Of a stretch of DNA of 64,000 nucleotides, positions 1 through 64,000 are shown piece after piece. The notes below the pieces were generated by a model. That model saw only the letters and a program-made list of their open reading frames with translations, had not been told where the DNA came from and did not search any database. The stretch is from Chitinophaga sp. XS-30 (GTDB lineage: Bacteria > Bacteroidota > Bacteroidia > Chitinophagales > Chitinophagaceae), in contig NZ_CP043006.1 of assembly GCF_008086345.1 (NCBI RefSeq), forward strand, positions 5,578,032 through 5,642,031, written 5' to 3'. A program made the translations under genes and the position numbers. Positions within the stretch are counted from its first letter, which is position 1; each line of letters starts with the position of its first letter.

Positions 1-1
1 C

Positions 2-343
2 GTGCTTGCATTGAGCGTGAAAGCCAATGATCCGGGCTTTAGTGTTGATGATAATAATGATGACAAGGTTAAAAAAACGGAAAACCGTTTCAACCTTACC
101 ACCAATACCACAATGCCCAAGACAAACCTGAGCCTTGATGCCGGGTTTATTGCCAGCGGTGTATTGAAGACCTCCTTCAACCTGAGTTCCAAAAATACCG
201 TAAATGTCAAGTCTGTAATGACTTACAAGAAAGGTAACGTTACTTACGTTGTTCCTTACAACGTTAATGTACGTGTTCAGACGCCTGAGCCCACCATGCG
301 GTATCACCAGGTGCAGATCAAATTGCCCTTCAGAAAAGGTTAA
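2..343 (+). CDS. C-terminal part of an unknown protein (5' cut by window)
   Basis: The reading frame is open to the left edge and ends with TAA at 341-343, followed by a terminator-like hairpin, so this is most likely the last 113 or so residues of a longer gene. The visible part is polar, rich in Asn, Thr and Lys, with alternating hydrophobic residues that suggest beta structure, and ends in a basic tail (LPFRKG). No family is recognised. The GTG at position 2 is not a convincing start. Confidence 0.5.
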   Translation: MLALSVKANDPGFSVDDNNDDKVKKTENRFNLTTNTTMPKTNLSLDAGFIASGVLKTSFNLSSKNTVNVKSVMTYKKGNVTYVVPYNVNVRVQTPEPTMRYHQVQIKLPFRKG

Positions 344-373
344 TTATAGTTTGAAAAGAGATTTTTTGTAAAG

Positions 374-398
374 AGCGCCTTGAATGGGCGCTTTTTTA
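374..398. terminator. hairpin terminator between convergent genes
   Basis: AGCGCC (374-379) pairs with GGCGCT (387-392) across a 7-nt loop and is followed on the plus strand by TTTTTATT. It terminates the upstream plus-strand gene and lies at the 3' end of the minus-strand sigma-factor gene. Confidence 0.7.
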
Positions 399-977
399 TT
401 GGAAAAACAACAACACCAGGCAGGTCGTCAGGTCCGTAAGCCCAACCCGCAATATCTTCAGCGCTTTCGTGATATGGTTTTCCACGGTTTTTTCAGAGAT
501 CCCCATAATAGCGGCAATCTCTTTATTACTCTTATAGGCTTTCCGGCTTAATTCGAATGCTTCCCGGCATTTGGTTGGCAGCTGTCTCACACTTCTCTCG
601 TAACTGGAGCGGAGGTCTTTGACCATCACGGTTTCTTCAGCGGAATTATCGTAGTCTTTAGCCGTCACTTTCAGGGCCGATCTATAGCTGTTCCTGACCA
701 TCTCCCTGCGGATCTGGCTGATCACCAGGTAACGGATGGAGGTATGCATGTAAGCCTTCAGTGAAGTATGCACTTTCAGGGTATGCCGGTTGCTCCACAT
801 GCTGGTAAAAAAATCCTGCACGGTCTCTTCCGCACCCTCCCTGGCCCCCAGCCTCTTGTAAGCCGCAGCAAAACATTCTGCCCAATAGCGGTTATATATT
901 TCCTCGAACGCAGAAATATCACCCTGACCCATCAGTTCCAGTAGCGCTTCATCCGAAATTTTGTAACGGTTCCGCAT
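396..977 (-). CDS. ECF RNA polymerase sigma factor (Bacteroidetes type)
   Basis: 193 residues, normal for an ECF sigma-70 factor. Region 2 occupies roughly residues 15-95 and region 4 roughly 125-178, with the helix-turn-helix around KEIAAIMGISEKTVENHI and a final KALKILR helix. The hydrophobic tail ending in CLVLLFFQ is common in Bacteroidetes members that act with FecR-type anti-sigma factors. It is divergent from the fecR-like gene at 1154, which in turn precedes susC/susD, so it probably directs transcription of that locus when a SusC-transduced signal releases it. A TTG-20-TAGTTTTG promoter lies 26 bases upstream of the start. Confidence 0.9.
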   Translation of the reverse strand: MRNRYKISDEALLELMGQGDISAFEEIYNRYWAECFAAAYKRLGAREGAEETVQDFFTSMWSNRHTLKVHTSLKAYMHTSIRYLVISQIRREMVRNSYRSALKVTAKDYDNSAEETVMVKDLRSSYERSVRQLPTKCREAFELSRKAYKSNKEIAAIMGISEKTVENHITKALKILRVGLTDLTTCLVLLFFQ

Positions 978-1002
978 AACAGCTTTAGTTTCTGTGGAAT
1001 TT

Positions 1003-1033
1003 CAAAACTAGCGGTTAACCACAATATTTTCAA
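1003..1033 (-). promoter_or_regulatory. promoter of the ECF sigma gene
   Basis: On the minus strand TTG (1033-1031), a 20-nt spacer and TAGTTTTG (1010-1003) match the Bacteroidetes housekeeping pattern TTTG/TTG, 19-21 nt, TAnnTTTG. Transcription would start near 996, about 20 bases before the ATG at 977. Confidence 0.55.
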
Positions 1034-1153
1034 TTTCATCCTGCCGGACAAGGTGAAATTAACAATTAATTGATGTGCGCACTAATCATTTTTCCCATAG
1101 TAGGGGTTCGCGGTATTTATGCCGACTCTATTCATGTAAACTGTCTGAAGAAC

Positions 1154-2128
1154 ATGAAAAAGGAAATATCCCCTGCGCTCCTGGAAAAATATCTGAATGG
1201 AGCCTGTGACCCCGAAGAAGAAGCCTTCATACTTGCCTGGTACGATTCCTTTGAGGAAAAAAGCGGGTTGTTGGAGGAGCTGCCGCATGCCAGTCAGCAA
1301 CAGGTAAAGCAGCAGATGATGAACCGCATCCGGTCGCGCATCACGGACTCCCGCAGGAGCCGGGGCCGCCGTATCCGCATTTTTGCATATGCCGCAGCAG
1401 CAGCCGTGTTATTATTGGGGATTGTAAGATTTGCAGGGCTGTACCAGGTCAGCCCCCCAGGTATAGAAACGATCCGTGTACAGGCCCCGCTGATGGTGAC
1501 CAATCTCACGAAGTCTATCCGTTACCTCTCCCTGCCGGACGGCAGCAGCGTTTGGCTGAGCCCCGGATCCCGGCTGGAATATGACAGCGCATTCACCCAA
1601 AGGGAGATCAGCATGAGCGGGGAAGCTTTCTTTGACGTAAGCCCGGATCCCGACCGGCCATTCGTGATCTACAGCAGCGAAACCGTAACCCGGGTACTTG
1701 GCACCAGCTTCCGCATCAGGGCGCATGACAACGCACCCGCTACGGAAGTAACGGTAGCCACCGGTAAAGTATCCGTGGAAACCCGCCGGAAAAACGGCTC
1801 CCCGGGCATTACACTGCTGCCTAACCAGCAGGCCGTTTATCTGAAAGAAACCAAAGAACTGAAAAAAACGGAAAACAGGCAGGCTGAACTGCGCATCTGG
1901 CAAAAGGCCAGCCTGTCATTCGATAATGCATCCATGCGTGAAGTCATGGCTGCCCTGAACAAACATTTCGGGGTGAAGGTCCGCACCGCGGACCCCGGCC
2001 TGAACGACTATCTGCTCAAAGCGGATTTTACAGACCAGAATCTCCCGGCTATTCTTGAAATGCTGGAAAAGTCCCTGAATATCAGCTACGAGATAGACGA
2101 TGAAAACATCCTTTTAAAACTGCAATAA
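1154..2128 (+). CDS. FecR-family anti-sigma factor with DUF4974 domain
   Basis: Membrane-spanning regulator that holds an ECF sigma factor inactive until a periplasmic signal from a TonB-dependent receptor arrives. From the ATG at 1154 it has 324 residues: a cytosolic N-terminal part (1-70), one membrane helix (about 76-95, Ala/Leu rich), a periplasmic FecR domain (about 105-205, including LSLPDGSSVWLSPGS and GEAFFDV) and a C-terminal DUF4974-like region (about 245-324) with an STN-like fold. The frame also opens upstream at TTG 1070, but the added 28 residues look hydrophobic and unrelated, and MKKEISPALLEKYLNG is the typical start of the family. Expected partners are the sigma factor at 396 and the SusC at 2291. 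Confidence 0.9.
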   Translation: MKKEISPALLEKYLNGACDPEEEAFILAWYDSFEEKSGLLEELPHASQQQVKQQMMNRIRSRITDSRRSRGRRIRIFAYAAAAAVLLLGIVRFAGLYQVSPPGIETIRVQAPLMVTNLTKSIRYLSLPDGSSVWLSPGSRLEYDSAFTQREISMSGEAFFDVSPDPDRPFVIYSSETVTRVLGTSFRIRAHDNAPATEVTVATGKVSVETRRKNGSPGITLLPNQQAVYLKETKELKKTENRQAELRIWQKASLSFDNASMREVMAALNKHFGVKVRTADPGLNDYLLKADFTDQNLPAILEMLEKSLNISYEIDDENILLKLQ

Positions 2129-2175
2129 ATGAAACCGTTATGAATGATTAATCGATCCATGCTCCGCTAAAAAAA

Positions 2176-2251
2176 GATTAGAAGTGGTCGCGCACTTCTA
2201 ATCCGGGTAACTCCCCCTGGTAAGGTCATCTGTAAACAGATGATACGGGGG
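2176..2251 (+). promoter_or_regulatory. structured leader between fecR-like gene and susC
   Basis: Two inverted repeats precede susC. GATTAGAAGTG (2176-2186) pairs perfectly with CACTTCTAATC (2193-2203) around a 6-nt loop. TCATCTG (2226-2232) pairs with CAGATGA (2237-2243), enclosed by CCCCC (2213-2217) and GGGGG (2247-2251). No U-run follows either on the plus strand, so a leader RNA structure fits better than a terminator. Function is inferred only. Confidence 0.4.
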
Positions 2252-2290
2252 TGTATTGTCTCATTTTCTCAAAAGAAACAAACCTAATTT

Positions 2291-5200
2291 ATGAAATTTT
2301 ATTTACAAACCTCTATTGACTGGCGTAAAATTATGAGGATCACAATAAGTCAGTTGTTTTTAAGCGTAATGCTGACAGGGGTTGTTTGCGCAGAATCGGG
2401 CAAAGCGCAATCGGTATTGAACCGCCCTGTTGACATGTCTTTACGGCAACTACGGCTCCAGGATGCCCTGGACGCACTGGAGAAAAAGGCGGATGTGAAA
2501 TTCGTCTACAGTAAAAGTATTATTGAAACCGGGCAGCTGGTGGTCATCCGGGCGCAGCAGGACAAGCTTTCCGCTGTGCTGGACAGGTTGCTGACGCCGA
2601 TCGGCATCTCTTATGCGGTGGTGGATGACCGCATTGTGTTGAACCGGGCACGGGACGCTATCCGAAGTGTACCGGAGATATTGCGGGAATTGCCGTCGAA
2701 GGTTACGGAAACACCCGAGCCCAGGCTGACCGTCACGGGGCGGGTAACCACTGCCGCAGGTGAGCCGCTGACCGGTGTTACCGTAAAGCTGAAAGGCACA
2801 AATGTAGGCACGGCCACGGACGAAGACGGCAGGTATGCCCTGACCCTGCCCGACGAAGGCGGCATACTGGAATTCTCTTTCATCGGATTTACCACACAGG
2901 AAGCGGCAGTGGAAGGCCGTAGGGTGATCAACATCACCATGAGCGAAAGCAATGATTCGCTCGATGAAGTAGTCGTAGTGGCGTACGGCACACAGAAAAA
3001 AGCGACCATGACGGGCGCCGTTTCCGCCATCAATGCAAAGGAACTCAAAACATCCACCCAGTCCAACCTCACCAATATGCTCGCCGGCAAATTACCCGGC
3101 CTGCGCGTGGTTCAGCGCACCAGCGAACCGGGGAACTACGAATCCTATTTCGACATCCGGGGCATGGGCAGCCCGCTGATCGTAGTGGATGGCGTGGTAC
3201 GGACGGACTTCAACAAGATAGATCCGAACGAGATCGAAAGCATCTCCGTGCTGAAAGACGCATCCGCCGCCATATACGGCGTAAAATCCGCCAACGGTGT
3301 GATACTGGTGACCACCAAAAAAGGCCTTGCCGGGAAGACGGAGATCTCCTACTCCGGCGTGTACGGATGGGCCAATGTAACCAGCACGCCCGAAGTAGGC
3401 AATGCGGTGGACTGGATGACGCTCACCAATGAAAATGTGCAACTGAACAATATCATCAACAACCGCAGCGATGCCCTTCCCTTCTCCGATGCCGATATCA
3501 ATGAATATGCCAGCGGCGCAAAGCAGAGCACGGACTGGCAGGGACTGGCGCTGCAGGAATTTGCCCCCCAGCAGCAGCATAACCTCAACCTCCGCGGCGG
3601 CACCGAAAAAACAAAATACTTCGTATCCCTGGGGTATTTCGATGAGATGGGCATCTGGAAATCAGGCGACCTGAACTACAAACGGTACAACTTCCGCTCC
3701 AACCTCTCCGTGCAGATCCGGAAAGACCTGGAAGCGGAACTGCATGTAGACGGGATCTTTGATGAAAAGAACGAGCCGGGCGGTACGCAGGACAGGGTAC
3801 TGATGTTCAAATCCATGTGGATGCAAATCCCTACCCTTTCTGTTTATGCCAACGACAACCCGGAATACCTGAACGCCGCAGTGGCCGATGGCACGCACCC
3901 GCTGGCGATCACATCTACCGCCATGTCCGGCTACATCCGTACACAGAACAGGGCATTCCAGGGTTCTTTTGCGCTGAACTATACACCGGAATACCTTCCC
4001 GGCCTGAGAGCCAGATTCCTGTACAGCCACTACAACCTGGCGCGGAACGTAAAAACCTACAAAAAGAAATATCCGCTGTACACATACGACCAGGTGAATG
4101 ATACCTATACGCCAACGTACATGCAAAGCCCCTCGTATCTCCGCCAGGAATACGGGCTGAACTACAAACACCTGGTGCAGACCTCCCTCAACTACGAACG
4201 CAATTTCAATAAACACGGCGTAAAGGGATTGCTGATGTACGAGCTGCGGACCGATGCCGGTGATAATTTTGCGGCCCGCCGCGATCTTGTGCTGGAGGTT
4301 GACCAGCTTTATGCCGGCGATCCCTCCACACAACAGGCCACGGCCAATGCAGGCGCCATCATTGATGATGCGAACCTCGGCCTCATAGGCAGGCTGAACT
4401 ACGATTATGACGGGCGTTATCTGCTGGAATATGCATTCCGTTACGATGGTTCCTCCAAGTTCATGGCCGGCAGCCGCTGGGGCTTTTTCCCCTCCGTTTC
4501 CGCAGGCTGGCGTATATCGGAGGAGAAATTCTTCCGGGACAACATAACCTTTGTAGACAACCTGAAGCTGCGCGCTTCCTGGGGCAAGATGGGTGACGAT
4601 GCGGCATCCAGCTTCCAGTTCGTGGACGGGTTCTCCTATCCCAGCGGCTACTATTATTTCAACAACGGCCTTGTTTCCGGGCTCGGATTCCAGCGCCTGC
4701 CGAACTACCATCTCACCTGGTTCGAAGCAACCACTACGGACATCGGGCTGGAAGGCAGCCTCTGGAAGAATAAACTGCGCTTCGAGTTCGATGTATTCCA
4801 GCGACACCGTACCGGCCTCCTGGCCACCCGTAACCTCACACTGCCAGGCACTGTAGGCGCAGGGCTGCCGCAGGAAAACCTGAACAGCGACCTTACCCGC
4901 GGTTACGAACTGACGCTGGGCCATTCGGGCAAGATCCGCGATGTGCAGCTAAGCATAACCGGGAATGTGGCCTATGCGCGCACAAAGAACCGTTATATAG
5001 AAAGAGCGCTGCCGGGGAATGCATACGACAACTGGCGCGGCAATCCCAACGAAAGATGGAACAATATCATCTGGGGCTACCGCGTGATCGGCCGTTTCCA
5101 GACAATGGACGAGATCTACAATGCTCCCGTGCAGGATGGCAACGGCAACCGCTACCTCCTCCCCGGCGACCTGAAATACCTGGATGTGAATAATGATGGC

Positions 5201-5773
5201 GTGATAGACAGCGGCGATGAAACGCCCATCGGTCGCGGTACCACCGCCACCTCCGGTTACGCCAGCCCGAACCGTTTCCCGGAATACACCTTCGGCCTCA
5301 CGCTGAATGCGGGCTACAAGGGATTCGATCTTTCCATACTGATGCAGGGTGCGGCCAACTTCGATGTGATATACGGCGGCGCCCTTCAGACGCCGCTCCG
5401 CTGGGGCAGGAACAGCCTGGCCATATTCAACGACAGATGGCATCTTGCCGATATGAATGACAAGAACAGCGAATGGGTGCCCGGAAAATACCCGGCTTAC
5501 CGCACCACCACCAATTCCAACTACAAGGTATCCGATTTCTGGCTGCAGGATGCTTCCTTCCTCCGCCTGAAAAGTGTGGAGGCCGGATATACCTTCCCGC
5601 AGCGCATCCTGGGCAGAACAGGCATCCGGAACCTGCGCGTGTATGTGAACGGCTTCAACCTGCATACCTGGACGAAGATCAAATTCATCGACCCGGAACA
5701 AACGCCGCAGGACAACAGTTCCCTGTATCCGATCACCCGGAACTTCAATTTTGGTGTAAACATTTCACTCTGA
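2291..5773 (+). CDS. SusC/RagA-family TonB-dependent receptor with STN domain
   Basis: 1160-residue outer-membrane transporter that imports a bound ligand with energy from TonB-ExbBD. Signal peptide about 15-40 (the ATG at 2333, MRITISQLFL, is an alternative start); STN domain about 50-118, the hallmark of receptors that signal to FecR anti-sigma factors; CarboxypepD_reg-like domain about 147-217; TonB-box-like DEVVVVAYGTQ (225-235); plug domain about 238-345 with FDIRGMGSPLIVVDG; the rest is a beta-barrel ending NFGVNISL. The SusD partner starts 76 bases downstream. The ligand cannot be read from sequence; no glycan-degrading enzyme is linked. Confidence 0.95.
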   Translation: MKFYLQTSIDWRKIMRITISQLFLSVMLTGVVCAESGKAQSVLNRPVDMSLRQLRLQDALDALEKKADVKFVYSKSIIETGQLVVIRAQQDKLSAVLDRLLTPIGISYAVVDDRIVLNRARDAIRSVPEILRELPSKVTETPEPRLTVTGRVTTAAGEPLTGVTVKLKGTNVGTATDEDGRYALTLPDEGGILEFSFIGFTTQEAAVEGRRVINITMSESNDSLDEVVVVAYGTQKKATMTGAVSAINAKELKTSTQSNLTNMLAGKLPGLRVVQRTSEPGNYESYFDIRGMGSPLIVVDGVVRTDFNKIDPNEIESISVLKDASAAIYGVKSANGVILVTTKKGLAGKTEISYSGVYGWANVTSTPEVGNAVDWMTLTNENVQLNNIINNRSDALPFSDADINEYASGAKQSTDWQGLALQEFAPQQQHNLNLRGGTEKTKYFVSLGYFDEMGIWKSGDLNYKRYNFRSNLSVQIRKDLEAELHVDGIFDEKNEPGGTQDRVLMFKSMWMQIPTLSVYANDNPEYLNAAVADGTHPLAITSTAMSGYIRTQNRAFQGSFALNYTPEYLPGLRARFLYSHYNLARNVKTYKKKYPLYTYDQVNDTYTPTYMQSPSYLRQEYGLNYKHLVQTSLNYERNFNKHGVKGLLMYELRTDAGDNFAARRDLVLEVDQLYAGDPSTQQATANAGAIIDDANLGLIGRLNYDYDGRYLLEYAFRYDGSSKFMAGSRWGFFPSVSAGWRISEEKFFRDNITFVDNLKLRASWGKMGDDAASSFQFVDGFSYPSGYYYFNNGLVSGLGFQRLPNYHLTWFEATTTDIGLEGSLWKNKLRFEFDVFQRHRTGLLATRNLTLPGTVGAGLPQENLNSDLTRGYELTLGHSGKIRDVQLSITGNVAYARTKNRYIERALPGNAYDNWRGNPNERWNNIIWGYRVIGRFQTMDEIYNAPVQDGNGNRYLLPGDLKYLDVNNDGVIDSGDETPIGRGTTATSGYASPNRFPEYTFGLTLNAGYKGFDLSILMQGAANFDVIYGGALQTPLRWGRNSLAIFNDRWHLADMNDKNSEWVPGKYPAYRTTTNSNYKVSDFWLQDASFLRLKSVEAGYTFPQRILGRTGIRNLRVYVNGFNLHTWTKIKFIDPEQTPQDNSSLYPITRNFNFGVNISL

Positions 5774-5849
5774 GGGCGCGATCACGGAGGCTCTGTATGA
5801 CAAACATCCGAGGCTCCATCCGACCCGAAAAAAAATAAAAAATAAACGG

Positions 5850-7655
5850 ATGAAAAATAAAACAAGACTGGCAGGCTTCACACTGCTGCTTTGCATAGTG
5901 TTCCAGTCATGCCTGAAAATACTGGACAAAAGTCCGTTCAACATTCTGCCGGAAGATGAGATACTGTTAAGTGAATCCGGTGTGGAAGCCTATATGGCAA
6001 GCCTGTACAACCTGTTGCCGGTTGAGGACTTCAACTTCAGCCCCCGGGCGGGTTTCAACGTATGGAACTCCGGTACTTTCCTGAGCCACCTTACGGAAGA
6101 GGCACTGGCCAGTTCCGGTGATGCGCAGACCACCATCGGGAATGGTGAATGGCTATCCTACTGGCCTTACAATGGTGTGCGCAACGTCAACAACCTGATC
6201 TCCAAACTGCCATCCGCCAACCTTTCCACCACCGCCAAAAACACCTTCATGGGCGAAGCGAAGTTCGTGCGCGCCTACTACTATTTCGGCATGGTAAAAC
6301 GTTATGGCGGTATTCCCCTGATCACACAGGTACAACAATTCACGCCGGGCGACATTGCATCTTTACAGGTGCCGCGCAATACGGAAAAGGAGATCTATGA
6401 TTTTATTGCGAAGGAACTGGATGAAGCCGCGGAACTGCTGCCTGCCGTGAATGGAAAAGGTAAAGCCAACAAAACCACGGCATGGGCGCTGAAATCCCGG
6501 GCCATGATCTATGCGGCATCTATTGCAAAATACGGAACTCCGGACCTGGATGGCCTTGTAGGTATTCCGCCGGGTGACGCCAACACTTACTGGACAGCCG
6601 CCTTCAATGCCGCGGAAAAAGTACTGGAAGACACCCGCTACGCACTTTACAACGGCCGGCCGGACAAAGCGGAGAATTTCCAGCAGCTTTTCCTGGACCA
6701 GAATAACAGTGAAGTGATCTTTGCCAAATACTTCGTATATCCTGAAAAAGCGCATTCTTACGACCTGTGGAGACTGCCCTTTGCGGTCCGTTCACCTGAC
6801 GGCTACGGCTCCAGGGAAGGCCCCACACTGGAAATGTGCGAAGCTTTCGAATATGTGGATGGTACGCCCGGCACCCTGAAGCTTGTGGACAACAGCGGTA
6901 ATCCCATTCACTATGCCAACCCCGTGGATATCTTCGCAAACAAAGACCCGCGTTTCTTCGCCACCATCCTGCATCCGTTCGCGGACTGGCGCGGAACCGC
7001 CATCGAAGTGCGGGCCGGCCTGATCGACGGCGGCGCGGAAGTGACGGCGGGAAATTACAACACGCTTTACAATCCTGCTACCCACCAGATCGATAACGTG
7101 AACGGCACCATCCATATCATCGGGCTGAACGGCATTGGTGGCGGAACGGAGCTGTCGCAAACAGGGTTCTACATCAAAAAATACATGAACCCGGCCTATG
7201 AACGCTCTACCGTTCGTGGCTGGACCTCCACCCAGGCCTTTATCGATCTCCGGCTGGGCGAAGTGCTGCTGAATTATGCAGAAGCGGCCATTGAACTGAA
7301 TGACGTTCCTTCCGCCAAATGGGCCGTTAACGAGATCCGGGACAGGGCCGGCATCCGGCTGCTCAACGATGCAGAAGTGACACGCGACAGGGTGCGGCAT
7401 GAAAGGATGGTAGAGCTGGCCTTTGAGAGCCACCGCTACTGGGACCTGCGCCGCTGGAGACTGGCAGACCAGGTACTGAACAACACCTCTTTTTCCGCCA
7501 TACTCCCTTACCTTGACCTGGATGCGAACGCCTACATCTTCCGCAGAAAACCCGTGGGCTACGCCAAAACGTTCCACGCAAGGATGTACTATGAAAAGAT
7601 CAGCAACGGGGAAAGAGAAAAAAACCCAAACCTGGAGCAGAATCCGAATTATTAA
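5850..7655 (+). CDS. SusD/RagB-family surface lipoprotein
   Basis: 601 residues. Lipoprotein signal with a lipobox ending at Cys21 (VFQSC), so it is anchored to the outer membrane and forms the lid over the SusC barrel. The SusD helical repeat region is recognisable, including AKFVRAYYYFGMVKRYGGIPL and the conserved C-terminal element RHERMVELAFESHRYWDLRR. It pairs with the SusC immediately upstream to bind substrate at the surface. The start is supported by an A-rich leader ending in ACGG directly before the ATG, shared with the next gene. Confidence 0.95.
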   Translation: MKNKTRLAGFTLLLCIVFQSCLKILDKSPFNILPEDEILLSESGVEAYMASLYNLLPVEDFNFSPRAGFNVWNSGTFLSHLTEEALASSGDAQTTIGNGEWLSYWPYNGVRNVNNLISKLPSANLSTTAKNTFMGEAKFVRAYYYFGMVKRYGGIPLITQVQQFTPGDIASLQVPRNTEKEIYDFIAKELDEAAELLPAVNGKGKANKTTAWALKSRAMIYAASIAKYGTPDLDGLVGIPPGDANTYWTAAFNAAEKVLEDTRYALYNGRPDKAENFQQLFLDQNNSEVIFAKYFVYPEKAHSYDLWRLPFAVRSPDGYGSREGPTLEMCEAFEYVDGTPGTLKLVDNSGNPIHYANPVDIFANKDPRFFATILHPFADWRGTAIEVRAGLIDGGAEVTAGNYNTLYNPATHQIDNVNGTIHIIGLNGIGGGTELSQTGFYIKKYMNPAYERSTVRGWTSTQAFIDLRLGEVLLNYAEAAIELNDVPSAKWAVNEIRDRAGIRLLNDAEVTRDRVRHERMVELAFESHRYWDLRRWRLADQVLNNTSFSAILPYLDLDANAYIFRRKPVGYAKTFHARMYYEKISNGEREKNPNLEQNPNY

Positions 7656-7809
7656 ACCGTCAGCAGATCATCAGGATGAAACTTGGCATGATACATTTTA
7701 TCACACCGAATCATGTTAATGCGAGGTTTATCTCGAGTATGTTTAAATCTTATTGGGCTCGATGCATCTTCGATGTCATCTGACCCGTAAAAAAATAAAA
7801 TATTAACGG

Positions 7810-8508
7810 ATGAAAACAGGAATATTTGCTTTGATAACATGCGGGATATGGATGCTGCTCGGCGCATGCTCCGACCTGGACAATTACGACCCGCCCACCG
7901 GCACCATTTACGGCCGGCTGATAGACGAGACCAGCGATGAACCGTTCGAAACGGAACAACCGAACGGTTTCCGCATCCGCTACATAGAACAGGATTATAT
8001 CAATCCCAACGTTGCTGTACAGAATTTTCACGGCAAACCGGACGGCAGTTTTGAACGGGGTTATGTTTTCCCCGCTACCTACAAGGTGATGCCGATAGAA
8101 GGGGCTTTCTTCCCGCTGACCGATACGGCCACCGTGACCGTTTCCGGCAGAACGGAAGTGAACTTCAATATCATTCCCTACCTTCACCTGAACGCTACGG
8201 CAGAAGCATATAACGGCAACAATATCATCGTGCGGTACAAGATCTCCCGCAGCCTCGCCGGGCCGAAGATCATGGAAAGAAAAGCCCTCTGCTCCCATAT
8301 CCCTACCGTGAACAACACGGTATGGCTGAAACAGGCGGCTACAAACCTTTCCCCGCTCAGTGATGAAGCAATACTGGCGGAAAATTATATTGATACCATC
8401 AAAGCGCTGGAAACCGGCAAGACCTATTACATCCGAGCTGCGGCCAGAACGGCCAATGCCAATAACCGGTTCAACTACAGCAAAACCATTACCATCACGC
8501 TTCCATAG
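7810..8508 (+). CDS. DUF3823-type surface lipoprotein
   Basis: 232 residues, lipobox LLGAC with Cys20. The region after it (PPTGTIYGRLIDE) and the two beta-rich halves match the DUF3823 family, found almost only downstream of susD in Bacteroidetes and thought to be an accessory surface glycan- or ligand-binding protein. The order susC-susD-DUF3823 supports co-expression. The start is preceded by the same A-rich ACGG leader as susD. The family function is not established. Confidence 0.8.
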   Translation: MKTGIFALITCGIWMLLGACSDLDNYDPPTGTIYGRLIDETSDEPFETEQPNGFRIRYIEQDYINPNVAVQNFHGKPDGSFERGYVFPATYKVMPIEGAFFPLTDTATVTVSGRTEVNFNIIPYLHLNATAEAYNGNNIIVRYKISRSLAGPKIMERKALCSHIPTVNNTVWLKQAATNLSPLSDEAILAENYIDTIKALETGKTYYIRAAARTANANNRFNYSKTITITLP

Positions 8509-8524
8509 TTTGCAAACGATAGAT

Positions 8525-9568
8525 ATGATCCAACAGTTTCCAAAAAGCATAACCCGGGCAAAAAAAAGCCCGGGCTATGCTTTACTTCTCCTTCCGCTTT
8601 TCATCATGTTTTCCGGCTGCGCCGCGAAACCTTTCCGCCTTGTATTGCTGCCGGATACACAAAGCTACAGCCGCGCTTATCCTGCCATCTTTCATGCCCA
8701 AACGGAATGGATCGCGCGGCAGGCGGACAGTATCGCCTTCGTGCTGCACCAGGGAGATATCACCGATGACAATGTACCCGCCCAATGGGAAGTAGCCCGC
8801 GCCGCCATGCAAAAAATGGACGGCAAGGTGCCTTATTCCTTCGTGCCGGGCAATCACGACCTCGGCCGCAATTCAGACGTGCGGGATTCGGAGCTGCTGA
8901 ACCGGTATTTCCCCTATGATCATTACAGTCGCTTGCCCCACTTCGGCGGTGCATTCGAACCCGGGAAAACGGACAATACCTGGCATACTTTCTCCGGCGG
9001 CGGAAAAAAATGGCTGGTATTATCACTCGAATTCGGGCCACGCAACGAAGTGCTGGAATGGGCCGATACTGTTATAGCCGCACATCCGCGCCACCTGGTG
9101 ATCATCAACACCCATGCGTACATGTATTCTGACAGTACGAGAATGGGAGAAGGAGACAGCTGGCTGCCGCAGGGTTACGGGCTGGGGAAAGACACCGGGG
9201 CCAAAGCCCCGAATAACGGTGAACAGATGTGGGAAAAGCTGGTCAGCCGCCACCCTGGCGTGTTGATGGTCTTCAGCGGCCACGTATTGCATGGCGGAAC
9301 GGGTACGCTGATCAGTGAAGGCAAACATGGGAATAAAGTGTACCAGATGCTGGCGAACTACCAGCAGGGCGTAAAAGGGTCGGAGAACGGCGGGAACGGA
9401 TTTCTGCGGATACTGACGGTGGATGTAAAAAGGAAAGAGATCAGGGTACAAACCTATTCTCCCTATCTGGACCGTTTTATGACGGATGCCGGGCAATCAT
9501 TTATTTTTCGGGAATGTTCGATTCAGGTAAAAACAAAACTGCCTCAAATTGTGCCGCTGATCCGCTAA
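8525..9568 (+). CDS. lipoprotein metallophosphoesterase (calcineurin-like)
   Basis: 347 residues from the ATG at 8525; the frame runs further upstream but only by overlapping the DUF3823 gene. Hydrophobic segment 18-31 and lipobox MFSGC (Cys32) predict a membrane lipoprotein. Metallophosphoesterase motifs follow in order: LLPDTQS (Asp44), GDITDD, VPGNHDLG, INTHAY and FSGHVLHG. The first motif has DxQ instead of the usual DxH, as in a known subset of calcineurin-like enzymes. It probably hydrolyses a phosphate mono- or diester at the cell surface and shares the locus of the SusC/SusD pair. A strong hairpin overlaps codons 8-19. Confidence 0.85.
   Translation: MIQQFPKSITRAKKSPGYALLLLPLFIMFSGCAAKPFRLVLLPDTQSYSRAYPAIFHAQTEWIARQADSIAFVLHQGDITDDNVPAQWEVARAAMQKMDGKVPYSFVPGNHDLGRNSDVRDSELLNRYFPYDHYSRLPHFGGAFEPGKTDNTWHTFSGGGKKWLVLSLEFGPRNEVLEWADTVIAAHPRHLVIINTHAYMYSDSTRMGEGDSWLPQGYGLGKDTGAKAPNNGEQMWEKLVSRHPGVLMVFSGHVLHGGTGTLISEGKHGNKVYQMLANYQQGVKGSENGGNGFLRILTVDVKRKEIRVQTYSPYLDRFMTDAGQSFIFRECSIQVKTKLPQIVPLIR
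8546..8581 (+). promoter_or_regulatory. strong hairpin over the start of the phosphoesterase gene
   Basis: AGCATAACCCGGGC (8546-8559) pairs with GCCCGGGCTATGCT (8568-8581) with one A-C mismatch and an 8-A loop. It lies 38 bases after the DUF3823 stop and inside the first codons of the phosphoesterase. It could slow translation or trim the upstream mRNA. No U-run follows. Confidence 0.45.
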
Positions 9569-9621
9569 TGGCGTTACAATGCGTTACGCCAGATGGGATA
9601 CCGGTCAATTTGAGGCAGTTT
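9536..9621. terminator. long-armed inverted repeat between convergent genes
   Basis: AACTGCCTCAAATTG and its complement (9536-9551 with 9606-9621) form a 16-bp perfect stem around a 54-base loop, which has its own TGGCGT/ACGCCA stem. T-runs follow on both strands. The left arm encodes the last residues of the phosphoesterase. Probably a bidirectional terminator, although the loop is unusually long. Confidence 0.5.
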
Positions 9622-9633
9622 GTTTTTATATTT

Positions 9634-10296
9634 TTAACCCCTGATCTTTTTCAATTCCTCCGCGGTGATCTCCTTATACCCGCCCGGCACATCAAATACC
9701 GATGCGGGAACGGGGCTCAGGTCCACTTTCGTAGCCACCGCCCTCATTTTGGAGCCAGCCCGCATAACGATCTCATATTCCAGGGGAATGCCCTTTAAAT
9801 TCACAAACCGGCTGTTATAGCCTCTGTTCTCCGGCACCAGGTCGATGGTATAGAATACTTCGAAGGTTGTGCCGTCTTCCATTTTACCGATAGCCTTGCG
9901 GCATTTGTAGCCGGCTATTTCGCGGACCTCTTCCTGGTCGGTAAACTGCGTGGCCTCATATTTTTTCATCTCCGCTTTATACGCTTTACGGTCGCTGCGG
10001 ATCAGGTATTTGTCGCCATGGATATCCATCAGTGTGATGACGGACTGCTCCCTGGCATTAATGAGATAGATGTAGTTCACCACATTGAAAGTCATGTCAA
10101 TTCTGCTGCGGTCTCCCCGGATGTACTGCACCATATGGCTGCCGGCAAGCATAGCTTCCATCTGGAGCTGCTCAGGCGGCATTTCGATGGTATAGGTGAT
10201 CCGGGCATCCGAAACGGTACGCTGGGCCAATAGCGGCGCTCTAAGGCCTGTTAAAAGCACCATCAGCCATCCCCCTGTTCTTAACAATTTTCGCAT
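9634..10296 (-). CDS. secreted protein, possibly DUF4412-like
   Basis: 220 residues with an N-terminal signal peptide (cleavage near LLAQ, residue 25). The body is beta-rich and polar, with REIAGYKCRKAIG, then FYTIDLVPE and a C-terminal VFDVPGGYKEI. This arrangement resembles DUF4412 and GLPGLI-type periplasmic proteins of Bacteroidetes, whose function is unknown. Convergent with the phosphoesterase. No catalytic motif seen. Confidence 0.6.
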   Translation of the reverse strand: MRKLLRTGGWLMVLLTGLRAPLLAQRTVSDARITYTIEMPPEQLQMEAMLAGSHMVQYIRGDRSRIDMTFNVVNYIYLINAREQSVITLMDIHGDKYLIRSDRKAYKAEMKKYEATQFTDQEEVREIAGYKCRKAIGKMEDGTTFEVFYTIDLVPENRGYNSRFVNLKGIPLEYEIVMRAGSKMRAVATKVDLSPVPASVFDVPGGYKEITAEELKKIRG

Positions 10297-10356
10297 AATG
10301 GTTTCAGTTAATTCATAGGTATGTGTGAAAATTCTGTGCCAAATGTGCTAAATCCG

Positions 10357-11133
10357 CTACCACGCTGGTTTTGACTTGCCCAAAAAGGCGCCAATTCCCT
10401 TGCGGCAGTCCGGGTGCTGCCGGGTTTCCGCATTGATGCGTGCTGCTGATTCCAGTGCTTCCGTCAGGGACTGATCCAGTGCGGTGCGAACCAGTTGCTT
10501 GGTGACTTTCAGGGAGTTGGCGGATGCATCCCGGCAAAGGTCATTCGCCAGACCGTCCACAAAAGCCCGGATATCTCCGGCGGGAACAATCCCGTTGATC
10601 AATCCGTACGCCGCAGCCTGTTCCGCCGTGATCAGCCCGCCGGTCAGCAGCAATTCCCTGGCCCTTCCCTCGCCTGTTTTCCTCACCAGGAAAACGCTCA
10701 CCAGCGCCGGCACAAACCCTATCCTCACTTCGGTATAACCAAACTTTGCCGTGGGTACGGCATAACTGAGGTCCGCTACGGTGGCCAGCCCGCAACCTCC
10801 GGCAATGGCATCCCCTTCTATCTGCGCGATCACGACCTTTTCCAGGGTATAGATCTCCTGCATCAGCAGCATCAGCTCCCGTGAATCGGCCAGGTTCTCC
10901 TCAAAATTGTTTTGCTGCAACTGTTGCAGGTATTCCAGGTCCGCCCCTGCGCAAAAGGCTTTGCCATTCGCTGCCAGCACAATCACTTTTACGTTTTCAT
11001 CCGCCTCCGCTTTTGCAAAAGCTTCCCGTAATGCGCGCACCACCTCGCCGTTGAGCGCATTGCGCTTGTCCGGCCGGTTAAGGGTGATGGTGGCGATCCT
11101 GTTCCCGGTATGATACGTTACAGCAGACATCAT
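10357..11133 (-). CDS. enoyl-CoA hydratase/isomerase family protein
   Basis: 258 residues, crotonase fold. The CoA-binding and oxyanion-hole segments are visible: AANGKAFCAGADLEYL and IEGDAIAGGCGLATVADL, followed by the usual FGYTEVRIGFVPA. The C-terminal helices are complete. Likely role in branched-chain amino acid or fatty-acid breakdown; methylglutaconyl-CoA hydratase is a plausible identity because of the CAGADL/AGGCGL pattern, but the substrate cannot be fixed. Two adjacent Met codons (11133 and 11130) are possible starts, and a TACATTTG box sits only 2 bases upstream. Confidence 0.85.
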   Translation of the reverse strand: MMSAVTYHTGNRIATITLNRPDKRNALNGEVVRALREAFAKAEADENVKVIVLAANGKAFCAGADLEYLQQLQQNNFEENLADSRELMLLMQEIYTLEKVVIAQIEGDAIAGGCGLATVADLSYAVPTAKFGYTEVRIGFVPALVSVFLVRKTGEGRARELLLTGGLITAEQAAAYGLINGIVPAGDIRAFVDGLANDLCRDASANSLKVTKQLVRTALDQSLTEALESAARINAETRQHPDCRKGIGAFLGKSKPAW

Positions 11134-11270
11134 CCAAATGTAAGTGAATTATTTTTATTGCATAAAGCCCTGCGCAAGTGTCTGTAAACTAGCGGCTGAT
11201 CAAAAAGAAAAATGAAGACTTTGAGGATTGCCTGAACGGAGACAGGTCTTCATCAGGCACCCGAATAAAT

Positions 11271-11304
11271 CAGGGGCTGACCAAAAAATAATGGCCAGCC
11301 CCTG
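11271..11304 (-). terminator. hairpin downstream of pafA, member of a repeated family
   Basis: CAGGGGCTGACC (11271-11282) pairs with GGCCAGCCCCTG (11293-11304), one mismatch, loop AAAAAATAAT. It lies 21 bases past the pafA stop. A near copy with the same loop occurs at 36246-36277. Confidence 0.55.
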
Positions 11305-11324
11305 ACAAGTATTATTCCGTGCAA

Positions 11325-12977
11325 TTATTTGGTTATTTCTTCGATCACATGACCAACGTTGCCATTAGGCATTTGTATGCGAAGCATCGCCGCAATGGTG
11401 GGCGCAATATCCGTCATCCCCATGGTGCGGTTGGATTTGCCTTTCTGAATGCCCCAGCCCATCCATACCAGCGGGATATGTGAATCATAGGGATTCCAGA
11501 GGCCGTGCGTGGTGCCTGTGGCGCCGCCATCCAGCCACCCGGGGTGGAGCACCACCATAATATCGCCGCAGCGCATCGGGTAATAGCCATTCGTTACCAT
11601 GGTTTTCTGCGGCTCAGGTAAAGCCTGAGCGCCCAGTTTCTGCAGGTCGAACGCATTGGACACGCCGGGATATTTCAGGCATTCCTCGATGATGAGCGCC
11701 TTGATCTCTTCGGCCTTGCCGGAAGCTTTCAGCTTCTGCTGATCGAAGGTGAACTGATAATTATATGCAGCGGTGAGGACTTTTTCCACACCGAACTCCT
11801 TTTGTACTGCTTCATTCAGCGTTTTCATCATGCCGCTGCCTTTCCAGATGCCGTTCGGGAATTTTTTCTCTTCCAGGAAACCCGGCACATGGCCCACGCC
11901 ATGGTCCGCCGTGATGAAGAAAAGCCATTGCCCTTTGCCCACATGCTGGTCCAGGTAACTGAAAAAACCCGCCAGGTCCTTGTCCAGCCGGAGATAAGTA
12001 TCTTCTATCTCGATGGAATTAGGGCCGTGCTGATGACCGATATAATCTGTGGAAGACAGGCTCACCGCCAGGAAATCCGTGAAGTCGCCTTTTCCGAGCG
12101 CATAGTTATCCAGCGCCTTTTTGGCAAATTCCAGCGTAAAGGTGTTCCCGTAAGGGGAAGAAGCGAGCACACCGAAACCGTCGCCCATGGTGCCTGCCAG
12201 CACATGCGGGAAAGCGGCGTTTTTCGCCCCTCTGAAGCGGCCTTCATAGGGTTTATCGTCCTCCGTGCTTTGCTTGTATGTTTCAATGGGATACAGGGTA
12301 TTCCAGGGTTGCGACAGGTATTTTGCCGGCAGCCGCTGTGCATTGAAATCGCTCACCCAGGAAGGCAGTTCTTTCATGTAATAGTCGCTGGTAACGAAGT
12401 TACCCGTAGATCCGTCATACCAGTAAGCAGCATTGGCGCTATGGCCTGCAGGCAGAATGGCGCCGCGGTCTTTGATCGCAATCCCCACCACTTTGCTGCG
12501 GAAATTGGTGGCCAGGCGCAGTTCATCCCCGATGGTGGACACATGCATGTTGCGCGGGCTCATTTTTCCGGCGGAGGATGGCGTTCCCACGGAACGGGCG
12601 CTGGTATCTTCCGTGCAGTACATGCTGCGGCCCAGCAATTTGTCGTACCAGTTATTACCGGTGATCCCGTGAACAGCGGGAACGGAGCCGGTGTATACGC
12701 AGGTGTGGCCGCAGGCGGTGTAAGTAGGCATGTAATTGATGAAAGTGTTCTCACAGGAAAATCCTTCATTCAAAAGACGTTTGAACCCGTTACTGGTGTA
12801 ACGGTCAGCGTAGCGGTAAAGATAATCCCATCTCATCTGATCTACGACCATTCCCACCACCAGTTTGGGGCGGCTGATCGCCTGTGCGCCCTTTCCGTTG
12901 GCAGATCCGGCTTTTTGTGCAAAAGCGGCAGATCCCAACATCAGTAAGGTGACAGTCAGAAATTTAATACGGCTCAT
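11325..12977 (-). CDS. pafA: PafA-type secreted alkaline phosphatase
   Basis: 550 residues with a signal peptide cleaved after AAFA (residue 20). Alkaline-phosphatase superfamily protein: VVDQMRWDYL (metal Asp46), MPTYTACGH with Thr87 as probable nucleophile, GITGNNWYD (Asn108) and IKDRGAILPAGH (Lys169, Arg171). These match the Thr79, Asn100, Lys162 and Arg164 of the characterised phosphate-irrepressible PafA of flavobacteria. GHQHGP and TADHGVGH supply further metal ligands. Expected role is periplasmic hydrolysis of phosphate monoesters, releasing phosphate without phosphate repression. Identity is by motif, so the symbol is probable rather than certain. Confidence 0.8.
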   Translation of the reverse strand: MSRIKFLTVTLLMLGSAAFAQKAGSANGKGAQAISRPKLVVGMVVDQMRWDYLYRYADRYTSNGFKRLLNEGFSCENTFINYMPTYTACGHTCVYTGSVPAVHGITGNNWYDKLLGRSMYCTEDTSARSVGTPSSAGKMSPRNMHVSTIGDELRLATNFRSKVVGIAIKDRGAILPAGHSANAAYWYDGSTGNFVTSDYYMKELPSWVSDFNAQRLPAKYLSQPWNTLYPIETYKQSTEDDKPYEGRFRGAKNAAFPHVLAGTMGDGFGVLASSPYGNTFTLEFAKKALDNYALGKGDFTDFLAVSLSSTDYIGHQHGPNSIEIEDTYLRLDKDLAGFFSYLDQHVGKGQWLFFITADHGVGHVPGFLEEKKFPNGIWKGSGMMKTLNEAVQKEFGVEKVLTAAYNYQFTFDQQKLKASGKAEEIKALIIEECLKYPGVSNAFDLQKLGAQALPEPQKTMVTNGYYPMRCGDIMVVLHPGWLDGGATGTTHGLWNPYDSHIPLVWMGWGIQKGKSNRTMGMTDIAPTIAAMLRIQMPNGNVGHVIEEITK

Positions 12978-13052
12978 ATAAACTATTGGTTTGTTCCTTA
13001 ATTTACATTCTCTTTCAAGACAGAAAAAAAAGATCGGTAAAAGTAACCTAAG

Positions 13053-13082
13053 TTTACAAAAAATAATATTTTAATACCTTTG
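13053..13082 (+). promoter_or_regulatory. promoter of the serine palmitoyltransferase gene
   Basis: TTTA at 13053-13056, an 18-nt spacer and TACCTTTG at 13075-13082 give a good Bacteroidetes promoter, with the start codon 32 bases past the -7 box. Confidence 0.5.
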
Positions 13083-13114
13083 TGGGCAAATTTTAATTTC
13101 ATTTTAATTATCAC

Positions 13115-14356
13115 ATGGACATATTCGAGAAACTGCTGAAGCATATGGGTCCGATCGGGGAACACTCCAACAGGGCTCACGGTTACTTCGCTTTCCCAAA
13201 GCTGGAAGGCGAGATCGGCCCCCGCATGACATTCCGGGGCAAAGAAAAGATCGTCTGGAGCCTGAACAACTACCTGGGGTTGGCGAACCACCCCGAAGTA
13301 CGATCGACCGATGCGAAGGCCGCGGCGGACTTCGGACTGGCTGCACCCATGGGCGCCCGCATGATGAGCGGTAATACCAATTATCATGAGCAACTCGAAA
13401 AGGAGCTGAGCGACTACATGCAGAAAGAAGACACTACCCTCCTGAACTATGGTTATCAGGGTATTATGAGCGCTATAGATGCCATTTGCAACCGCCGGGA
13501 TGTGATCGTCTATGATGCCGAATGCCACGCCTCCATCATCGATGGCCTGCGGCTCCACCAGGGGCACCGCTATGTGTTCAAGCACAACGATATCGATGAC
13601 TGTGAAAAACAGCTCAAACGCGCCGTTGAACTGACTAAAACCACCGGTGGCGGCATTCTCGTCGTAACCGAAGGTGTATTTGGCATGGCCGGGGACCAGG
13701 GCAAACTCAAAGAGATCGCCGCGCTGAAAGACCGGTACGAATTCCGCTTCCTGGTAGACGATGCCCACGGTTTCGGCACAATGGGCAAAACCGGCGCCGG
13801 TACAGGGGAAGAACAGGGCGTTCAGGACAAGATCGACCTGCTGTTCAACACCTTTGCCAAATCCGGGGCCTCCATCGGAGCCTTCATGAGCGGCGAAAAA
13901 GCGATCATCAATTACCTGCGCTACAACATGCGCTCCCAGATCTTCGCCAAATCCATCCCCCTGCCCATCGTGATCGGCCACCTCAAACGGGTGCAGCTGA
14001 TGCGCCAGCAGCCGGAAATGAAAGCAAAACTCTGGGAAAATGTCAATAAACTGCAGCAAGGCCTCCGCGAAAGAGGCTTCAACATCGGCAAAACCAACTC
14101 ACCGGTAACGCCCATCTACCTGCAGGGAGATATTCCCGAAGCCACTGCCATGTGCCTGGACCTGCGCGAGAACTATCATATCTTCTGCTCCATCGTGGTG
14201 TATCCCGTGATACCCAAAGGACAGATCATCTACCGCCTGATCCCCACTGCCGCGCATTCGGACGAAGAAATAGCACTGACGCTGCAGGCATTCACAGAAA
14301 CAAAAGCAAAACTGGACCAGAAAGTTTACGCCGTAGCGGAAATTCCTATGGTATAA
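13115..14356 (+). CDS. spt: serine palmitoyltransferase (alpha-oxoamine synthase)
   Basis: 413 residues, PLP-dependent fold type I. Condenses serine with a long-chain acyl-CoA to 3-ketosphinganine, the first step of sphingolipid synthesis typical of Bacteroidetes. Visible residues: His138 in AECHAS stacks on PLP, VDDAHGFG (Asp215, His218) and FNTFAKSGAS with Lys249 as Schiff-base lysine. Length and the FAKS motif fit serine palmitoyltransferase better than KBL or BioF, although 2-amino-3-ketobutyrate ligase is an alternative. Cytosolic. Single-gene unit between divergent pafA and convergent eamA-like genes. Confidence 0.8.
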   Translation: MDIFEKLLKHMGPIGEHSNRAHGYFAFPKLEGEIGPRMTFRGKEKIVWSLNNYLGLANHPEVRSTDAKAAADFGLAAPMGARMMSGNTNYHEQLEKELSDYMQKEDTTLLNYGYQGIMSAIDAICNRRDVIVYDAECHASIIDGLRLHQGHRYVFKHNDIDDCEKQLKRAVELTKTTGGGILVVTEGVFGMAGDQGKLKEIAALKDRYEFRFLVDDAHGFGTMGKTGAGTGEEQGVQDKIDLLFNTFAKSGASIGAFMSGEKAIINYLRYNMRSQIFAKSIPLPIVIGHLKRVQLMRQQPEMKAKLWENVNKLQQGLRERGFNIGKTNSPVTPIYLQGDIPEATAMCLDLRENYHIFCSIVVYPVIPKGQIIYRLIPTAAHSDEEIALTLQAFTETKAKLDQKVYAVAEIPMV

Positions 14357-14370
14357 GTTTTTTATTAGAG

Positions 14371-14403
14371 CATGGGCGTATCGAAATGATCGATACGCCC
14401 ATG
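14371..14403. terminator. perfect hairpin between convergent genes
   Basis: CATGGGCGTATCG (14371-14383) and CGATACGCCCATG (14391-14403) form a 13-bp perfect stem with a 7-nt loop. There is no clear U-run on either side; termination in both directions is inferred from position. Confidence 0.5.
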
Positions 14404-14429
14404 CCATATATTCGCCCCGCCATCCCGGT

Positions 14430-15320
14430 TCAACCGGTTTTCCCCGGTACTGCCACCCCCGCCCTCCGTTGCGATATCAGCAACCCGGTCAGTATCAATA
14501 TGCCGGAAATAATATGAAAACCTTCTATTTCTATTCCGAACATCATCCCCGTTACCGCCGTTGAAAGGGGAACCATATTCATAAAAACCCCGGCCCTGCC
14601 GGCACCAAACTCTCCAACTCCTTTATTCCATAAAGCATAGGTCAATGCTGTTCCGGCAAATCCGAGGACGATCGCAGCTATCCAGAACCTCTTGCCGTAA
14701 TCCGCAGCGTGGAAACCAGTAAAAAAAGGGGAAACGATCATAAAAGCAACCAGGCACACCAGGCTGGTCAGCAACGTAAAGTGACCATTGGGCAACTTTG
14801 AAGCGTACTTATTTACCCAAATATGATAAGATGCGGACAGAAGCATGGCTGACAACACCAGCAGATCTCCTTTGGAGAAAATAATATTCTTCACGGCTGT
14901 TAAATTACCCCCTGCAAGCAGGTATAGTACGCCGATCATTCCAAAACACGCTCCCCATGCCTGCCGGGAATTTATTTTTTCTCCGAGGAAAATATACGCC
15001 AGGCCTAGGGTAGCCAAGGGGCTCAGGCTAACGATCAACGATGCGTTCATGGATGAAGTGAATTTCATTCCCCAAAACAACAGTACATTAAAACTGAATA
15101 ACCCCAGCACACCAACTGTTAAAATGCCGCTGCAATTTTGCACAAAACCTTTCCAGGTCAACCCTGCTTTTCTTACACATATGAATAAAGCTCCTGCTCC
15201 AAACAAATAGCGCCAGAACCCGGCTTCGATAAAATGCACATCAGCCAGCAGTATTTTCAATAAATGGAAATTAAGTCCCCACATGAACGCTGGCAATAGA
15301 AGATATGCTATCGCTTTCAT
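14430..15320 (-). CDS. EamA-family (DMT) transporter
   Basis: 296 residues, about ten membrane helices arranged as two EamA repeats (roughly 5-130 and 150-285), beginning MKAIAYLLLPAFMWGLNFHLLK. Inner-membrane exporter of small metabolites or amino-acid-like compounds; substrate unknown. It overlaps the preceding gene by 4 bases (start codon inside its stop), so the two are translationally coupled as the last members of the 18294-14430 unit. Confidence 0.85.
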   Translation of the reverse strand: MKAIAYLLLPAFMWGLNFHLLKILLADVHFIEAGFWRYLFGAGALFICVRKAGLTWKGFVQNCSGILTVGVLGLFSFNVLLFWGMKFTSSMNASLIVSLSPLATLGLAYIFLGEKINSRQAWGACFGMIGVLYLLAGGNLTAVKNIIFSKGDLLVLSAMLLSASYHIWVNKYASKLPNGHFTLLTSLVCLVAFMIVSPFFTGFHAADYGKRFWIAAIVLGFAGTALTYALWNKGVGEFGAGRAGVFMNMVPLSTAVTGMMFGIEIEGFHIISGILILTGLLISQRRAGVAVPGKTG

Positions 15321-15703
15321 CCCGCTTTATGTTCATGATAAATTTTCGAAACGATCTTCCATTCGCCACCTATCCTGATCAGCAGCAGAAAATCCGTGTA
15401 CACGACCTTCCCGTCAAGCAGCAATTCAAGCATCACATGAGCCTTGTCTCCGGCAATTGCCACGGTTTTAAATACGGGTACAAATGCAACGGAAGAATAG
15501 TCAAAGTCCTTGTTTTCCAGCCTTTGTTTCAGCACCTCCTCCCACATATCCCGCGTGAACCTGAAGAACGACCCGTCTTCCTGAATGTTGATAATGGAAA
15601 AATCGGGATGGAAAATGCTATTGAATGCCTCCAGATCAGTTTCATTAAACGCTCCATGGACATATTTTTCACTGATGACTTTCTTTAATGCTGTTGTTCC
15701 CAT
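15317..15703 (-). CDS. NTF2-like (SnoaL/lumazine-binding-like) protein
   Basis: 128 residues with the layout of the NTF2-like fold: N-terminal helices (VISEKYVHGAFNETDLEAFNS), then sheet strands ending LLLIRIGGEWKIVSKIYHEH, as in the putative lumazine-binding/SnoaL-like families. No signal peptide. May bind or convert a small hydrophobic ligand. Lies between the lactonase and the exporter in the same orientation. Confidence 0.7.
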   Translation of the reverse strand: MGTTALKKVISEKYVHGAFNETDLEAFNSIFHPDFSIINIQEDGSFFRFTRDMWEEVLKQRLENKDFDYSSVAFVPVFKTVAIAGDKAHVMLELLLDGKVVYTDFLLLIRIGGEWKIVSKIYHEHKAG

Positions 15704-15744
15704 TTTATTGTTTTGAACAAAGGGTTAAAAGTTAATATCAGGGT

Positions 15745-16497
15745 TTATTGATAATATTCGGGAGAAAGCTTCAGGGTATCAAAGCGCGCTTTGTCGTGCT
15801 GTATCCACAACTGAGCCTGGTAGAGTTCCACCAGCTTCCCGACTTTTTCAATTGATGCCAGACTGTCCTCCTTATTGGTGTTGAACACAGGGACGCCTTT
15901 TTTCTGATAGTTGTCCGCATAGTAACTTATATCCCCGGAGATCAGTACATAACCGGTTTCCTTTAATTTCAGCAGCAGGGATTGATGGCCGGGTGTGTGA
16001 CCGGGAGTGGAAATAAACCGTATGGCGCCATCGCCAAACAAATCGAAATCACCATTGAGTTTGATGGCCTCCGATTGTTTCAACACTTCGTAATCACCAA
16101 AATTATGCGGCTTTTTTTCCTGATGAAATGCGAGGTCGTACTCCTTTTCCTGCATTATCAGCCTGGCCGATTTAAAGTAACGGGCATTTCCGGTATGGTC
16201 ATTATGCACATGCGAGAAAGCAAAATAATCGATATCATCAGGCGCTACTCCCAGTTCGTGCAATTGCTCCAGCACCGTTCTTTTCATCTTTAAATGAAAT
16301 ATCCAGGCCTCTACCCCTTCGGGACGGTGCACCAATTCATCGGATAATCCCGCATCCCACAGGAGCCAGCCTTTGGGATGTTGTACCAGGAAAACAGGGT
16401 TTGCCAATTCGATCTCTCCTTTATCCGGAAAACCATCATTGAGTTGGGAAATATCCCTGCAAATGATATCTCCGGCATATAAAACGTATAATTTCAT
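15745..16497 (-). CDS. MBL-fold hydrolase of the AHL-lactonase type
   Basis: 250 residues. The metallo-beta-lactamase signature SHVHNDHTGN provides His96, His98, Asp100 and His101; His167 (STPGHTPGH), Asp189 (SGDISYY) and His234 (WIQHDKARF) complete a two-metal site. This order and the C-terminal QHD segment match AiiA/AttM-like N-acyl-homoserine lactonases. It probably opens a lactone, possibly a quorum-sensing signal or an unrelated lactone. No signal peptide, so cytosolic. 33 bases downstream of the SDR gene. Confidence 0.8.
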   Translation of the reverse strand: MKLYVLYAGDIICRDISQLNDGFPDKGEIELANPVFLVQHPKGWLLWDAGLSDELVHRPEGVEAWIFHLKMKRTVLEQLHELGVAPDDIDYFAFSHVHNDHTGNARYFKSARLIMQEKEYDLAFHQEKKPHNFGDYEVLKQSEAIKLNGDFDLFGDGAIRFISTPGHTPGHQSLLLKLKETGYVLISGDISYYADNYQKKGVPVFNTNKEDSLASIEKVGKLVELYQAQLWIQHDKARFDTLKLSPEYYQ

Positions 16498-16530
16498 CTT
16501 GATCTTTTTATAAGAATTTTTAACCGCGTA

Positions 16531-17385
16531 TCAGAATCCGTAGGCTTTCATCTGCTGCTGCGCCAGTGCTGACAGGTCATCCGCTACTTTCCGGGCAAAA
16601 ACTTCCCCGGATATCTGATCTACAGGGTTTCTCAACGGGCGGGTCCCTTTTTCCATGTCAATAAGCTGAATGATCTTGCCCACTACAGCCCGGGGATCAG
16701 GCTTTTTCTCCTGGATGGCCTGATAGACCGCATTATTGGCATATTCCGCCATCTGTTCCGCCATTCCATTATACGCGCGGGTTACCTCGGGCAGATCCGC
16801 CTTTATTCCGGCTTTTTGATAGAGTTCCGTGGGGAATGAACCTGGTTCAACCAGTATATTTTCCACCCCTTGCTGAATAAGCTCGGCATATGATCCTGTC
16901 ACCAAAGCCTCCAGTGCAAATTTTGAGGCGCAATACACGGCGTTTAACGGGATGGAGAAGAAGCCCAGCATACTGGAGAGGTTGATAATCAACCCTTCCT
17001 GCTGCTTCCTCATAGCGGGCAAAACAGCCTTCATCAAACGCAGGGGAGCATACACATTGGTATTGAACAGCTTTTGGACCTGTGCTATGCTATGCGCTTC
17101 CAGCAATCCGCCGCCGAAAACACCGGCATTGTTAACCAGGATATCGATCGATTGGTATTGCTCCAATATCCGGCTGGTGATGCTATCGACCTGTTCATCG
17201 CTGGTGACATCAAGCTCCGCCAGTGAAACATTGGGAAGTCCCGCGAGGTGGGCCTCTACCCCATGGCCGAGATCGCCGATGCTGCGCACTGACGCGATAA
17301 TGTTATACGCTGATCGGGCGGAAAGCTGTTCTGTGAGGAGTTTTCCAAAACCGGAGCCGGCCCCGGTGATTAAAATAGTCTTCAT
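16531..17385 (-). CDS. short-chain dehydrogenase/reductase
   Basis: 284 residues from the ATG at 17385 (MKTILITGAGSGFG); upstream Met codons at 17412 and 17397 are possible but add non-family residues. NAD(P) motif TGAGSGFG (7-14), NNAG, and the catalytic triad Ser138, Tyr151 and Lys155 (YCASK). Classical SDR; substrate unknown. Placed directly after the AraC regulator gene, which suggests its expression is inducible. Confidence 0.85.
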   Translation of the reverse strand: MKTILITGAGSGFGKLLTEQLSARSAYNIIASVRSIGDLGHGVEAHLAGLPNVSLAELDVTSDEQVDSITSRILEQYQSIDILVNNAGVFGGGLLEAHSIAQVQKLFNTNVYAPLRLMKAVLPAMRKQQEGLIINLSSMLGFFSIPLNAVYCASKFALEALVTGSYAELIQQGVENILVEPGSFPTELYQKAGIKADLPEVTRAYNGMAEQMAEYANNAVYQAIQEKKPDPRAVVGKIIQLIDMEKGTRPLRNPVDQISGEVFARKVADDLSALAQQQMKAYGF

Positions 17386-17454
17386 ACCTGAATACATTTT
17401 TGATTCCGGCATAAAGCTATGGAGAAAGGGTACGGGGGCTTTGTCTGGAAAGTC

Positions 17455-18294
17455 TTATTTACTTGTCTGTAAGGACTTGCTGAGCGTTGATGGATTAACT
17501 CCGAATTGGCTTTTGAACGATTTGCTGAAGTGCGCCAGATCTTCAAATCCGCTTTCTATGTAAACTTCCGAGGCTTTGCGCCGGGTAGTGCTCAACAACC
17601 GGTAAGCATGCTCCAATCGTCTATTTTTCAACCATTTGGCAGGGGTGGTATTAAAGGTGGACCTGAAATCCTTTTTAAAAGCGGAAATGCTCCTCCCGGA
17701 TCCTCTGGCAAACTCGGCCAGCGGTTTGTTTTCCAGGTAATGGAAATTCATGTACTGAAACAGGTCCGCATTGCTCTTGACGGAGAAATGCGCCAACTGG
17801 TGCGCCAGTGCCGCATCTGCCTGAATGACGCCTATCAGCGCTTCCGTTGTCTTTAACCGGGCCAGTTGGCTGTCCATTTCCAGTTCCGCTTCAAAGAACG
17901 GCTGTAATGACCGGATGAAATGGTTTAAAACCGGGTTGGGCGCTATACCGATGATGTTTTCAGAGAGCGGTCCCTGGTTGGCAGCGGATGGGTATCGAAG
18001 GTGATGCAGCGCATCGGTAACGATGTCCTCCTGGAAAGTAAAAACAATGCTCGAAAATTTAAGATCTCCGTTGTCCCAGGTTTTTGTAATGGTCGCGGGG
18101 GTATATTTTTTGAAGAGAACAAACTCCCCTTTTTTGAAACAGTTCCCGGCATTGCCCTGCTTTACTTTTAACATGCCTTCCCTGATATAGGTGAGAAGGT
18201 GGTTTGAGGGATATATGTCCAGTATCACCTTTTTCTCTCTTTCGTGGGAGAGGATGATCCTGTTGTTGTTGTATGAAATGATCTGGTTATTCAT
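17455..18294 (-). CDS. AraC-family transcriptional regulator
   Basis: 279 residues. C-terminal double helix-turn-helix (about 175-275): LAEFARGSGRSISAFKKDFR and the PAKWLKNRRLEHAYRLL / VYIESGFEDLAHFSKSFKSQFG elements typical of AraC. The N-terminal 170 residues are a divergent sensor domain. First gene of a same-strand series (SDR, lactonase, NTF2-like, EamA), so it is the likely local activator. Confidence 0.85.
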   Translation of the reverse strand: MNNQIISYNNNRIILSHEREKKVILDIYPSNHLLTYIREGMLKVKQGNAGNCFKKGEFVLFKKYTPATITKTWDNGDLKFSSIVFTFQEDIVTDALHHLRYPSAANQGPLSENIIGIAPNPVLNHFIRSLQPFFEAELEMDSQLARLKTTEALIGVIQADAALAHQLAHFSVKSNADLFQYMNFHYLENKPLAEFARGSGRSISAFKKDFRSTFNTTPAKWLKNRRLEHAYRLLSTTRRKASEVYIESGFEDLAHFSKSFKSQFGVNPSTLSKSLQTSK

Positions 18295-18424
18295 TTGTAC
18301 AGATTACCTGGCCCTCAAATATACGAAACGCGCATGGTGGCATCCGGTAAATGCTGGCAGGTTTTGCGGAAAAATTACAGACGGGAGGTACCCTGGCGGG
18401 CCGGAAAAGGATATATAAAAAAAG

Positions 18425-18447
18425 AGGGCTGATGGTTAGTCAGCCCT
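18425..18447 (-). terminator. minus-strand terminator-like hairpin
   Basis: AGGGCTGA (18425-18432) pairs with TCAGCCCT (18440-18447). Read leftward, the stem is followed by CTTTTTTTAT, a good U-tract. No annotated gene ends just upstream of it, which leaves open an unannotated transcript. Confidence 0.6.
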
Positions 18448-19049
18448 GGCAAACAAATCGTTCTTTCACTAGGTGTAATACATGATCTCAGAATCGATCG
18501 TTCAGTAGGACATGGTAATCTAAAAAGTTAAGGTCATCATAGAACATGGAATACCATGATTCCACAAATACCTTTATATCAGTCAGTTTTAATAAATGTC
18601 GTAAGGGGATTCAAAGATAGCGCCTGCTCACAGCGCCTGCTTTTCTCGAAACAATATTCTCGTTATTCAATGTTAACCAAAAGTAACGTAGTTCTACGTA
18701 TCTGCCATCACACTAATGTTGTATTTTGTTAACGCGGTGTTAAAATACATTGAAAAGCTTCGATACGATCATGCTGTCCACTTTCCCGGGGGGCATTGAT
18801 CCTGCCCGATTTAGCTTAATTCGCGAATGGAAGCAAAGCGAAAAAATAGCACTATCGTGACTTTCCGGCGATATCGTTCATTAACAATTTCGGGCACGGA
18901 TTCACACAATCCATTAACAATTGAAATAGCCGCTCCGCACATTCTTTCACAAAAGTTATCCACACTGCTTTGATTTTCACCGTAAACGCCATTACGGGGA
19001 CGGAAACAACCGGTTCAACATGCACGTAAGGGTTATTGCATGCATAAAA

Positions 19050-19075
19050 AAAAGCAGCCGGAAGGGGCTGCTTTT
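19050..19075 (-). terminator. purL terminator
   Basis: AAAAGCAGCC (19050-19059) pairs with GGCTGCTTTT (19066-19075), and a T-run follows in the minus direction, 20 bases after the purL stop. Confidence 0.8.
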
Positions 19076-19094
19076 GCTATTTACAGTGATCTGA

Positions 19095-21314
19095 TCACAG
19101 GTGATTCTCCAATGCGGTATCATATTTACCTTTCCATTCTTCCACAGCGCCCCAATCCTCACCGTCCACCACGAGGGTTTCGGTAGTGACGGTACCTATT
19201 CTTTCGTACCGCACGGAATGGTCTGATGCATCTACAAGGCCATGCAGCAGTGCCTCGAATTTCTCCTGGTCTGCCGGATTAACGCTCACCACCACGCGGC
19301 TTTGCGCTTCTCCGAACAGGTAGGCATCCTTGCGGAATGCGCTGTTGGTGGTCACGTCAAAACCGGTTTTGCCGGCCATGGCGCTTTCCAGCAGGGTAAT
19401 GAACAGGCCGCCCTCGCTAACGTCGTGGGCGGACTGGATAAGGCCGGCCTTTATCAGTTTCGTAATGGCTTGCTGCAGCTGGAACTCTTCTTCCATGCTG
19501 AAGTGCGGAGCGGGGCTGTATTCCACTCCCAGCAGCTTGTGAAGGTATTCGGAGCTGCTGATATCGTTATAGCTGCGGCCAACGAGATAAATGATATCTC
19601 CCTTCTGCCGGAAGCCGAGGGTCATGCGCTGGTCCATGGAATCCAGCACGCCCAGCATGCCGATGGTCGGCGTGGGATACACCGGGCCGTCAGGGGACTG
19701 GTTGTAGAAACTCACATTACCGCCGGTAACCGGGGTATTGAACTTGCGGCAGGCTTCTCCCATGCCTTTGATGGCATGTACGAACTGGAAGTACACTTCG
19801 GGGTCGTAGGGATTGCCGAAATTCAGGCAGTTGGTGATGGCTACCGGTTCGCCGCCGCTGCACACGATGTTGCGGGCGGCCTCGGCTACGGCTATCTGCC
19901 CCCCCGCATGCGGGTCGGCATATACATAACGGGAGTTGCAATCTGTTGTAACAGCCAGGGCCTTGCGGGTGCCTTTCACGAGCACAATGGCCGCATCGCT
20001 GGGGGCATTCGTGCTGGCATTGGCGGTACCTACCATACTGTCGTATTGCGTGTACACCCAGCGTTTGGAGGCTATATTCGGCAGTTGGGCGATCTTTTCC
20101 GCGATGACCTTTGCCTGGGTGATATCCGGATAGTCCTGGATATCGTATGCCTTTATCTTCCCGAAATATTTCGGCTCAACATAGGCGCGGTGGTACTGGG
20201 GAGCGCCGCCGCCCAATACCAGGCTTTCCGCCGGCACTTCAGCTTCCAGTTCCCCGTTCATATAAAAACGCAGTACGGGTTCTTTGGTAACTTCCCCGAT
20301 CTGCACGCAGTGCAGGTCCCATTTATCGAAAATGTCCAGCACTTCTTTCTCGCGGCCTTTATGCACCACTATGAGCATGCGCTCCTGGCTTTCGGACAGC
20401 AGCATTTCCCATCCTTTCATGTTCGCCTGGCGGGTGGGCACTTTATCCAGGTGGATATTCATGCCATGTTCGCCTTTGGCGCTCATTTCCGCGGTGGAGC
20501 AGGTGATGCCTGCAGCGCCCATGTCCTGCATGCCTACCAGTGCACCGGTCGTTACCACTTCGAGGCAGGCTTCCAGCAGTTTCTTTTCCTGGAAGGGGTC
20601 ACCTACCTGAACGGCCGGCAGGTCCTTCGCGCTTTCTTCCGTGATGTCGGCCGAAGCAAAGGAAGCGCCGCCGATACCGTCTTTACCGGTAGCGGAACCA
20701 ACGATGAACACCGGGTTACCGGGACCGTATGATGTGGCGGACACCATGGTGCCGACCTTCAGCACGCCAACGCTCATGGCGTTCACCAGGGGATTGGTGC
20801 TGTAGCAGTCCTCGAAATATACTTCGCCGCCAACGGTGGGCACACCAAAGCAGTTGCCGTAGTGGCCAATGCCGTTTACCACACCTTTCAGCAGATGCTG
20901 TGTTTTTTTGTCCTTGATATTACCGAAGCGCAAAGAGTTCAGCGCTGCAATGGGACGGGCGCCCATGGTAAATATATCGCGGTGGATGCCACCCACCCCC
21001 GTGGCCGCTCCCTGAAAAGGCTCCAGCGCGGAAGGGTGGTTGTGCGATTCGATCTTGAATACACAGGCCCAGCCATCACCGATATCTACAAGGCCGGCAT
21101 TCTCCTCTCCCGCTTTTACCAGCAGCCGGCCACCTTCGCGGGGCAGGCTCTTCAACCATACTATGGAGTTCTTGTAGCTGCAATGCTCACTCCACATAAC
21201 TGAGTACATGCTGAGTTCTGTAAAATTGGGCGTGCGGCCCAGGATGGTCTTTATACGTTCGAATTCGTCTGCGGTGAGTCCTAACTGCTCGGCGGTTTCA
21301 ACTGTAGTTTGCAT
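19095..21314 (-). CDS. purL: phosphoribosylformylglycinamidine synthase subunit PurL
   Basis: 739 residues, the length of the stand-alone small PurL. Fourth step of purine synthesis: converts FGAR to FGAM with ATP and ammonia delivered by PurQ/PurS. Motifs present: [11 protein letters not shown] near the N-terminus, [11 protein letters not shown] with the catalytic His, [28 protein letters not shown] and the second half repeat with [11 protein letters not shown]. No glutaminase domain, so it needs separate PurQ and PurS, which are not in this window. Monocistronic by context. Confidence 0.97.
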
Positions 21315-21342
21315 GTATCGATGAAGGTTTAAAAAGAAGATG

Positions 21343-21373
21343 CAAAACTACATAGTTTTCTATCAATTGACAA
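21343..21373 (-). promoter_or_regulatory. purL promoter
   Basis: Minus-strand TTG (21373-21371), 20-nt spacer, TAGTTTTG (21350-21343), the same spacing and -7 box as the sigma-gene promoter. Start codon 29 bases downstream. Confidence 0.55.
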
Positions 21374-21571
21374 GAACGGAAAAGATATGCCGATATACGT
21401 ATTAGTTTATTTTAAATACATCAGATTTCCGACCTTCAAGTCATCGATATTTACTCAAAAATTAAAAATATCAGGTTTTTTCGGGCCAAATGGAATATTT
21501 TGACCAAAAACAACAAAAGATGTTGCATTTTCCCTCAAACTGGCGTTCTTTTGTAAAAAATTTTCCACATC

Positions 21572-23767
<2,196 letters not shown>

Positions 23768-23797
23768 AAACCGTAAGATTGTTTTGGTGTATGATGG

Positions 23798-23823
23798 CCC
23801 CCGGTATTCACCGGGGGTTTTTT
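23798..23823 (+). terminator. glnN terminator
   Basis: CCCCCGG (23798-23804), loop TATTCA, CCGGGGG (23811-23817), then TTTTTTA. Confidence 0.9.
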
Positions 23824-23883
23824 ATTTTTGCCCTCCGTTAAACCCTGGATATTTCCGCCAGTCTATCTTCTAAACAGATATTT

Positions 23884-24519
23884 ATGAAAAGGATCTTAAT
23901 GTTGTTTTTCCTGACCGGCGCGCTCAGTACAGCATTTGCCCAGGAAAAGAAGAAAGTGAAGCCGCTGGAGGATCTGCAACTGACGGAACAGCAGGATAAA
24001 CAGGTAAAAGAGATAAACAGATCCTATATGACCGGCATGCAGGACATCCGCAAGGATCAGGCACTGAGCCGGGAAGACAGGAAAAGCAAACTGGATGCCC
24101 TGAGCACCGAACGTACCGAAAAGCTCAAATCCGTGCTGGATGCGGAACAGTTCGCCAAACTGCAGCATAACCGCACCGCCGCCGCTGAACGGATGAAACA
24201 TGGCCATAAAAGGGGCATGCACAAGAAAAATGGCAGTGACGCGTTAAAAGAGATCGGGCTGAGCGAAACGGAAGGCAAAGAACTGATGTCCATTAACAAA
24301 GATTTCAAGTCCAAAGCCGTAGCTTTAAGAAGCAATAGCGGAATGACGAAGGAACAGCGGACGGAAGAAATGAAGAAACTCAACGATGAAAGGCTGACAA
24401 AGATCAGGACAACATTAGGGGAAGAGAAATATGCCCGCTACGATGAATGGAAGAAGAAGGAAAGGGAGCAGATCAGGGCCATGCGCAAGCACAAAGCCGA
24501 TAAAAAATCGATCCAATAG
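23884..24519 (+). CDS. secreted helical protein with duplicated Spy/LTxxQ-like unit
   Basis: 211 residues, signal peptide cleaved after TAFAQ (about residue 20). Highly charged and helical. Two similar halves are visible: LQLTEQQDKQVKEIN (about 31-45) with a 60-residue continuation ending LDAEQFAKLQ, and IGLSETEGKELMSIN (about 123-137) ending LGEEKYARYDEW. Such repeats resemble the CpxP/Spy LTxxQ family of periplasmic chaperones, though the exact LTxxQ is only partial. His- and Met-rich linker (around 103-114) might bind metal. Role unproven. Confidence 0.65.
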   Translation: MKRILMLFFLTGALSTAFAQEKKKVKPLEDLQLTEQQDKQVKEINRSYMTGMQDIRKDQALSREDRKSKLDALSTERTEKLKSVLDAEQFAKLQHNRTAAAERMKHGHKRGMHKKNGSDALKEIGLSETEGKELMSINKDFKSKAVALRSNSGMTKEQRTEEMKKLNDERLTKIRTTLGEEKYARYDEWKKKEREQIRAMRKHKADKKSIQ

Positions 24520-24566
24520 TTTTTCATTAGCATACATACCATAATTTTTCAAGGTTTTAAGGTTTA

Positions 24567-24596
24567 CAGGTCGCTTTTCCAGGCGGCCTGTTTTTG
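24567..24596 (+). terminator. terminator of the helical secreted protein gene
   Basis: CAGGTCGC (24567-24574) pairs with GCGGCCTG (24583-24590), one G-U pair, followed by TTTTTG. Confidence 0.75.
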
Positions 24597-24672
24597 TATT
24601 ATTTTACCGGCTTTCGCTAAACGTTTAGCTTGTGTTCTCCTTGTGTCAGACCTTTGGGTGAATATGGCATAA

Positions 24673-24703
24673 GCAAAGCCTCCGGGGGTACCGGAGGCTT
24701 TGC
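24673..24703 (-). terminator. hairpin downstream of accC
   Basis: GCAAAGCCTCCGG and CCGGAGGCTTTGC form a perfect 13-bp stem with a 5-nt loop, 64 bases beyond the accC stop. No U-run follows, so termination efficiency is uncertain. Confidence 0.6.
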
Positions 24704-24766
24704 GTTATTGTAAAGTATTTTGTCATCGTTGCTGATCGCAGTTCAGCCTTACGCTGCACTGAAATG

Positions 24767-26104
24767 TTACTGCAATTTAAATGTTTCCGTGAATTTGGTG
24801 GTGAAATTCCCTTTCCTGAAATTCTCATCCTGCATCAGCTGCTGGTGGAACGGAATAGTGGTTTTCACGCCTTCGATCACGAACTCGCTCAGTGCCCTTT
24901 CCATGGTATTGATGGCTTCTTCCCGGGTTTGCGCTACTGCAATGACCTTGGAGACCATGGAATCGTAGTACGGCGGGATCACATAGCCGGCATAGATATG
25001 CGAATCCACACGCACGCCATGACCGCCGGGGGTGTGCAGCACCGTAATGCGGCCCGGGGACGGGCGGAAGTCGTTATAAGGGTCTTCCGCATTGATGCGG
25101 CACTCGATGGCATGCATCTGCGGTGTATAGTTCTTCCCGGAAATGGGGATACCGGCGGCGATCTTGATTTGTTCCTTGATCAGGTCGAAATTGATCACCT
25201 CTTCGGTTACACCGTGCTCCACCTGGATGCGGGTGTTCATTTCCATGAAATAGAAGTTGCGGTGTTTGTCTACCAGGAACTCGATGGTGCCTACGCTTTC
25301 ATAATTGATGGCACTGGCTGCCTTGATGGCGGCTTCCCCCATTTTTTCCCGCAGTTCGGGCGTCATGAAAGGAGAAGGTGATTCTTCCACCAGTTTCTGA
25401 TGACGGCGCTGAATGGAGCAGTCCCGCTCACTGAGGTGGCAGACTTTCCCATACTGGTCTCCCGCGATCTGGATTTCAATATGCCGGGGCTCTTCCACGA
25501 ATTTTTCCATGTAAATGCCATCGTTGCTGAAAGCAGCTTTGGCTTCTGTTTTGGCCATGGTATAGGCGTTCTCGATCTCGTTCTCGTCCCATACCACGCG
25601 CATGCCTTTACCGCCGCCGCCGGCAGTGGCTTTCATGATAACGGGCAGGCCCATTTCCTTTGCCAGGGTTTTGGCCTGTTCCACGCTTTCCAGCAGGCCT
25701 TCGGAGCCGGGGATCACGGGTACGCCGGCTTTGATCATGGTTTCCTTGGCGGTCATTTTATCGCCCATTCTGCGGATCATTTCCGGAGTGGGGCCGATGA
25801 ATTTGATGCCGTGCTCGCCGCAGATCTCTGCAAAACGGGCATTTTCCGCCAGGAAGCCGTAACCGGGATGGATCGCGTCTGCATTGGTGATCTCTGCAGC
25901 CGCCATCAGGTGCGGGATATTCAGGTAGGAATCTGAGCTCTGCGGTTTTCCAATACATACGGCCTCGTCTGCAAAACGGACGTGCAAACTGTCCTTATCC
26001 GCTGTAGAATATACTGCCACCGTTTTGATGCCCATTTCCTTACAGGTACGGATGATCCGCAGGGCAATCTCGCCACGGTTGGCGATCAGTATCTTTTTGA
26101 ACAT
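24767..26104 (-). CDS. accC: acetyl-CoA carboxylase, biotin carboxylase subunit
   Basis: 445 residues, complete. Carboxylates the biotin of AccB with ATP and bicarbonate, the first half of malonyl-CoA formation. N-terminal [20 protein letters not shown]-grasp glycine loop [11 protein letters not shown], and the [14 protein letters not shown] catalytic region with the conserved Glu, Asn and Arg. Third gene of efp-accB-accC; 74 bases separate it from accB. Confidence 0.97.
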
Positions 26105-26178
26105 GTTTTTCTTATAGGTTAAAGAAACTAAAGGAAAAAGGTTGCAAGCAACCTTACAACCTTACCCTGTCAAAGTGT

Positions 26179-26649
26179 TTACGGTTCTACCAGGAATAGC
26201 GGCTGATCGTATTCCACAGGAGAAGCGTCATCTACCAGCACCTTCACGATCTTTCCACTCACTTCGCTCTCTATCTCGTTGAACAGCTTCATGGCTTCAA
26301 TGATACATACCACCTTGCCCGATGTTACATCATCGCCCACATTTACGAACGGCGGCTTATCCGGGCCCGCGCTGCGGTAGAAAGTGCCGATCATGGGGGA
26401 TTTGATGGTAAGCAGGTTGCTGGCAACGGGAGCAGCAGGAGCAGCTGCGGGGGCAGCGGCTTGTGCAACGGGCTGGGGAGCTGCCACTACTGGCTGAACC
26501 GCAGTTACTGCCGGTACTGTTACGATCTGCTGTACTTCGTTTTCCTTCTGTTTTATTGTAATCTTGAACTTGTCCTGCTCAATGCTCAGTTCGCTGATAT
26601 TGGATTTGTTGACCATCTTAATCAGCTCCTGAATCTGTTTAAAGTCCAT
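26179..26649 (-). CDS. accB: acetyl-CoA carboxylase biotin carboxyl carrier protein
   Basis: 156 residues. N-terminal helix ([16 protein letters not shown]), an Ala/Pro-rich flexible linker (about 48-77), and a C-terminal biotinyl domain with EAMKLFNEI; Lys121 is the biotinylation site. Carries carboxybiotin from AccC to the AccA/AccD carboxyltransferase, which is not in this window. Confidence 0.97.
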
Positions 26650-26709
26650 GTAGACAGTTTTTGGTTTTAGAAATTGCTGGTTCTCGGTGATAGAAAAGAA
26701 AGTATATGG

Positions 26710-27276
26710 TTATTCTTTTACGCGTTCGATGTATTCACCTGTTTTGGTGTTCACACGGATCAGTTCTCCCTCATTCACGAACAGGGGCACCATGACTGTA
26801 GCGCCGCCTTCAACAGTGGCAGGTTTCAGGGTACGGGTGGCAGTATCGCCTTTCATACCGGGCTCGGAGTAGGTTACTTTCAGCACGATCTTGTCCGGCA
26901 GCTCAACGCCCATGGGCAATTCGGTTTCCGTATTGATGGAAATGGACACTTCATCCCCGTCTTTCAGGAACTGGGGGGAATCTATCAGCTGCTCGCTGAC
27001 AACGATCTGCTCGAAGCTCTCCTTGTCCATAAAGTTATATCCGCTTTCATCCTTGTACAGGAACTGGAAAGCTTTTTTCTCCACGCGCACGGGGTAAATG
27101 GTATCGCCGGAGTTCCAGGTATGCTCTATTGAACGGCTATTGTCAACCCCTTTCAATTTTGCCCATACTTTGGCCGCGGCACGGGCGGTTTTATTCTGAC
27201 CAAACTCTACAACAGAATACAAGCTGTTATCCAGCTTAATGATCAATCCTGTTCTGATATCTGCAGTGGAAGCCAT
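26710..27276 (-). CDS. efp: elongation factor P with an atypical tip loop
   Basis: 188 residues, the normal EF-P length, with three beta-barrel domains and the family C-terminal pattern (NTKTGEYIERVKE). EF-P relieves ribosome stalling at polyproline. The loop that normally holds PGKG or PGRG, with the modified Lys or Arg, here reads EFGQNKTARAAAKVWAKLKG and is about two residues longer, so the usual modification motif is missing. Conserved neighbour of accB-accC. A promoter (27349-27320) drives the three genes. Confidence 0.93.
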   Translation of the reverse strand: MASTADIRTGLIIKLDNSLYSVVEFGQNKTARAAAKVWAKLKGVDNSRSIEHTWNSGDTIYPVRVEKKAFQFLYKDESGYNFMDKESFEQIVVSEQLIDSPQFLKDGDEVSISINTETELPMGVELPDKIVLKVTYSEPGMKGDTATRTLKPATVEGGATVMVPLFVNEGELIRVNTKTGEYIERVKE

Positions 27277-27319
27277 AAAAGGTCAATTGATTTAAAGTTA
27301 AAAATTTACATTAGGATTG

Positions 27320-27349
27320 CAAAAGTAAAAATTTTCGCATATGAACAAA
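27320..27349 (-). promoter_or_regulatory. promoter of efp-accB-accC
   Basis: TTTG (27349-27346), 18 nt, TACTTTTG (27327-27320) on the minus strand, with the efp start 43 bases downstream. Confidence 0.5.
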
Positions 27350-27436
27350 CAAAACTTACCGGATTTCCTTTAAAAGCGGTATAATTTTAGCTGAACAATG
27401 GCGACCTGCATATCACTTTAACGAATAAAAAATATA

Positions 27437-27937
27437 ATGATGAGAAGATGGATGTTCCTGTTTTTATGCCTGCCTGCCTTGCTGAAGGCCCAGTCCAACA
27501 CCAATTCCACCACAGCTGTTCCTCCGTACAAGCAATATTCGATCATCTCCCCCGCCCCGCTCACTTTGTATGACGGCCATGTCATCACCAAAAATGATCT
27601 TCCCCGCAACCGGCCCGTGATCGTTTTCCTGTTCAGCGTGGAATGCGATCACTGCGCTCATATGACGGAGGAGATCCTTCAGAACATCGACAAATTCAAA
27701 CAGGCTACCCTGCTGATGGTCACCCCTTTCAAGCCGGACCGGATGAAGGCCTGGTACGACCAGTACAACATCGGAAAGTACCCCGGGATCATCATGGCAG
27801 CCGAGCCAACCCGCCAGATCGTGTACTATTACGACCTGGAAAACTTCCCCGGCGTGTACATCTATGATAAAAAGCACAAACTGGTGGCAGACTACGAAGG
27901 TACCGTTAAACTCGAAACTTTGTTAAAGCACTTGTAA
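27437..27937 (+). CDS. secreted thioredoxin-like protein
   Basis: 166 residues; signal peptide about 1-18 (cleavage after LLKAQ), possible alternative Met at 27440. Redoxin/thioredoxin fold with redox motif Cys70-Asp-His-Cys73 in FLFSVECDHCAHM, preceded by NDLPRNRPVIVF, the position seen in TlpA-type proteins. Probably a periplasmic thiol oxidoreductase; partner unknown. Confidence 0.8.
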   Translation: MMRRWMFLFLCLPALLKAQSNTNSTTAVPPYKQYSIISPAPLTLYDGHVITKNDLPRNRPVIVFLFSVECDHCAHMTEEILQNIDKFKQATLLMVTPFKPDRMKAWYDQYNIGKYPGIIMAAEPTRQIVYYYDLENFPGVYIYDKKHKLVADYEGTVKLETLLKHL

Positions 27938-28006
27938 ATTTCTGGCCGGCCTCCGGCAAAACCGGAATTTTTACGGGAATATCGGAAAATTCACGATCCG
28001 ATATCC

Positions 28007-28014
28007 TACTTTTG
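28007..28014 (+). promoter_or_regulatory. -7 box of mdh
   Basis: TACTTTTG followed by TTTTCC, 43 bases before the mdh start. No clear -33 element. Confidence 0.4.
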
Positions 28015-28056
28015 TTTTCCAAATAATTCTTCACCTTATTAAAATATTCAGATACG

Positions 28057-28995
28057 ATGAAAGTTACTGTTGTAGGAGCCGGCAATGTAGGTGCAACTTG
28101 CGCTAACGTACTGGCCCACAGGGATTTCCTGCAGGAAGTGGTGTTACTTGACATCAAGGAAGGCACTGCGGAAGGAAAGGCATTGGACACATGGCAGCAG
28201 GCGCCGATTGACTATTACAGCACCAAGGTTACCGGTGTAACGAACGATTACGCCAAAACCGCCGGCAGCGACGTAGTGGTGATCACTTCCGGCCTGCCCC
28301 GCAAACCGGGCATGAGCCGTGACGACCTGATCTCTACCAATGCCAACATCGTGAAATCCGTAACGGAGAACGTCACCAAATACTCCCCGGACGCAATCAT
28401 CATCGTAGTATCCAACCCGCTGGACGTAATGACCTACTGCGCATTCCTGAATGCAAAGAAGGACAGCAGCAAAGTGTTCGGCATGGCCGGCATCCTGGAT
28501 ACCGCCCGTTACCGCGCATTTCTGGCAGACGAGATCGGCTGCTCCCCGAAAGACATCCAGGCCATCCTCATGGGCGGCCACGGCGATACCATGGTTCCCC
28601 TCCCCCGCTTCACCACCGTTGCCGGTATTCCGGTGACAGACCTGGTAGCGAAAGACAAACTGGAAGCCATCATCCAGCGTACCAAAGTAGGTGGTGGCGA
28701 GATCGTGAACCTGCTGGGTACCTCCGCATGGTATGCTCCCGGCGCTGCCGCCGCTCAAATGGTGGAAGCCATCCTGAAAGATGAAAAACGCATTTTCCCG
28801 GTTTGCGCATGGCTCACCGGAGAATACGGCCTGAAAGACATCTATCTCGGCGTACCCGTTGTACTCGGCAAGAACGGTATCGAAAAGATCATCGAGCTGA
28901 ACCTGAACAGCGATGAAAAGGCACTCCTCGCTACTTCCGCCACACATGTGAAAGAAGTAATGGAAGTACTGGACAATATGAAAACACCCGCCTAA
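28057..28995 (+). CDS. mdh: malate dehydrogenase
   Basis: 312 residues. NAD-binding VVGAGNVGATCAN at the N-terminus (6-18), substrate-binding GLPRKPGMSRDDL, and catalytic His in GGHGDTMVPL. Oxidises malate to oxaloacetate in the citric-acid cycle; LDH-type MDH of the Bacteroidetes kind. Monocistronic, ended by the hairpin at 29015. Confidence 0.97.
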   Translation: MKVTVVGAGNVGATCANVLAHRDFLQEVVLLDIKEGTAEGKALDTWQQAPIDYYSTKVTGVTNDYAKTAGSDVVVITSGLPRKPGMSRDDLISTNANIVKSVTENVTKYSPDAIIIVVSNPLDVMTYCAFLNAKKDSSKVFGMAGILDTARYRAFLADEIGCSPKDIQAILMGGHGDTMVPLPRFTTVAGIPVTDLVAKDKLEAIIQRTKVGGGEIVNLLGTSAWYAPGAAAAQMVEAILKDEKRIFPVCAWLTGEYGLKDIYLGVPVVLGKNGIEKIIELNLNSDEKALLATSATHVKEVMEVLDNMKTPA

Positions 28996-29014
28996 GGGAA
29001 TACCGATATGTACA

Positions 29015-29053
29015 AAGGGGGCGCACCAGTCAAACGGTACGCCCCCTTCTTTC
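29015..29053 (+). terminator. mdh terminator
   Basis: AAGGGGGCG (29015-29023) pairs with CGCCCCCTT (29040-29048), extendable by CACC/GGTA with one mismatch, then CTTTC. Confidence 0.75.
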
Positions 29054-29162
29054 GCCAATACCTTCCCTGTCAACCCCGGAAATCCCCTGAAATTCAGTAC
29101 AATTAATTTTAATATATCTGGAAATTCTCTATATTAGATATTAAGTATTAATTCGAAGACGC

Positions 29163-29690
29163 ATGCCATTCTACCTTAAATATGCCTTTACCTACAAACT
29201 TCCGGATGATTCGGGTTTCTCCGCTATTGTGAATGCGGACAAATACCCTTCGTTTGTAAAACGGGACTGGCATTTTAATGACCTGAAGCAGCATTTTACC
29301 GAGGCCATGAACAACGAAACCCTCATCATCTGGGGCACCGGCATGGAAGGCGACTGGTCGGTTAAATTCGTGGAGCAGCCTTCCCCGCAGCAGGCCTTCC
29401 GTGAATTTCAGAAGATCATCCGCGTAACCACCGGCGGATTGTACCTCACCAATTATGAAGACCTTACCCTGGCGGCCCAGTTTGAGGACCGCAAGATACC
29501 CGCCATGCACCGGTCGGACCTCTTTGTGCCCATGAACAACGGCCGGTACAATCTCACCATCCGCCAGATGTTCCACCCCGGCAGCAGCTATGCCGCCCTG
29601 GCCGGGCAGATCAACTTTGAAGTAGTGGTACAGAAAGCGCCCGAGAACGGCGTGCAGAAAGTAGAATCCATCTTCTGGTGCGAACAGTAG
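29163..29690 (+). CDS. hypothetical protein
   Basis: 175 residues, not recognised. Cytosolic composition with alternating aromatic and charged stretches: FVKRDWHFNDLKQHFTEAMN near residue 35-55, IIWGTGMEGDWSVKFVEQ about 59-76, and a C-terminal INFEVVVQKAPENGVQK. Likely alpha/beta. The body has a continuous, unbroken frame with normal codon use and sits alone between mdh and yceI. Confidence 0.6.
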   Translation: MPFYLKYAFTYKLPDDSGFSAIVNADKYPSFVKRDWHFNDLKQHFTEAMNNETLIIWGTGMEGDWSVKFVEQPSPQQAFREFQKIIRVTTGGLYLTNYEDLTLAAQFEDRKIPAMHRSDLFVPMNNGRYNLTIRQMFHPGSSYAALAGQINFEVVVQKAPENGVQKVESIFWCEQ

Positions 29691-29894
29691 CGAACAATGC
29701 GCTGAAGGGAGTGACACAACGGCGGCCGGGCCAGCAGCCGGATGCCGGCTAAAAAATATTCGCCTTACAACCGGGTTGACCTTTTTATATGGCGGTTCTT
29801 CGTAACTTTATCATCGTGTAGAGCTAACAGTTTGTCAATCACACCGCTGGAACGGAGCATTGCTGTATTACATCTCATCCCAAAAAACCATATC

Positions 29895-30476
29895 ATGAAA
29901 ACGCTACTGCTGGCGGCATGGATATGCAGCCCCCTGAGCGTGAGCGCACAGGCAGCAACATGGAAGGTAGACAGGGATCACTCATCCGTTAATTTTTCAG
30001 TAGAACACCTGGTGATCTCGGAAGTAGATGGCAGTTTCAGGAATTTTGATGGCACGATCATTTCCTCCAGACCGGATTTTTCAGATGCCCGTGTCAATTT
30101 TACCATAGTGGTATCCAGCATCAATACAGGCAACGATCCGAGGGACAACCACCTGCGATCGGACGATTTTTTCAATGCGGAGCAATACCCTGAAATGACC
30201 TTTAAAAGCACGGCGCTGACCAGGACCGCAGACGGCAAATACCTGATGGAAGGAGACCTGACGATCCGTGACGTAACCAAAAGCATAAAATTCAACGTTG
30301 CGTACGGCGGCACGGCAAAAGACAGCGAAGGCCGCCAACGGGCAGGCTTCAAAGCCAACACCTACCTTAACCGGTTTGACTACGGCCTGAAGTGGGACAA
30401 AATGACCGAAGCCGGCGGCATGGTAGTGGACAAAATGGTGAACATCGAGCTGAAACTGGAGTTTATCAAACAATAA
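29895..30476 (+). CDS. yceI: YceI-family lipid-binding-like secreted protein
   Basis: 193 residues from the ATG at 29895, which begins a good signal peptide (MKTLLLAAWICSPLSVSAQA). The body is the YceI lipocalin-like barrel: WKVDRDHSSVNFSVEHL, DPRDNHLRSDDFFNAEQYP and FKSTALTRTADGKYLMEGDLTIRDVTK. Family members bind polyisoprenoid-like ligands in the periplasm. An earlier ATG at 29742 would add 51 non-family residues. Followed 76 bases later by a MarR regulator. Confidence 0.85.
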   Translation: MKTLLLAAWICSPLSVSAQAATWKVDRDHSSVNFSVEHLVISEVDGSFRNFDGTIISSRPDFSDARVNFTIVVSSINTGNDPRDNHLRSDDFFNAEQYPEMTFKSTALTRTADGKYLMEGDLTIRDVTKSIKFNVAYGGTAKDSEGRQRAGFKANTYLNRFDYGLKWDKMTEAGGMVVDKMVNIELKLEFIKQ

Positions 30477-30528
30477 CCGCAACAGCATGAATACGTTGCA
30501 GGGTGTTTAATATGATCTTATCACGTAA

Positions 30529-30538
30529 ATTGCGCAAT
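30529..30538. promoter_or_regulatory. palindromic operator candidate for MarR
   Basis: ATTGCGCAAT is a perfect 10-bp palindrome 15 bases before the MarR start, inside an imperfect inverted repeat GTAA...TTAC. TTGCxGCAA-like half sites are usual for MarR-family operators, so autorepression is plausible. Confidence 0.4.
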
Positions 30539-30552
30539 ATTTCTTACCATTT

Positions 30553-31014
30553 ATGTCTAACATCGAAAAGCTGATTTCCATTAAAACGTTTACCAGTGAG
30601 CACCACAAAGGCCTGATCAGCCTCATTTTCGTCGGTAACTGGATCATATCAAAACACCAGCAGTTCTTTAAACAATATGACATCACGATGCAGCAGTTCA
30701 ATATCCTGCGCATCCTCCGCGGTCAGCATCCGAAAGCCGCCAGTATCAACACGCTGAAGGAAAGGATGCTGGACAAGATGAGCGATGTCTCCCGCCTTGT
30801 GGAAAGACTGCGCAAGGCCGGGCTTGTAGAGCGGAAAAACAGTGAAATGGACCGCCGCGCGGTAGACGTGATGATCACCGCAAAGGGGCTGGAGTTGCTG
30901 CGTGTTATTGACGACCAGATCGGCATACTGGAAAGCACCCTGAAAGACAACCTGAACGAAAAAGAAGTTGTGCAGCTGAACCGCCTGCTGGACAAGATGC
31001 TGGATGCCTACTGA
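30553..31014 (+). CDS. MarR-family transcriptional regulator
   Basis: 153 residues with the winged-helix layout of MarR: helix 5 region (QQFNILRILRGQHPKAASINTLKERM), the wing around VERKNSEMDRRAVDVMITAKG with the conserved D-R-R, and a C-terminal dimerisation helix. Probably a ligand-released repressor controlling itself and perhaps yceI. The last 7 bases overlap the 3' end of the convergent MFS gene. Confidence 0.85.
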   Translation: MSNIEKLISIKTFTSEHHKGLISLIFVGNWIISKHQQFFKQYDITMQQFNILRILRGQHPKAASINTLKERMLDKMSDVSRLVERLRKAGLVERKNSEMDRRAVDVMITAKGLELLRVIDDQIGILESTLKDNLNEKEVVQLNRLLDKMLDAY

Positions 31015-32264
31015 CCCGGGCTTTCTTCCACATAATCGAGGTCCTTGCCAAAAGTTTCCGTCATCATGAACGCAGCCGCAAAGGCCAGGCAGATACAAAG
31101 GATACCGGTAACAAACCCGCTTTGCAGATAGCTGAGTCCGAAAGCCGTCTGCAGGCCGCCGAATACGATAGATATCAGGGGAAGCAGGCCCCGCGCAAAA
31201 TTGGGGACTGTTGTAGCGGCAGTGGCCCTGAGATTGGTGCCGAACTGTTCCGCCGCTACCGTCACGAATATCGCCCAGAAACCCACGCTGAAACCTATCA
31301 GTCCGCATATCGTGTAAAACGCCGCCGCGCTAACGCCGTGCGCATTGAAGTACAGGACCACCGCGCCGCACAGCAGCGTGTAAAATATATATAACACCTT
31401 TTTCCGGCTTCGTATCAGCTGGCTGAGATACCCGCTGGCAAAATCCCCCACCGTCAGCGCCGCATAACAGATCATAATAGCTTTGCCCGGATCGATGTTT
31501 CCCTGTACGCCCATCTTTGTTGCGAACGCATTGGAAAAGGTCACCAGGATGCCTACGGCATACCAGGTAGGCAGGCCGATGAGAATGCATTTCAGATAAC
31601 GGAAGAACCGCTCCCGGCTGGTAAAGAACAGGAGGTAATTTCCCCGGCTCACGTTGCGTTCTTTTATGGTATTGAACATGCCGGACTCCGCCACACTCAC
31701 CCGCAGGATCAGCAAGGCCAGGCCCAGCGCGCCGCCGATATAATAACATACCCGCCAGTTGTCCCCAAAGTATTCCGACACGAAGTAGGCCGCTACGGCG
31801 CCGGAGATGCCCACACTGGCCACGATCATGGTGCCCAGGCCGCGTTTCTCCTTCGGAAGGATCTCGGATACCAGCGTAATGCCCGCGCCCAGCTCTCCTG
31901 CAAGCCCAAGCCCCGCCACAAAACGCCAGATCATATACCAGCCGATGGCATTGTCTCCGCTGATCATCCCGTTGGCAATATTGGCCACCGAGTACAGCAG
32001 AATGGAACCGAACAGCACAGACAGGCGCCCTTTTTTGTCGCCCAGCACCCCCCAGATAACACCGCCGATCAGCATACCCGTCATCTGGATATTGATGAGC
32101 CACATGCCCACGGTATCGATCTCCTGGCCGCTGAGACCAAGTGATGTCAGGCTTTTGATACGGATAATGCCGAATAGCAGCAGGTCGTAAATGTCAACGA
32201 AGTAACCCAGTGATGCTACGATCACGGCTGCGTTCAGCAGTTTGACGGGCTTTGTGGAATTCAT
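31008..32264 (-). CDS. MFS transporter
   Basis: 418 residues, about 12 membrane helices. Motif A is visible in GVLGDKKGRLSVL and a charged loop between the halves (about 205-225). Resembles the sugar-porter/metabolite:H+ symporter branch (GFWAIFVTVAAEQFGTNLRATAATT), but the substrate cannot be assigned. Convergent with, and overlapping by 7 bases, the MarR gene. Confidence 0.85.
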   Translation of the reverse strand: MNSTKPVKLLNAAVIVASLGYFVDIYDLLLFGIIRIKSLTSLGLSGQEIDTVGMWLINIQMTGMLIGGVIWGVLGDKKGRLSVLFGSILLYSVANIANGMISGDNAIGWYMIWRFVAGLGLAGELGAGITLVSEILPKEKRGLGTMIVASVGISGAVAAYFVSEYFGDNWRVCYYIGGALGLALLILRVSVAESGMFNTIKERNVSRGNYLLFFTSRERFFRYLKCILIGLPTWYAVGILVTFSNAFATKMGVQGNIDPGKAIMICYAALTVGDFASGYLSQLIRSRKKVLYIFYTLLCGAVVLYFNAHGVSAAAFYTICGLIGFSVGFWAIFVTVAAEQFGTNLRATAATTVPNFARGLLPLISIVFGGLQTAFGLSYLQSGFVTGILCICLAFAAAFMMTETFGKDLDYVEESPGQ

Positions 32265-32293
32265 GGGTGCCAGACAGTTTGGTTGATACGGAA

Positions 32294-32318
32294 AAGAGAC
32301 GCCTTTCGTGCGTCTCTT
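32294..32318 (-). terminator. hairpin after dedA-like gene / before MFS gene
   Basis: AAGAGACGC (32294-32302) and GCGTCTCTT (32310-32318) form a 9-bp stem in the short gap between the MFS start and the DedA stop. The DedA gene is downstream in the minus direction, so it acts as a separator of the two units. Confidence 0.5.
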
Positions 32319-32339
32319 CCTAAAAATATGAAAATAAAT

Positions 32340-33041
32340 CTATGATTCTTTTTCTTCCTGTTTGACCGGTTGCTCTATCGGGTTGCCGAACTCGTCAAAA
32401 TGAGAGTGAATGGTGGATTTCCCGAAGATAAATTTGGCCGCCACCGGTATAGTGGTAATCACCACGATGATAACAATGATCCACTCCAGGTGGTCTTTCA
32501 GGGTGGGGAAAGCTTTGTCCAGATAATGCCCCGCCAGCATCATGGAAAATACCCAGGAAAAGGAGCCGATGATGTTCCAGAACATGAACTTCTTCCTTTC
32601 CATGGCCACGATACCTGCTACGATCGGCGCAAAGGTACGTACCACAGGTAAAAAACGGGCAACGAAAATAGCGCCGCCGCCATATTTGTCATATACTTCC
32701 TTCGCCTGCCAGAGATGCTTTTTCTTGAAGAAGAAAGTATCCTTTCGTTTGAACAGGATAGGACCGGATTTCCGGCCGAACCAGTAGCCCACCATATTCC
32801 CGAGCACACCGGTGGTGGCGATCAGGGTCATGATGACCAGCAGGGGCATATTGAAAAAACTCTCGCCCAGCTTTTCCCCGTAAATGCCGGCAATGAAAAG
32901 TAAAGAATCTCCGGGCAGAAAAAAGCCTACGAATAACCCGGTTTCTGCAAAGATGATAGCCAGGATCAGGTAAAATCCGCCATTGTTAATAATCCACTCG
33001 GGGTTGATTAAATGCTTGAAAAACTCAATAATTTGATCCAT
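32340..33041 (-). CDS. DedA-family membrane protein
   Basis: 233 residues with the SNARE-associated/DedA pattern: FFLPGDSLLFIAG (about 40-52) and FVARFLPVVRTFAPIVAG (about 123-140). These inner-membrane proteins flip undecaprenyl phosphate or phospholipid. The C-terminal tail is charged and cytosolic. Single gene between MFS and symporter genes on the same strand. Confidence 0.9.
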   Translation of the reverse strand: MDQIIEFFKHLINPEWIINNGGFYLILAIIFAETGLFVGFFLPGDSLLFIAGIYGEKLGESFFNMPLLVIMTLIATTGVLGNMVGYWFGRKSGPILFKRKDTFFFKKKHLWQAKEVYDKYGGGAIFVARFLPVVRTFAPIVAGIVAMERKKFMFWNIIGSFSWVFSMMLAGHYLDKAFPTLKDHLEWIIVIIVVITTIPVAAKFIFGKSTIHSHFDEFGNPIEQPVKQEEKES

Positions 33042-33123
33042 GCTGTTGTGAAATGAAAAATTAGAACGCCTAAAAATAGGCCATTATATGTCAAGACGAA
33101 GTTAAATATTTGATAAACCCTTG

Positions 33124-34503
33124 CTAGGCCTTTGTTTCAGGCGGAAGGGCTTTAAAATCCACTTCCCCTTCCCATTTGCCGATCACGGCTGTAGCCAGGC
33201 AGTTGCCGATCACATTAATGGAAGTACGGGCCATGTCCATCAGCTCATCGATGCCGAGGATGAGGAACACCGGCCATACGGGTAGATGGAAAGAAGCTAC
33301 GGTGCCCAGGATGATCACCAGCGTGGCTCTCGGTACGCCGGCTACGCCCTTGCTGGTCAGCATCAGGGTAAACACCATTAAAAGCTGCTCCCAGATGGAA
33401 AGCTGTATCCCGGCGGCCTGTGCCACGAAAACGGAGGCCAGCGCGAGGTAGAGTGTAGACCCGTCGAGATTGAAGCTATATCCGGTAGGCATCACAAAAG
33501 CGATCACCTTACGCGGAACGCCCATTCTTTCCATCGCTTCCATGGCTTTGGGGAGGGCGGATTCAGAACTGGTGGTAGCAAAAGCGATCGATACGGGCTC
33601 GGATATCTCCTTGATAAAACGACGGATCGGCAGGCCGATGATCAGTGCTACCGGTACGAATACCAGCAATACGAATACAAACAGGGCAACATATAAGGTG
33701 ATCAATAACTGCAGCAGGTTCCCCAGTACGGAAAGGCCGCCGTGGCCAACGGTATAGGCAATGGCCGCCCCCACCCCCACCGGCGCGAAATACATGACGA
33801 TATTGGTGAACTTGAACATGACCTCGGAAAGGCTCTCGCAGAAACCCAGCATAGGCCCCCTGAACTTGTCTTTCACCAGCAGCAATGCTATCCCGAAAAT
33901 CACGCTGAATACCACGATGGGCAATATCTCGCCATGATAGATGGATTTGGCGATATTTTCCGGAAATATGTGCAGTATAACATCCTGCCAGCTCTGCGGT
34001 TTTGTTTCCGGCAGCTTCTCATGCAGCGCTTCCGGCGGCATGGGAATACCTTCTCCCGCTTTGCTGATATTGATGGCGGCCAGACCGATGAACAGGGCGA
34101 TGGTGGTAACGATCTCGAAATATAATAACGACTTCCAGCCCATCCGGCCTACCTGCTTGATATCGGAGTGACCGGCGATACCCACTACCAGCGTGGCGAA
34201 AAGCAACGGCGCGATCACGGTTTTGATCAGTTGGAGGAAAACCTTGCTGAGTACCTGGAACTGTACGGCAATACCCGGATAGTCATGCCCCAGTTCACCG
34301 CCGATCACCATGCTTACCAGTATCCAGGTAGTAAGCGACCTTTTCTTTACCGCAAACCAGACCACCCCGGCAACCGCTATCCAGCGGGCTACCATCAGCA
34401 CAGGACCGGCAATACCCACCAGGTTAAAGTGATCGAGTGTATGAAGGATAGCTACTAAAGTAAAGAGAATGAGGGCAATAAGGGCAGCCTGCTTTTTAGT
34501 CAT
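33124..34503 (-). CDS. dicarboxylate/amino acid:cation symporter (DAACS)
   Basis: 459 residues. Two-domain DAACS fold with helical-hairpin motif TTSSESALPKAMEAM, GYSFNLDGSTLYLALA and the NxxxD-type end (GIDELMDMARTSINVIGN). Imports glutamate, aspartate or C4-dicarboxylates with Na+ or H+. The exact substrate is not fixed; the GltP/DctA subgroup is intended. Confidence 0.9.
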   Translation of the reverse strand: MTKKQAALIALILFTLVAILHTLDHFNLVGIAGPVLMVARWIAVAGVVWFAVKKRSLTTWILVSMVIGGELGHDYPGIAVQFQVLSKVFLQLIKTVIAPLLFATLVVGIAGHSDIKQVGRMGWKSLLYFEIVTTIALFIGLAAINISKAGEGIPMPPEALHEKLPETKPQSWQDVILHIFPENIAKSIYHGEILPIVVFSVIFGIALLLVKDKFRGPMLGFCESLSEVMFKFTNIVMYFAPVGVGAAIAYTVGHGGLSVLGNLLQLLITLYVALFVFVLLVFVPVALIIGLPIRRFIKEISEPVSIAFATTSSESALPKAMEAMERMGVPRKVIAFVMPTGYSFNLDGSTLYLALASVFVAQAAGIQLSIWEQLLMVFTLMLTSKGVAGVPRATLVIILGTVASFHLPVWPVFLILGIDELMDMARTSINVIGNCLATAVIGKWEGEVDFKALPPETKA

Positions 34504-34712
34504 AGCGGTGGTTTAGTTAAATGAAAGGCAGGGAACAATACCAGCCCTGGTCCTCCCTGTGTAAAAAATCGCTCAAAAATAAGGTTCTCGCTGCAAAATC
34601 CGCAGAATTCTTGATCAAAACCGGTCATAATTACGTCACTGCCCAATAGCAGCAGGCATTTAGCGCGCTCTTCACTGGTAAAATAAAACATATGCCTTTC
34701 CGATATAGATAC

Positions 34713-34720
34713 TATATTTG
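34713..34720 (+). promoter_or_regulatory. -7 box upstream of the amino acid permease
   Basis: TATATTTG, 54 bases before the permease start. No convincing -33 element. Confidence 0.35.
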
Positions 34721-34773
34721 ACGATCTGTAAAATCTAAACAACGCTTAATATCAACCACAACCTTATCATCGT

Positions 34774-36225
34774 ATGAGTAGACTCTTCGCAAAAAAATCT
34801 CTGTCGATATTATTAAATGAAGCATCTGATTCAGAAAAGGGATTAAAAAGGACGTTAAGCTCTCCGGCATTGGTGGCACTTGGCATTGGCGCCATCATCG
34901 GGGCCGGTCTGTTTTCACTGACGGGTATTGCCGCGGCGGAAAATGCCGGGCCGGCAGTGACCATCTCCTTTGTGCTTGCCGCTGTAGGCTGTGCCTTTGC
35001 CGGCCTGTGTTACGCGGAATTTGCCTCCATGATCCCCGTGGCCGGCAGTGCTTATACCTACTCCTACGCCACCATGGGCGAGTTCATTGCCTGGATCATC
35101 GGGTGGGACCTGGTACTGGAATACGCCCTCGGCGCCGCTACCGTTGCCGTAAGCTGGTCCCGCTACCTGATGGAGTTCCTGCAAAAATTCGACATCCATA
35201 TCCCTCATCAGCTGGCGGTATCCCCCTGGGAAACCGTTACCATGAGCAATGGCACCGTGGTTGAAGGCGGCATATTCAATCTGCCCGCCGTGATCATCGT
35301 ACTGCTGCTGTCATTGCTGCTGATCAAAGGCACCAGGGAATCCGCCGGGATGAACAACTTCCTGGTGATCCTGAAAGTAGCCGTAGTACTGGTTTTCATC
35401 ATTCTGGGCTGGAGCCATATAGACCCTGCCAACTACGAACCTTACATTCCTGCCAACACCGGTCAATACGAGCACTTCGGTTGGACGGGCATTGCCTCGG
35501 GCGCAGCTGTTGTGTTCTTTGCCTTCATTGGGTTCGATGCGGTTTCCACTGCCGCGCAGGAAGCCAAAAACCCGCAAAAAGGCATGCCCATCGGTATCCT
35601 CGGCTCACTGGTGGTCTGCACCATATTATATGTGCTGTTCGCCCATGTGATGACGGGGCTGCTCAATTATAAACTGTTTGCCGGAGATGCCAAACCGGTA
35701 GCCACCGCATTCGCACAAACGGGATACGATTTCCTGCAAACGGGGCTGATCGTGGCCATCCTGGCGGGATATACTTCGGTAATGCTGGTGATGCTGATGG
35801 GGCAAAGCCGTGTATTCTATTCCATGAGCCGCGACGGGCTGCTACCGAAATTCTTCAGCGATGTGCATCCCAAGTTCCGCACTCCCTGGAAAACCAATAT
35901 TTTCTTCATGGTATTCGTGAGCCTCTTTGCGGGCCTCGTGCCGGTAAGCGACCTCGGGCATATGGTGAGCATCGGCACCCTGTTCGCGTTCTCGCTGGTG
36001 TGCATCGGCGTGATCATCATGCGCAAGAAAATGCCGGAGATTCCCCGGGCTTTCAAAACGCCTTTTGTACCGGTAGTACCGATCCTGGGTGTTGTTGTCT
36101 GCGTGTACCTCATGTACTCCCTGCCTAATGAAAGCTGGCTGCGGCTGGCGGTATGGCTGGCGCTGGGGCTGCTGATCTACTTTACGTACAGCCGGAAGAA
36201 CAGCAAGCTGAATAAAGAAAAATAA
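34774..36225 (+). CDS. APC-family amino acid permease
   Basis: 483 residues, about 12-14 membrane helices, beginning with the helix 1 motif GIGAIIGAGLFSLTGIAA and IGFDAVSTAAQEAKNPQKGMPIG, both characteristic of the cationic amino acid transporter (CAT) branch. Amino acid import across the inner membrane is likely. Monocistronic; the hairpin at 36246 follows 21 bases after the stop. Confidence 0.9.
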   Translation: MSRLFAKKSLSILLNEASDSEKGLKRTLSSPALVALGIGAIIGAGLFSLTGIAAAENAGPAVTISFVLAAVGCAFAGLCYAEFASMIPVAGSAYTYSYATMGEFIAWIIGWDLVLEYALGAATVAVSWSRYLMEFLQKFDIHIPHQLAVSPWETVTMSNGTVVEGGIFNLPAVIIVLLLSLLLIKGTRESAGMNNFLVILKVAVVLVFIILGWSHIDPANYEPYIPANTGQYEHFGWTGIASGAAVVFFAFIGFDAVSTAAQEAKNPQKGMPIGILGSLVVCTILYVLFAHVMTGLLNYKLFAGDAKPVATAFAQTGYDFLQTGLIVAILAGYTSVMLVMLMGQSRVFYSMSRDGLLPKFFSDVHPKFRTPWKTNIFFMVFVSLFAGLVPVSDLGHMVSIGTLFAFSLVCIGVIIMRKKMPEIPRAFKTPFVPVVPILGVVVCVYLMYSLPNESWLRLAVWLALGLLIYFTYSRKNSKLNKEK

Positions 36226-36245
36226 TACCTGATCACATCGTATAA

Positions 36246-36277
36246 CGGGGCTGACCAAAAAGTAATGGTCAGCCCTG
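36246..36277 (+). terminator. hairpin downstream of the permease, member of a repeated family
   Basis: GGGCTGACC (36248-36256) pairs with GGTCAGCCC (36267-36275) with loop AAAAAGTAAT, almost identical to the element at 11271-11304, and followed by TGATTTATG. Probably a terminator. Confidence 0.55.
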
Positions 36278-36395
36278 ATTTATGCTGGTACCTGATGGAG
36301 ACCTGTTATCGTTTCAGCCATCCTCAAAGCCTTCGTTTTTCTTTTGGGTCTCCCCCTTTTGTTTACAGAATAACGCGATGATCGGCAGAATTTAA

Positions 36396-36403
36396 TATTT
36401 TTG
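36396..36403 (+). promoter_or_regulatory. -7 box upstream of yebC
   Basis: TATTTTTG followed by CACC, 50 bases before the start at 36454. Confidence 0.35.
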
Positions 36404-36453
36404 CACCCGAATTGACGGATACTGCTGTCCGTCGTGACAATTTGCAATTCATT

Positions 36454-37164
36454 ATGGGACGTATATTCGAAGTAAGAAAACATACCATGTTCGCCCGCTG
36501 GGACCGCATGGCCAAACAATTCACCCGCATCGGGAAAGAAATAGCGATCGCCGTTAAACAAGGCGGCCCTGATCCCGACAATAACCCTGCCCTGCGCCGC
36601 TGCTATCAGAACGCCAAAGGAGTGAACATGCCGAAGGACCGTGTGGAGGCCGCCATCAAACGTGCCATGGGCAAGGATATAACCAATTATGAAGAAGTCG
36701 TGTACGAAGGATATGCGCCGCATGGCGTAGCCGTGATGGTAGAGACGGCAACGGACAATCCCACCCGTACCGTTGCCAATGTTCGCATGCACTTCAACAA
36801 ATGCGGCGGCAGCCTCGGCAACAGCGGCTCGGTAGGCTTCATGTTCAACCGCCTCGGTGTGTTCAAGATCAAAAATGAGGGGCAGAACCTGGAGGAACTG
36901 GAACTGGAGCTGATCGATTTCGGTCTGGAAGAGATCGGGGAAGATAGTGAAGGGAATATTATCATCCGCGCCACTTTCACGGAATTCGGCAATATGGCGA
37001 AAGCGCTGGAAGACAAAGGTATCACCCCCATCAGTGCAGATCTGCAGAGAATACCCGCCACAACCGTGGAACTGGGTGAAGAGCAGGCCAAAGAAGTACT
37101 GGAGCTGATCGACAGGCTGGAGCAGGACGAAGACGTGCAGCAGGTGTTCCACAATCTGAAATAA
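36454..37164 (+). CDS. YebC/PmpR-family protein
   Basis: 236 residues from ATG 36454 ([23 protein letters not shown]), where the family start lies; an upstream ATG at 36412 gives 14 extra residues. Three-domain YebC fold, with [17 protein letters not shown] and [11 protein letters not shown]. Members act as DNA-binding regulators or, as recently shown, in translation of proline-rich motifs. Ended by the strong hairpin at 37181. Confidence 0.93.
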
Positions 37165-37180
37165 TTACCGGCAACATATA

Positions 37181-37217
37181 AAAAAGCGGATGGGCATCAA
37201 TGTCCATCCGCTTTTTT
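37181..37217. terminator. bidirectional terminator between yebC and the dehydrogenase gene
   Basis: AAAAAGCGGATGG (37181-37193) and CCATCCGCTTTTT (37204-37216) with U-tracts on both strands. Confidence 0.9.
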
Positions 37218-37247
37218 TGCCTGTATCTGCCAGGCTTGCTTGTCCAT

Positions 37248-38205
37248 TCAGCGGTTGACCACATTCTCCGGCCGGCCGTCCAGGAACGCTTTCAGGTTGC
37301 TGACCAGTTTATCCATCAGTCTTTTCCGGGCGTCGATGGTGGCCCAGGCAATATGCGGAGTGATCAGGCAGTGCTTTGCGGTGAGCAAGGGATTGTCCGC
37401 GTCCGGCGGTTCAACGGAAAGCACATCGAGCCCCGCACCTGCTATTACGCCGTTATTCAGCGCGGCGGCCAGGTCTGCTTCCCGGACGAGGGGGCCGCGG
37501 CTGGTATTGATAAGAAATGCGGAAGGTTTCATAGTAGCCAGCAAGGCAGTGTTGACAAATTCCCTGTTCTGTTCGTTGAGGGGGCAATGCAGGGAAACGA
37601 TATCCGATTCCCGGAAACAGCTGGCCTGGTCTGTAAATCTCACACCCTCCATCCTGTCCCGCTCCGGGGTGTTTATGGCTGACGATCACCTGCATGCCAA
37701 AGGCCAGTGCGATGCGGGCGACTGCCTTCCCTATCTGCCCGAAACCGATAATGCCCAGCGTTTTGTCATTTAATTCATTCAGCGGCATTTTCCAGTAGCT
37801 GAAATCTTTGCTGGCGGCCCATTCACCGTTCCTGACGCTTTCCGCATGCAGGCCAACGCCCTGGCATAATTCCAGGATCAGTGCAAATGTGAGCTGGGCA
37901 ACAGAAGCAGTGCTGTATGCGGGAACATTGGTGACTACGATACGCTGGTCAGTGGCTGTTTTGACATCCACAACATTGTAGCCGGTAGCCATTACCCCGA
38001 TGTATTGCAGGGATGGGGAGCCGAGGATGGCGTCCGCATTCACGATGGCTTTGTTGGTGAGGATGATGGCGGCGTCCCTGATACGTTCCGCGACCTGTTC
38101 CGGAGGTGTCCGGTCATATATCTCCACCTGGCCAAGTGCTTTTAAAGGCTCCCAGCTGAGGTCACCGGGATTAAGGGCGAAGCCGTCAAGTACAACTATT
38201 TTCAT
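37248..38205 (-). pseudogene. D-2-hydroxyacid dehydrogenase interrupted by one frameshift
   Basis: Two overlapping frames together give a complete 318-residue D-isomer-specific dehydrogenase. The start at 38205 (MKIVVLDGFALNPGD) runs to about residue 180 with the NAD motif GIIGFGQIGKAV; then the frame moves to the second ORF, which carries SLHCPLNEQNR, INTSRGPLV (active-site Arg), GLDVLSVEPP (Glu) and ITPHIAW (His). The shift is at the G-run 37666-37669: deleting one base joins HP with ERDRMEGVRFTDQ. The protein would reduce a 2-keto acid, perhaps glycerate- or lactate-type. Real mutation or sequencing error cannot be told apart from sequence alone. Confidence 0.85.
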
Positions 38206-38331
38206 GGGTCTGAAGATGATAAGGGATAAATTTACAGGATTCGGCCAGATATGCAATGCCTGTTCAACAGGCATGTTGTTTTATATCTGCGTTAAGGCCG
38301 TGCTTTTCCTTATCCCGCCGGCATCTCCGGA

Positions 38332-38426
38332 GCGGCACCCGCAAACATCATGAGCTGTCACTGCAATGCCTGTTGTCAGTACGCTGTAGCAACTCTTTGA
38401 AGGCGGCACCCGCAAACATCATGAGC
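38332..38426. repeat. two 24-bp direct repeats, 71 bp apart
   Basis: GCGGCACCCGCAAACATCATGAGC occurs at 38332-38355 and 38403-38426. The flanks are only partly alike. On the minus strand each copy reads ATGATGTTTGCGGG and continues as a short open frame. No terminal inverted repeat or target duplication is seen, and no protein family fits. Confidence 0.7.
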
Positions 38427-38493
38427 GTAGCACCGTTGCCATTACGCCGTATCAGCCTTTGAGGAATGCCGCCGGAATACCCATGGAAGTCCC

Positions 38494-38745
38494 CTATGAC
38501 ATATCCACCCGTTTAAAGGTATTGTTCACCCTGTCTATGATAAAATTACCGTACACAGAACGGTAAGTCCCATAACACAATTTCCCGTTCAGCTCTATGT
38601 TATGTTCCTTGCCGAGCGGATGCATACCTTCTATCAAACGGATGAACCGCATCCGCTGTAATTGTCCGCCGCACTTGCAGCGTGTCTCGGAAATCTTTTT
38701 GTGTGAATGCACAATGTTGCTGCATCTGATACATCTTGTTTCCAT
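38494..38745 (-). CDS. small zinc-ribbon-like hypothetical protein
   Basis: 83 residues. METRCIRCSN (Cys5, Cys8) and TRCKCGGQ (Cys23, Cys25) form a CxxC...CxC zinc-binding pattern near the N-terminus, followed by a short beta-rich tail (YGTYRSVYGNFIID). Cytosolic, no signal or membrane helix. The pattern in a small, isolated ORF argues for a real gene, but no family or operon context supports a function. Confidence 0.5.
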   Translation of the reverse strand: METRCIRCSNIVHSHKKISETRCKCGGQLQRMRFIRLIEGMHPLGKEHNIELNGKLCYGTYRSVYGNFIIDRVNNTFKRVDMS

Positions 38746-39301
38746 AATAGGCTCTTTAACGCTATACAGAATTAATTAGACAATGGCGCGCAGTTGCACT
38801 TTTATGTTTCAAATGTCTAATGCATGCATATATCTATGGCGGGTGGCCTGAGGCCGGGCTAACGGTTTGAATATGGAAAGCTAACAGGAGAATGAAAACA
38901 GGAACCAAAGCTGAACCTGATTGAACGGATAATGGTAAACTCCGTTACGCAAATTTACATGATCTCTATCTCAAAGAAAAAAATATCTGCCATGATATTA
39001 TACATCGTAATGGTAAACTGAAGAGGCCGCCTCACTGAGAACGGCCTCCATTTTCAGCCTATTTGAACCGTCTAAGCAATTTTATTCCTTGTTAATGTAT
39101 CATGGATACAACTGCAAGATATACCATAACCTTTTCGGGTACAACCAGGCATGCATAATGAACAGGAAATGAACAGAACAGAAAAATGAACAAACAAGTG
39201 GTTAAAAAACAATTATTTACATTGTTAAATGAACAGACATATCTATAGCGGCAGTTGTATTGAACTGCCGCGGGCTTTCATTGCGACCTGTTAACGGGCT
39301 G
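38746..39301. other. 556-bp region without a recognised gene
   Basis: AT-rich. Contains a hairpin GAGGCCG/CGGCCTC at 39023-39048 and GCGGCAGTT/AACTGCCGC at 39248-39271, the latter just after the cbpA stop. The 11-mer AATGGTAAACT occurs twice (near 38931 and 39009). No ORF or RNA family recognised. Confidence 0.5.
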
Positions 39302-40228
39302 TTATGACGACTTCCTCATCTTCGATAAACGGGTAAACAATTGCAACTCTTCCTCCGACAGGTTTTGAGGCACCGTAATGCGTACCCTGACGTAGAGATC
39401 CCCGGCCGCTTCCCCGCTGCCTTCCGGCGCCGGCAGGCCCTTCCCTTTGAGGCGGAACAACCGGCCGCCATCCGTTCCTGCGGGGATGCTCAGCTGCAAA
39501 GTACTGCCCGGTACCGCCACCGGGAGCTTTCCGCCAAGTACAGCGGTATAGAGATCCAGCGGCAATTCCAGGTGCACATCCTTTCCCTTCAGTTCATACC
39601 TCGGATCAGCTGCGATACCTATCTCCAGCAGCAGATCTCCGGCTTCTCCACCGTTTCTCCCGAGATATCCCTTGCCTTTGAGCCTTAACACCTGCCCCTG
39701 GTAGGTACCGGGCTTTATTTTGAGATTGAGGCGCTGACCGTTGACCTCTATCTGTTTCGTGGCGCCGGTGAATACATCTTCCAACGCCACCTGCATGCTG
39801 GCATGCAGGTCTGCCCCCTTGCGGTTGCGCGCACGCCCCTGCTGTTGTCCGCTCCTCCGGAAACCGCCGCCAAACAGATGCTCAAAGAAATCAGAGAACT
39901 GTCCTCCTTCACCGAATACATCCTCATACTGCTGCTGACCACCGCCCTGCCCACGCCAGCGGCTCCAGTCAAAATCACCTGTGTTTTGGCCGGCCTGTTC
40001 GTAATACTTCCAGTTTTCGCCAAACTCATCGTATTTCTTCCGTTTTTCTTCATCACCCAGCACTTCATAGGCTTCGTTCAGCTCCTTGAACTTTTCTTCG
40101 GCCAGCTTGTCATCCGGATTTTTATCCGGATGGTATTTTACGGCCAGCTTGCGGTATGCTTTCTTGATATCTGCGGCGCTGGCTTTCTTGTCCACGCCAA
40201 GTATCTTGTAATAATCCTTGTATTCCAT
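39302..40228 (-). CDS. cbpA: DnaJ-type co-chaperone, CbpA-like
   Basis: 308 residues from ATG 40228 ([12 protein letters not shown]); the earlier in-frame ATG at 40258 adds 10 unconserved residues. J-domain about 1-70 with the HPD motif ([10 protein letters not shown]), a Gly/Phe/Gln-rich linker (about 80-135), then two DnaJ C-terminal substrate domains. No CxxCxGxG zinc finger, which separates it from DnaJ proper and fits CbpA (curved-DNA binding or Hsp70 co-chaperone). Confidence 0.88.
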
Positions 40229-40257
40229 ATATGTCTTATGATCGCTAAAACAACACA

Positions 40258-40280
40258 CCCCCTGTAATGCATACAGGGGG
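40258..40280 (-). terminator. hairpin between the E1 gene and cbpA
   Basis: CCCCCTGTA (40258-40266) and TACAGGGGG (40272-40280) with a 5-nt loop, followed in the minus direction by GTGTTGTTTT. It terminates the E1 gene that ends at 40311. Confidence 0.7.
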
Positions 40281-40310
40281 CGCTCCTTGATTAAAAATTC
40301 GCTGAGGAGG

Positions 40311-42712
40311 CTACTCCCTGATCATGTCTGCTACCAGCTTCACAACATCCTCCACATTAGGTTTGGAAAAATAGTCCCCGTCTGTTCCATACGCCGGCCG
40401 GTGCGCCTGTGCCGCCAGTGTACGCGGAGCTACATCCAGCCAGCGATAACCGCCCTGCACTTCCATCACCTGCTGGAACATATATGCTGTTCCGCCACCC
40501 GGTACATCTTCATCCACAAAGAGGATCCGGTTGGTCTTCTTCAGCGATTCCAGTATGGCATGATGAATATCAAAAGGCAACAGCGTCTGTACATCTATCA
40601 GTTCACAGGAAATATTCATCTGCTCGAGCGTTTCCATTGCCTCTTCAATGATCCGTAAAGTGGACCCGTAGGAAACGATGGTGATATCTGAGCCGCTGTG
40701 CAGCACTTCCGGGATGCCCAGCGGTACGGTGAAATCTTTCAGGTTCTGCGGCTGCCGCTCTTTCAGGCGGTAACCGTTAAGCGATTCAATCACGATAGCC
40801 GGTTCTTTTTGCCTGCAACAGGGTATTGTACATGCCCGCGGCCTGTACCATGTTCCGCGGCACACAAACATGCAGCCCCCGCAGGGAGTTGATGATCATG
40901 CCCATCGGTGAGCCGGAGTGCCAGATGCCTTCCAGCCGGTGACCACGGGTACGGACGATAATGGGGCAGAATTGCGTGCCTTTGGTGCGGTATTGCAGCG
41001 ATGCTACATCATCGCTGAGCGGCTGCAGCCCGTAAAGCAGATAGTCCAGATACTGGATCTCGGCGATAGGCCGGAGCCCGCGCAAGGCCATACCGATCCC
41101 CCTGTCCCATGATGGTCAGCTCCCGGATACCGGTATCGGCTATACGTGTTTTTCCATGTTTCTGCTGCAAACCGGCAAACCCCTGGTTCACATCCCCTAT
41201 TTTGCCTACATCTTCGCCAAATGCGAACACCAGCGGATGATCGCTGAAAAGCTGGTCGAAATACCGGTTCAATATTTCGTATCCGTTCATTACCGGCGCA
41301 TCATCCGCATATATAGCGGGCACTTCCGGCACTTCGAGTGCGGAATTCGGGCCGGTGGCATGAAGGAAAGTATTGTAATTCTCTTTTTCCGCGGCCAGCT
41401 GCTGGTCGTAATAAACCTGCAAACCGTCCATCGCTTCGGAAAAGTTGCGCGGATGTTTGAACAGAATGCCTGCGGCGGCCTTCAGTATATCCCGGCGCTG
41501 CGGCTCGCGGTTGGCGGCCAGTTCGCGCATTTGCTGCGCTACATATTCCGTGTCTCCCCGCCCTTCGTCTAAAATGGACTGGCAAACAGCCGTGAATGCC
41601 TGCACCTGCTCCCGGATGGGCGCAATATATTTATCCCAGGCCTTTTTGCGACTTTCCTGTGCGATCACTTTGGCTTCCACTTCAATGGCCCGGAGCTCCG
41701 ACTCTTCGGCCAGCGCGTTTTCCAGCAGCCACTGGCGCATTTTTACATTGCAGTCGAATTCCTTTTCCCAGGCCAGGCGCTCCTTGCTTTTATACCGTTC
41801 ATGCGAACCGGAGGTGGAGTGGCCCTGGGGCTGCGTGATCTCCTCCACATGAAAAAGTACCGGTACATGGTTTTCCCTTGCCTTGCGGATACCTTCTTCG
41901 AAAGTCTCGCACAGCCCGGCGTAATCCCATCCCTTTACATTATATATCTCTATGCCGTTGGAATGCCCGTTTTTTCTGAACCCTTCCAGCGCTTCGCTGA
42001 TAGAGCCTTTTGTGGTTTGATATTTCCGGGGAACAGAGATCCCGTACCCATCATCCCAGACAAATATGGCCAATGGCACCTGCAGAACGCCGGCGGCATT
42101 GACGGTTTCCCAGAAATGCCCTTCGCTCGTAGAGGCATCACCGATAGTAGCGAAACACACCTCGTTGCCGTGGTTGGAAAGATGGCTGTACTGCTCAAGC
42201 TCCGGCAGTTCCCGGAAAAGCTTTGACGCATAGGCCAGTCCCAGCGCCCGGGGCATCTGTGCCGCGGTGGGCGCCATGTCCGCCGCCGTATTCTTCATAC
42301 CGGCGATATTCAGCCAGTTACCCTCCATATCCACATTGGGCGTGGCAAAATGCGCATTCATCTGCCGCCCGGCGGAAAACGGATCGTTCGTAATATCCGG
42401 ATCAGCGTATAACTGAGAAAAAAACTGCTCCACAGTAGCAATGCCGCTGGCGAAAGCAAAGGTCTGGTCCCGGTAATATCCCGAACGGAAGTCACCCGGT
42501 TTGAAATACTTGGCCATCGCGATCTGCGCCACTTCCTTTCCATCACCAAAAATGCCAAACTTTGCCTTGCCGGTCAATACTTCCCGGCGACCCAGCAAGC
42601 TTACTTCCCTGCTGATACAGGCTTGCCTGAAATCACTTAAAACTTCCTTCCGGAACTCTTCAAATGATAACTGGCTCTGCATATTCATAGCTAATTCGTT
42701 GTTTTCGATCAT
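40311..42712 (-). pseudogene. fused 2-oxoacid dehydrogenase E1alpha-E1beta interrupted by two frameshifts
   Basis: Intact, this would be about 800 residues: thiamine-diphosphate E1 alpha (about 1-400, with GDASTSEGHFWETVNAAGV and VWDDGYGISVP) joined to E1 beta (FAFGEDVGKIGDVNQGF and DVQTLLPFD). This fused form of the branched-chain or pyruvate-type complex is common in Bacteroidetes. The frame breaks at the C-run 41098-41102 (GQG to [14 protein letters not shown]) and at the T-run 40806-40810 (LLQAK to [13 protein letters not shown]); removing one base at each restores the protein. A -7 box CAAATGTA on the plus strand (42732-42739) lies 20 bases upstream. The substrate (branched-chain 2-oxoacids most likely) is not fixed. 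Confidence 0.85.
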
Positions 42713-43012
42713 GCTGTACCTGGTTAAAGCACAAATGTAGGGGAAAATGATGAATGGGTAAATCCCAATACCGTTTCCGGAAATAAATTAAGTTTTTAAG
42801 AATTTTTTAATATCTTAATACCTCCGGCTCGGATTTTGGCCGTAAATTTGTTTGTAAACTGGCAGGAAGCCGATATGATTAAGATTGCCATTAATAAGAC
42901 CGCGAAATGATCATTTTAATCATCGAAAGCTCCACCTGACCCGTAAAAATTAAATTTGAACAGTTGACCATACTGTTTTAACCAAATCGTTTTAAAACCA
43001 AATTATACAAAG
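42713..43012. other. 300-bp divergent control region
   Basis: Between the E1 gene and the DUF1573 gene. On the minus strand TTTA (42762-42759), a 19-nt spacer and TACATTTG (42739-42732) make a promoter for the E1 gene. On the plus strand TAAATTTG (42843-42850) is a possible -7 box, 163 bases before the DUF1573 start. CCTGACCCGTAAAAATTAAA (around 42935) resembles the leader preceding susD and the DUF3823 gene. Confidence 0.5.
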
Positions 43013-43414
43013 ATGAAAAAGTTTATCTTATCCCTATTTGCAAGTTTGCTGATAACCACTGCCGTTTGGGCACAGGCCCAGGGTTCAGGTTCAACCAATG
43101 CCGTTGATCTGAAAGTGAAGTTCAAACAAGAAACCGTTGATTTTGGCACCACCAAATTCAACAAACCTGTTACGGTAACATTTGAGTTCACCAACATATC
43201 CAAGGCGCCCGTACTGATCGAATCGGCGAAAGCCAGCTGCGGCTGTACTGTGCCCAATTGGACAGTAGAGCCGGTATTGCCGGGCAAATCGGGCAAGATC
43301 ACCGCCACTTATAGCGCGAATGCGGTGGGCAAACCGACCAAAACGGTATATCTCAAATTGAAAGGAGTAGACCAGGAAAAAGAATTGATCCTCACCGGTA
43401 CGGTAGAGAACTAA
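43013..43414 (+). CDS. DUF1573 secreted protein
   Basis: 133 residues, signal peptide cleaved after AVWAQA (about residue 22). One immunoglobulin-like DUF1573 domain with VDFGTTKFNKPVTVTFEFTN and the signature ASCGCTVPNWT, including the adjacent Cys pair. Common in Bacteroidetes periplasm; function unknown. Single gene closed by the strong terminator at 43427. Confidence 0.9.
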   Translation: MKKFILSLFASLLITTAVWAQAQGSGSTNAVDLKVKFKQETVDFGTTKFNKPVTVTFEFTNISKAPVLIESAKASCGCTVPNWTVEPVLPGKSGKITATYSANAVGKPTKTVYLKLKGVDQEKELILTGTVEN

Positions 43415-43426
43415 TTATAAAAGCTT

Positions 43427-43466
43427 AAAAAAAGCCTCCTGATCAGCGGTCAGGAGGCTTTTTTTG
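43427..43466 (+). terminator. terminator of the DUF1573 gene
   Basis: AAAGCCTCCTGA (43431-43442) and TCAGGAGGCTTT (43450-43461), A-run before and T-run after. Confidence 0.9.
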
Positions 43467-43518
43467 TTGTAATGCACTCACTTGCCTTACCTTTGCTTCG
43501 CAAAAATCAACTAACCAA

Positions 43519-44712
43519 ATGCCCAACATCAGTCAACGCGGACAGGTTATGCCGCCCTCTCCCATCCGGAAGCTGGTACCCTATGCGGAAGCCGCAAAAA
43601 AGAAAGGAGTAAAAGTCTACCATCTCAATATCGGCCAGCCGGATATTGAAACGCCCAGGCCTGTACTGGACGCGGTAAGGCAATCCGAATTCACCATACT
43701 GGAATACAGCCACAGCGCCGGTAATGAAAGCTACCGCCGCAAGCTGACCGGTTACTACAAAAAATTCGATATCACGGTAGACCACACGGAGATCATTGTT
43801 ACCACCGGCGGTTCCGAAGCCATCCTGTTTGGCCTTATGGCCTGCCTGGACCCGGGCGACGAGGTGATCATCCCGGAACCTTTCTATGCCAATTACAACG
43901 GCTTTGCCGTGGAAGCCGGCGTAAAAGTAGTGCCGGTGACCGCCACCATCGATAACGGTTTTGCACTGCCGCCGATCGGGGATTTTGAAAAGCTCATCAC
44001 CCCCCGCACCAGGGCCATCCTGATCTGCAATCCCAATAACCCTACCGGCTACCTGTACAGTCCAGCCGAAATGGAAATACTGAAAGATATCTGCCTCAAA
44101 CATAACCTCTTTCTCTTTTCAGATGAAGCTTACCGGGAATTCTGCTACGATGGCCAGAATATTTCCGCGCTGAACCTGAGCGGAATGGAAAACCATGTGG
44201 TGATATTCGATACTATCTCCAAGCGGTACAGCGCCTGTGGCGGCCGTATCGGCGCTATTGTGACCCATAACCGCGCCATACTGGATTCCGTCATGAAGTT
44301 CGCCCAGGCGCGCCTCAGCCCGCCCAGCTTTGCACAGATCGCTGCTGAAGCGGCGGTAGATCTTCCGGATGATTATTTCGACGGGATCAAGGCTGAATAC
44401 CAGAGCCGCCGCGACCTGCTGGTAGATCTGCTGAACAAGATCCCGGGCGTGTACTGCCCCAATCCGGGCGGCGCATTCTACGCCATTGCGCGTTTGCCTA
44501 TCGATGATGCCGACAGGTTCTGCCAATGGTTGCTGGAATCCTTTGTTTATGAGCAGCAGACCGTTATGCTGTCTCCCGCTACCGGCTTTTATGCCACTCC
44601 CGGGCTTGGACTGCAGGAAGTACGGCTGGCCTATGTGCTGAACAGGGAAAGCATTGCCAGCGCCATGGAGGTACTGGCAAAAGCGCTGGAGGTGTACCCC
44701 GGCAAACAATAG
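43519..44712 (+). CDS. PLP-dependent aminotransferase, class I/II
   Basis: 397 residues. Fold type I with NIGQPDIETP, TTGGSEAILFG, CNPNNPTGYLY, SDEAYREFCYDG and the PLP lysine in TISKRYSACGGRIG. Resembles bacterial aspartate or broad-specificity aminotransferases; specificity cannot be read from sequence. Not obviously in an operon. Confidence 0.9.
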   Translation: MPNISQRGQVMPPSPIRKLVPYAEAAKKKGVKVYHLNIGQPDIETPRPVLDAVRQSEFTILEYSHSAGNESYRRKLTGYYKKFDITVDHTEIIVTTGGSEAILFGLMACLDPGDEVIIPEPFYANYNGFAVEAGVKVVPVTATIDNGFALPPIGDFEKLITPRTRAILICNPNNPTGYLYSPAEMEILKDICLKHNLFLFSDEAYREFCYDGQNISALNLSGMENHVVIFDTISKRYSACGGRIGAIVTHNRAILDSVMKFAQARLSPPSFAQIAAEAAVDLPDDYFDGIKAEYQSRRDLLVDLLNKIPGVYCPNPGGAFYAIARLPIDDADRFCQWLLESFVYEQQTVMLSPATGFYATPGLGLQEVRLAYVLNRESIASAMEVLAKALEVYPGKQ

Positions 44713-45497
44713 CGGCTCCACGTTTTTTCTGCGGCTGATCCGGCGCAATGCGGCCATGAAGTGCTATGGCGATGACCGCTGGCGAGAGCGCTTTTATTCA
44801 TCTGAATGCAATACATTTTATGAGCGCTCCTGCTGATACGGCAGGGAACCGTGGAAAACGCCTCCGTATACGTCTTATGACGCGAGTTCGCTGATACAGC
44901 CGGTTAAAAATATCTGTTCATCTAAAAGTAACACCCGGAGAACAATAAAGAAGGGCGTGATAACGCTTATAACACGACAATGTTTTTTCTGCAGCATTGT
45001 ATTTTTCGCGGAATATTAATACTGTAGCGGGTTTACCCTAAGAGATGCCCACACTGGCGGCCATACTGATGCAGAATTGCTATAGTTGTTGAAATTCGTA
45101 CCTGGCAGAAAACAGCAGATCCCGATGCTCTTTTTGTTAAAATCAGGCAGTGAATAGCAGAAAACGGGAAAGGTTGTTATATCAATTCAGCAAAAAACCG
45201 ACAAATTCATGTTAAAAAAACATTACCCTTTAAAAACATGACAAAAATCATATTTCAAAAAAGATCGGCCGTAAGCCTTGTCAATACCCGATATTTGCAT
45301 TAAAATAAATTCTATATGAGTTATTTTAACCGTAAACCGCATTTTTTAATGAAATAGAGTTTTGAAATTTAAATTTATTCCCTACTTTTACTGTGTAATT
45401 GATACGCAAAGGAACTGAAAAGAATAAATAGTAAAAATTACAATACATGTTGAACAAAATTCTAAACCTGCTTAGCAAAAATTTAACTTGTATAATT
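44713..45497. other. gene-free region upstream of the tandem RNA candidates
   Basis: About 785 bp, strongly AT-rich from 45170 onward. Includes an ACAATG/CATTGT hairpin with a T-run (44977-45007). No ORF, tRNA or rRNA is seen. The region appears to be regulatory or RNA-coding rather than protein-coding. Confidence 0.5.
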
Positions 45498-45527
45498 TTG
45501 ACAAATGGGAAAATGGCGCGACCTTTG
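45498..45527 (+). promoter_or_regulatory. promoter of small RNA candidate 1
   Basis: TTGACA (45498-45503), 16 nt, GACCTTTG (45520-45527). Only the last part fits TAnnTTTG, but the spacing is right. Confidence 0.4.
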
Positions 45528-45533
45528 CATTAT

Positions 45534-45659
45534 AAACATCAGATAAAAAGACGGCGACAAACTAAAACGTTTTAGCTAAATAACATATTTTTGTATCAGT
45601 TTTTCATAACGTGGAATTTATAAAGGCAAACGGCTCTGTTCACAGAGCCGTATTTTTTT
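45534..45659 (+). ncRNA. candidate small RNA 1 with conserved 3' segment
   Basis: Predicted from promoter (45498-45527) to intrinsic terminator (45630-45659). Contains the palindrome CTAAAACGTTTTAG (45562-45575) and then, from 45598 to about 45633, a segment repeated in candidate 2 with about 90 percent identity (AGTTTTTCATAACGTGGAAT). The stem ACGGCTCTG/CAGAGCCGT follows immediately with a run of T. No ORF of note. Not matched to a known RNA family; expression is unproven. Confidence 0.4.
45630..45659 (+). terminator. intrinsic terminator of small RNA candidate 1
   Basis: ACGGCTCTG (45630-45638), loop TTCA, CAGAGCCGT (45643-45651), then ATTTTTTTT. Confidence 0.85.
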
Positions 45660-45748
45660 TTCCTGATCTCCCAACTTCTTCCCCACTCCAACCGATTGCA
45701 GGTTGATCGCCTGCATATTACGGGAAAATTTCCCGAAGATGCCGGCAG

Positions 45749-45781
45749 TTGACAATCCATTTTTTTCCTAATATTGCTTTG
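45749..45781 (+). promoter_or_regulatory. promoter of small RNA candidate 2
   Basis: TTGACA (45749-45754), 19 nt, TTGCTTTG (45774-45781), the same -33 hexamer as candidate 1. Confidence 0.4.
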
Positions 45782-45787
45782 TAATGA

Positions 45788-45893
45788 AAAGACAAGGGTG
45801 GGGTATTGTGTTTGCAATACCTTAACGCTAGTTTTCATAACGTGGAATTTTAAAATGCAAACGGTCCCGATTCCTCGGGACCGTTCCTTATTT
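45788..45893 (+). ncRNA. candidate small RNA 2, paralogue of candidate 1
   Basis: About 106 nt. After a GGTATTG/CAATACC hairpin (45802-45821) it has AGTTTTCATAACGTGGAATT (from 45830) and CAAACGG shared with candidate 1, followed by the stem ACGGTCCCGA/TCGGGACCGT (45861-45884). The terminator stem differs in sequence but not in position, so the shared part is not simply a copied terminator. Candidate 1 and 2 start about 254 bp apart. Alternatively this hairpin only terminates carA on the minus strand. Confidence 0.4.
45861..45890. terminator. terminator of small RNA candidate 2 and of carA
   Basis: ACGGTCCCGA (45861-45870), loop TTCC, TCGGGACCGT (45875-45884), followed by TCCTTATTT on the plus strand and TTTGCATTTT on the minus strand. 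Confidence 0.75.
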
Positions 45894-45915
45894 ATAAGAA
45901 GATCAGAGAACAGGA

Positions 45916-47058
45916 TCAGGCGGTTGCTGCCTTCTCTTTCACTTTTTTCATGTCTGCCTTTATCATTGTAAAGAAATCATCGAATAGATAGCGGGAATCG
46001 TGGGGGCCGGGTGTTGATTCCGGATGGTATTGTACGGAGAACGCCGGCTTACCTTTAATACGGATGCCTTCCACCGAATTGTCATTCAGATTGATATGCG
46101 TTACCTCCACGTTCTGCGATGCCGCCACCGCTTTTGCATCAATGGCGAAACCGTGATTCTGGGTAGTTACCTCACATTTGCCGGTCAGCAGATTTTTCAC
46201 GGGATGATTCAACCCGCGGTGCCCGTGGTGCATTTTATAAGTGGGAATACCGTTGGCCATGGCCAGCAGCTGATGCCCGAGACAGATGCCGAATAAAGGC
46301 CGCTCCGCATCCAGTACTTTTTTAATGGTATCTACCGCATAGGCCAGCGGCGCCGGGTCACCGGGACCGTTGGAAATGAAATAAGCATGCGGCTGAAAGG
46401 TTTCGCACTCCTCAAAGGAAGTAGCTGTCGGGTGTACTTTCAGGTACGCTCCTTTCTCAGAGAGGCATTTCAGCATATTGCGCTTTACGCCATTGTCCAG
46501 CACCGCTATCCTGATATCGGCATTGGGATCACCCACGAAATAGGGTTCCTTTGTAGACACTTCCGCACAAAGCGCAAGCCCTTCCATAGACGGCACTTTG
46601 TTCAGCCTGGCTTTCAGTTCAGCCTCATCCAGTATCTCGGAAGAAATAATACAATTCATAGCTCCTTTGCTGCGGATGTGCGATACCAGCGCACGGGTAT
46701 CCACCTCGTGGATAGCCACCAGGTTATTCCCGGCTAAAAACTGCTCCAGGGATTCATCCGCCATTTTGCGGGAATAATTGTATGCGATGTTTTTACAGAT
46801 CAGTCCGCTGATCTTCACATCACTACTTTCCACATCCTCTTTTTTTGTTCCGTAGTTACCCACGTAACAATTGTTCATGATCAGCACCTGGCCTTTATAG
46901 GAAGGATCCGTAAAAACTTCCTGGTAGCCGGTCATACCCGTATTGAAACAAAGCTCACCGGCTGCGGTGCCTATTTTCCCGAACGCTTTACCATGAAAAA
47001 CGGTGCCATCTTCTAACAACAGTATGGCTGGCTGTGTGGATCTGGTGGTTTGCGGCAT
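45916..47058 (-). CDS. carA: carbamoyl-phosphate synthase small subunit
   Basis: 380 residues. N-terminal CPSase small-subunit domain (LLLEDGTVFHGKAFG) and C-terminal class I glutaminase domain with the nucleophile Cys in FGICLGHQLLA and the His-Glu pair near VQYHPESTPGP. Supplies ammonia to CarB for arginine and pyrimidine synthesis. CarB is not in the window. Bidirectional hairpin at 45861 follows. Confidence 0.97.
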   Translation of the reverse strand: MPQTTRSTQPAILLLEDGTVFHGKAFGKIGTAAGELCFNTGMTGYQEVFTDPSYKGQVLIMNNCYVGNYGTKKEDVESSDVKISGLICKNIAYNYSRKMADESLEQFLAGNNLVAIHEVDTRALVSHIRSKGAMNCIISSEILDEAELKARLNKVPSMEGLALCAEVSTKEPYFVGDPNADIRIAVLDNGVKRNMLKCLSEKGAYLKVHPTATSFEECETFQPHAYFISNGPGDPAPLAYAVDTIKKVLDAERPLFGICLGHQLLAMANGIPTYKMHHGHRGLNHPVKNLLTGKCEVTTQNHGFAIDAKAVAASQNVEVTHINLNDNSVEGIRIKGKPAFSVQYHPESTPGPHDSRYLFDDFFTMIKADMKKVKEKAATA

Positions 47059-47153
47059 TTCTTCTTACCCTTTCTTTTTTTATGTTCCCGGAGAAACGGT
47101 TAAAACTGTGCAAAGTTAGGGCATGAAGATGAATTTTGAGCAGAAAATTATGA

Positions 47154-47960
47154 TCAATTCAAACGGGCGGACTGCATGACCTTCCCGGCCACCTCCCTCC
47201 CGTTCCGGTCCTGCCCCCGATGGGTCACCAGTACCTGTACTCTTGTTCCGCCCTTTACTACCACCAGGCTGTTGAACTCCATTTCCACGGTTTGCTGATA
47301 GACATAAGTGCCGTGCTGCCAGATGGCGCGCTGGCCGGAGACATCCAACAGTTGTTCTTTCATCGTGAAACGGGAGGTATTGGGGAGATTGCTCAGCATT
47401 TCCGCCAGTTCACCGGCAGCAGACGCCAGCTCGATGTCGGGATCAGAAAGATGAACGGCTTCCTGCATCTGGATGACCAGGCCATCCGCCCTTGAGCCTC
47501 CTTTGAACGTCTTGATCCGCATGCCCGGCGTTTCCCGGGCATTGACCGGGGAAAGCGAGAAGGGGGTCTGCAGTCTGATCACATTCCCCCGGAAGGTCCG
47601 CCAGTTGGAGGCTTCCAGCAATGCCGGCGAAACGGCGGGCTCCCGCAGCATTTTGACGAGCGCGGGGCCATAATAAGCACCCAATGCACTGAACGTCAGC
47701 AACACCACCAGGCCCGTGATCAATGCAGCTGTCTTCCGCATATCAAAAGCCCTGCGGTACTGCTTCTTCATAATGGCTTGGTATTCAGCGGCGGAGATAC
47801 CCTCCGCTTTCCGGAAGGCGTCAAAATCCTCACGGGGATGCCGTGCTTTCCAGTCGGCATACGAAACCGGCAGTTTTTTCCCGCAATGGTCGCAAAAAGT
47901 AATGTATTCAGATTTTAATGAGCTGTAAGCTGCGCAATGGCCGCATTTGAGGTAATACAT
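47154..47960 (-). CDS. zinc-ribbon membrane protein, paralogue of the 48005 protein
   Basis: 268 residues. Cys6, Cys9, Cys23 and Cys26 form a zinc ribbon at the N-terminus (YLKCGHCAAY, TFCDHCGKK), then a polar helix, one membrane helix (about 76-98) and an extracytoplasmic domain of about 160 residues that ends near VAGKVMQSARLN. The same layout, and the ending AEKVAERIINSVKLKNI, occur in the neighbour 48005-48820. No known family. Placement downstream of rplQ on the same strand. Confidence 0.7.
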   Translation of the reverse strand: MYYLKCGHCAAYSSLKSEYITFCDHCGKKLPVSYADWKARHPREDFDAFRKAEGISAAEYQAIMKKQYRRAFDMRKTAALITGLVVLLTFSALGAYYGPALVKMLREPAVSPALLEASNWRTFRGNVIRLQTPFSLSPVNARETPGMRIKTFKGGSRADGLVIQMQEAVHLSDPDIELASAAGELAEMLSNLPNTSRFTMKEQLLDVSGQRAIWQHGTYVYQQTVEMEFNSLVVVKGGTRVQVLVTHRGQDRNGREVAGKVMQSARLN

Positions 47961-48004
47961 AGGATACAGGCTTGGTGACTATATCGCTAAATTATAATTT
48001 TATT

Positions 48005-48820
48005 TTATATATTCTTCAACTTGACCGAATTAATTATCCGTTCGGCGACTTTTTCCGCCACGGCATCCTTCGCAGCATATATTACCACCACCTGCACAAG
48101 ATGCTGCTCTTTCAGAATATAAATGCTTCTGAAAAAACAACGCTGGAAAAGCCGTACCCTGTATTTCCCTGACTGGCGAATCGCCTTTTGCCCTGATATT
48201 TCTACATCCACCTCCTCATAATCAAAATCGCTTATCCCCGGTTTATTCCGGGCAGCGTTGATCCCACCGTCAGCGCCCCCTTGCAGGGATACCTGGACTT
48301 CCGGCCGGTACTCAAGTTCACTGGCGAGAACTTGTATTGGCATGGATGAATCTGATTGGCAAGATTCCGCCCATGCCAGAAATTGTGCCGCTTCCGGCGG
48401 GAAAGGCAACGTGAAGGATTTCAATTCAATGGGGATCAGGAATTCCGCGATGCCCCGGGGTGTGCTGAAAGGCTTCCATTCCCGGGTCATCCATTCCTCC
48501 GGAACTTTCCCGCCAAACATCTTTACACTTCTTTCTACCAGCAGACCTGCAATGGACGATACCAATATAGCGGCTACCCCGATCACCACTTTCCGGCGAT
48601 CCCAGTAAAACCGCTTCTTTTTCACCGACTTTCCCCCGGCCGCTTCATTTGCAGTGACACCCACTGCTTCGCAATAGGATGCAAAATCTCCGGCGGGATT
48701 CCGCAGTTTCCAGTCGGAATAGTTATTGGCCATTTTCTTTGAACAGGATGCGCAAAAGGTGACGTATTCGGACTTCAGGGCGTTGGCATGGCCGCAGTGG
48801 TTACATTTCAGGGAGTACAT
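48005..48820 (-). CDS. zinc-ribbon membrane protein, paralogue of the 47154 protein
   Basis: 271 residues. Zinc ribbon Cys6/Cys9/Cys23/Cys26 (SLKCNHCGHA, TFCASCSKK) in the same spacing as the neighbour, LKSEYVTFC matching LKSEYITFC, a basic stretch, one membrane helix (about 78-96) and an external domain with ISGQKAIRQSGKYRVRL, corresponding to VSGQRAIWQHGTYVYQQ. Tandem duplication is evident. Function unknown; 44 bases separate the two genes. Confidence 0.7.
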   Translation of the reverse strand: MYSLKCNHCGHANALKSEYVTFCASCSKKMANNYSDWKLRNPAGDFASYCEAVGVTANEAAGGKSVKKKRFYWDRRKVVIGVAAILVSSIAGLLVERSVKMFGGKVPEEWMTREWKPFSTPRGIAEFLIPIELKSFTLPFPPEAAQFLAWAESCQSDSSMPIQVLASELEYRPEVQVSLQGGADGGINAARNKPGISDFDYEEVDVEISGQKAIRQSGKYRVRLFQRCFFRSIYILKEQHLVQVVVIYAAKDAVAEKVAERIINSVKLKNI

Positions 48821-48895
48821 GTTCCGGGTTTACAGGGATAAAAAAAGGGATAGCGCTTGGCACGCCATCCCTCAAATATAATCAGTTTTGGAAAA

Positions 48896-49399
48896 CTATT
48901 CAGCAGCAGGAACTTCTCCGGCAGCGGGTGCCTCGGGAGCTGCAGCTTCAGTTTTTTCTTCTGCTTTCTTCTTGCCACCACCTGCACGGCGTGTTTTCTT
49001 AGCCGGTGCTTTCTCTTCGGTAGCGGATTTACCGTAGATCTCGTTGAAATCCACCAGTTCGATCAGGGCTACTTCAGCATTGTCACCAACACGTTTGCCC
49101 AGTTTGATGATACGGGTGTAACCACCGGGACGGCTGGCGATCTTTTCAGAGATCACGCCGAACAATTCCTTGATGGCCTCTTTATCCTGCAGGTAGCTGA
49201 ATACGATACGACGGTTGTGGGTATCGTCAGTTTTAGCGCGGGTCAACAGCGGTTCGATGTAAACGCGCAGTGCTTTTGCTTTTGCGAGGGTGGTTTGAAT
49301 ACGTTTGTGGCTGATCAGTTCAATCGCGAGATTGCTCATCAGGCTTTTACGGTGAGCGGAAGTACGGCTCAGCCTGTTTAATTTTACTCCGTGACGCAT
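48896..49399 (-). CDS. rplQ: 50S ribosomal protein L17
   Basis: 167 residues, last gene of the superoperon. Core L17 ([25 protein letters not shown]) plus a Lys/Ala/Glu/Pro-rich C-terminal extension (about 140-167) beyond the usual 120-130 residues. Lies at the polypeptide exit region of the large subunit. A CAAATCACGG/CCGTGATTTG hairpin (49463-49495) separates it from rpoA. Confidence 0.97.
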
Positions 49400-49462
49400 G
49401 ACTATGTTTGTTTGTGTTCCCTTGCACCGTGTCAGGAATTACAAGGTACTTGTTATAAAATA

Positions 49463-49495
49463 CAAATCACGGGAGCATGCCGCCGCCGTGATTTG
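49463..49495. repeat. intercistronic hairpin rpoA-rplQ
   Basis: CAAATCACGG (49463-49472) pairs perfectly with CCGTGATTTG (49486-49495) around a 13-nt loop; no U-run. Confidence 0.6.
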
Positions 49496-49508
49496 AGTTA
49501 TACTGTTA

Positions 49509-50504
49509 CTATTCTTCGTCCAGTTTCAGTTTGGACAGGTCCATACCGAAGTGCAGACCTCTTTCGCCGAGCACCTGTTCGATCTCGCTGAGTGACTTCT
49601 GGCCGAAGTTCCTGAATTTCATCAGTTCCTCCTGTTCATACTGTACCAGTTCGCTCAGGGAGTTGATCTTGGCGGCTTTCAGACAGTTGAATGCGCGTAC
49701 GCTCAGGTCCAGATCTTCCAGCGGGGTTTTCAGGATCTTGCGCAGCTGCAGGGTCTGTTCGTCCACTACATCTTCTTTCTCGGTGTCTTTGGTATCGAAG
49801 CTGATATTTTCATCGGTGATGATCATCAGGTGCTGGATCAGGATACGGGATGCCTGTTTCACGGCTTCTTCCGGATGGATGGTACCATCGGTGATCACTT
49901 CCATGATCAGTTTCTCGTAATCCGTTTTCTGTTCAACACGGGTATTTTCGATGCTATACTTTACGTTCTTGATGGGTGTAAATACAGAGTCGATGGCGAT
50001 GTAACCAAAGATCGCATCCTTGGGCCTGTTCTCTTCAGCCGGAACATAACCGCGGCCTTTGCCGATGGTCAGTTCGATATCCAGCTTTGCAGAGGGGTCA
50101 AGGGTGCAGATCAGCAGTTCAGGGTTCATGATCTGGAAAGAGTTGGTCGCTTTCTCGATCATGTCCGCACGAAACTCTGTTTTACCTTTGATAGAGATCT
50201 GGATCTTTTCGCTGCCTACTTCCTGCTCAACGATCTTCTTGAAACGTACTTGTTTCAGGTTGAGGATGATCTCGGTAACGTCTTCCGTAATCCCTTTCAA
50301 TGTAGCAAACTCGTGATCGGCGCCTTCAATCTTTATTCCCACAATGGCATAGCCCTCCAGAGAAGACAACAGTACACGGCGGAGCGCGTTACCAATTGTC
50401 ACACCGTAACCTGGTTCTAATGGACGGAATTCGAATTGAGCTTCAAAGTCTGTTGACTTCTGCAAAACGATCTTGTCAGGCTTTTGGAAATTAAGAATTG
50501 CCAT
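49509..50504 (-). CDS. rpoA: RNA polymerase alpha subunit
   Basis: 331 residues. N-terminal dimerisation and beta-binding domain ([25 protein letters not shown]), flexible linker, and a C-terminal domain of two helix-hairpin-helix elements ([23 protein letters not shown]) that contacts UP elements and activators. Usual neighbour between rpsD and rplQ. Confidence 0.98.
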
Positions 50505-50550
50505 TGATATGCTTGATTTATGAGTTTTAACTAATGTTTAGTTATATGGT

Positions 50551-50574
50551 TATAGCCACCGGCTGGTGGCTATA
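50551..50574. repeat. intercistronic hairpin rpsD-rpoA
   Basis: TATAGCCACC (50551-50560), loop GGCT, GGTGGCTATA (50565-50574), just after the rpsD stop; no U-run. Confidence 0.6.
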
Positions 50575-50579
50575 ATGTA

Positions 50580-51185
50580 TTACTTGGAGTACAATTCTAC
50601 GATCAGCTGTTCCTTGATGTTCTCCGGAACGCTTTCCCTTTCGGGATATGCAATGAACACGCCTTTCATATCTTTCTCATTCCAGTCCAGCCAGCTGAAC
50701 TTCGGATTCTTTCCGCGGATGTTGCTGGTCAGGGAAGTATTACCGGCAGTCTTGTCTTTCAGGCCGATAACATCACCCGGTTGCAACTGGTAAGAGGGGA
50801 TGTTCACTACCACACCGTTCACGGTCACATGTTTATGTGCCACCAGCTGACGGGCAGCGGGGCGGGACGGAGCGATACCCATGCGGAACACGGTATTGTC
50901 CAGACGGGCTTCGAGCAGTTTGATCAGTACCTCACCGGTAACGCCTTTTCTGCGGTTCGCTTCATCGAACAGGTTGCGGAATTGTTTTTCCAGCAGACCG
51001 TAAGTGTATTTCGCCTTTTGCTTTTCTCTCAGCTGCAGCGCATACTCACCCAGTTGTTTACGCTTGCGCTGTGCGCCATGCTGACCGGGAGGGTTGCTGT
51101 TCTTGCCTAAATACTTTCCGTTGCCTAAAATCGGCTCTCCAAAGATTCTGGAGATCTTGGTCTTTGGACCTGTGTACCTTGCCAT
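50580..51185 (-). CDS. rpsD: 30S ribosomal protein S4
   Basis: 201 residues, full length. N-terminal S4 domain without the zinc-binding Cys set, and the S4 RNA-binding motif about 92-150 (RLDNTVFRMGIAPSRPAARQLV). Primary 16S binder and alpha-operon translational repressor in many bacteria. Followed in this strand by rpoA. Confidence 0.97.
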   Translation of the reverse strand: MARYTGPKTKISRIFGEPILGNGKYLGKNSNPPGQHGAQRKRKQLGEYALQLREKQKAKYTYGLLEKQFRNLFDEANRRKGVTGEVLIKLLEARLDNTVFRMGIAPSRPAARQLVAHKHVTVNGVVVNIPSYQLQPGDVIGLKDKTAGNTSLTSNIRGKNPKFSWLDWNEKDMKGVFIAYPERESVPENIKEQLIVELYSK

Positions 51186-51354
51186 GTTATCTGGTTCAGA
51201 TTTTTAAGTTCCGGTGTACGCTCATTTAAAAATCTTAAAATTCGATCGTACACCCACTCGTGAATAATAAATATATCAAAATATACATTACAAATACGAA
51301 TTATCCCATACAAATGTTTAATTGTAAGGACAATTCGTACGATAAATGCGTTGA

Positions 51355-51753
51355 CTATACCCTTCTTTTCTTGGGAGGACGGCAACCGTTGTGGGGCAGC
51401 GGCGTCACATCTTTGATCAGGGTTACCTCGATGCCGGAGTTAGAGATGGCGCGGATAGCGCTCTCACGGCCGGCGCCGGGACCTTTTACAAATACGTCTG
51501 CTCTTTTCAGACCAGCGTCAAAAGCAGTTTTGGCAGCATCGGAAGCGGCCAGCTGAGCTGCATAAGGCGTGTTCTTCTTGGAACCCTTGAAGCCCATTTT
51601 ACCGGCGGAAGACCAGGAAATAACCTGTCCCTGTTTGTTCGTAATGCTGATAATGATGTTGTTGAAACTGGCGGAGATGTGTACATCCCCGTAGTTATCT
51701 ACCTTTACTACCCTCTTTTTAGCGGCAGCTTTTGTATTAGTTGCTTTTGCCAT
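51355..51753 (-). CDS. rpsK: 30S ribosomal protein S11
   Basis: 132 residues; [39 protein letters not shown] and the C-terminal [15 protein letters not shown] match S11. Platform of the small subunit. A 169-bp gap to rpsD contains an ACGAATT/AATTCGT repeat. Confidence 0.97.
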
Positions 51754-51861
51754 AATTCGTTATAATTCCAACTATGAAATTCCAAATCCCTGTTGATATA
51801 AAAACCCTTTATGCTGCCTGTTCCCGGATCTGGATGAAGGGATACCTGCAAAGGGAATTTA

Positions 51862-52242
51862 CTATTTCTTCGGCGCCTTCTTCTTGCCGGCAACCGTTTT
51901 ACGCTTACCTTTCCTGGTACGGCTGTTGGTACGGGTACGCTGACCTCTAACCGGCAGACCTTTCCTGTGGCGAAGACCACGGTAGCAGGCGATATCCAGC
52001 AAACGCTTGATGTTCATCTGAACCTCGGAACGCAGCTGACCTTCTACTTTGAATTCGCTGTTGATGATATTCCGGATGGCGGCCTGTTCGTCGTCGTTCC
52101 AGTCTTTCACTTTTTTATTAAGATCTATGCCTGCTTTCTCCAGGATATACTGTGAGGTAGAGTGACCAATACCGAAGATATAAGTCAGACCAATTTCACC
52201 TCTTTTGTTTTTAGGAAGATCAATACCGGCTATACGTGCCAT
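51862..52242 (-). CDS. rpsM: 30S ribosomal protein S13
   Basis: 126 residues, starting [24 protein letters not shown], with [20 protein letters not shown] and the basic C-terminal tail near the P site. Head of the small subunit; contacts 50S bridge B1. Confidence 0.97.
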
Positions 52243-52285
52243 ATCAATTGTTTAATTTATAATTCTTAAATGTGTAAAATGCAGA

Positions 52286-52402
52286 TTAACCCTGGCGTTG
52301 CTTGAAACGGGGATTCTTTTTGTTGATCACCAGCAGTTTACCTTTGCGGCGAACAATTTTGCAGTCTGCACTTCTTTTCTTGATGGAAGCTCTTACTTTC
52401 AT
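52286..52402 (-). CDS. rpmJ: 50S ribosomal protein L36, zinc-free form
   Basis: 38 residues starting [17 protein letters not shown] and ending NPRFKQRQG. Too short for ordinary ORF listing but unmistakable. Only one Cys remains, so the four-ligand zinc site of the C+ form is absent. Position between infA and rpsM is standard. Confidence 0.95.
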
Positions 52403-52437
52403 GAGTCAAATGTTATAAATCTGTCAGCGTTTTTGGC

Positions 52438-52656
52438 TTATTTGTACCTGAAAATTATACGACCCCTGCTCAAATCATAAGGGCTCATCTCAACCCCCAC
52501 CTTGTCACCGGGCAGAATGCGGATATAGTGCATTCTCATTTTCCCAGAAATGGTCGCCAGAATCTCGTGACCGTTTTCCAGCTTTACCCGGAACATCGCA
52601 TTTGATAAGGCTTCTAGAATAATACCATCCTGTTTAATGAGTGCCTGTTTCGCCAT
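52438..52656 (-). CDS. infA: translation initiation factor IF-1
   Basis: 72 residues, OB fold: [20 protein letters not shown] and [14 protein letters not shown]. Binds the A site during initiation. Follows map after a 253-bp gap that contains promoter-like boxes, so it may head its own transcript. Confidence 0.97.
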
Positions 52657-52673
52657 AAAAATTTTTAGGAATG

Positions 52674-52681
52674 CAAAGATA
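52674..52681 (-). promoter_or_regulatory. -7 box upstream of infA, proximal copy
   Basis: Minus-strand TATCTTTG within TATCTTTGCATTC, 18 bases before the infA start. A second identical 13-mer lies at 52869-52881. A -33 element is weak. Confidence 0.4.
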
Positions 52682-52873
52682 CCACAAAAGTTTATTAAAC
52701 TGAAAAAATTACGTCAAATTATCTTTGAAAAAGCACAATGATGTGGATAACTTTCGAAAATCACCAAGCGGCCTTTCGAAAGCGCCTCATTATCAAAACT
52801 TTACAAAGTGAATTATTTTGAAATTCCGATACAGGGAAATTCTCCGGGTAACTCAGTTTTTTCAAGTAGAATG

Positions 52874-52881
52874 CAAAGATA
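52874..52881 (-). promoter_or_regulatory. -7 box upstream of infA, distal copy
   Basis: Minus-strand TATCTTTG in the second copy of TATCTTTGCATTC, about 200 bases further upstream, immediately past the map stop. Confidence 0.3.
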
Positions 52882-52909
52882 GGCATTTTACCCCGGAAAT
52901 CCGCGCCCT

Positions 52910-53710
52910 TTACAAAGCTGCTGTCAGGTTCGGGTTCTCCCGTTCTGCCGCTTCGATAGGCTCAAAGGTGGACAATATATCCGGCTTCCCTTTCGCTACC
53001 GCCACATTATGCTCGAAATGCACGGACACCTTGCGGTCCCTCGTCACTACGGTCCAGTTATCCTCCAGGTACTCCACTTCCCGGGTACCGAGGTTCACCA
53101 TCGGCTCTATGGCTATCACCAGCCCTTCTTTCAATACCGCCCCGCTGCCGCGGCGCCCGTAGTTAGGGACCTGGGGGTCCTCATGCAGGTTACGGCCCAG
53201 GCCATGCCCTACCAGCTCCCGTACAACACCATATCCCCTTTCTTTTTCCACATACTCCTGTATGGCATAGGCGATGTCTCCGATCCTGTTGCCCACCACG
53301 GCCTTTTCCACACCTTTAAGCAGGGCGGTCTTCGTAGCGGCAATCAGTTTCTGCACATGCGCCGGCACCTCCCCTACTGCAAATGTATATGCGCTGTCAC
53401 CATGAAAGCCGTTGCTATACACCCCCACATCAACAGAAACAAGATCTCCTTCCTTGATGATATATTGGTCAGGAATACCATGTACGATGGCTTCATTTAC
53501 GGAAATGCAGCATGTGGCGGGAAAGCCCTTGTAATTTTTGAAGGAGGGCACCGCTCCGTGATCACGAATGAAGGTTTCGGCTATGGCATCCACCTGCAGG
53601 GTACTCATGCCCGGTTTCAGCTGCCGGGCCACTTCCGCCAGTGTGGCACTGACCAGTTGAGCGCTCTGGCGGATCAGCTCTATTTCCTCTTTTGTTTTAT
53701 AATGGATCAT
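52910..53710 (-). CDS. map: methionine aminopeptidase type I
   Basis: 266 residues. Removes initiator Met from nascent chains. Ligands are present: VSVDVGVYSNGFHGDSAYT (two Asp), GHGLGRNLHEDP (His), EGLVIAIEPMVNLG (Glu) and the final Glu in the SVHFEHNVAVA stretch. Type I without an N-terminal zinc finger. Found between secY and infA as in many Bacteroidetes. Confidence 0.96.
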   Translation of the reverse strand: MIHYKTKEEIELIRQSAQLVSATLAEVARQLKPGMSTLQVDAIAETFIRDHGAVPSFKNYKGFPATCCISVNEAIVHGIPDQYIIKEGDLVSVDVGVYSNGFHGDSAYTFAVGEVPAHVQKLIAATKTALLKGVEKAVVGNRIGDIAYAIQEYVEKERGYGVVRELVGHGLGRNLHEDPQVPNYGRRGSGAVLKEGLVIAIEPMVNLGTREVEYLEDNWTVVTRDRKVSVHFEHNVAVAKGKPDILSTFEPIEAAERENPNLTAAL

Positions 53711-53755
53711 AACCTGCGAAATTAATAAATCCGGATGACTCTACTGCCATTTAAG

Positions 53756-53792
53756 GCAACAGCCATCAGGAGGCTGTCCCGATGGCTGTTGC
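53756..53792. repeat. intercistronic hairpin secY-map
   Basis: GCAACAGCCATC (53756-53767) and GATGGCTGTTGC (53781-53792) form a perfect 12-bp stem with a 13-nt loop; no U-run. Confidence 0.65.
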
Positions 53793-53817
53793 AATGAATT
53801 TATTGAATGTTGTTCTA

Positions 53818-55161
53818 CTAAGCGTTTGCGGGGGTGGTCCTGCCTTTGATACGGCCGGAGCTCATGAGGCCATCGTAATGGCGCATCAGCAACTGGCTTT
53901 CTATCTGTTGCAGGGTATCCAGGATCACACCTACCATGATAAGCAGTGAAGTACCGCCGAAGAAGGTGGCAAAAGCACTGTTGATACCTGCTGCGGCAGC
54001 GATACCGGGAAGGATGCCGACCAGGGCGAGGAACATCGCGCCGGGAAGGGTGATACGGTCCATTACGGCGCCGATATAATCAGCGGTAGCCTTTCCGGGT
54101 TTTACACCGGGGATAAAGCCGTTATTCCGTTTCATCTCGTCCGCCATCTGCGTAGGATTGAAGATCAATGCGGTATAGAAGAACGTGAACACGACTACCA
54201 GCACCGCGTAGATCACATTATAATACGGGTTGGTATGGTCGCTGAATATGCGGATGAACCCGGAGGCCCCTTCGCTTTGTGTGGCGAATCCGATAGCCGT
54301 TGCCGGAATGAACATGATGGCCTGGGCGAAGATGATAGGCATTACACCGGCTGCATTCACCTTGAGGGGAATGAACTGGCGCACACCGCCATATTGCTTG
54401 TTGCCGACGATGCGTTTGGCGTAGTTCACCGGTATCTTGCGGGTACCCTGTACCAGCAGGATAAGGCCGATGGTGATCAGGATAAAGAATGCGATCTCTA
54501 TCAGGAAGAGGAGCAATCCGCCGCCGGCACCTGTTGTTTTGAGCGAAAGCTCCTGCAGCAGGGATTCGGGAAGACGGGCGAGGATCCCCATCATGATGAT
54601 GATGGAAGTACCGTTGCCTATACCTTTGTCTGTGATCTTTTCACCGAGCCACATCACGAACAAAGTACCTGCGGTGAGCACTACGGTGGTGGAGAGCCAG
54701 AACATGAAATTACCATATTCAGGGATCAATGCACCGCCTGACTGCCCTCTGAGATAGGCCACATAGGCGCTCGCCTGGAAGGCGGTAACCACAACTGTGA
54801 GCAGACGGGTGTACTGGTTGATCTTTTTGCGGCCGCTATCACCTTCCTTTTGTAATTTCTGGAAATAGGGAACTGCGATCGTCAGCAGCTGAATGGCGAT
54901 GGACGCCGAGATATAGGGCATGATACCCAGGGCGAAAATGGATGCGCGGGAGAACGAACCACCGGCAAACATATTAAACAGGCCAAGGATACCTTGCTGG
55001 GAAGTCTCGGAGAAATTAGCCAGGGCATTGGGATCGAGACCGGGAAGGGTGATATAGGAACCGACGCGGTACACCAGTACCAGCAGCAACGTGGTGATAA
55101 TGCGTTTACGCAGGTCCTCGATGCTCCAGATGTTCTTTATGGTTTCGATAAATTTCTTCAC
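53818..55161 (-). CDS. secY: protein translocase subunit SecY
   Basis: 447 residues, ten membrane helices forming the channel. Recognised by NIWSIEDLRKRIITTLLLVL, the plug region, GNGTSIIIMMGI and the cytosolic loop PVNYAKRIVG. Inserts and exports Sec substrates with SecE/SecG/SecA. Typical spc-operon position after rplO. Confidence 0.98.
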   Translation of the reverse strand: MKKFIETIKNIWSIEDLRKRIITTLLLVLVYRVGSYITLPGLDPNALANFSETSQQGILGLFNMFAGGSFSRASIFALGIMPYISASIAIQLLTIAVPYFQKLQKEGDSGRKKINQYTRLLTVVVTAFQASAYVAYLRGQSGGALIPEYGNFMFWLSTTVVLTAGTLFVMWLGEKITDKGIGNGTSIIIMMGILARLPESLLQELSLKTTGAGGGLLLFLIEIAFFILITIGLILLVQGTRKIPVNYAKRIVGNKQYGGVRQFIPLKVNAAGVMPIIFAQAIMFIPATAIGFATQSEGASGFIRIFSDHTNPYYNVIYAVLVVVFTFFYTALIFNPTQMADEMKRNNGFIPGVKPGKATADYIGAVMDRITLPGAMFLALVGILPGIAAAAGINSAFATFFGGTSLLIMVGVILDTLQQIESQLLMRHYDGLMSSGRIKGRTTPANA

Positions 55162-55240
55162 AGGAAGACAAGAGTTTAATAGAGCGTGTAAAATCCGAAA
55201 AGACGCACTACTCCGTAGGCGCCTTTTCTATCGTAATTTC

Positions 55241-55687
55241 TTAAACCAGTTCTACTGATCCACCAGCTGCTTCGATAGCCTGCTTTGCCTTTTCACTGAT
55301 CGCGTTTACCTTGAGCGCTACTTTGCTTTTCAGTTCACCATGACCCAGTACTTTCACCTTGGCAGTTTTGCTGATCAGGCCGTTCATGTAGAGGTTCTCC
55401 AGGGAGAACTCCTGCAGCCCGTATTTTTCTATGATCTGATCCAGCTGACCAACGTTGAATACTTTATATTCAGTACGGTCGATCGGAATGAACCCGCGTT
55501 TGGGCAGACGGCGCTGAATTGGCATCTGACCGCCTTCATGACCTCTTTTGCTGGAATAGCCGGTATTGGACTGAGCACCTTTGTTACCTTTCGTAGCGGT
55601 ACCACCTTTACCGGATGCTTCACCGCGGCCAAGACGTTTTTCTTTATGTACGGCGCCTTTTGCGGGCCTTAAATTCTGTAAGTTCAT
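55241..55687 (-). CDS. rplO: 50S ribosomal protein L15
   Basis: 148 residues. MNLQNLRPAKGAVHKEKRLGRGEASGKGGT and MPIQRRLPKRGF are diagnostic. Late assembler contacting 23S domains II and V. Confidence 0.97.
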   Translation of the reverse strand: MNLQNLRPAKGAVHKEKRLGRGEASGKGGTATKGNKGAQSNTGYSSKRGHEGGQMPIQRRLPKRGFIPIDRTEYKVFNVGQLDQIIEKYGLQEFSLENLYMNGLISKTAKVKVLGHGELKSKVALKVNAISEKAKQAIEAAGGSVELV

Positions 55688-55784
55688 AGCTTTGAATTGT
55701 TTTACTTACGCGGAAATCAACCGCTCGCTTTACAATGATAATTCAAAAATGTAAGATGCCAAATGTAAAAATAATATTTCTACA

Positions 55785-55970
55785 TTATGCATTTACTTCT
55801 TCCACTTTTACCAGGTGGTTCACGGCGCGCACCATACCCAGTACCTGGGGGGTCGCTTCTACTTCTACGGAAGCATTCATCTTCTTCAGACCAAGGGCCT
55901 TCAGCGTCAGTTTCTGCTTTTCCGGACGATCGATACCGCTTTTTACCTGAGTGACTTTAATCTTTGCCAT
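55785..55970 (-). CDS. rpmD: 50S ribosomal protein L30
   Basis: 61 residues, the short bacterial L30: MAKIKVTQVKSGIDRPEKQK and GLKKMNASVEVEATPQVLGM. Placed between rpsE and rplO as usual. Confidence 0.95.
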   Translation of the reverse strand: MAKIKVTQVKSGIDRPEKQKLTLKALGLKKMNASVEVEATPQVLGMVRAVNHLVKVEEVNA

Positions 55971-56046
55971 TTTGCTTTATATATTTCCAATTAGGAATAC
56001 CGTGCCCCGGCGCGAAGCACCGGAACGGGGATTTGGAACCAGGTGC

Positions 56047-56565
56047 TTAACCGTTGAATACTTTCTTCATAGACACGCTGCGTGTCCTTGCGATCTGGAT
56101 CGGCTCGCGCAACATGCCCAAAGCTTTGAATGTAGCTTTAACCACGTTGTGCGGGTTAGCGGAACCCAGGGATTTTGCCAGCACGTCGGTGATACCGGCG
56201 CTTTCCAGCACTGCGCGCATGGAACCACCAGCGATCACACCGGTACCATGAGCAGCCGGTTTGATCAGCACCTTGGCTGCACCTTCCTTGGCCAGCTGGT
56301 CGTGAGGAATAGTACCTTGATGAACAGGAACCTTGATCAGGTTCTTCTTGGCATCATCGATACCTTTGGTAATGGCTTCCTGCACTTCCTTGGCTTTACC
56401 CAGGCCGTGACCAACGACGCCGTTTTCATTACCTACCACAACCAGAGCGGAGAAACTGAAGGTACGTCCGCCTTTGGTAGTTTTGGTAACCCTGTTGATC
56501 GTTACAACCTTTTCTTTCAGTTCCAGATCACCAGCTTTTACTTTATTGAATGAATTCTTTGCCAT
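56047..56565 (-). CDS. rpsE: 30S ribosomal protein S5
   Basis: 172 residues; [20 protein letters not shown] and [20 protein letters not shown] mark the S5 domain, with [21 protein letters not shown] in the C-terminal half. Translational fidelity at the decoding centre. The gap to rpmD holds the small CCGG/CCGG repeat. Confidence 0.97.
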
Positions 56566-56620
56566 TTTTATTTAATAAGAATTACGATATCAGATTGTTT
56601 ATATGCCCAATCCCCCGGGA

Positions 56621-56974
56621 TCAGAATTGCAGTCCGCCTTCGCGTGCGCCATCGGCAGCTGCTTTTACGCGGCCGTGGTACAGGTAACCACTTCTGTCGA
56701 ATACGCAGGTAGTGATGCCCAGCGCGGCGGCCTTCACAGCCAGCGCTGCACCTACGAGCTTTGATTTCTCGCTCTTGGTACCTTGCTGCGCTGCAATATC
56801 CTTCTGACGGGAAGAAGCGGAGGCCAGGGTGGTGCCATTGGTATCGTCAATCAGTTGCACATAGATGTCACCATTGCTGCGATATACGGCCAGCCTTGGT
56901 TTTTGTGCAGTTCCGCTGATCTTTTTACGGATACGGAAGCGGATATTCTGTCTTCTGTCTGTTCTTGTACTCAT
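56621..56974 (-). CDS. rplR: 50S ribosomal protein L18
   Basis: 117 residues; [20 protein letters not shown] and [26 protein letters not shown] are typical. Binds 5S rRNA with L5. Confidence 0.96.
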
Positions 56975-56991
56975 TACTAAGTGTATTTAAG

Positions 56992-57083
56992 GTCCCGATG
57001 CTGCCGGGACTATATTCAGGATAAAGACCCTGTGTTATTTACTAATCCGGTTTCAGTTCAGCCCGGGCCATCAGGCGGCCCGG
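56992..57083. repeat. two hairpins in the rplF-rplR gap
   Basis: GTCCCG/CGGGAC at 56992-57010 and CCGGGCC/GGCCCGG at 57063-57083, both without U-runs, in a 121-bp gap. Confidence 0.55.
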
Positions 57084-57095
57084 AATAACCTGTTA

Positions 57096-57650
57096 TTATT
57101 TACCGGCAGATTTACCTGCTTTCTTGCGTACCACTTCATCGCTGTAGCGAACACCTTTACCTTTGTACGGCTCCGGTTTGCGCAGGCTGCGGATCTTGGC
57201 GGCTACCTGGCCGAGCAGCTGGTTGTCGATACCTTCCAGCATGATCTTCGGATTCTGGCCTTTTTCAGTAACCGTGGCTACTTTCAGCTCTTTGGGCACT
57301 TCGAAGATGATGTTGTGCGAATATCCCAAAGATAAGTCCAGCAACTGCCCCTGGTTCGCAGCCTTGTAACCTACACCTACGAGCTCAAGCTGTTTTTTGA
57401 ACCCCTCGGTCACACCGGTCACCATATTTGCTATCAATGCGCGGTACAGACCGTGCATGGCGCGATGGCGGATCTGGTCGGTAGGGCGGCTGACAATCAG
57501 TTCACCATCCTTTGTTTCCACTTTGATATCGCGGTCGATCATCTGTTTCAGTTCACCCTTGGGGCCCTTTACCGTGATCTCGTTAGCCGGGGATACGCTG
57601 ATGGTAACACCGCTGGCCAATTTAATAGGAGCTCTTCCTATACGTGACAT
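57096..57650 (-). CDS. rplF: 50S ribosomal protein L6
   Basis: 184 residues; MSRIGRAPIKLASGVTISVS and the C-terminal IRSLRKPEPYKGKGVRYSDE are the L6 signature. Two tandem alpha-beta domains near the sarcin-ricin loop. Confidence 0.97.
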   Translation of the reverse strand: MSRIGRAPIKLASGVTISVSPANEITVKGPKGELKQMIDRDIKVETKDGELIVSRPTDQIRHRAMHGLYRALIANMVTGVTEGFKKQLELVGVGYKAANQGQLLDLSLGYSHNIIFEVPKELKVATVTEKGQNPKIMLEGIDNQLLGQVAAKIRSLRKPEPYKGKGVRYSDEVVRKKAGKSAGK

Positions 57651-57730
57651 AATCAGTCAGTTTAATTGTTGTGATTCCGGTACTCCGTGTTCAGCGCCGT
57701 ATAGAACGCTTAATTGTCAGATATACCATA

Positions 57731-57755
57731 ATCCCGCCTTTATGCAAGGCGGGAT
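57731..57755. repeat. intercistronic hairpin rpsH-rplF
   Basis: ATCCCGCCTT (57731-57740), loop TATGC, AAGGCGGGAT (57746-57755), 10 bases after the rpsH stop in the minus direction. Confidence 0.6.
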
Positions 57756-57764
57756 AAAAATTTA

Positions 57765-58163
57765 TTAATAAACGAAGCAAACTACTTCGCCACCTACATT
57801 CTGCACTTTAGCTTCCTTATCGGTCATTACACCTTTGGAAGTGGAGATGATAGCGATGCCCAAACCGTTCTTCACGCGGGGGAATCCGTCAGGCCTTGAA
57901 TACTGGCGCAGACCGGGACGGCTGATGCGCTGCAGGTCCTGGATGGCCGGTACCTTTGTTTGCGGATCGTATTTCAACGCTATCTTGATGAGGCCCTGTT
58001 TCTTGTCCTCTTCGAATTTGTACTTCAGGATATAACCTTTGTCGTACAAGATCTCGGTAATGCGTTTCTTCAGTTTTGAAGCGGGGATTTCCACGATCCT
58101 GTGATTTGCCATCTGGGCGTTACGGATGCGTGTTAAAAAATCTGCTATTGGATCAGTAACCAT
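57765..58163 (-). CDS. rpsH: 30S ribosomal protein S8
   Basis: 132 residues; [20 protein letters not shown] and the C-terminal [19 protein letters not shown] are conserved. Primary binder of 16S helix 21; in E. coli it also represses the spc operon. Confidence 0.97.
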
Positions 58164-58252
58164 TGTTTAAAAAAATTTGCTAAATGAGTACAATGCGATA
58201 TCCAATCGATATAGAAAGGAATCAATTAAATGTCTGCCTGCCGGACCTGTTC

Positions 58253-58522
58253 TTACCAGCTGGCTTTTCTTACACCAGGGATCTTGCCTGCCAGTGCCAT
58301 GTCGCGGAACATGTTACGGCACATGCCGAACTGACGGATATATCCTTTAGGACGACCGGACAGTTGACATCTGTTATGCAGGCGAACGGGAGAAGCGTTC
58401 TTGGGCAGTTTGTCCAGTTCAGCATAGTTGCCTTCTGCTTTCAGCGCAGCGCGCTTTTCAGCAAATTTGGCTACCATGGCTTCTCTCTTTCTTTGTCTGG
58501 CTTTTACGGATTCTTTTGCCAT
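58253..58522 (-). CDS. rpsN: 30S ribosomal protein S14, zinc-free long form
   Basis: 89 residues. [39 protein letters not shown] and [11 protein letters not shown]. The CxxC-X-CxxC zinc set of the short form is missing, so this is the C- type. Confidence 0.97.
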
Positions 58523-58543
58523 AATTGATGATAGATATTAATA

Positions 58544-59116
58544 TTAGTTTTCTTTTCTGATATTCTTGAAAGGCATGCCCATTTCCTTCAGCAACTCATA
58601 AGCCTCTTCATTGGTAGAGGCGGTGGTTACGAAAGTGATATCCATACCGGTGATGCGGGTCACTTTATCGATATCGATCTCCGGGAAGATGATCTGCTCT
58701 GTAACGCCCAGGGTATAGTTGCCACGGCCGTCGAAAGCTTTTTCACTGATGCCTTTGAAGTCACGCACACGGGGCAGGGATACGGAGATCAGCCTGTCCA
58801 GGAACTCGTACATGTTCACGCCACGCAGGGTCACACGCGCACCGATGGGCATGTTCTTACGCAGTTTGAAGTTGGAGATATCCTTCTTTGACATGGTGGC
58901 AATAGCTTTCTGACCGGCAATACGGGTCATTTCGTCTACTGCGATATCCACCAGCTTTTTATCACCAACCGCACCGTTGATGCCCTGGTTCAGGCAAATT
59001 TTGGTGAGGCGGGGCACCTGCATGGTGCTTTTATAGTTGAATTTCTTTTGCAAAGCAGCCACCACTTCATTGCGGTATTTGGATTGCAGTCTGGGTTGAT
59101 ATGTTGTGTTTGCCAT
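58544..59116 (-). CDS. rplE: 50S ribosomal protein L5
   Basis: 190 residues; [40 protein letters not shown] and the C-terminal [20 protein letters not shown] are typical. Binds 5S rRNA and the P-site tRNA. Its start codon overlaps the rplX stop by one base (TAATG), so translation is coupled. Confidence 0.97.
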
Positions 59117-59454
59117 TATTTGATTACCTCCCCTGATTTTTTAGCGATACGAACTACTTTACCGTTTTCTCTCTGGCGTCCTACGCGCGTAGCTTTGCCA
59201 GCCTTTGCATCCCACAACATCACGTTGGAGATAGCGATAGGCGCTTCCTGCTTGACAATACCGCCTTTGGTATTCTGGGCAGAAGGTTTGGTGTGCTTGG
59301 TGATGATATTAACGCCTTCCACTAATACACGGGACTTGTCGATAATCACCTCCAATACCTTGCGGGGCTTGGTCCGGTCTTTGTCATCACCGGCAATTAC
59401 CACAACCAGGTCGCCTTTCTTAATGTTGAACTTAGGCTTAAATCTAGTTTTCAT
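59116..59454 (-). CDS. rplX: 50S ribosomal protein L24
   Basis: 112 residues; [21 protein letters not shown] is the KOW motif, and the middle part matches L24 ([20 protein letters not shown]). Assembly initiator of 50S. A 205-bp gap upstream carries a promoter-like box and hairpin. Confidence 0.97.
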
Positions 59455-59475
59455 CTGTTTGTTTATTTAAAACGC

Positions 59476-59498
59476 CAAGCGAAAACCCTTTTCGCTTG
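59476..59498 (-). promoter_or_regulatory. leader hairpin ahead of rplX
   Basis: CAAGCGAAAA (59476-59485), loop CCC, TTTTCGCTTG (59489-59498), inside the leader that would follow the promoter at 59532-59539. Confidence 0.5.
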
Positions 59499-59531
59499 AT
59501 TATTATTTTATGTCGTTTTTAAAACGGGCTG

Positions 59532-59562
59532 CAAAGATACGCTTAAAAAGCAAAAAACTAAA
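59532..59562 (-). promoter_or_regulatory. internal spc-operon promoter ahead of rplX
   Basis: Minus-strand TTTA (59562-59559), 19 nt, TATCTTTG (59539-59532) followed by CAGCC, in the largest gap between ribosomal genes here. It would give a leader of about 70 bases before rplX. Confidence 0.45.
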
Positions 59563-59659
59563 AAGTAAATATTGAAAGGCGTTTCCGGTTACTTTTCATC
59601 TCCATCACTCCTTTCAATTATCTAATTTCTTAATCTTTTACTTCTTACGTTTCACTACC

Positions 59660-60028
59660 TTAAAGCACTTCAGGTGCCAGGGAGATGATCTTCATGTATC
59701 CTTTATCGCGAAGCTCACGGGCAACCGGACCGAAAATACGGGTACCGCGGGGCTCATCAGCGTTATTCAGCAATACAACGGCATTGTCATCGAAGCGGAT
59801 GTAAGAACCGTCACGGCGACGGAGTTTCTTCTTTGTTCTTACAATAACAGCTTTGGTTACCGTACCTTTCTTCATACCACCACCGGGGATGGCATCTTTC
59901 ACCGTCACCACAATCTTGTCGCCCACACCTGCATAGTCCTGGCCGGAGTTACCGAGTACGCGGATGCAGAGCACTTCCTTGGCACCACTGTTATCAGCTA
60001 CGTTCAGCCTTGATTCTTGTTGTATCAT
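59660..60028 (-). CDS. rplN: 50S ribosomal protein L14
   Basis: 122 residues starting [20 protein letters not shown] with [20 protein letters not shown]. Contacts 16S at bridge B5/B8. First gene of the classical spc operon in E. coli; here it is joined with rpsQ upstream. Confidence 0.97.
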
Positions 60029-60104
60029 CGTAATACGTTTGTTAATTGTTTTAGCAGCGGCTGCAGGTCATTATAATTACCGGCAGCTTGAAACAAATGA
60101 ATAA

Positions 60105-60362
60105 TTACTTTACTTTTTCGATCACTTCCACCATACGCCAGCATTTGTTTTTGCTCAGGGGGCGTGTTTCCATGATCCTTACGGTATCACCAATGCTGCA
60201 CTCGTTCTTTTCATCGTGTGCCATGAACTTGGTGGTCTTTTTTACGAACTTACCATAGATCGGGTGTTTCACCTTACGTTCAACGTTTACGGTAACTGTC
60301 TTATCCATTTTATTGCTGGATACGACGCCGATCCTGATTTTTCTTAATTTTCTTTCGGTCAT
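60105..60362 (-). CDS. rpsQ: 30S ribosomal protein S17
   Basis: 85 residues; [20 protein letters not shown] and the C-terminal [18 protein letters not shown] are typical. OB-fold primary 16S binder. Confidence 0.97.
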
Positions 60363-60385
60363 TTTGAAAGTTATTTTACTTCCGG

Positions 60386-60402
60386 GCCTCCGGACCGGAG
60401 GC
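60386..60402. repeat. intercistronic hairpin rpmC-rpsQ
   Basis: GCCTCCGG (60386-60393) and CCGGAGGC (60395-60402) form a stem with effective loop GGACC in the gap before rpsQ. Confidence 0.5.
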
Positions 60403-60465
60403 TATTGAATTGTTTATTGAATTGCTGGCGACAGCTTCATTACGCTCCCTTTCCTTGTTGAGGGA

Positions 60466-60666
60466 TCAGAATCCCAGCTCTCTTTTGCGCAGTTCAGTCT
60501 GAATGCGGGCGATCTCCCTTCTCATGAAGCGGATGCTCATGGGATTTTCGATCGGTGTTACCGCGTGGCTGAACGTGATCTTTTTCAGGCGCAGTTGCTC
60601 TTCAGACAGTTTGTCTTTGAGATCCTGATCATTCAGGCCTTTAAGATCCAGTTTTGCTTTAGGCAT
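60466..60666 (-). CDS. rpmC: 50S ribosomal protein L29
   Basis: 66 residues, all helical: LNDQDLKDKLSEEQLRLKKI and RFMRREIARIQTELRKREL. Sits next to the peptide exit with L23. Confidence 0.96.
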   Translation of the reverse strand: MPKAKLDLKGLNDQDLKDKLSEEQLRLKKITFSHAVTPIENPMSIRFMRREIARIQTELRKRELGF

Positions 60667-60720
60667 TTGTTTAAGTTTTGTTCTGGTTATCAGGTTTTGT
60701 TAAATTCCGCGAAGCGGCTG

Positions 60721-61140
60721 TTAAGCAACGTAATCGCGGCGCACTATGAATTTCACCTTGATCGGCAGTTTCTGTGCGGCCAGTTCCATAGCTTCTTTGG
60801 CTACTTGCATGGATACACCGTCTGCTTCGAACAGGATGCGACCGGGCTTTACAACGGCTGCCCAATGGTCTGGAGCACCTTTACCTTTACCCATCCTCAC
60901 TTCCAACGGCTTAGCAGTGATCGGTTTGTCGGGGAAAATACGGATCCACACGTTACCTTCACGCTTCATATGCCTGGTCAGCGCCACCCGTGCAGCTTCT
61001 ATCTGACGGTCCGTGATCCACTTAGGTTCCAATGCTTTAAGGCCGAATGAACCGAAAGAAAGGGTTGCGCCTCTCTTTGCGTTACCTTTGATGCGGCCTT
61101 TGTGCATCTTCCTGTGTTTCGTTCTCTTGGGCTGTAACAT
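60721..61140 (-). CDS. rplP: 50S ribosomal protein L16
   Basis: 139 residues; [20 protein letters not shown] and [24 protein letters not shown] are diagnostic. Needed for A-site tRNA positioning and 50S maturation. Confidence 0.97.
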
Positions 61141-61192
61141 CGTTTATGTTGTTAAAAAGTTTGTTTAAATGATATTTTCAAGGGCTGAGTGA

Positions 61193-61984
61193 TTATTTAC
61201 GGGGACCACGGTCTCCACCGCCTCTTCTGTCTCCGCCACCACGGTTATCCCTTCTATCTCCACCACGATCGCCACGATGATCACCGCCACGGCCACCGCC
61301 GGTACGTCCTTCACCTTCCTTGCCGGAAACGGCGTTCGGGTTCAGATCACGTTTACCCAGCACTTCACCTTTACAGATCCACACCTTGATACCGATCTTG
61401 CCGTAAACGGTCAATGCGAACAGGGATGCGTAATCGATATCCATACGGTAAGTATGCAGGGGCACACGGCCTTGTTTCATTTCCTCTGAACGGGCGATCT
61501 CGGCACCACCCAAACGGCCGCCTACTTTCACCTTGATCCCTTCCGCACCCATACGCAGCGCGGTAGCGATCGCCATCTTGATCGCACGTTTATAGTTGAT
61601 ACGGCTTTCGATCTGCTTTGCGATCGTTTCCGCAACGATAGTGGCATCTATTTCCGGACGGCGGATCTCCAGGATATTGATCTGTACATCCTCCTTACCG
61701 GTCAGCTTCTTCAGTTCTTCCTTGATGCGATCCACTTCGTTACCGCCTTTACCTATGATGATACCAGGTTTGGAGGTATGAATGGTAATGATGAGCTTAC
61801 CGAGCGTCCTTTCGATCACTACACGTGAAATGCCGCCTTTGTTGATACGTGCATTCAGGTAAGTCCTGATCTTGTTATCCTCGATCAGCTTGGCTGCATA
61901 GTCTTTCTTGCTGCCATACCAATTAGAGTCCCATCCTCTGATGATACCTAACCTGTTACCAATAGGATTTGTTTTCTGACCCAT
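61193..61984 (-). CDS. rpsC: 30S ribosomal protein S3 with RGG-rich tail
   Basis: 263 residues. Core S3 with KH domain ([20 protein letters not shown]) and the S3 C-terminal domain up to about residue 215, then a Gly/Arg/Asp-rich extension (about 217-263, with repeats such as [14 protein letters not shown]) longer than in E. coli. Entry channel of mRNA; the extension may bind RNA. Confidence 0.97.
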
Positions 61985-62041
61985 GTTCTGGTTTTATTTG
62001 TCTATGAGTTTAAATATATTTTTTTCCTGCAGTTCGTTCGT

Positions 62042-62401
62042 TTATTGCTGAGGGGCTTCAGTGCGGCCATCTACAACAATGGTGACGTGATTGCTTCTTT
62101 TGCGCACACGGTAACCTCTACCTTGCGGAGCAGGGCGCATCCTTTTGAGAACACGGCCGCCGTCTACAAAAACGGTTTTGACGAACAGGTTGGCATCTTC
62201 TACCCTGGCTCCTTCGTTCTTCACTTTCCAGTTAGCCACTGCGGAGAGCAGCAATTTCTCCAGCGGAGTGCTCGGGTGTTTGGGATGGAATTTCAAAATA
62301 TTCAAAGCTTTCTCTACTTCCATGCCGCGGATCAGGTCTGCAAGCAAACGCATTTTGCGGGTGGAGGTAGGATTATTGTTCAGCTTAGCTACTGCTTCCA
62401 T
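62042..62401 (-). CDS. rplV: 50S ribosomal protein L22
   Basis: 119 residues; [20 protein letters not shown] and the beta hairpin end [20 protein letters not shown] reach into the exit tunnel. Follows rpsS after a 117-bp gap with an AGTTTCC/GGAAACT pair. Confidence 0.97.
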
Positions 62402-62518
62402 TGTTATTTGTTTCTGTGTTATATAAGTTTCTTGTTACAGTTTCCGGTCCTGCTGTTTCCAACGTACTTCCGATGTTCTCTTTCCTGAACCGAAAACGGG
62501 AAACTTTAAAACGGATGA

Positions 62519-62785
62519 CTACATTTTCTTGTTAGCGTGTCCTTTAAAGTTACGGGTAGGTGCAAACTCTCCCAGTTTGTGACCCACCATGAACTCGGTT
62601 ACGTAAACCGGGATGAACTTGTTACCGTTATGCACAGCAAAAGTATGGCCCACAAAGTCGGGAGTAATGGTAGAGCGGCGGCTCCAGGTTTTGATAACCG
62701 TACGCTTGGTGCCCTCATTCTGTTTTTCTACCTTCTTCTCTAATTTGAAGTCTACGTAAGGACCTTTTTTAATGGAACGACCCAT
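62519..62785 (-). CDS. rpsS: 30S ribosomal protein S19
   Basis: 88 residues; [20 protein letters not shown] and the C-terminal [17 protein letters not shown] are conserved. Head of the small subunit with S13. Confidence 0.97.
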
Positions 62786-62846
62786 ATTCTTGTTTATTTA
62801 AGATTTCAACCCCGGTATCAACGGGAAAGAAACTTGTTAAGCGTTA

Positions 62847-63680
62847 TTATATTTTCTTACCGTTTTTCCGCGTAATGATCAGTTTATCCGAGCTCTTATG
62901 CGATTTCCTGGTTTTCAGACCTTTCGCATATTTGCCAGTTCTTGATCTCGGGTGACCACCGGAAGAACGGCCTTCACCACCACCCATCGGGTGATCTACA
63001 GGGTTCATCGCTACACCGCGGTTGCGGGGGCGAATACCTCTCCAGCGATTGGCTCCGGCCTTACCGATGGACTGCAGTGCGTGATCAGAGTTGGAAATGG
63101 TCCCTACGGTTGCCATACAAGTGCTCAGCACTTTGCGCAATTCGCCGGAGGGCATTTTCAGTACTGCGTATTTTTCTTCCTTGTTGCTCAGCTGTGCATA
63201 GGTACCGGCACTGCGTGCGATAGCGCCGCCTTTACCCGGCTGCAGCTCGATATTATGTACAACAGTACCCAAAGGCATGTTTCTCAGCGGTAATGCATTA
63301 CCCAGTTCAGGCGCAACTTCGGGACCGCTGATAACAGTGGTGCCAACCTGCAGGCCCTGGGGGGCAAGGATGTAACGTTTTTCACCATCTGCATAGCTCA
63401 GCAGGCAGATGAATGCGCTGCGGTTCGGATCGTATTCGATCGTTTTAACCGTAGCCGGGATGTTTATCTTGTCCCGTTTGAAGTCGATGATACGGTATTG
63501 CTTCTTGTGTCCGCCGCCGATATAGCGCATGGACCTTCTACCCTGCACGTTCCTGCCGCCGGTTCTTGGAGCGGGGGCCAGCAGGCCCTTCTCCGGGGTG
63601 TCGGTGGTCAGCTCTGCGAACGCATTGCCGATTTTCCAACGGGTACCGGCTGTCATCGGTTTGTACTTTTTCAGTGCCAT
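62847..63680 (-). CDS. rplB: 50S ribosomal protein L2
   Basis: 277 residues; [20 protein letters not shown], and the catalytic-region [20 protein letters not shown], matching L2. Required for peptidyl transfer centre assembly. Confidence 0.98.
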
Positions 63681-63769
63681 TTTCTACTTAATTCAAAATG
63701 ATTTAATAGACTATTTATAAGTTGATCTGCATATACATCCAGGTTAACGGCTTACACCGCTAACGGCAC

Positions 63770-64000
63770 TTATATGTTAGCATACAGATCAATGGTTTCT
63801 CCTGCAGCCAGTGTGATCACGGCTTTCTTGTAGGAAGGCTTGCGGCCGGAAATAAAGCCTGCTTTGGTAAAGCGGGTCTTGTTCTTGCCGGGCATCACCT
63901 GTGTATTCACTTCCGCAACGGTTACGCCGTAGAAGTCTTCCACTGCCTTTTTGATCTCCAGTTTGTTGGCTTTCTTGTCAACAATGAAGTAAAAACGGTT
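63770..64000 (-). CDS. rplW: 50S ribosomal protein L23, 5' end outside the window
   Basis: The last 76 residues and the stop TAA (63772-63770) are visible: YFIVDKKANKLEIKKAVEDF and VNTQVMPGKNKTR followed by AGETIDLYAN. Loop and basic residues match L23 at the exit site. The start lies beyond base 64000. Confidence 0.93.
   Translation of the reverse strand, partial: NRFYFIVDKKANKLEIKKAVEDFYGVTVAEVNTQVMPGKNKTRFTKAGFISGRKPSYKKAVITLAAGETIDLYANI

Follow-up and report, generated by a model that had tools for sequence, protein, structure and literature searches.

Tandem small RNA gene candidates of Chitinophaga and their predicted pairing with start codons of polysaccharide-utilization genes

The locus and its two units

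The window, that is, the whole 64,000-nt stretch of Chitinophaga sp. XS-30 DNA that was analysed, comes from the single contig of a 6.18-Mb genome. An aminotransferase gene (43519-44712, + strand; Pfam Aminotran_1_2) and carA (45916-47058, - strand; named by eye) flank an interval of about 1.2 kb (44713-45915) that is without a credible gene, as the initial annotation of this DNA had said. Two units follow one another there in the same direction, each carrying a 33-nt shared segment (45601-45633 in unit 1 and 45832-45864 in unit 2, 91% identical) that directly precedes an intrinsic terminator, and a 441-bp region covering this arrangement matches its own genome at one place only. The first description of the locus, two same-direction units with terminators, a segment of about 90% identity before both stems and stems that differ from each other, is borne out on each of these points.

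On the + strand, the terminator of unit 1 occupies 45630..45661 (stem 45630-45651 plus a T-run) and that of unit 2 occupies 45860..45890 (stem 45860-45885). Within the shared segment lies the 18-mer TTTCATAACGTGGAATTT (45602..45619, + strand), called here the anti-start-codon seed for its genome matches on start codons; the 18-mer of unit 2 (45833..45850, + strand) is identical. The predicted unit 1 RNA extends over 45598..45659 (+ strand, about 60 nt), its start being placed by the promoter box described below, with further support from an end-to-end, sub-threshold alignment to the Rfam FopS model and from the near-invariance between box and terminator in 28 aligned rows. The predicted unit 2 transcript extends over 45783..45890 (+ strand, about 105 nt) from a presumed start. 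A peptide reading of the shared segment was rejected: it gives ITWN in one frame in several families, with no conserved start codon and with frame ends that differ, as judged by eye.

Conservation within the genus

A search for the conserved segment across Chitinophagaceae, suggested with the first description, found the 33-mer (at up to three mismatches) in 3 of 147 sampled family genomes, which are the sample's only three Chitinophaga. The 15-mer core (at most one mismatch) occurs in 79 of 79 genus genomes, some of the matches listed being other loci or chance. An exact 19-mer scan of GTDB species gave 66 stretches, 57 of them named Chitinophaga, and the unit-1 arrangement is present in 56 (54 named Chitinophaga, plus L133 from [Flexibacter] and L164 from Flavihumibacter); the ten without it are L134, L137, L145, L148, L158, L161, L173, L180, L182 and L193. 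Wherever the loci cover the neighbouring genes, CarA lies convergent downstream of unit 1 (54/54) and the aminotransferase upstream (51/51), and a second seed follows 208-268 nt downstream of unit 1 in 38 of the 56. Because of this fixed synteny, the covarying stems and the presence of the core at further loci whose bodies differ, the units appear to be genuine small RNA genes belonging to a family found throughout Chitinophaga.

Covariation of the stems, also proposed as a check at the outset, was examined in 31 sequences from several seed families, with 500 shuffles and slid controls. The terminators do covary, with 70 cells showing changes on both sides against a shuffled mean of 25.8 (reached in 0/500; slid controls at most 27), while two of the five measures do not exceed shuffles: both-side changes occur in 7 of 9 stem pairs (shuffled mean 5.8, reached by 77/500) and further pair types number 16 (shuffled mean 16.7, reached by 426/500). 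Folding energies compared with shuffled sequences give a z of -4.55 for unit 2 and of -2.67 for the longer unit 1 originally proposed.

In the fold predicted for unit 1, part of the seed is base-paired. In unit 2 a 5' hairpin is predicted (45784..45838, + strand), in which the 5' end ATGAAAA can pair with TTTTCAT of the unit's own seed. Over 38 sequences it has a mean z of -2.64, with 35 of the 38 below -1; RNAalifold did not recover it, so the case for its conservation rests on single-sequence folds.

Promoters and unit lengths

The sequence TAnnTTTG is the Bacteroidota (Bacteroidetes) promoter consensus for the -7 box. A match to it, TATTTTTG (45586..45593, + strand), stands directly 5' of the shared segment of unit 1 and is present in 52 of 56 loci. 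The initial annotation had instead placed the unit 1 promoter further upstream (TTGACA ... GACCTTTG, 45498..45527, + strand) and had given both units bodies of 110-125 nt. Comparison does not support that promoter or that length for unit 1, since TTGACA (45498-45503) is found at the same position in 13 of the 56 relatives as against 52 of 56 for TATTTTTG; it may be a possible second promoter. In an alignment of 28 unit 1 sequences the stretch from ATTTTTGTATCAG to the terminator is nearly invariant, and the sequence upstream is divergent save for a palindrome. Because the conserved TATTTTTG box directly precedes the shared segment, unit 1 is probably an RNA of about 60 nt with that segment at its 5' end, rather than one of 110-125 nt.

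The TTGACA elements fare no better in unit 2, where the copy at 45749-45754 is at the aligned position in the window only, among the unit-2 rows listed, and the conserved box is TAATATTG (TAnnATTG; 45769..45776, + strand). Two of the 23 rows in the unit-2 alignment set come from elsewhere, L042 from a gene start and L055 from another family. A simple sigma-70 scan found promoter-like sites to be no commoner than in shuffles (3 vs. 3.5), so the case for the promoters rests on conservation. Two relatives (L002 and L188) have a shortened unit 2 without the usual 5' hairpin, in which TACCTTTG lies a few bases 5' of the seed in a unit-1-like layout.

An operator candidate shared with sugar genes

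The palindrome conserved upstream of unit 1, CTAAAACGTTTTAG (45562..45575, + strand), is perfect and lies over the -33 region as a LacI-type operator candidate; its center, AAACGTTT, we take to be a LacI/PurR-type core. There are exactly three exact copies in the genome: the one at unit 1, one with a LacI-family gene on one side and a SusC-like gene on the other (L258) and one 5' of a GH92 gene (L257). At a distance of 6 kb from the GH92 copy, two MFS transporter genes (one identified by scan as MFS_1, the other by eye) flank a weaker palindrome site. When two mismatches are allowed, the reversed control gives more matches than the true pattern (28 vs. 11), and for this reason only exact sites were used. 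Among 26 sampled genus genomes there are 42 exact sites, all inspected: 27 precede unit 1 (in 26/26 genomes), six precede GH92 genes and four SusC genes, both of these assigned in the relatives by eye from translations, and five are without assignment (L365, L367, L370, L371 and L372). One genome, G189, has two unit-1 copies with the palindrome, a canonical one (L369) and another whose -7 region has diverged (L355). The occurrence of CTAAAACGTTTTAG both at unit 1 and at sugar genes beside a LacI-family gene is what a candidate LacI-type regulon would look like, and the sites found agree with it.

Complementarity to start codons

Translation starts are where the shared segment finds its complement. 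At up to three mismatches the 18-mer has 19 matches in its own genome, against five for a reversed control, and in seven of the 17 non-self matches CAT falls on the first ATG of an open reading frame of at least 385 aa. By Pfam, these seven are three SusC-type TonB receptors (L062, L065 and L073), two GH16 proteins (L060 and L067), a GH43 protein (L068) and a sulfatase (L061). The other ten comprise an E-type RNA (L064) and an anti-seed locus (L063), both described below, a site that a NusG-domain gene follows after about 45 nt (L058), two sites well upstream of SusC genes (about 146 nt from the first ATG in L069 and about 377 nt in L072) and L059, L066, L070, L071 and L074. Predicted duplex energies range from -16 to -35 kcal/mol.

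Permuted seeds, run against 464 kb of the genome's own DNA with 515 starts, give 0.47 start matches per genome equivalent when ATGAAA is held fixed and 0.90 when GTTATGAAA is; seven observed against 0.90 expected has a Poisson probability of about 4e-5. One shuffled control seed, run against the whole genome, gave five matches, none of them on a gene start. Genes of glycan use make up 7/7 of the targets and 3-4/39 of the background genes that start with ATGAAA (about 6e-6 for 7/7 vs. 4/39). These 39 include two with TonB plug and CarbopepD_reg_2 domains, one SusD and one DUF3823 gene that neighbours these in the window. At E <= 1e-8 the 39 contain no glycoside hydrolase and no sulfatase, and eight are without a family.

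The targets are few, and all were identified in a single genome. Within three mismatches the seed matches 3 of 56 SusC starts (permuted means 0.03 or 0.34, the latter reaching 3 in 1/300), and at four, five and six mismatches, counting the first ATG only, 33, 108 and 68 of 300 permutations with GTTATGAAA retained score at least as many matches as the true seed. A model with SusC genes as universal targets is therefore unsupported, its advantage over those permutations being gone at four to six mismatches, and most SusC genes are not evident targets. Some of the extra seed matches in relatives are antisense to gene starts. Outside Chitinophaga, three of the seven 19-mer stretches that are not unit 1 lie at gene starts (L134, L137 and L182), so that AAATTCCACGTTATGAAAA by itself is start-like in Bacteroidota.

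The NusG-like gene that follows the seed complement at L058 (near 1411.4 kb of the genome) has a counterpart at L243, where the complement lies at the gene's start; we presume these genes to be UpxY-type, and the matches possibly link the RNAs to surface polysaccharide.

Seed, anti-seed and phage-borne copies at other loci

Further families, too, carry the seed in sense ahead of a terminator: a family in which GACCTGAGTGC lies 5' of the seed, a metH-adjacent family in two versions (E beside comF and F beside recR, gene names assigned by eye) and the family of L055, with a GGCTGCC terminator stem. In the genome studied here, a scoring model derived from the family itself finds three strong members (74.3, 70.5 and 60.9 bits, the next being 33.2), the third of which is of the E type (1178548-1178615). 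Our own model R1, run against the 147 family genomes, matches 89 at E <= 0.1, including the three genus genomes, which are the only ones above 60 bits. Thirteen loci outside the genus and seven in the genome itself were inspected, and most of these look like generic terminators after AT-rich DNA. Several carry a TTTTCATA- or TTCATAA-type segment before a terminator (L272, L277, L279, L280 and L281, with L300 at 3582063-3582129 and L302 at 1379380-1379443 in the genome itself); these short RNA candidates may be distant relatives of the family.

The anti-seed locus (L063, near 595.2 kb) is flanked by a NUDIX-type regulator gene and, on its other side, by a methylmalonyl-CoA mutase-like gene (neighbours assigned by eye and checked for L063 and L234); in it the reverse complement of the seed is followed, in the same orientation, by a terminator-like hairpin. 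The anti-seed is found in relatives with diverged flanks (L210, L228, L038, L039, L215, L220, L221, L230, L231, L234 and L249), the core TTCCACGTTATGA being kept while flanks and terminator vary. It is a fair guess that this locus encodes a decoy RNA.

Phage- or prophage-like copies, four on viral contigs (L197, L199, L200 and L201) and three on genome contigs (L173, L053 and L238), have TTTTCATAACGTGGAAT followed by an ACCGGC..GCTGGT-type hairpin, whose G-U pair forms on the TTTTCATAACGTGGAAT strand in six of the seven and on the other strand in L199, as judged by eye. In L197 and L173 the segment is preceded by TTTTTGTATCAG. Same-strand genes or non-coding stretches come next, and there is no clear T-run after the hairpin.

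Proposed role and alternatives

We consider it likely that the two units are Chitinophaga-wide small RNA genes that repress polysaccharide-utilization mRNAs through a start-codon seed. The conserved genes, the boxes, the terminators, the seed, its complementarity to start codons and the shared operator sequence are computed from the DNA, and from these we infer that the units are transcribed and where they start, that they pair with and repress their targets in vivo, and which way sugars control them. Each unit would present the seed UUUUCAUAACGUGGAAUUU directly 5' of its intrinsic terminator; the seed would pair across the start codon and the 12 nt or so upstream of it in SusC-like, GH16, GH43 and sulfatase mRNAs, and so block ribosome loading on messages for polysaccharide capture and breakdown. 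Unit 1, under a LacI-type operator shared with the GH92 gene and with the SusC gene beside the LacI-family gene, would be induced with that regulon and would lower the translation of other glycan systems, and the 5' hairpin of unit 2 would partly hide that unit's own seed.

The initial annotation had left open whether the shared segment pairs with targets or binds a protein. Start-codon complementarity favours the former; if the segment only bound protein, there would be no reason to expect its complement at start codons, which makes that role on its own less likely. It seems unlikely to us that the segment serves above all to bind an RRM protein while other parts of the RNA select the targets, even though it stays invariant next to a changing stem at loci whose bodies are unrelated, and even with two RRM_1 proteins encoded in the genome and the binding of the RRM protein RbpB, which counteracts FopS, to the 5' part of the FopS RNAs of Bacteroides (parts of PMC11697453). 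Protein binding alone predicts neither that complementarity should fall on the start codons of one functional class of genes nor that an RNA-like locus should carry the reverse complement of the seed; the two roles can coexist.

Descent of the segment from a repeat or mobile element, as translation-start-like sequence that happens to be antisense in an RNA without regulatory role, would fit the occurrence of AAATTCCACGTTATGAAAA at gene starts in other Bacteroidota, but it sits poorly with fixed synteny, a conserved box and operator and covarying terminators, and we give it very little credence. It is hard to believe at all that the units are cis-acting leaders or attenuators rather than trans-acting RNAs: the phage- and prophage-like copies do lack a clear terminator and are followed by genes on the same strand or by non-coding DNA, but both units have complete terminators and lie tail to tail with carA in every locus that covers it, with no downstream gene to control.

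The preferred reading, repression through a start-codon seed, can be extended to a genus-wide network, which we put forward tentatively and hold to be somewhat doubtful as one whole. Seed RNAs from the tandem pair, the metH-adjacent locus and the GACCTGAGTGC family would address glycan genes via their start codons; the conserved anti-seed RNA from between the NUDIX-type regulator and methylmalonyl-CoA mutase-like genes would act as a sponge for them; one seed RNA would be wired to the LacI-type regulon with its GH92 alpha-mannosidase-family gene; and phages would carry the same 5' module. If so, FopS-like control would be widely placed in Bacteroidota and would have gained a decoy arm, none being described for FopS in the parts of PMC11697453 drawn on here.

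Post-transcriptional control of polysaccharide utilization has been shown in Bacteroides (parts of PMC11697453). If Chitinophaga does have a FopS-like family that uses a seed of its own and is tied to a sugar-type regulator and perhaps to a decoy, start-codon seeds would become a more general device, and perhaps a means by which Bacteroidota rank their glycan systems. Seven testable targets are named here in one genome.

Comparison with known systems

Tandem small RNA paralogs with a shared seed and different bodies are familiar from the enterobacterial OmrA and OmrB, which act on mRNAs of outer-membrane proteins; these are Hfq-dependent and belong to an unrelated phylum, and their likeness to units 1 and 2 is that of a paralogous tandem pair with a shared seed. 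Among the matches listed in the open-licence PMC literature, no paper on small RNAs of Chitinophaga was found.

At gathering scores Rfam has no match in the window. The FopS model (RF04319) aligns over its whole length (positions 1-71 of 71) to 45597-45662 at 21.8 bits (E 0.56), below its gathering score of 56 bits, and unit 2 has no listed FopS match; the best of the other families, L20_leader, reaches 27.1 of 58.7 bits, and these matches we read as AU-rich sequence plus terminator. Ten bases near the 5' end, GTTTTTCATA, are identical to the published FopS consensus, with a local score that 13/500 shuffles reach and that is weak alone. Two candidates from other Chitinophagaceae genera, picked by eye (L277 and L279), are closer to that consensus (0/500 shuffles), and Rfam at E <= 1 does not list FopS for either.

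As described in parts of PMC11697453, FopS RNAs consist of a single-stranded 5' stretch and a terminator, number 14 paralogs in B. thetaiotaomicron and pair close to the start codon in mRNAs of susC and of some glycoside hydrolases. The same parts describe the GibS RNA of Bacteroides, which uses a seed in common with FopS to pair at the translation starts of glycan-related mRNAs, as predicted for the present units; it differs in having two seeds and another promoter motif, and is set beside the units here by description. Unit 1 and FopS are alike as short RNAs with a 5' seed followed by an intrinsic terminator and with a 5'-terminal GUUUUUCAUA, the order being the same while the seed, single-stranded in FopS, is partly paired in the predicted fold of unit 1. 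Both families have a canonical promoter directly upstream (TATTTTTG in 52/56 unit-1 loci, with TAnnATTG in unit 2) and several paralogs per genome (the three strong members here); the start regions of SusC and glycoside hydrolase mRNAs, targets of FopS, are predicted targets here by complementarity. Beyond the ten common bases the seeds differ (ACGUGGAAUUU versus GUAUUAGAUUU), and unlike FopS the Chitinophaga RNAs show a tandem pair, a LacI-type operator, an unlinked anti-seed locus and the 5' hairpin of unit 2. The best reading is that the family is FopS-like by layout and predicted targets, while lying outside FopS by the rule of Rfam.
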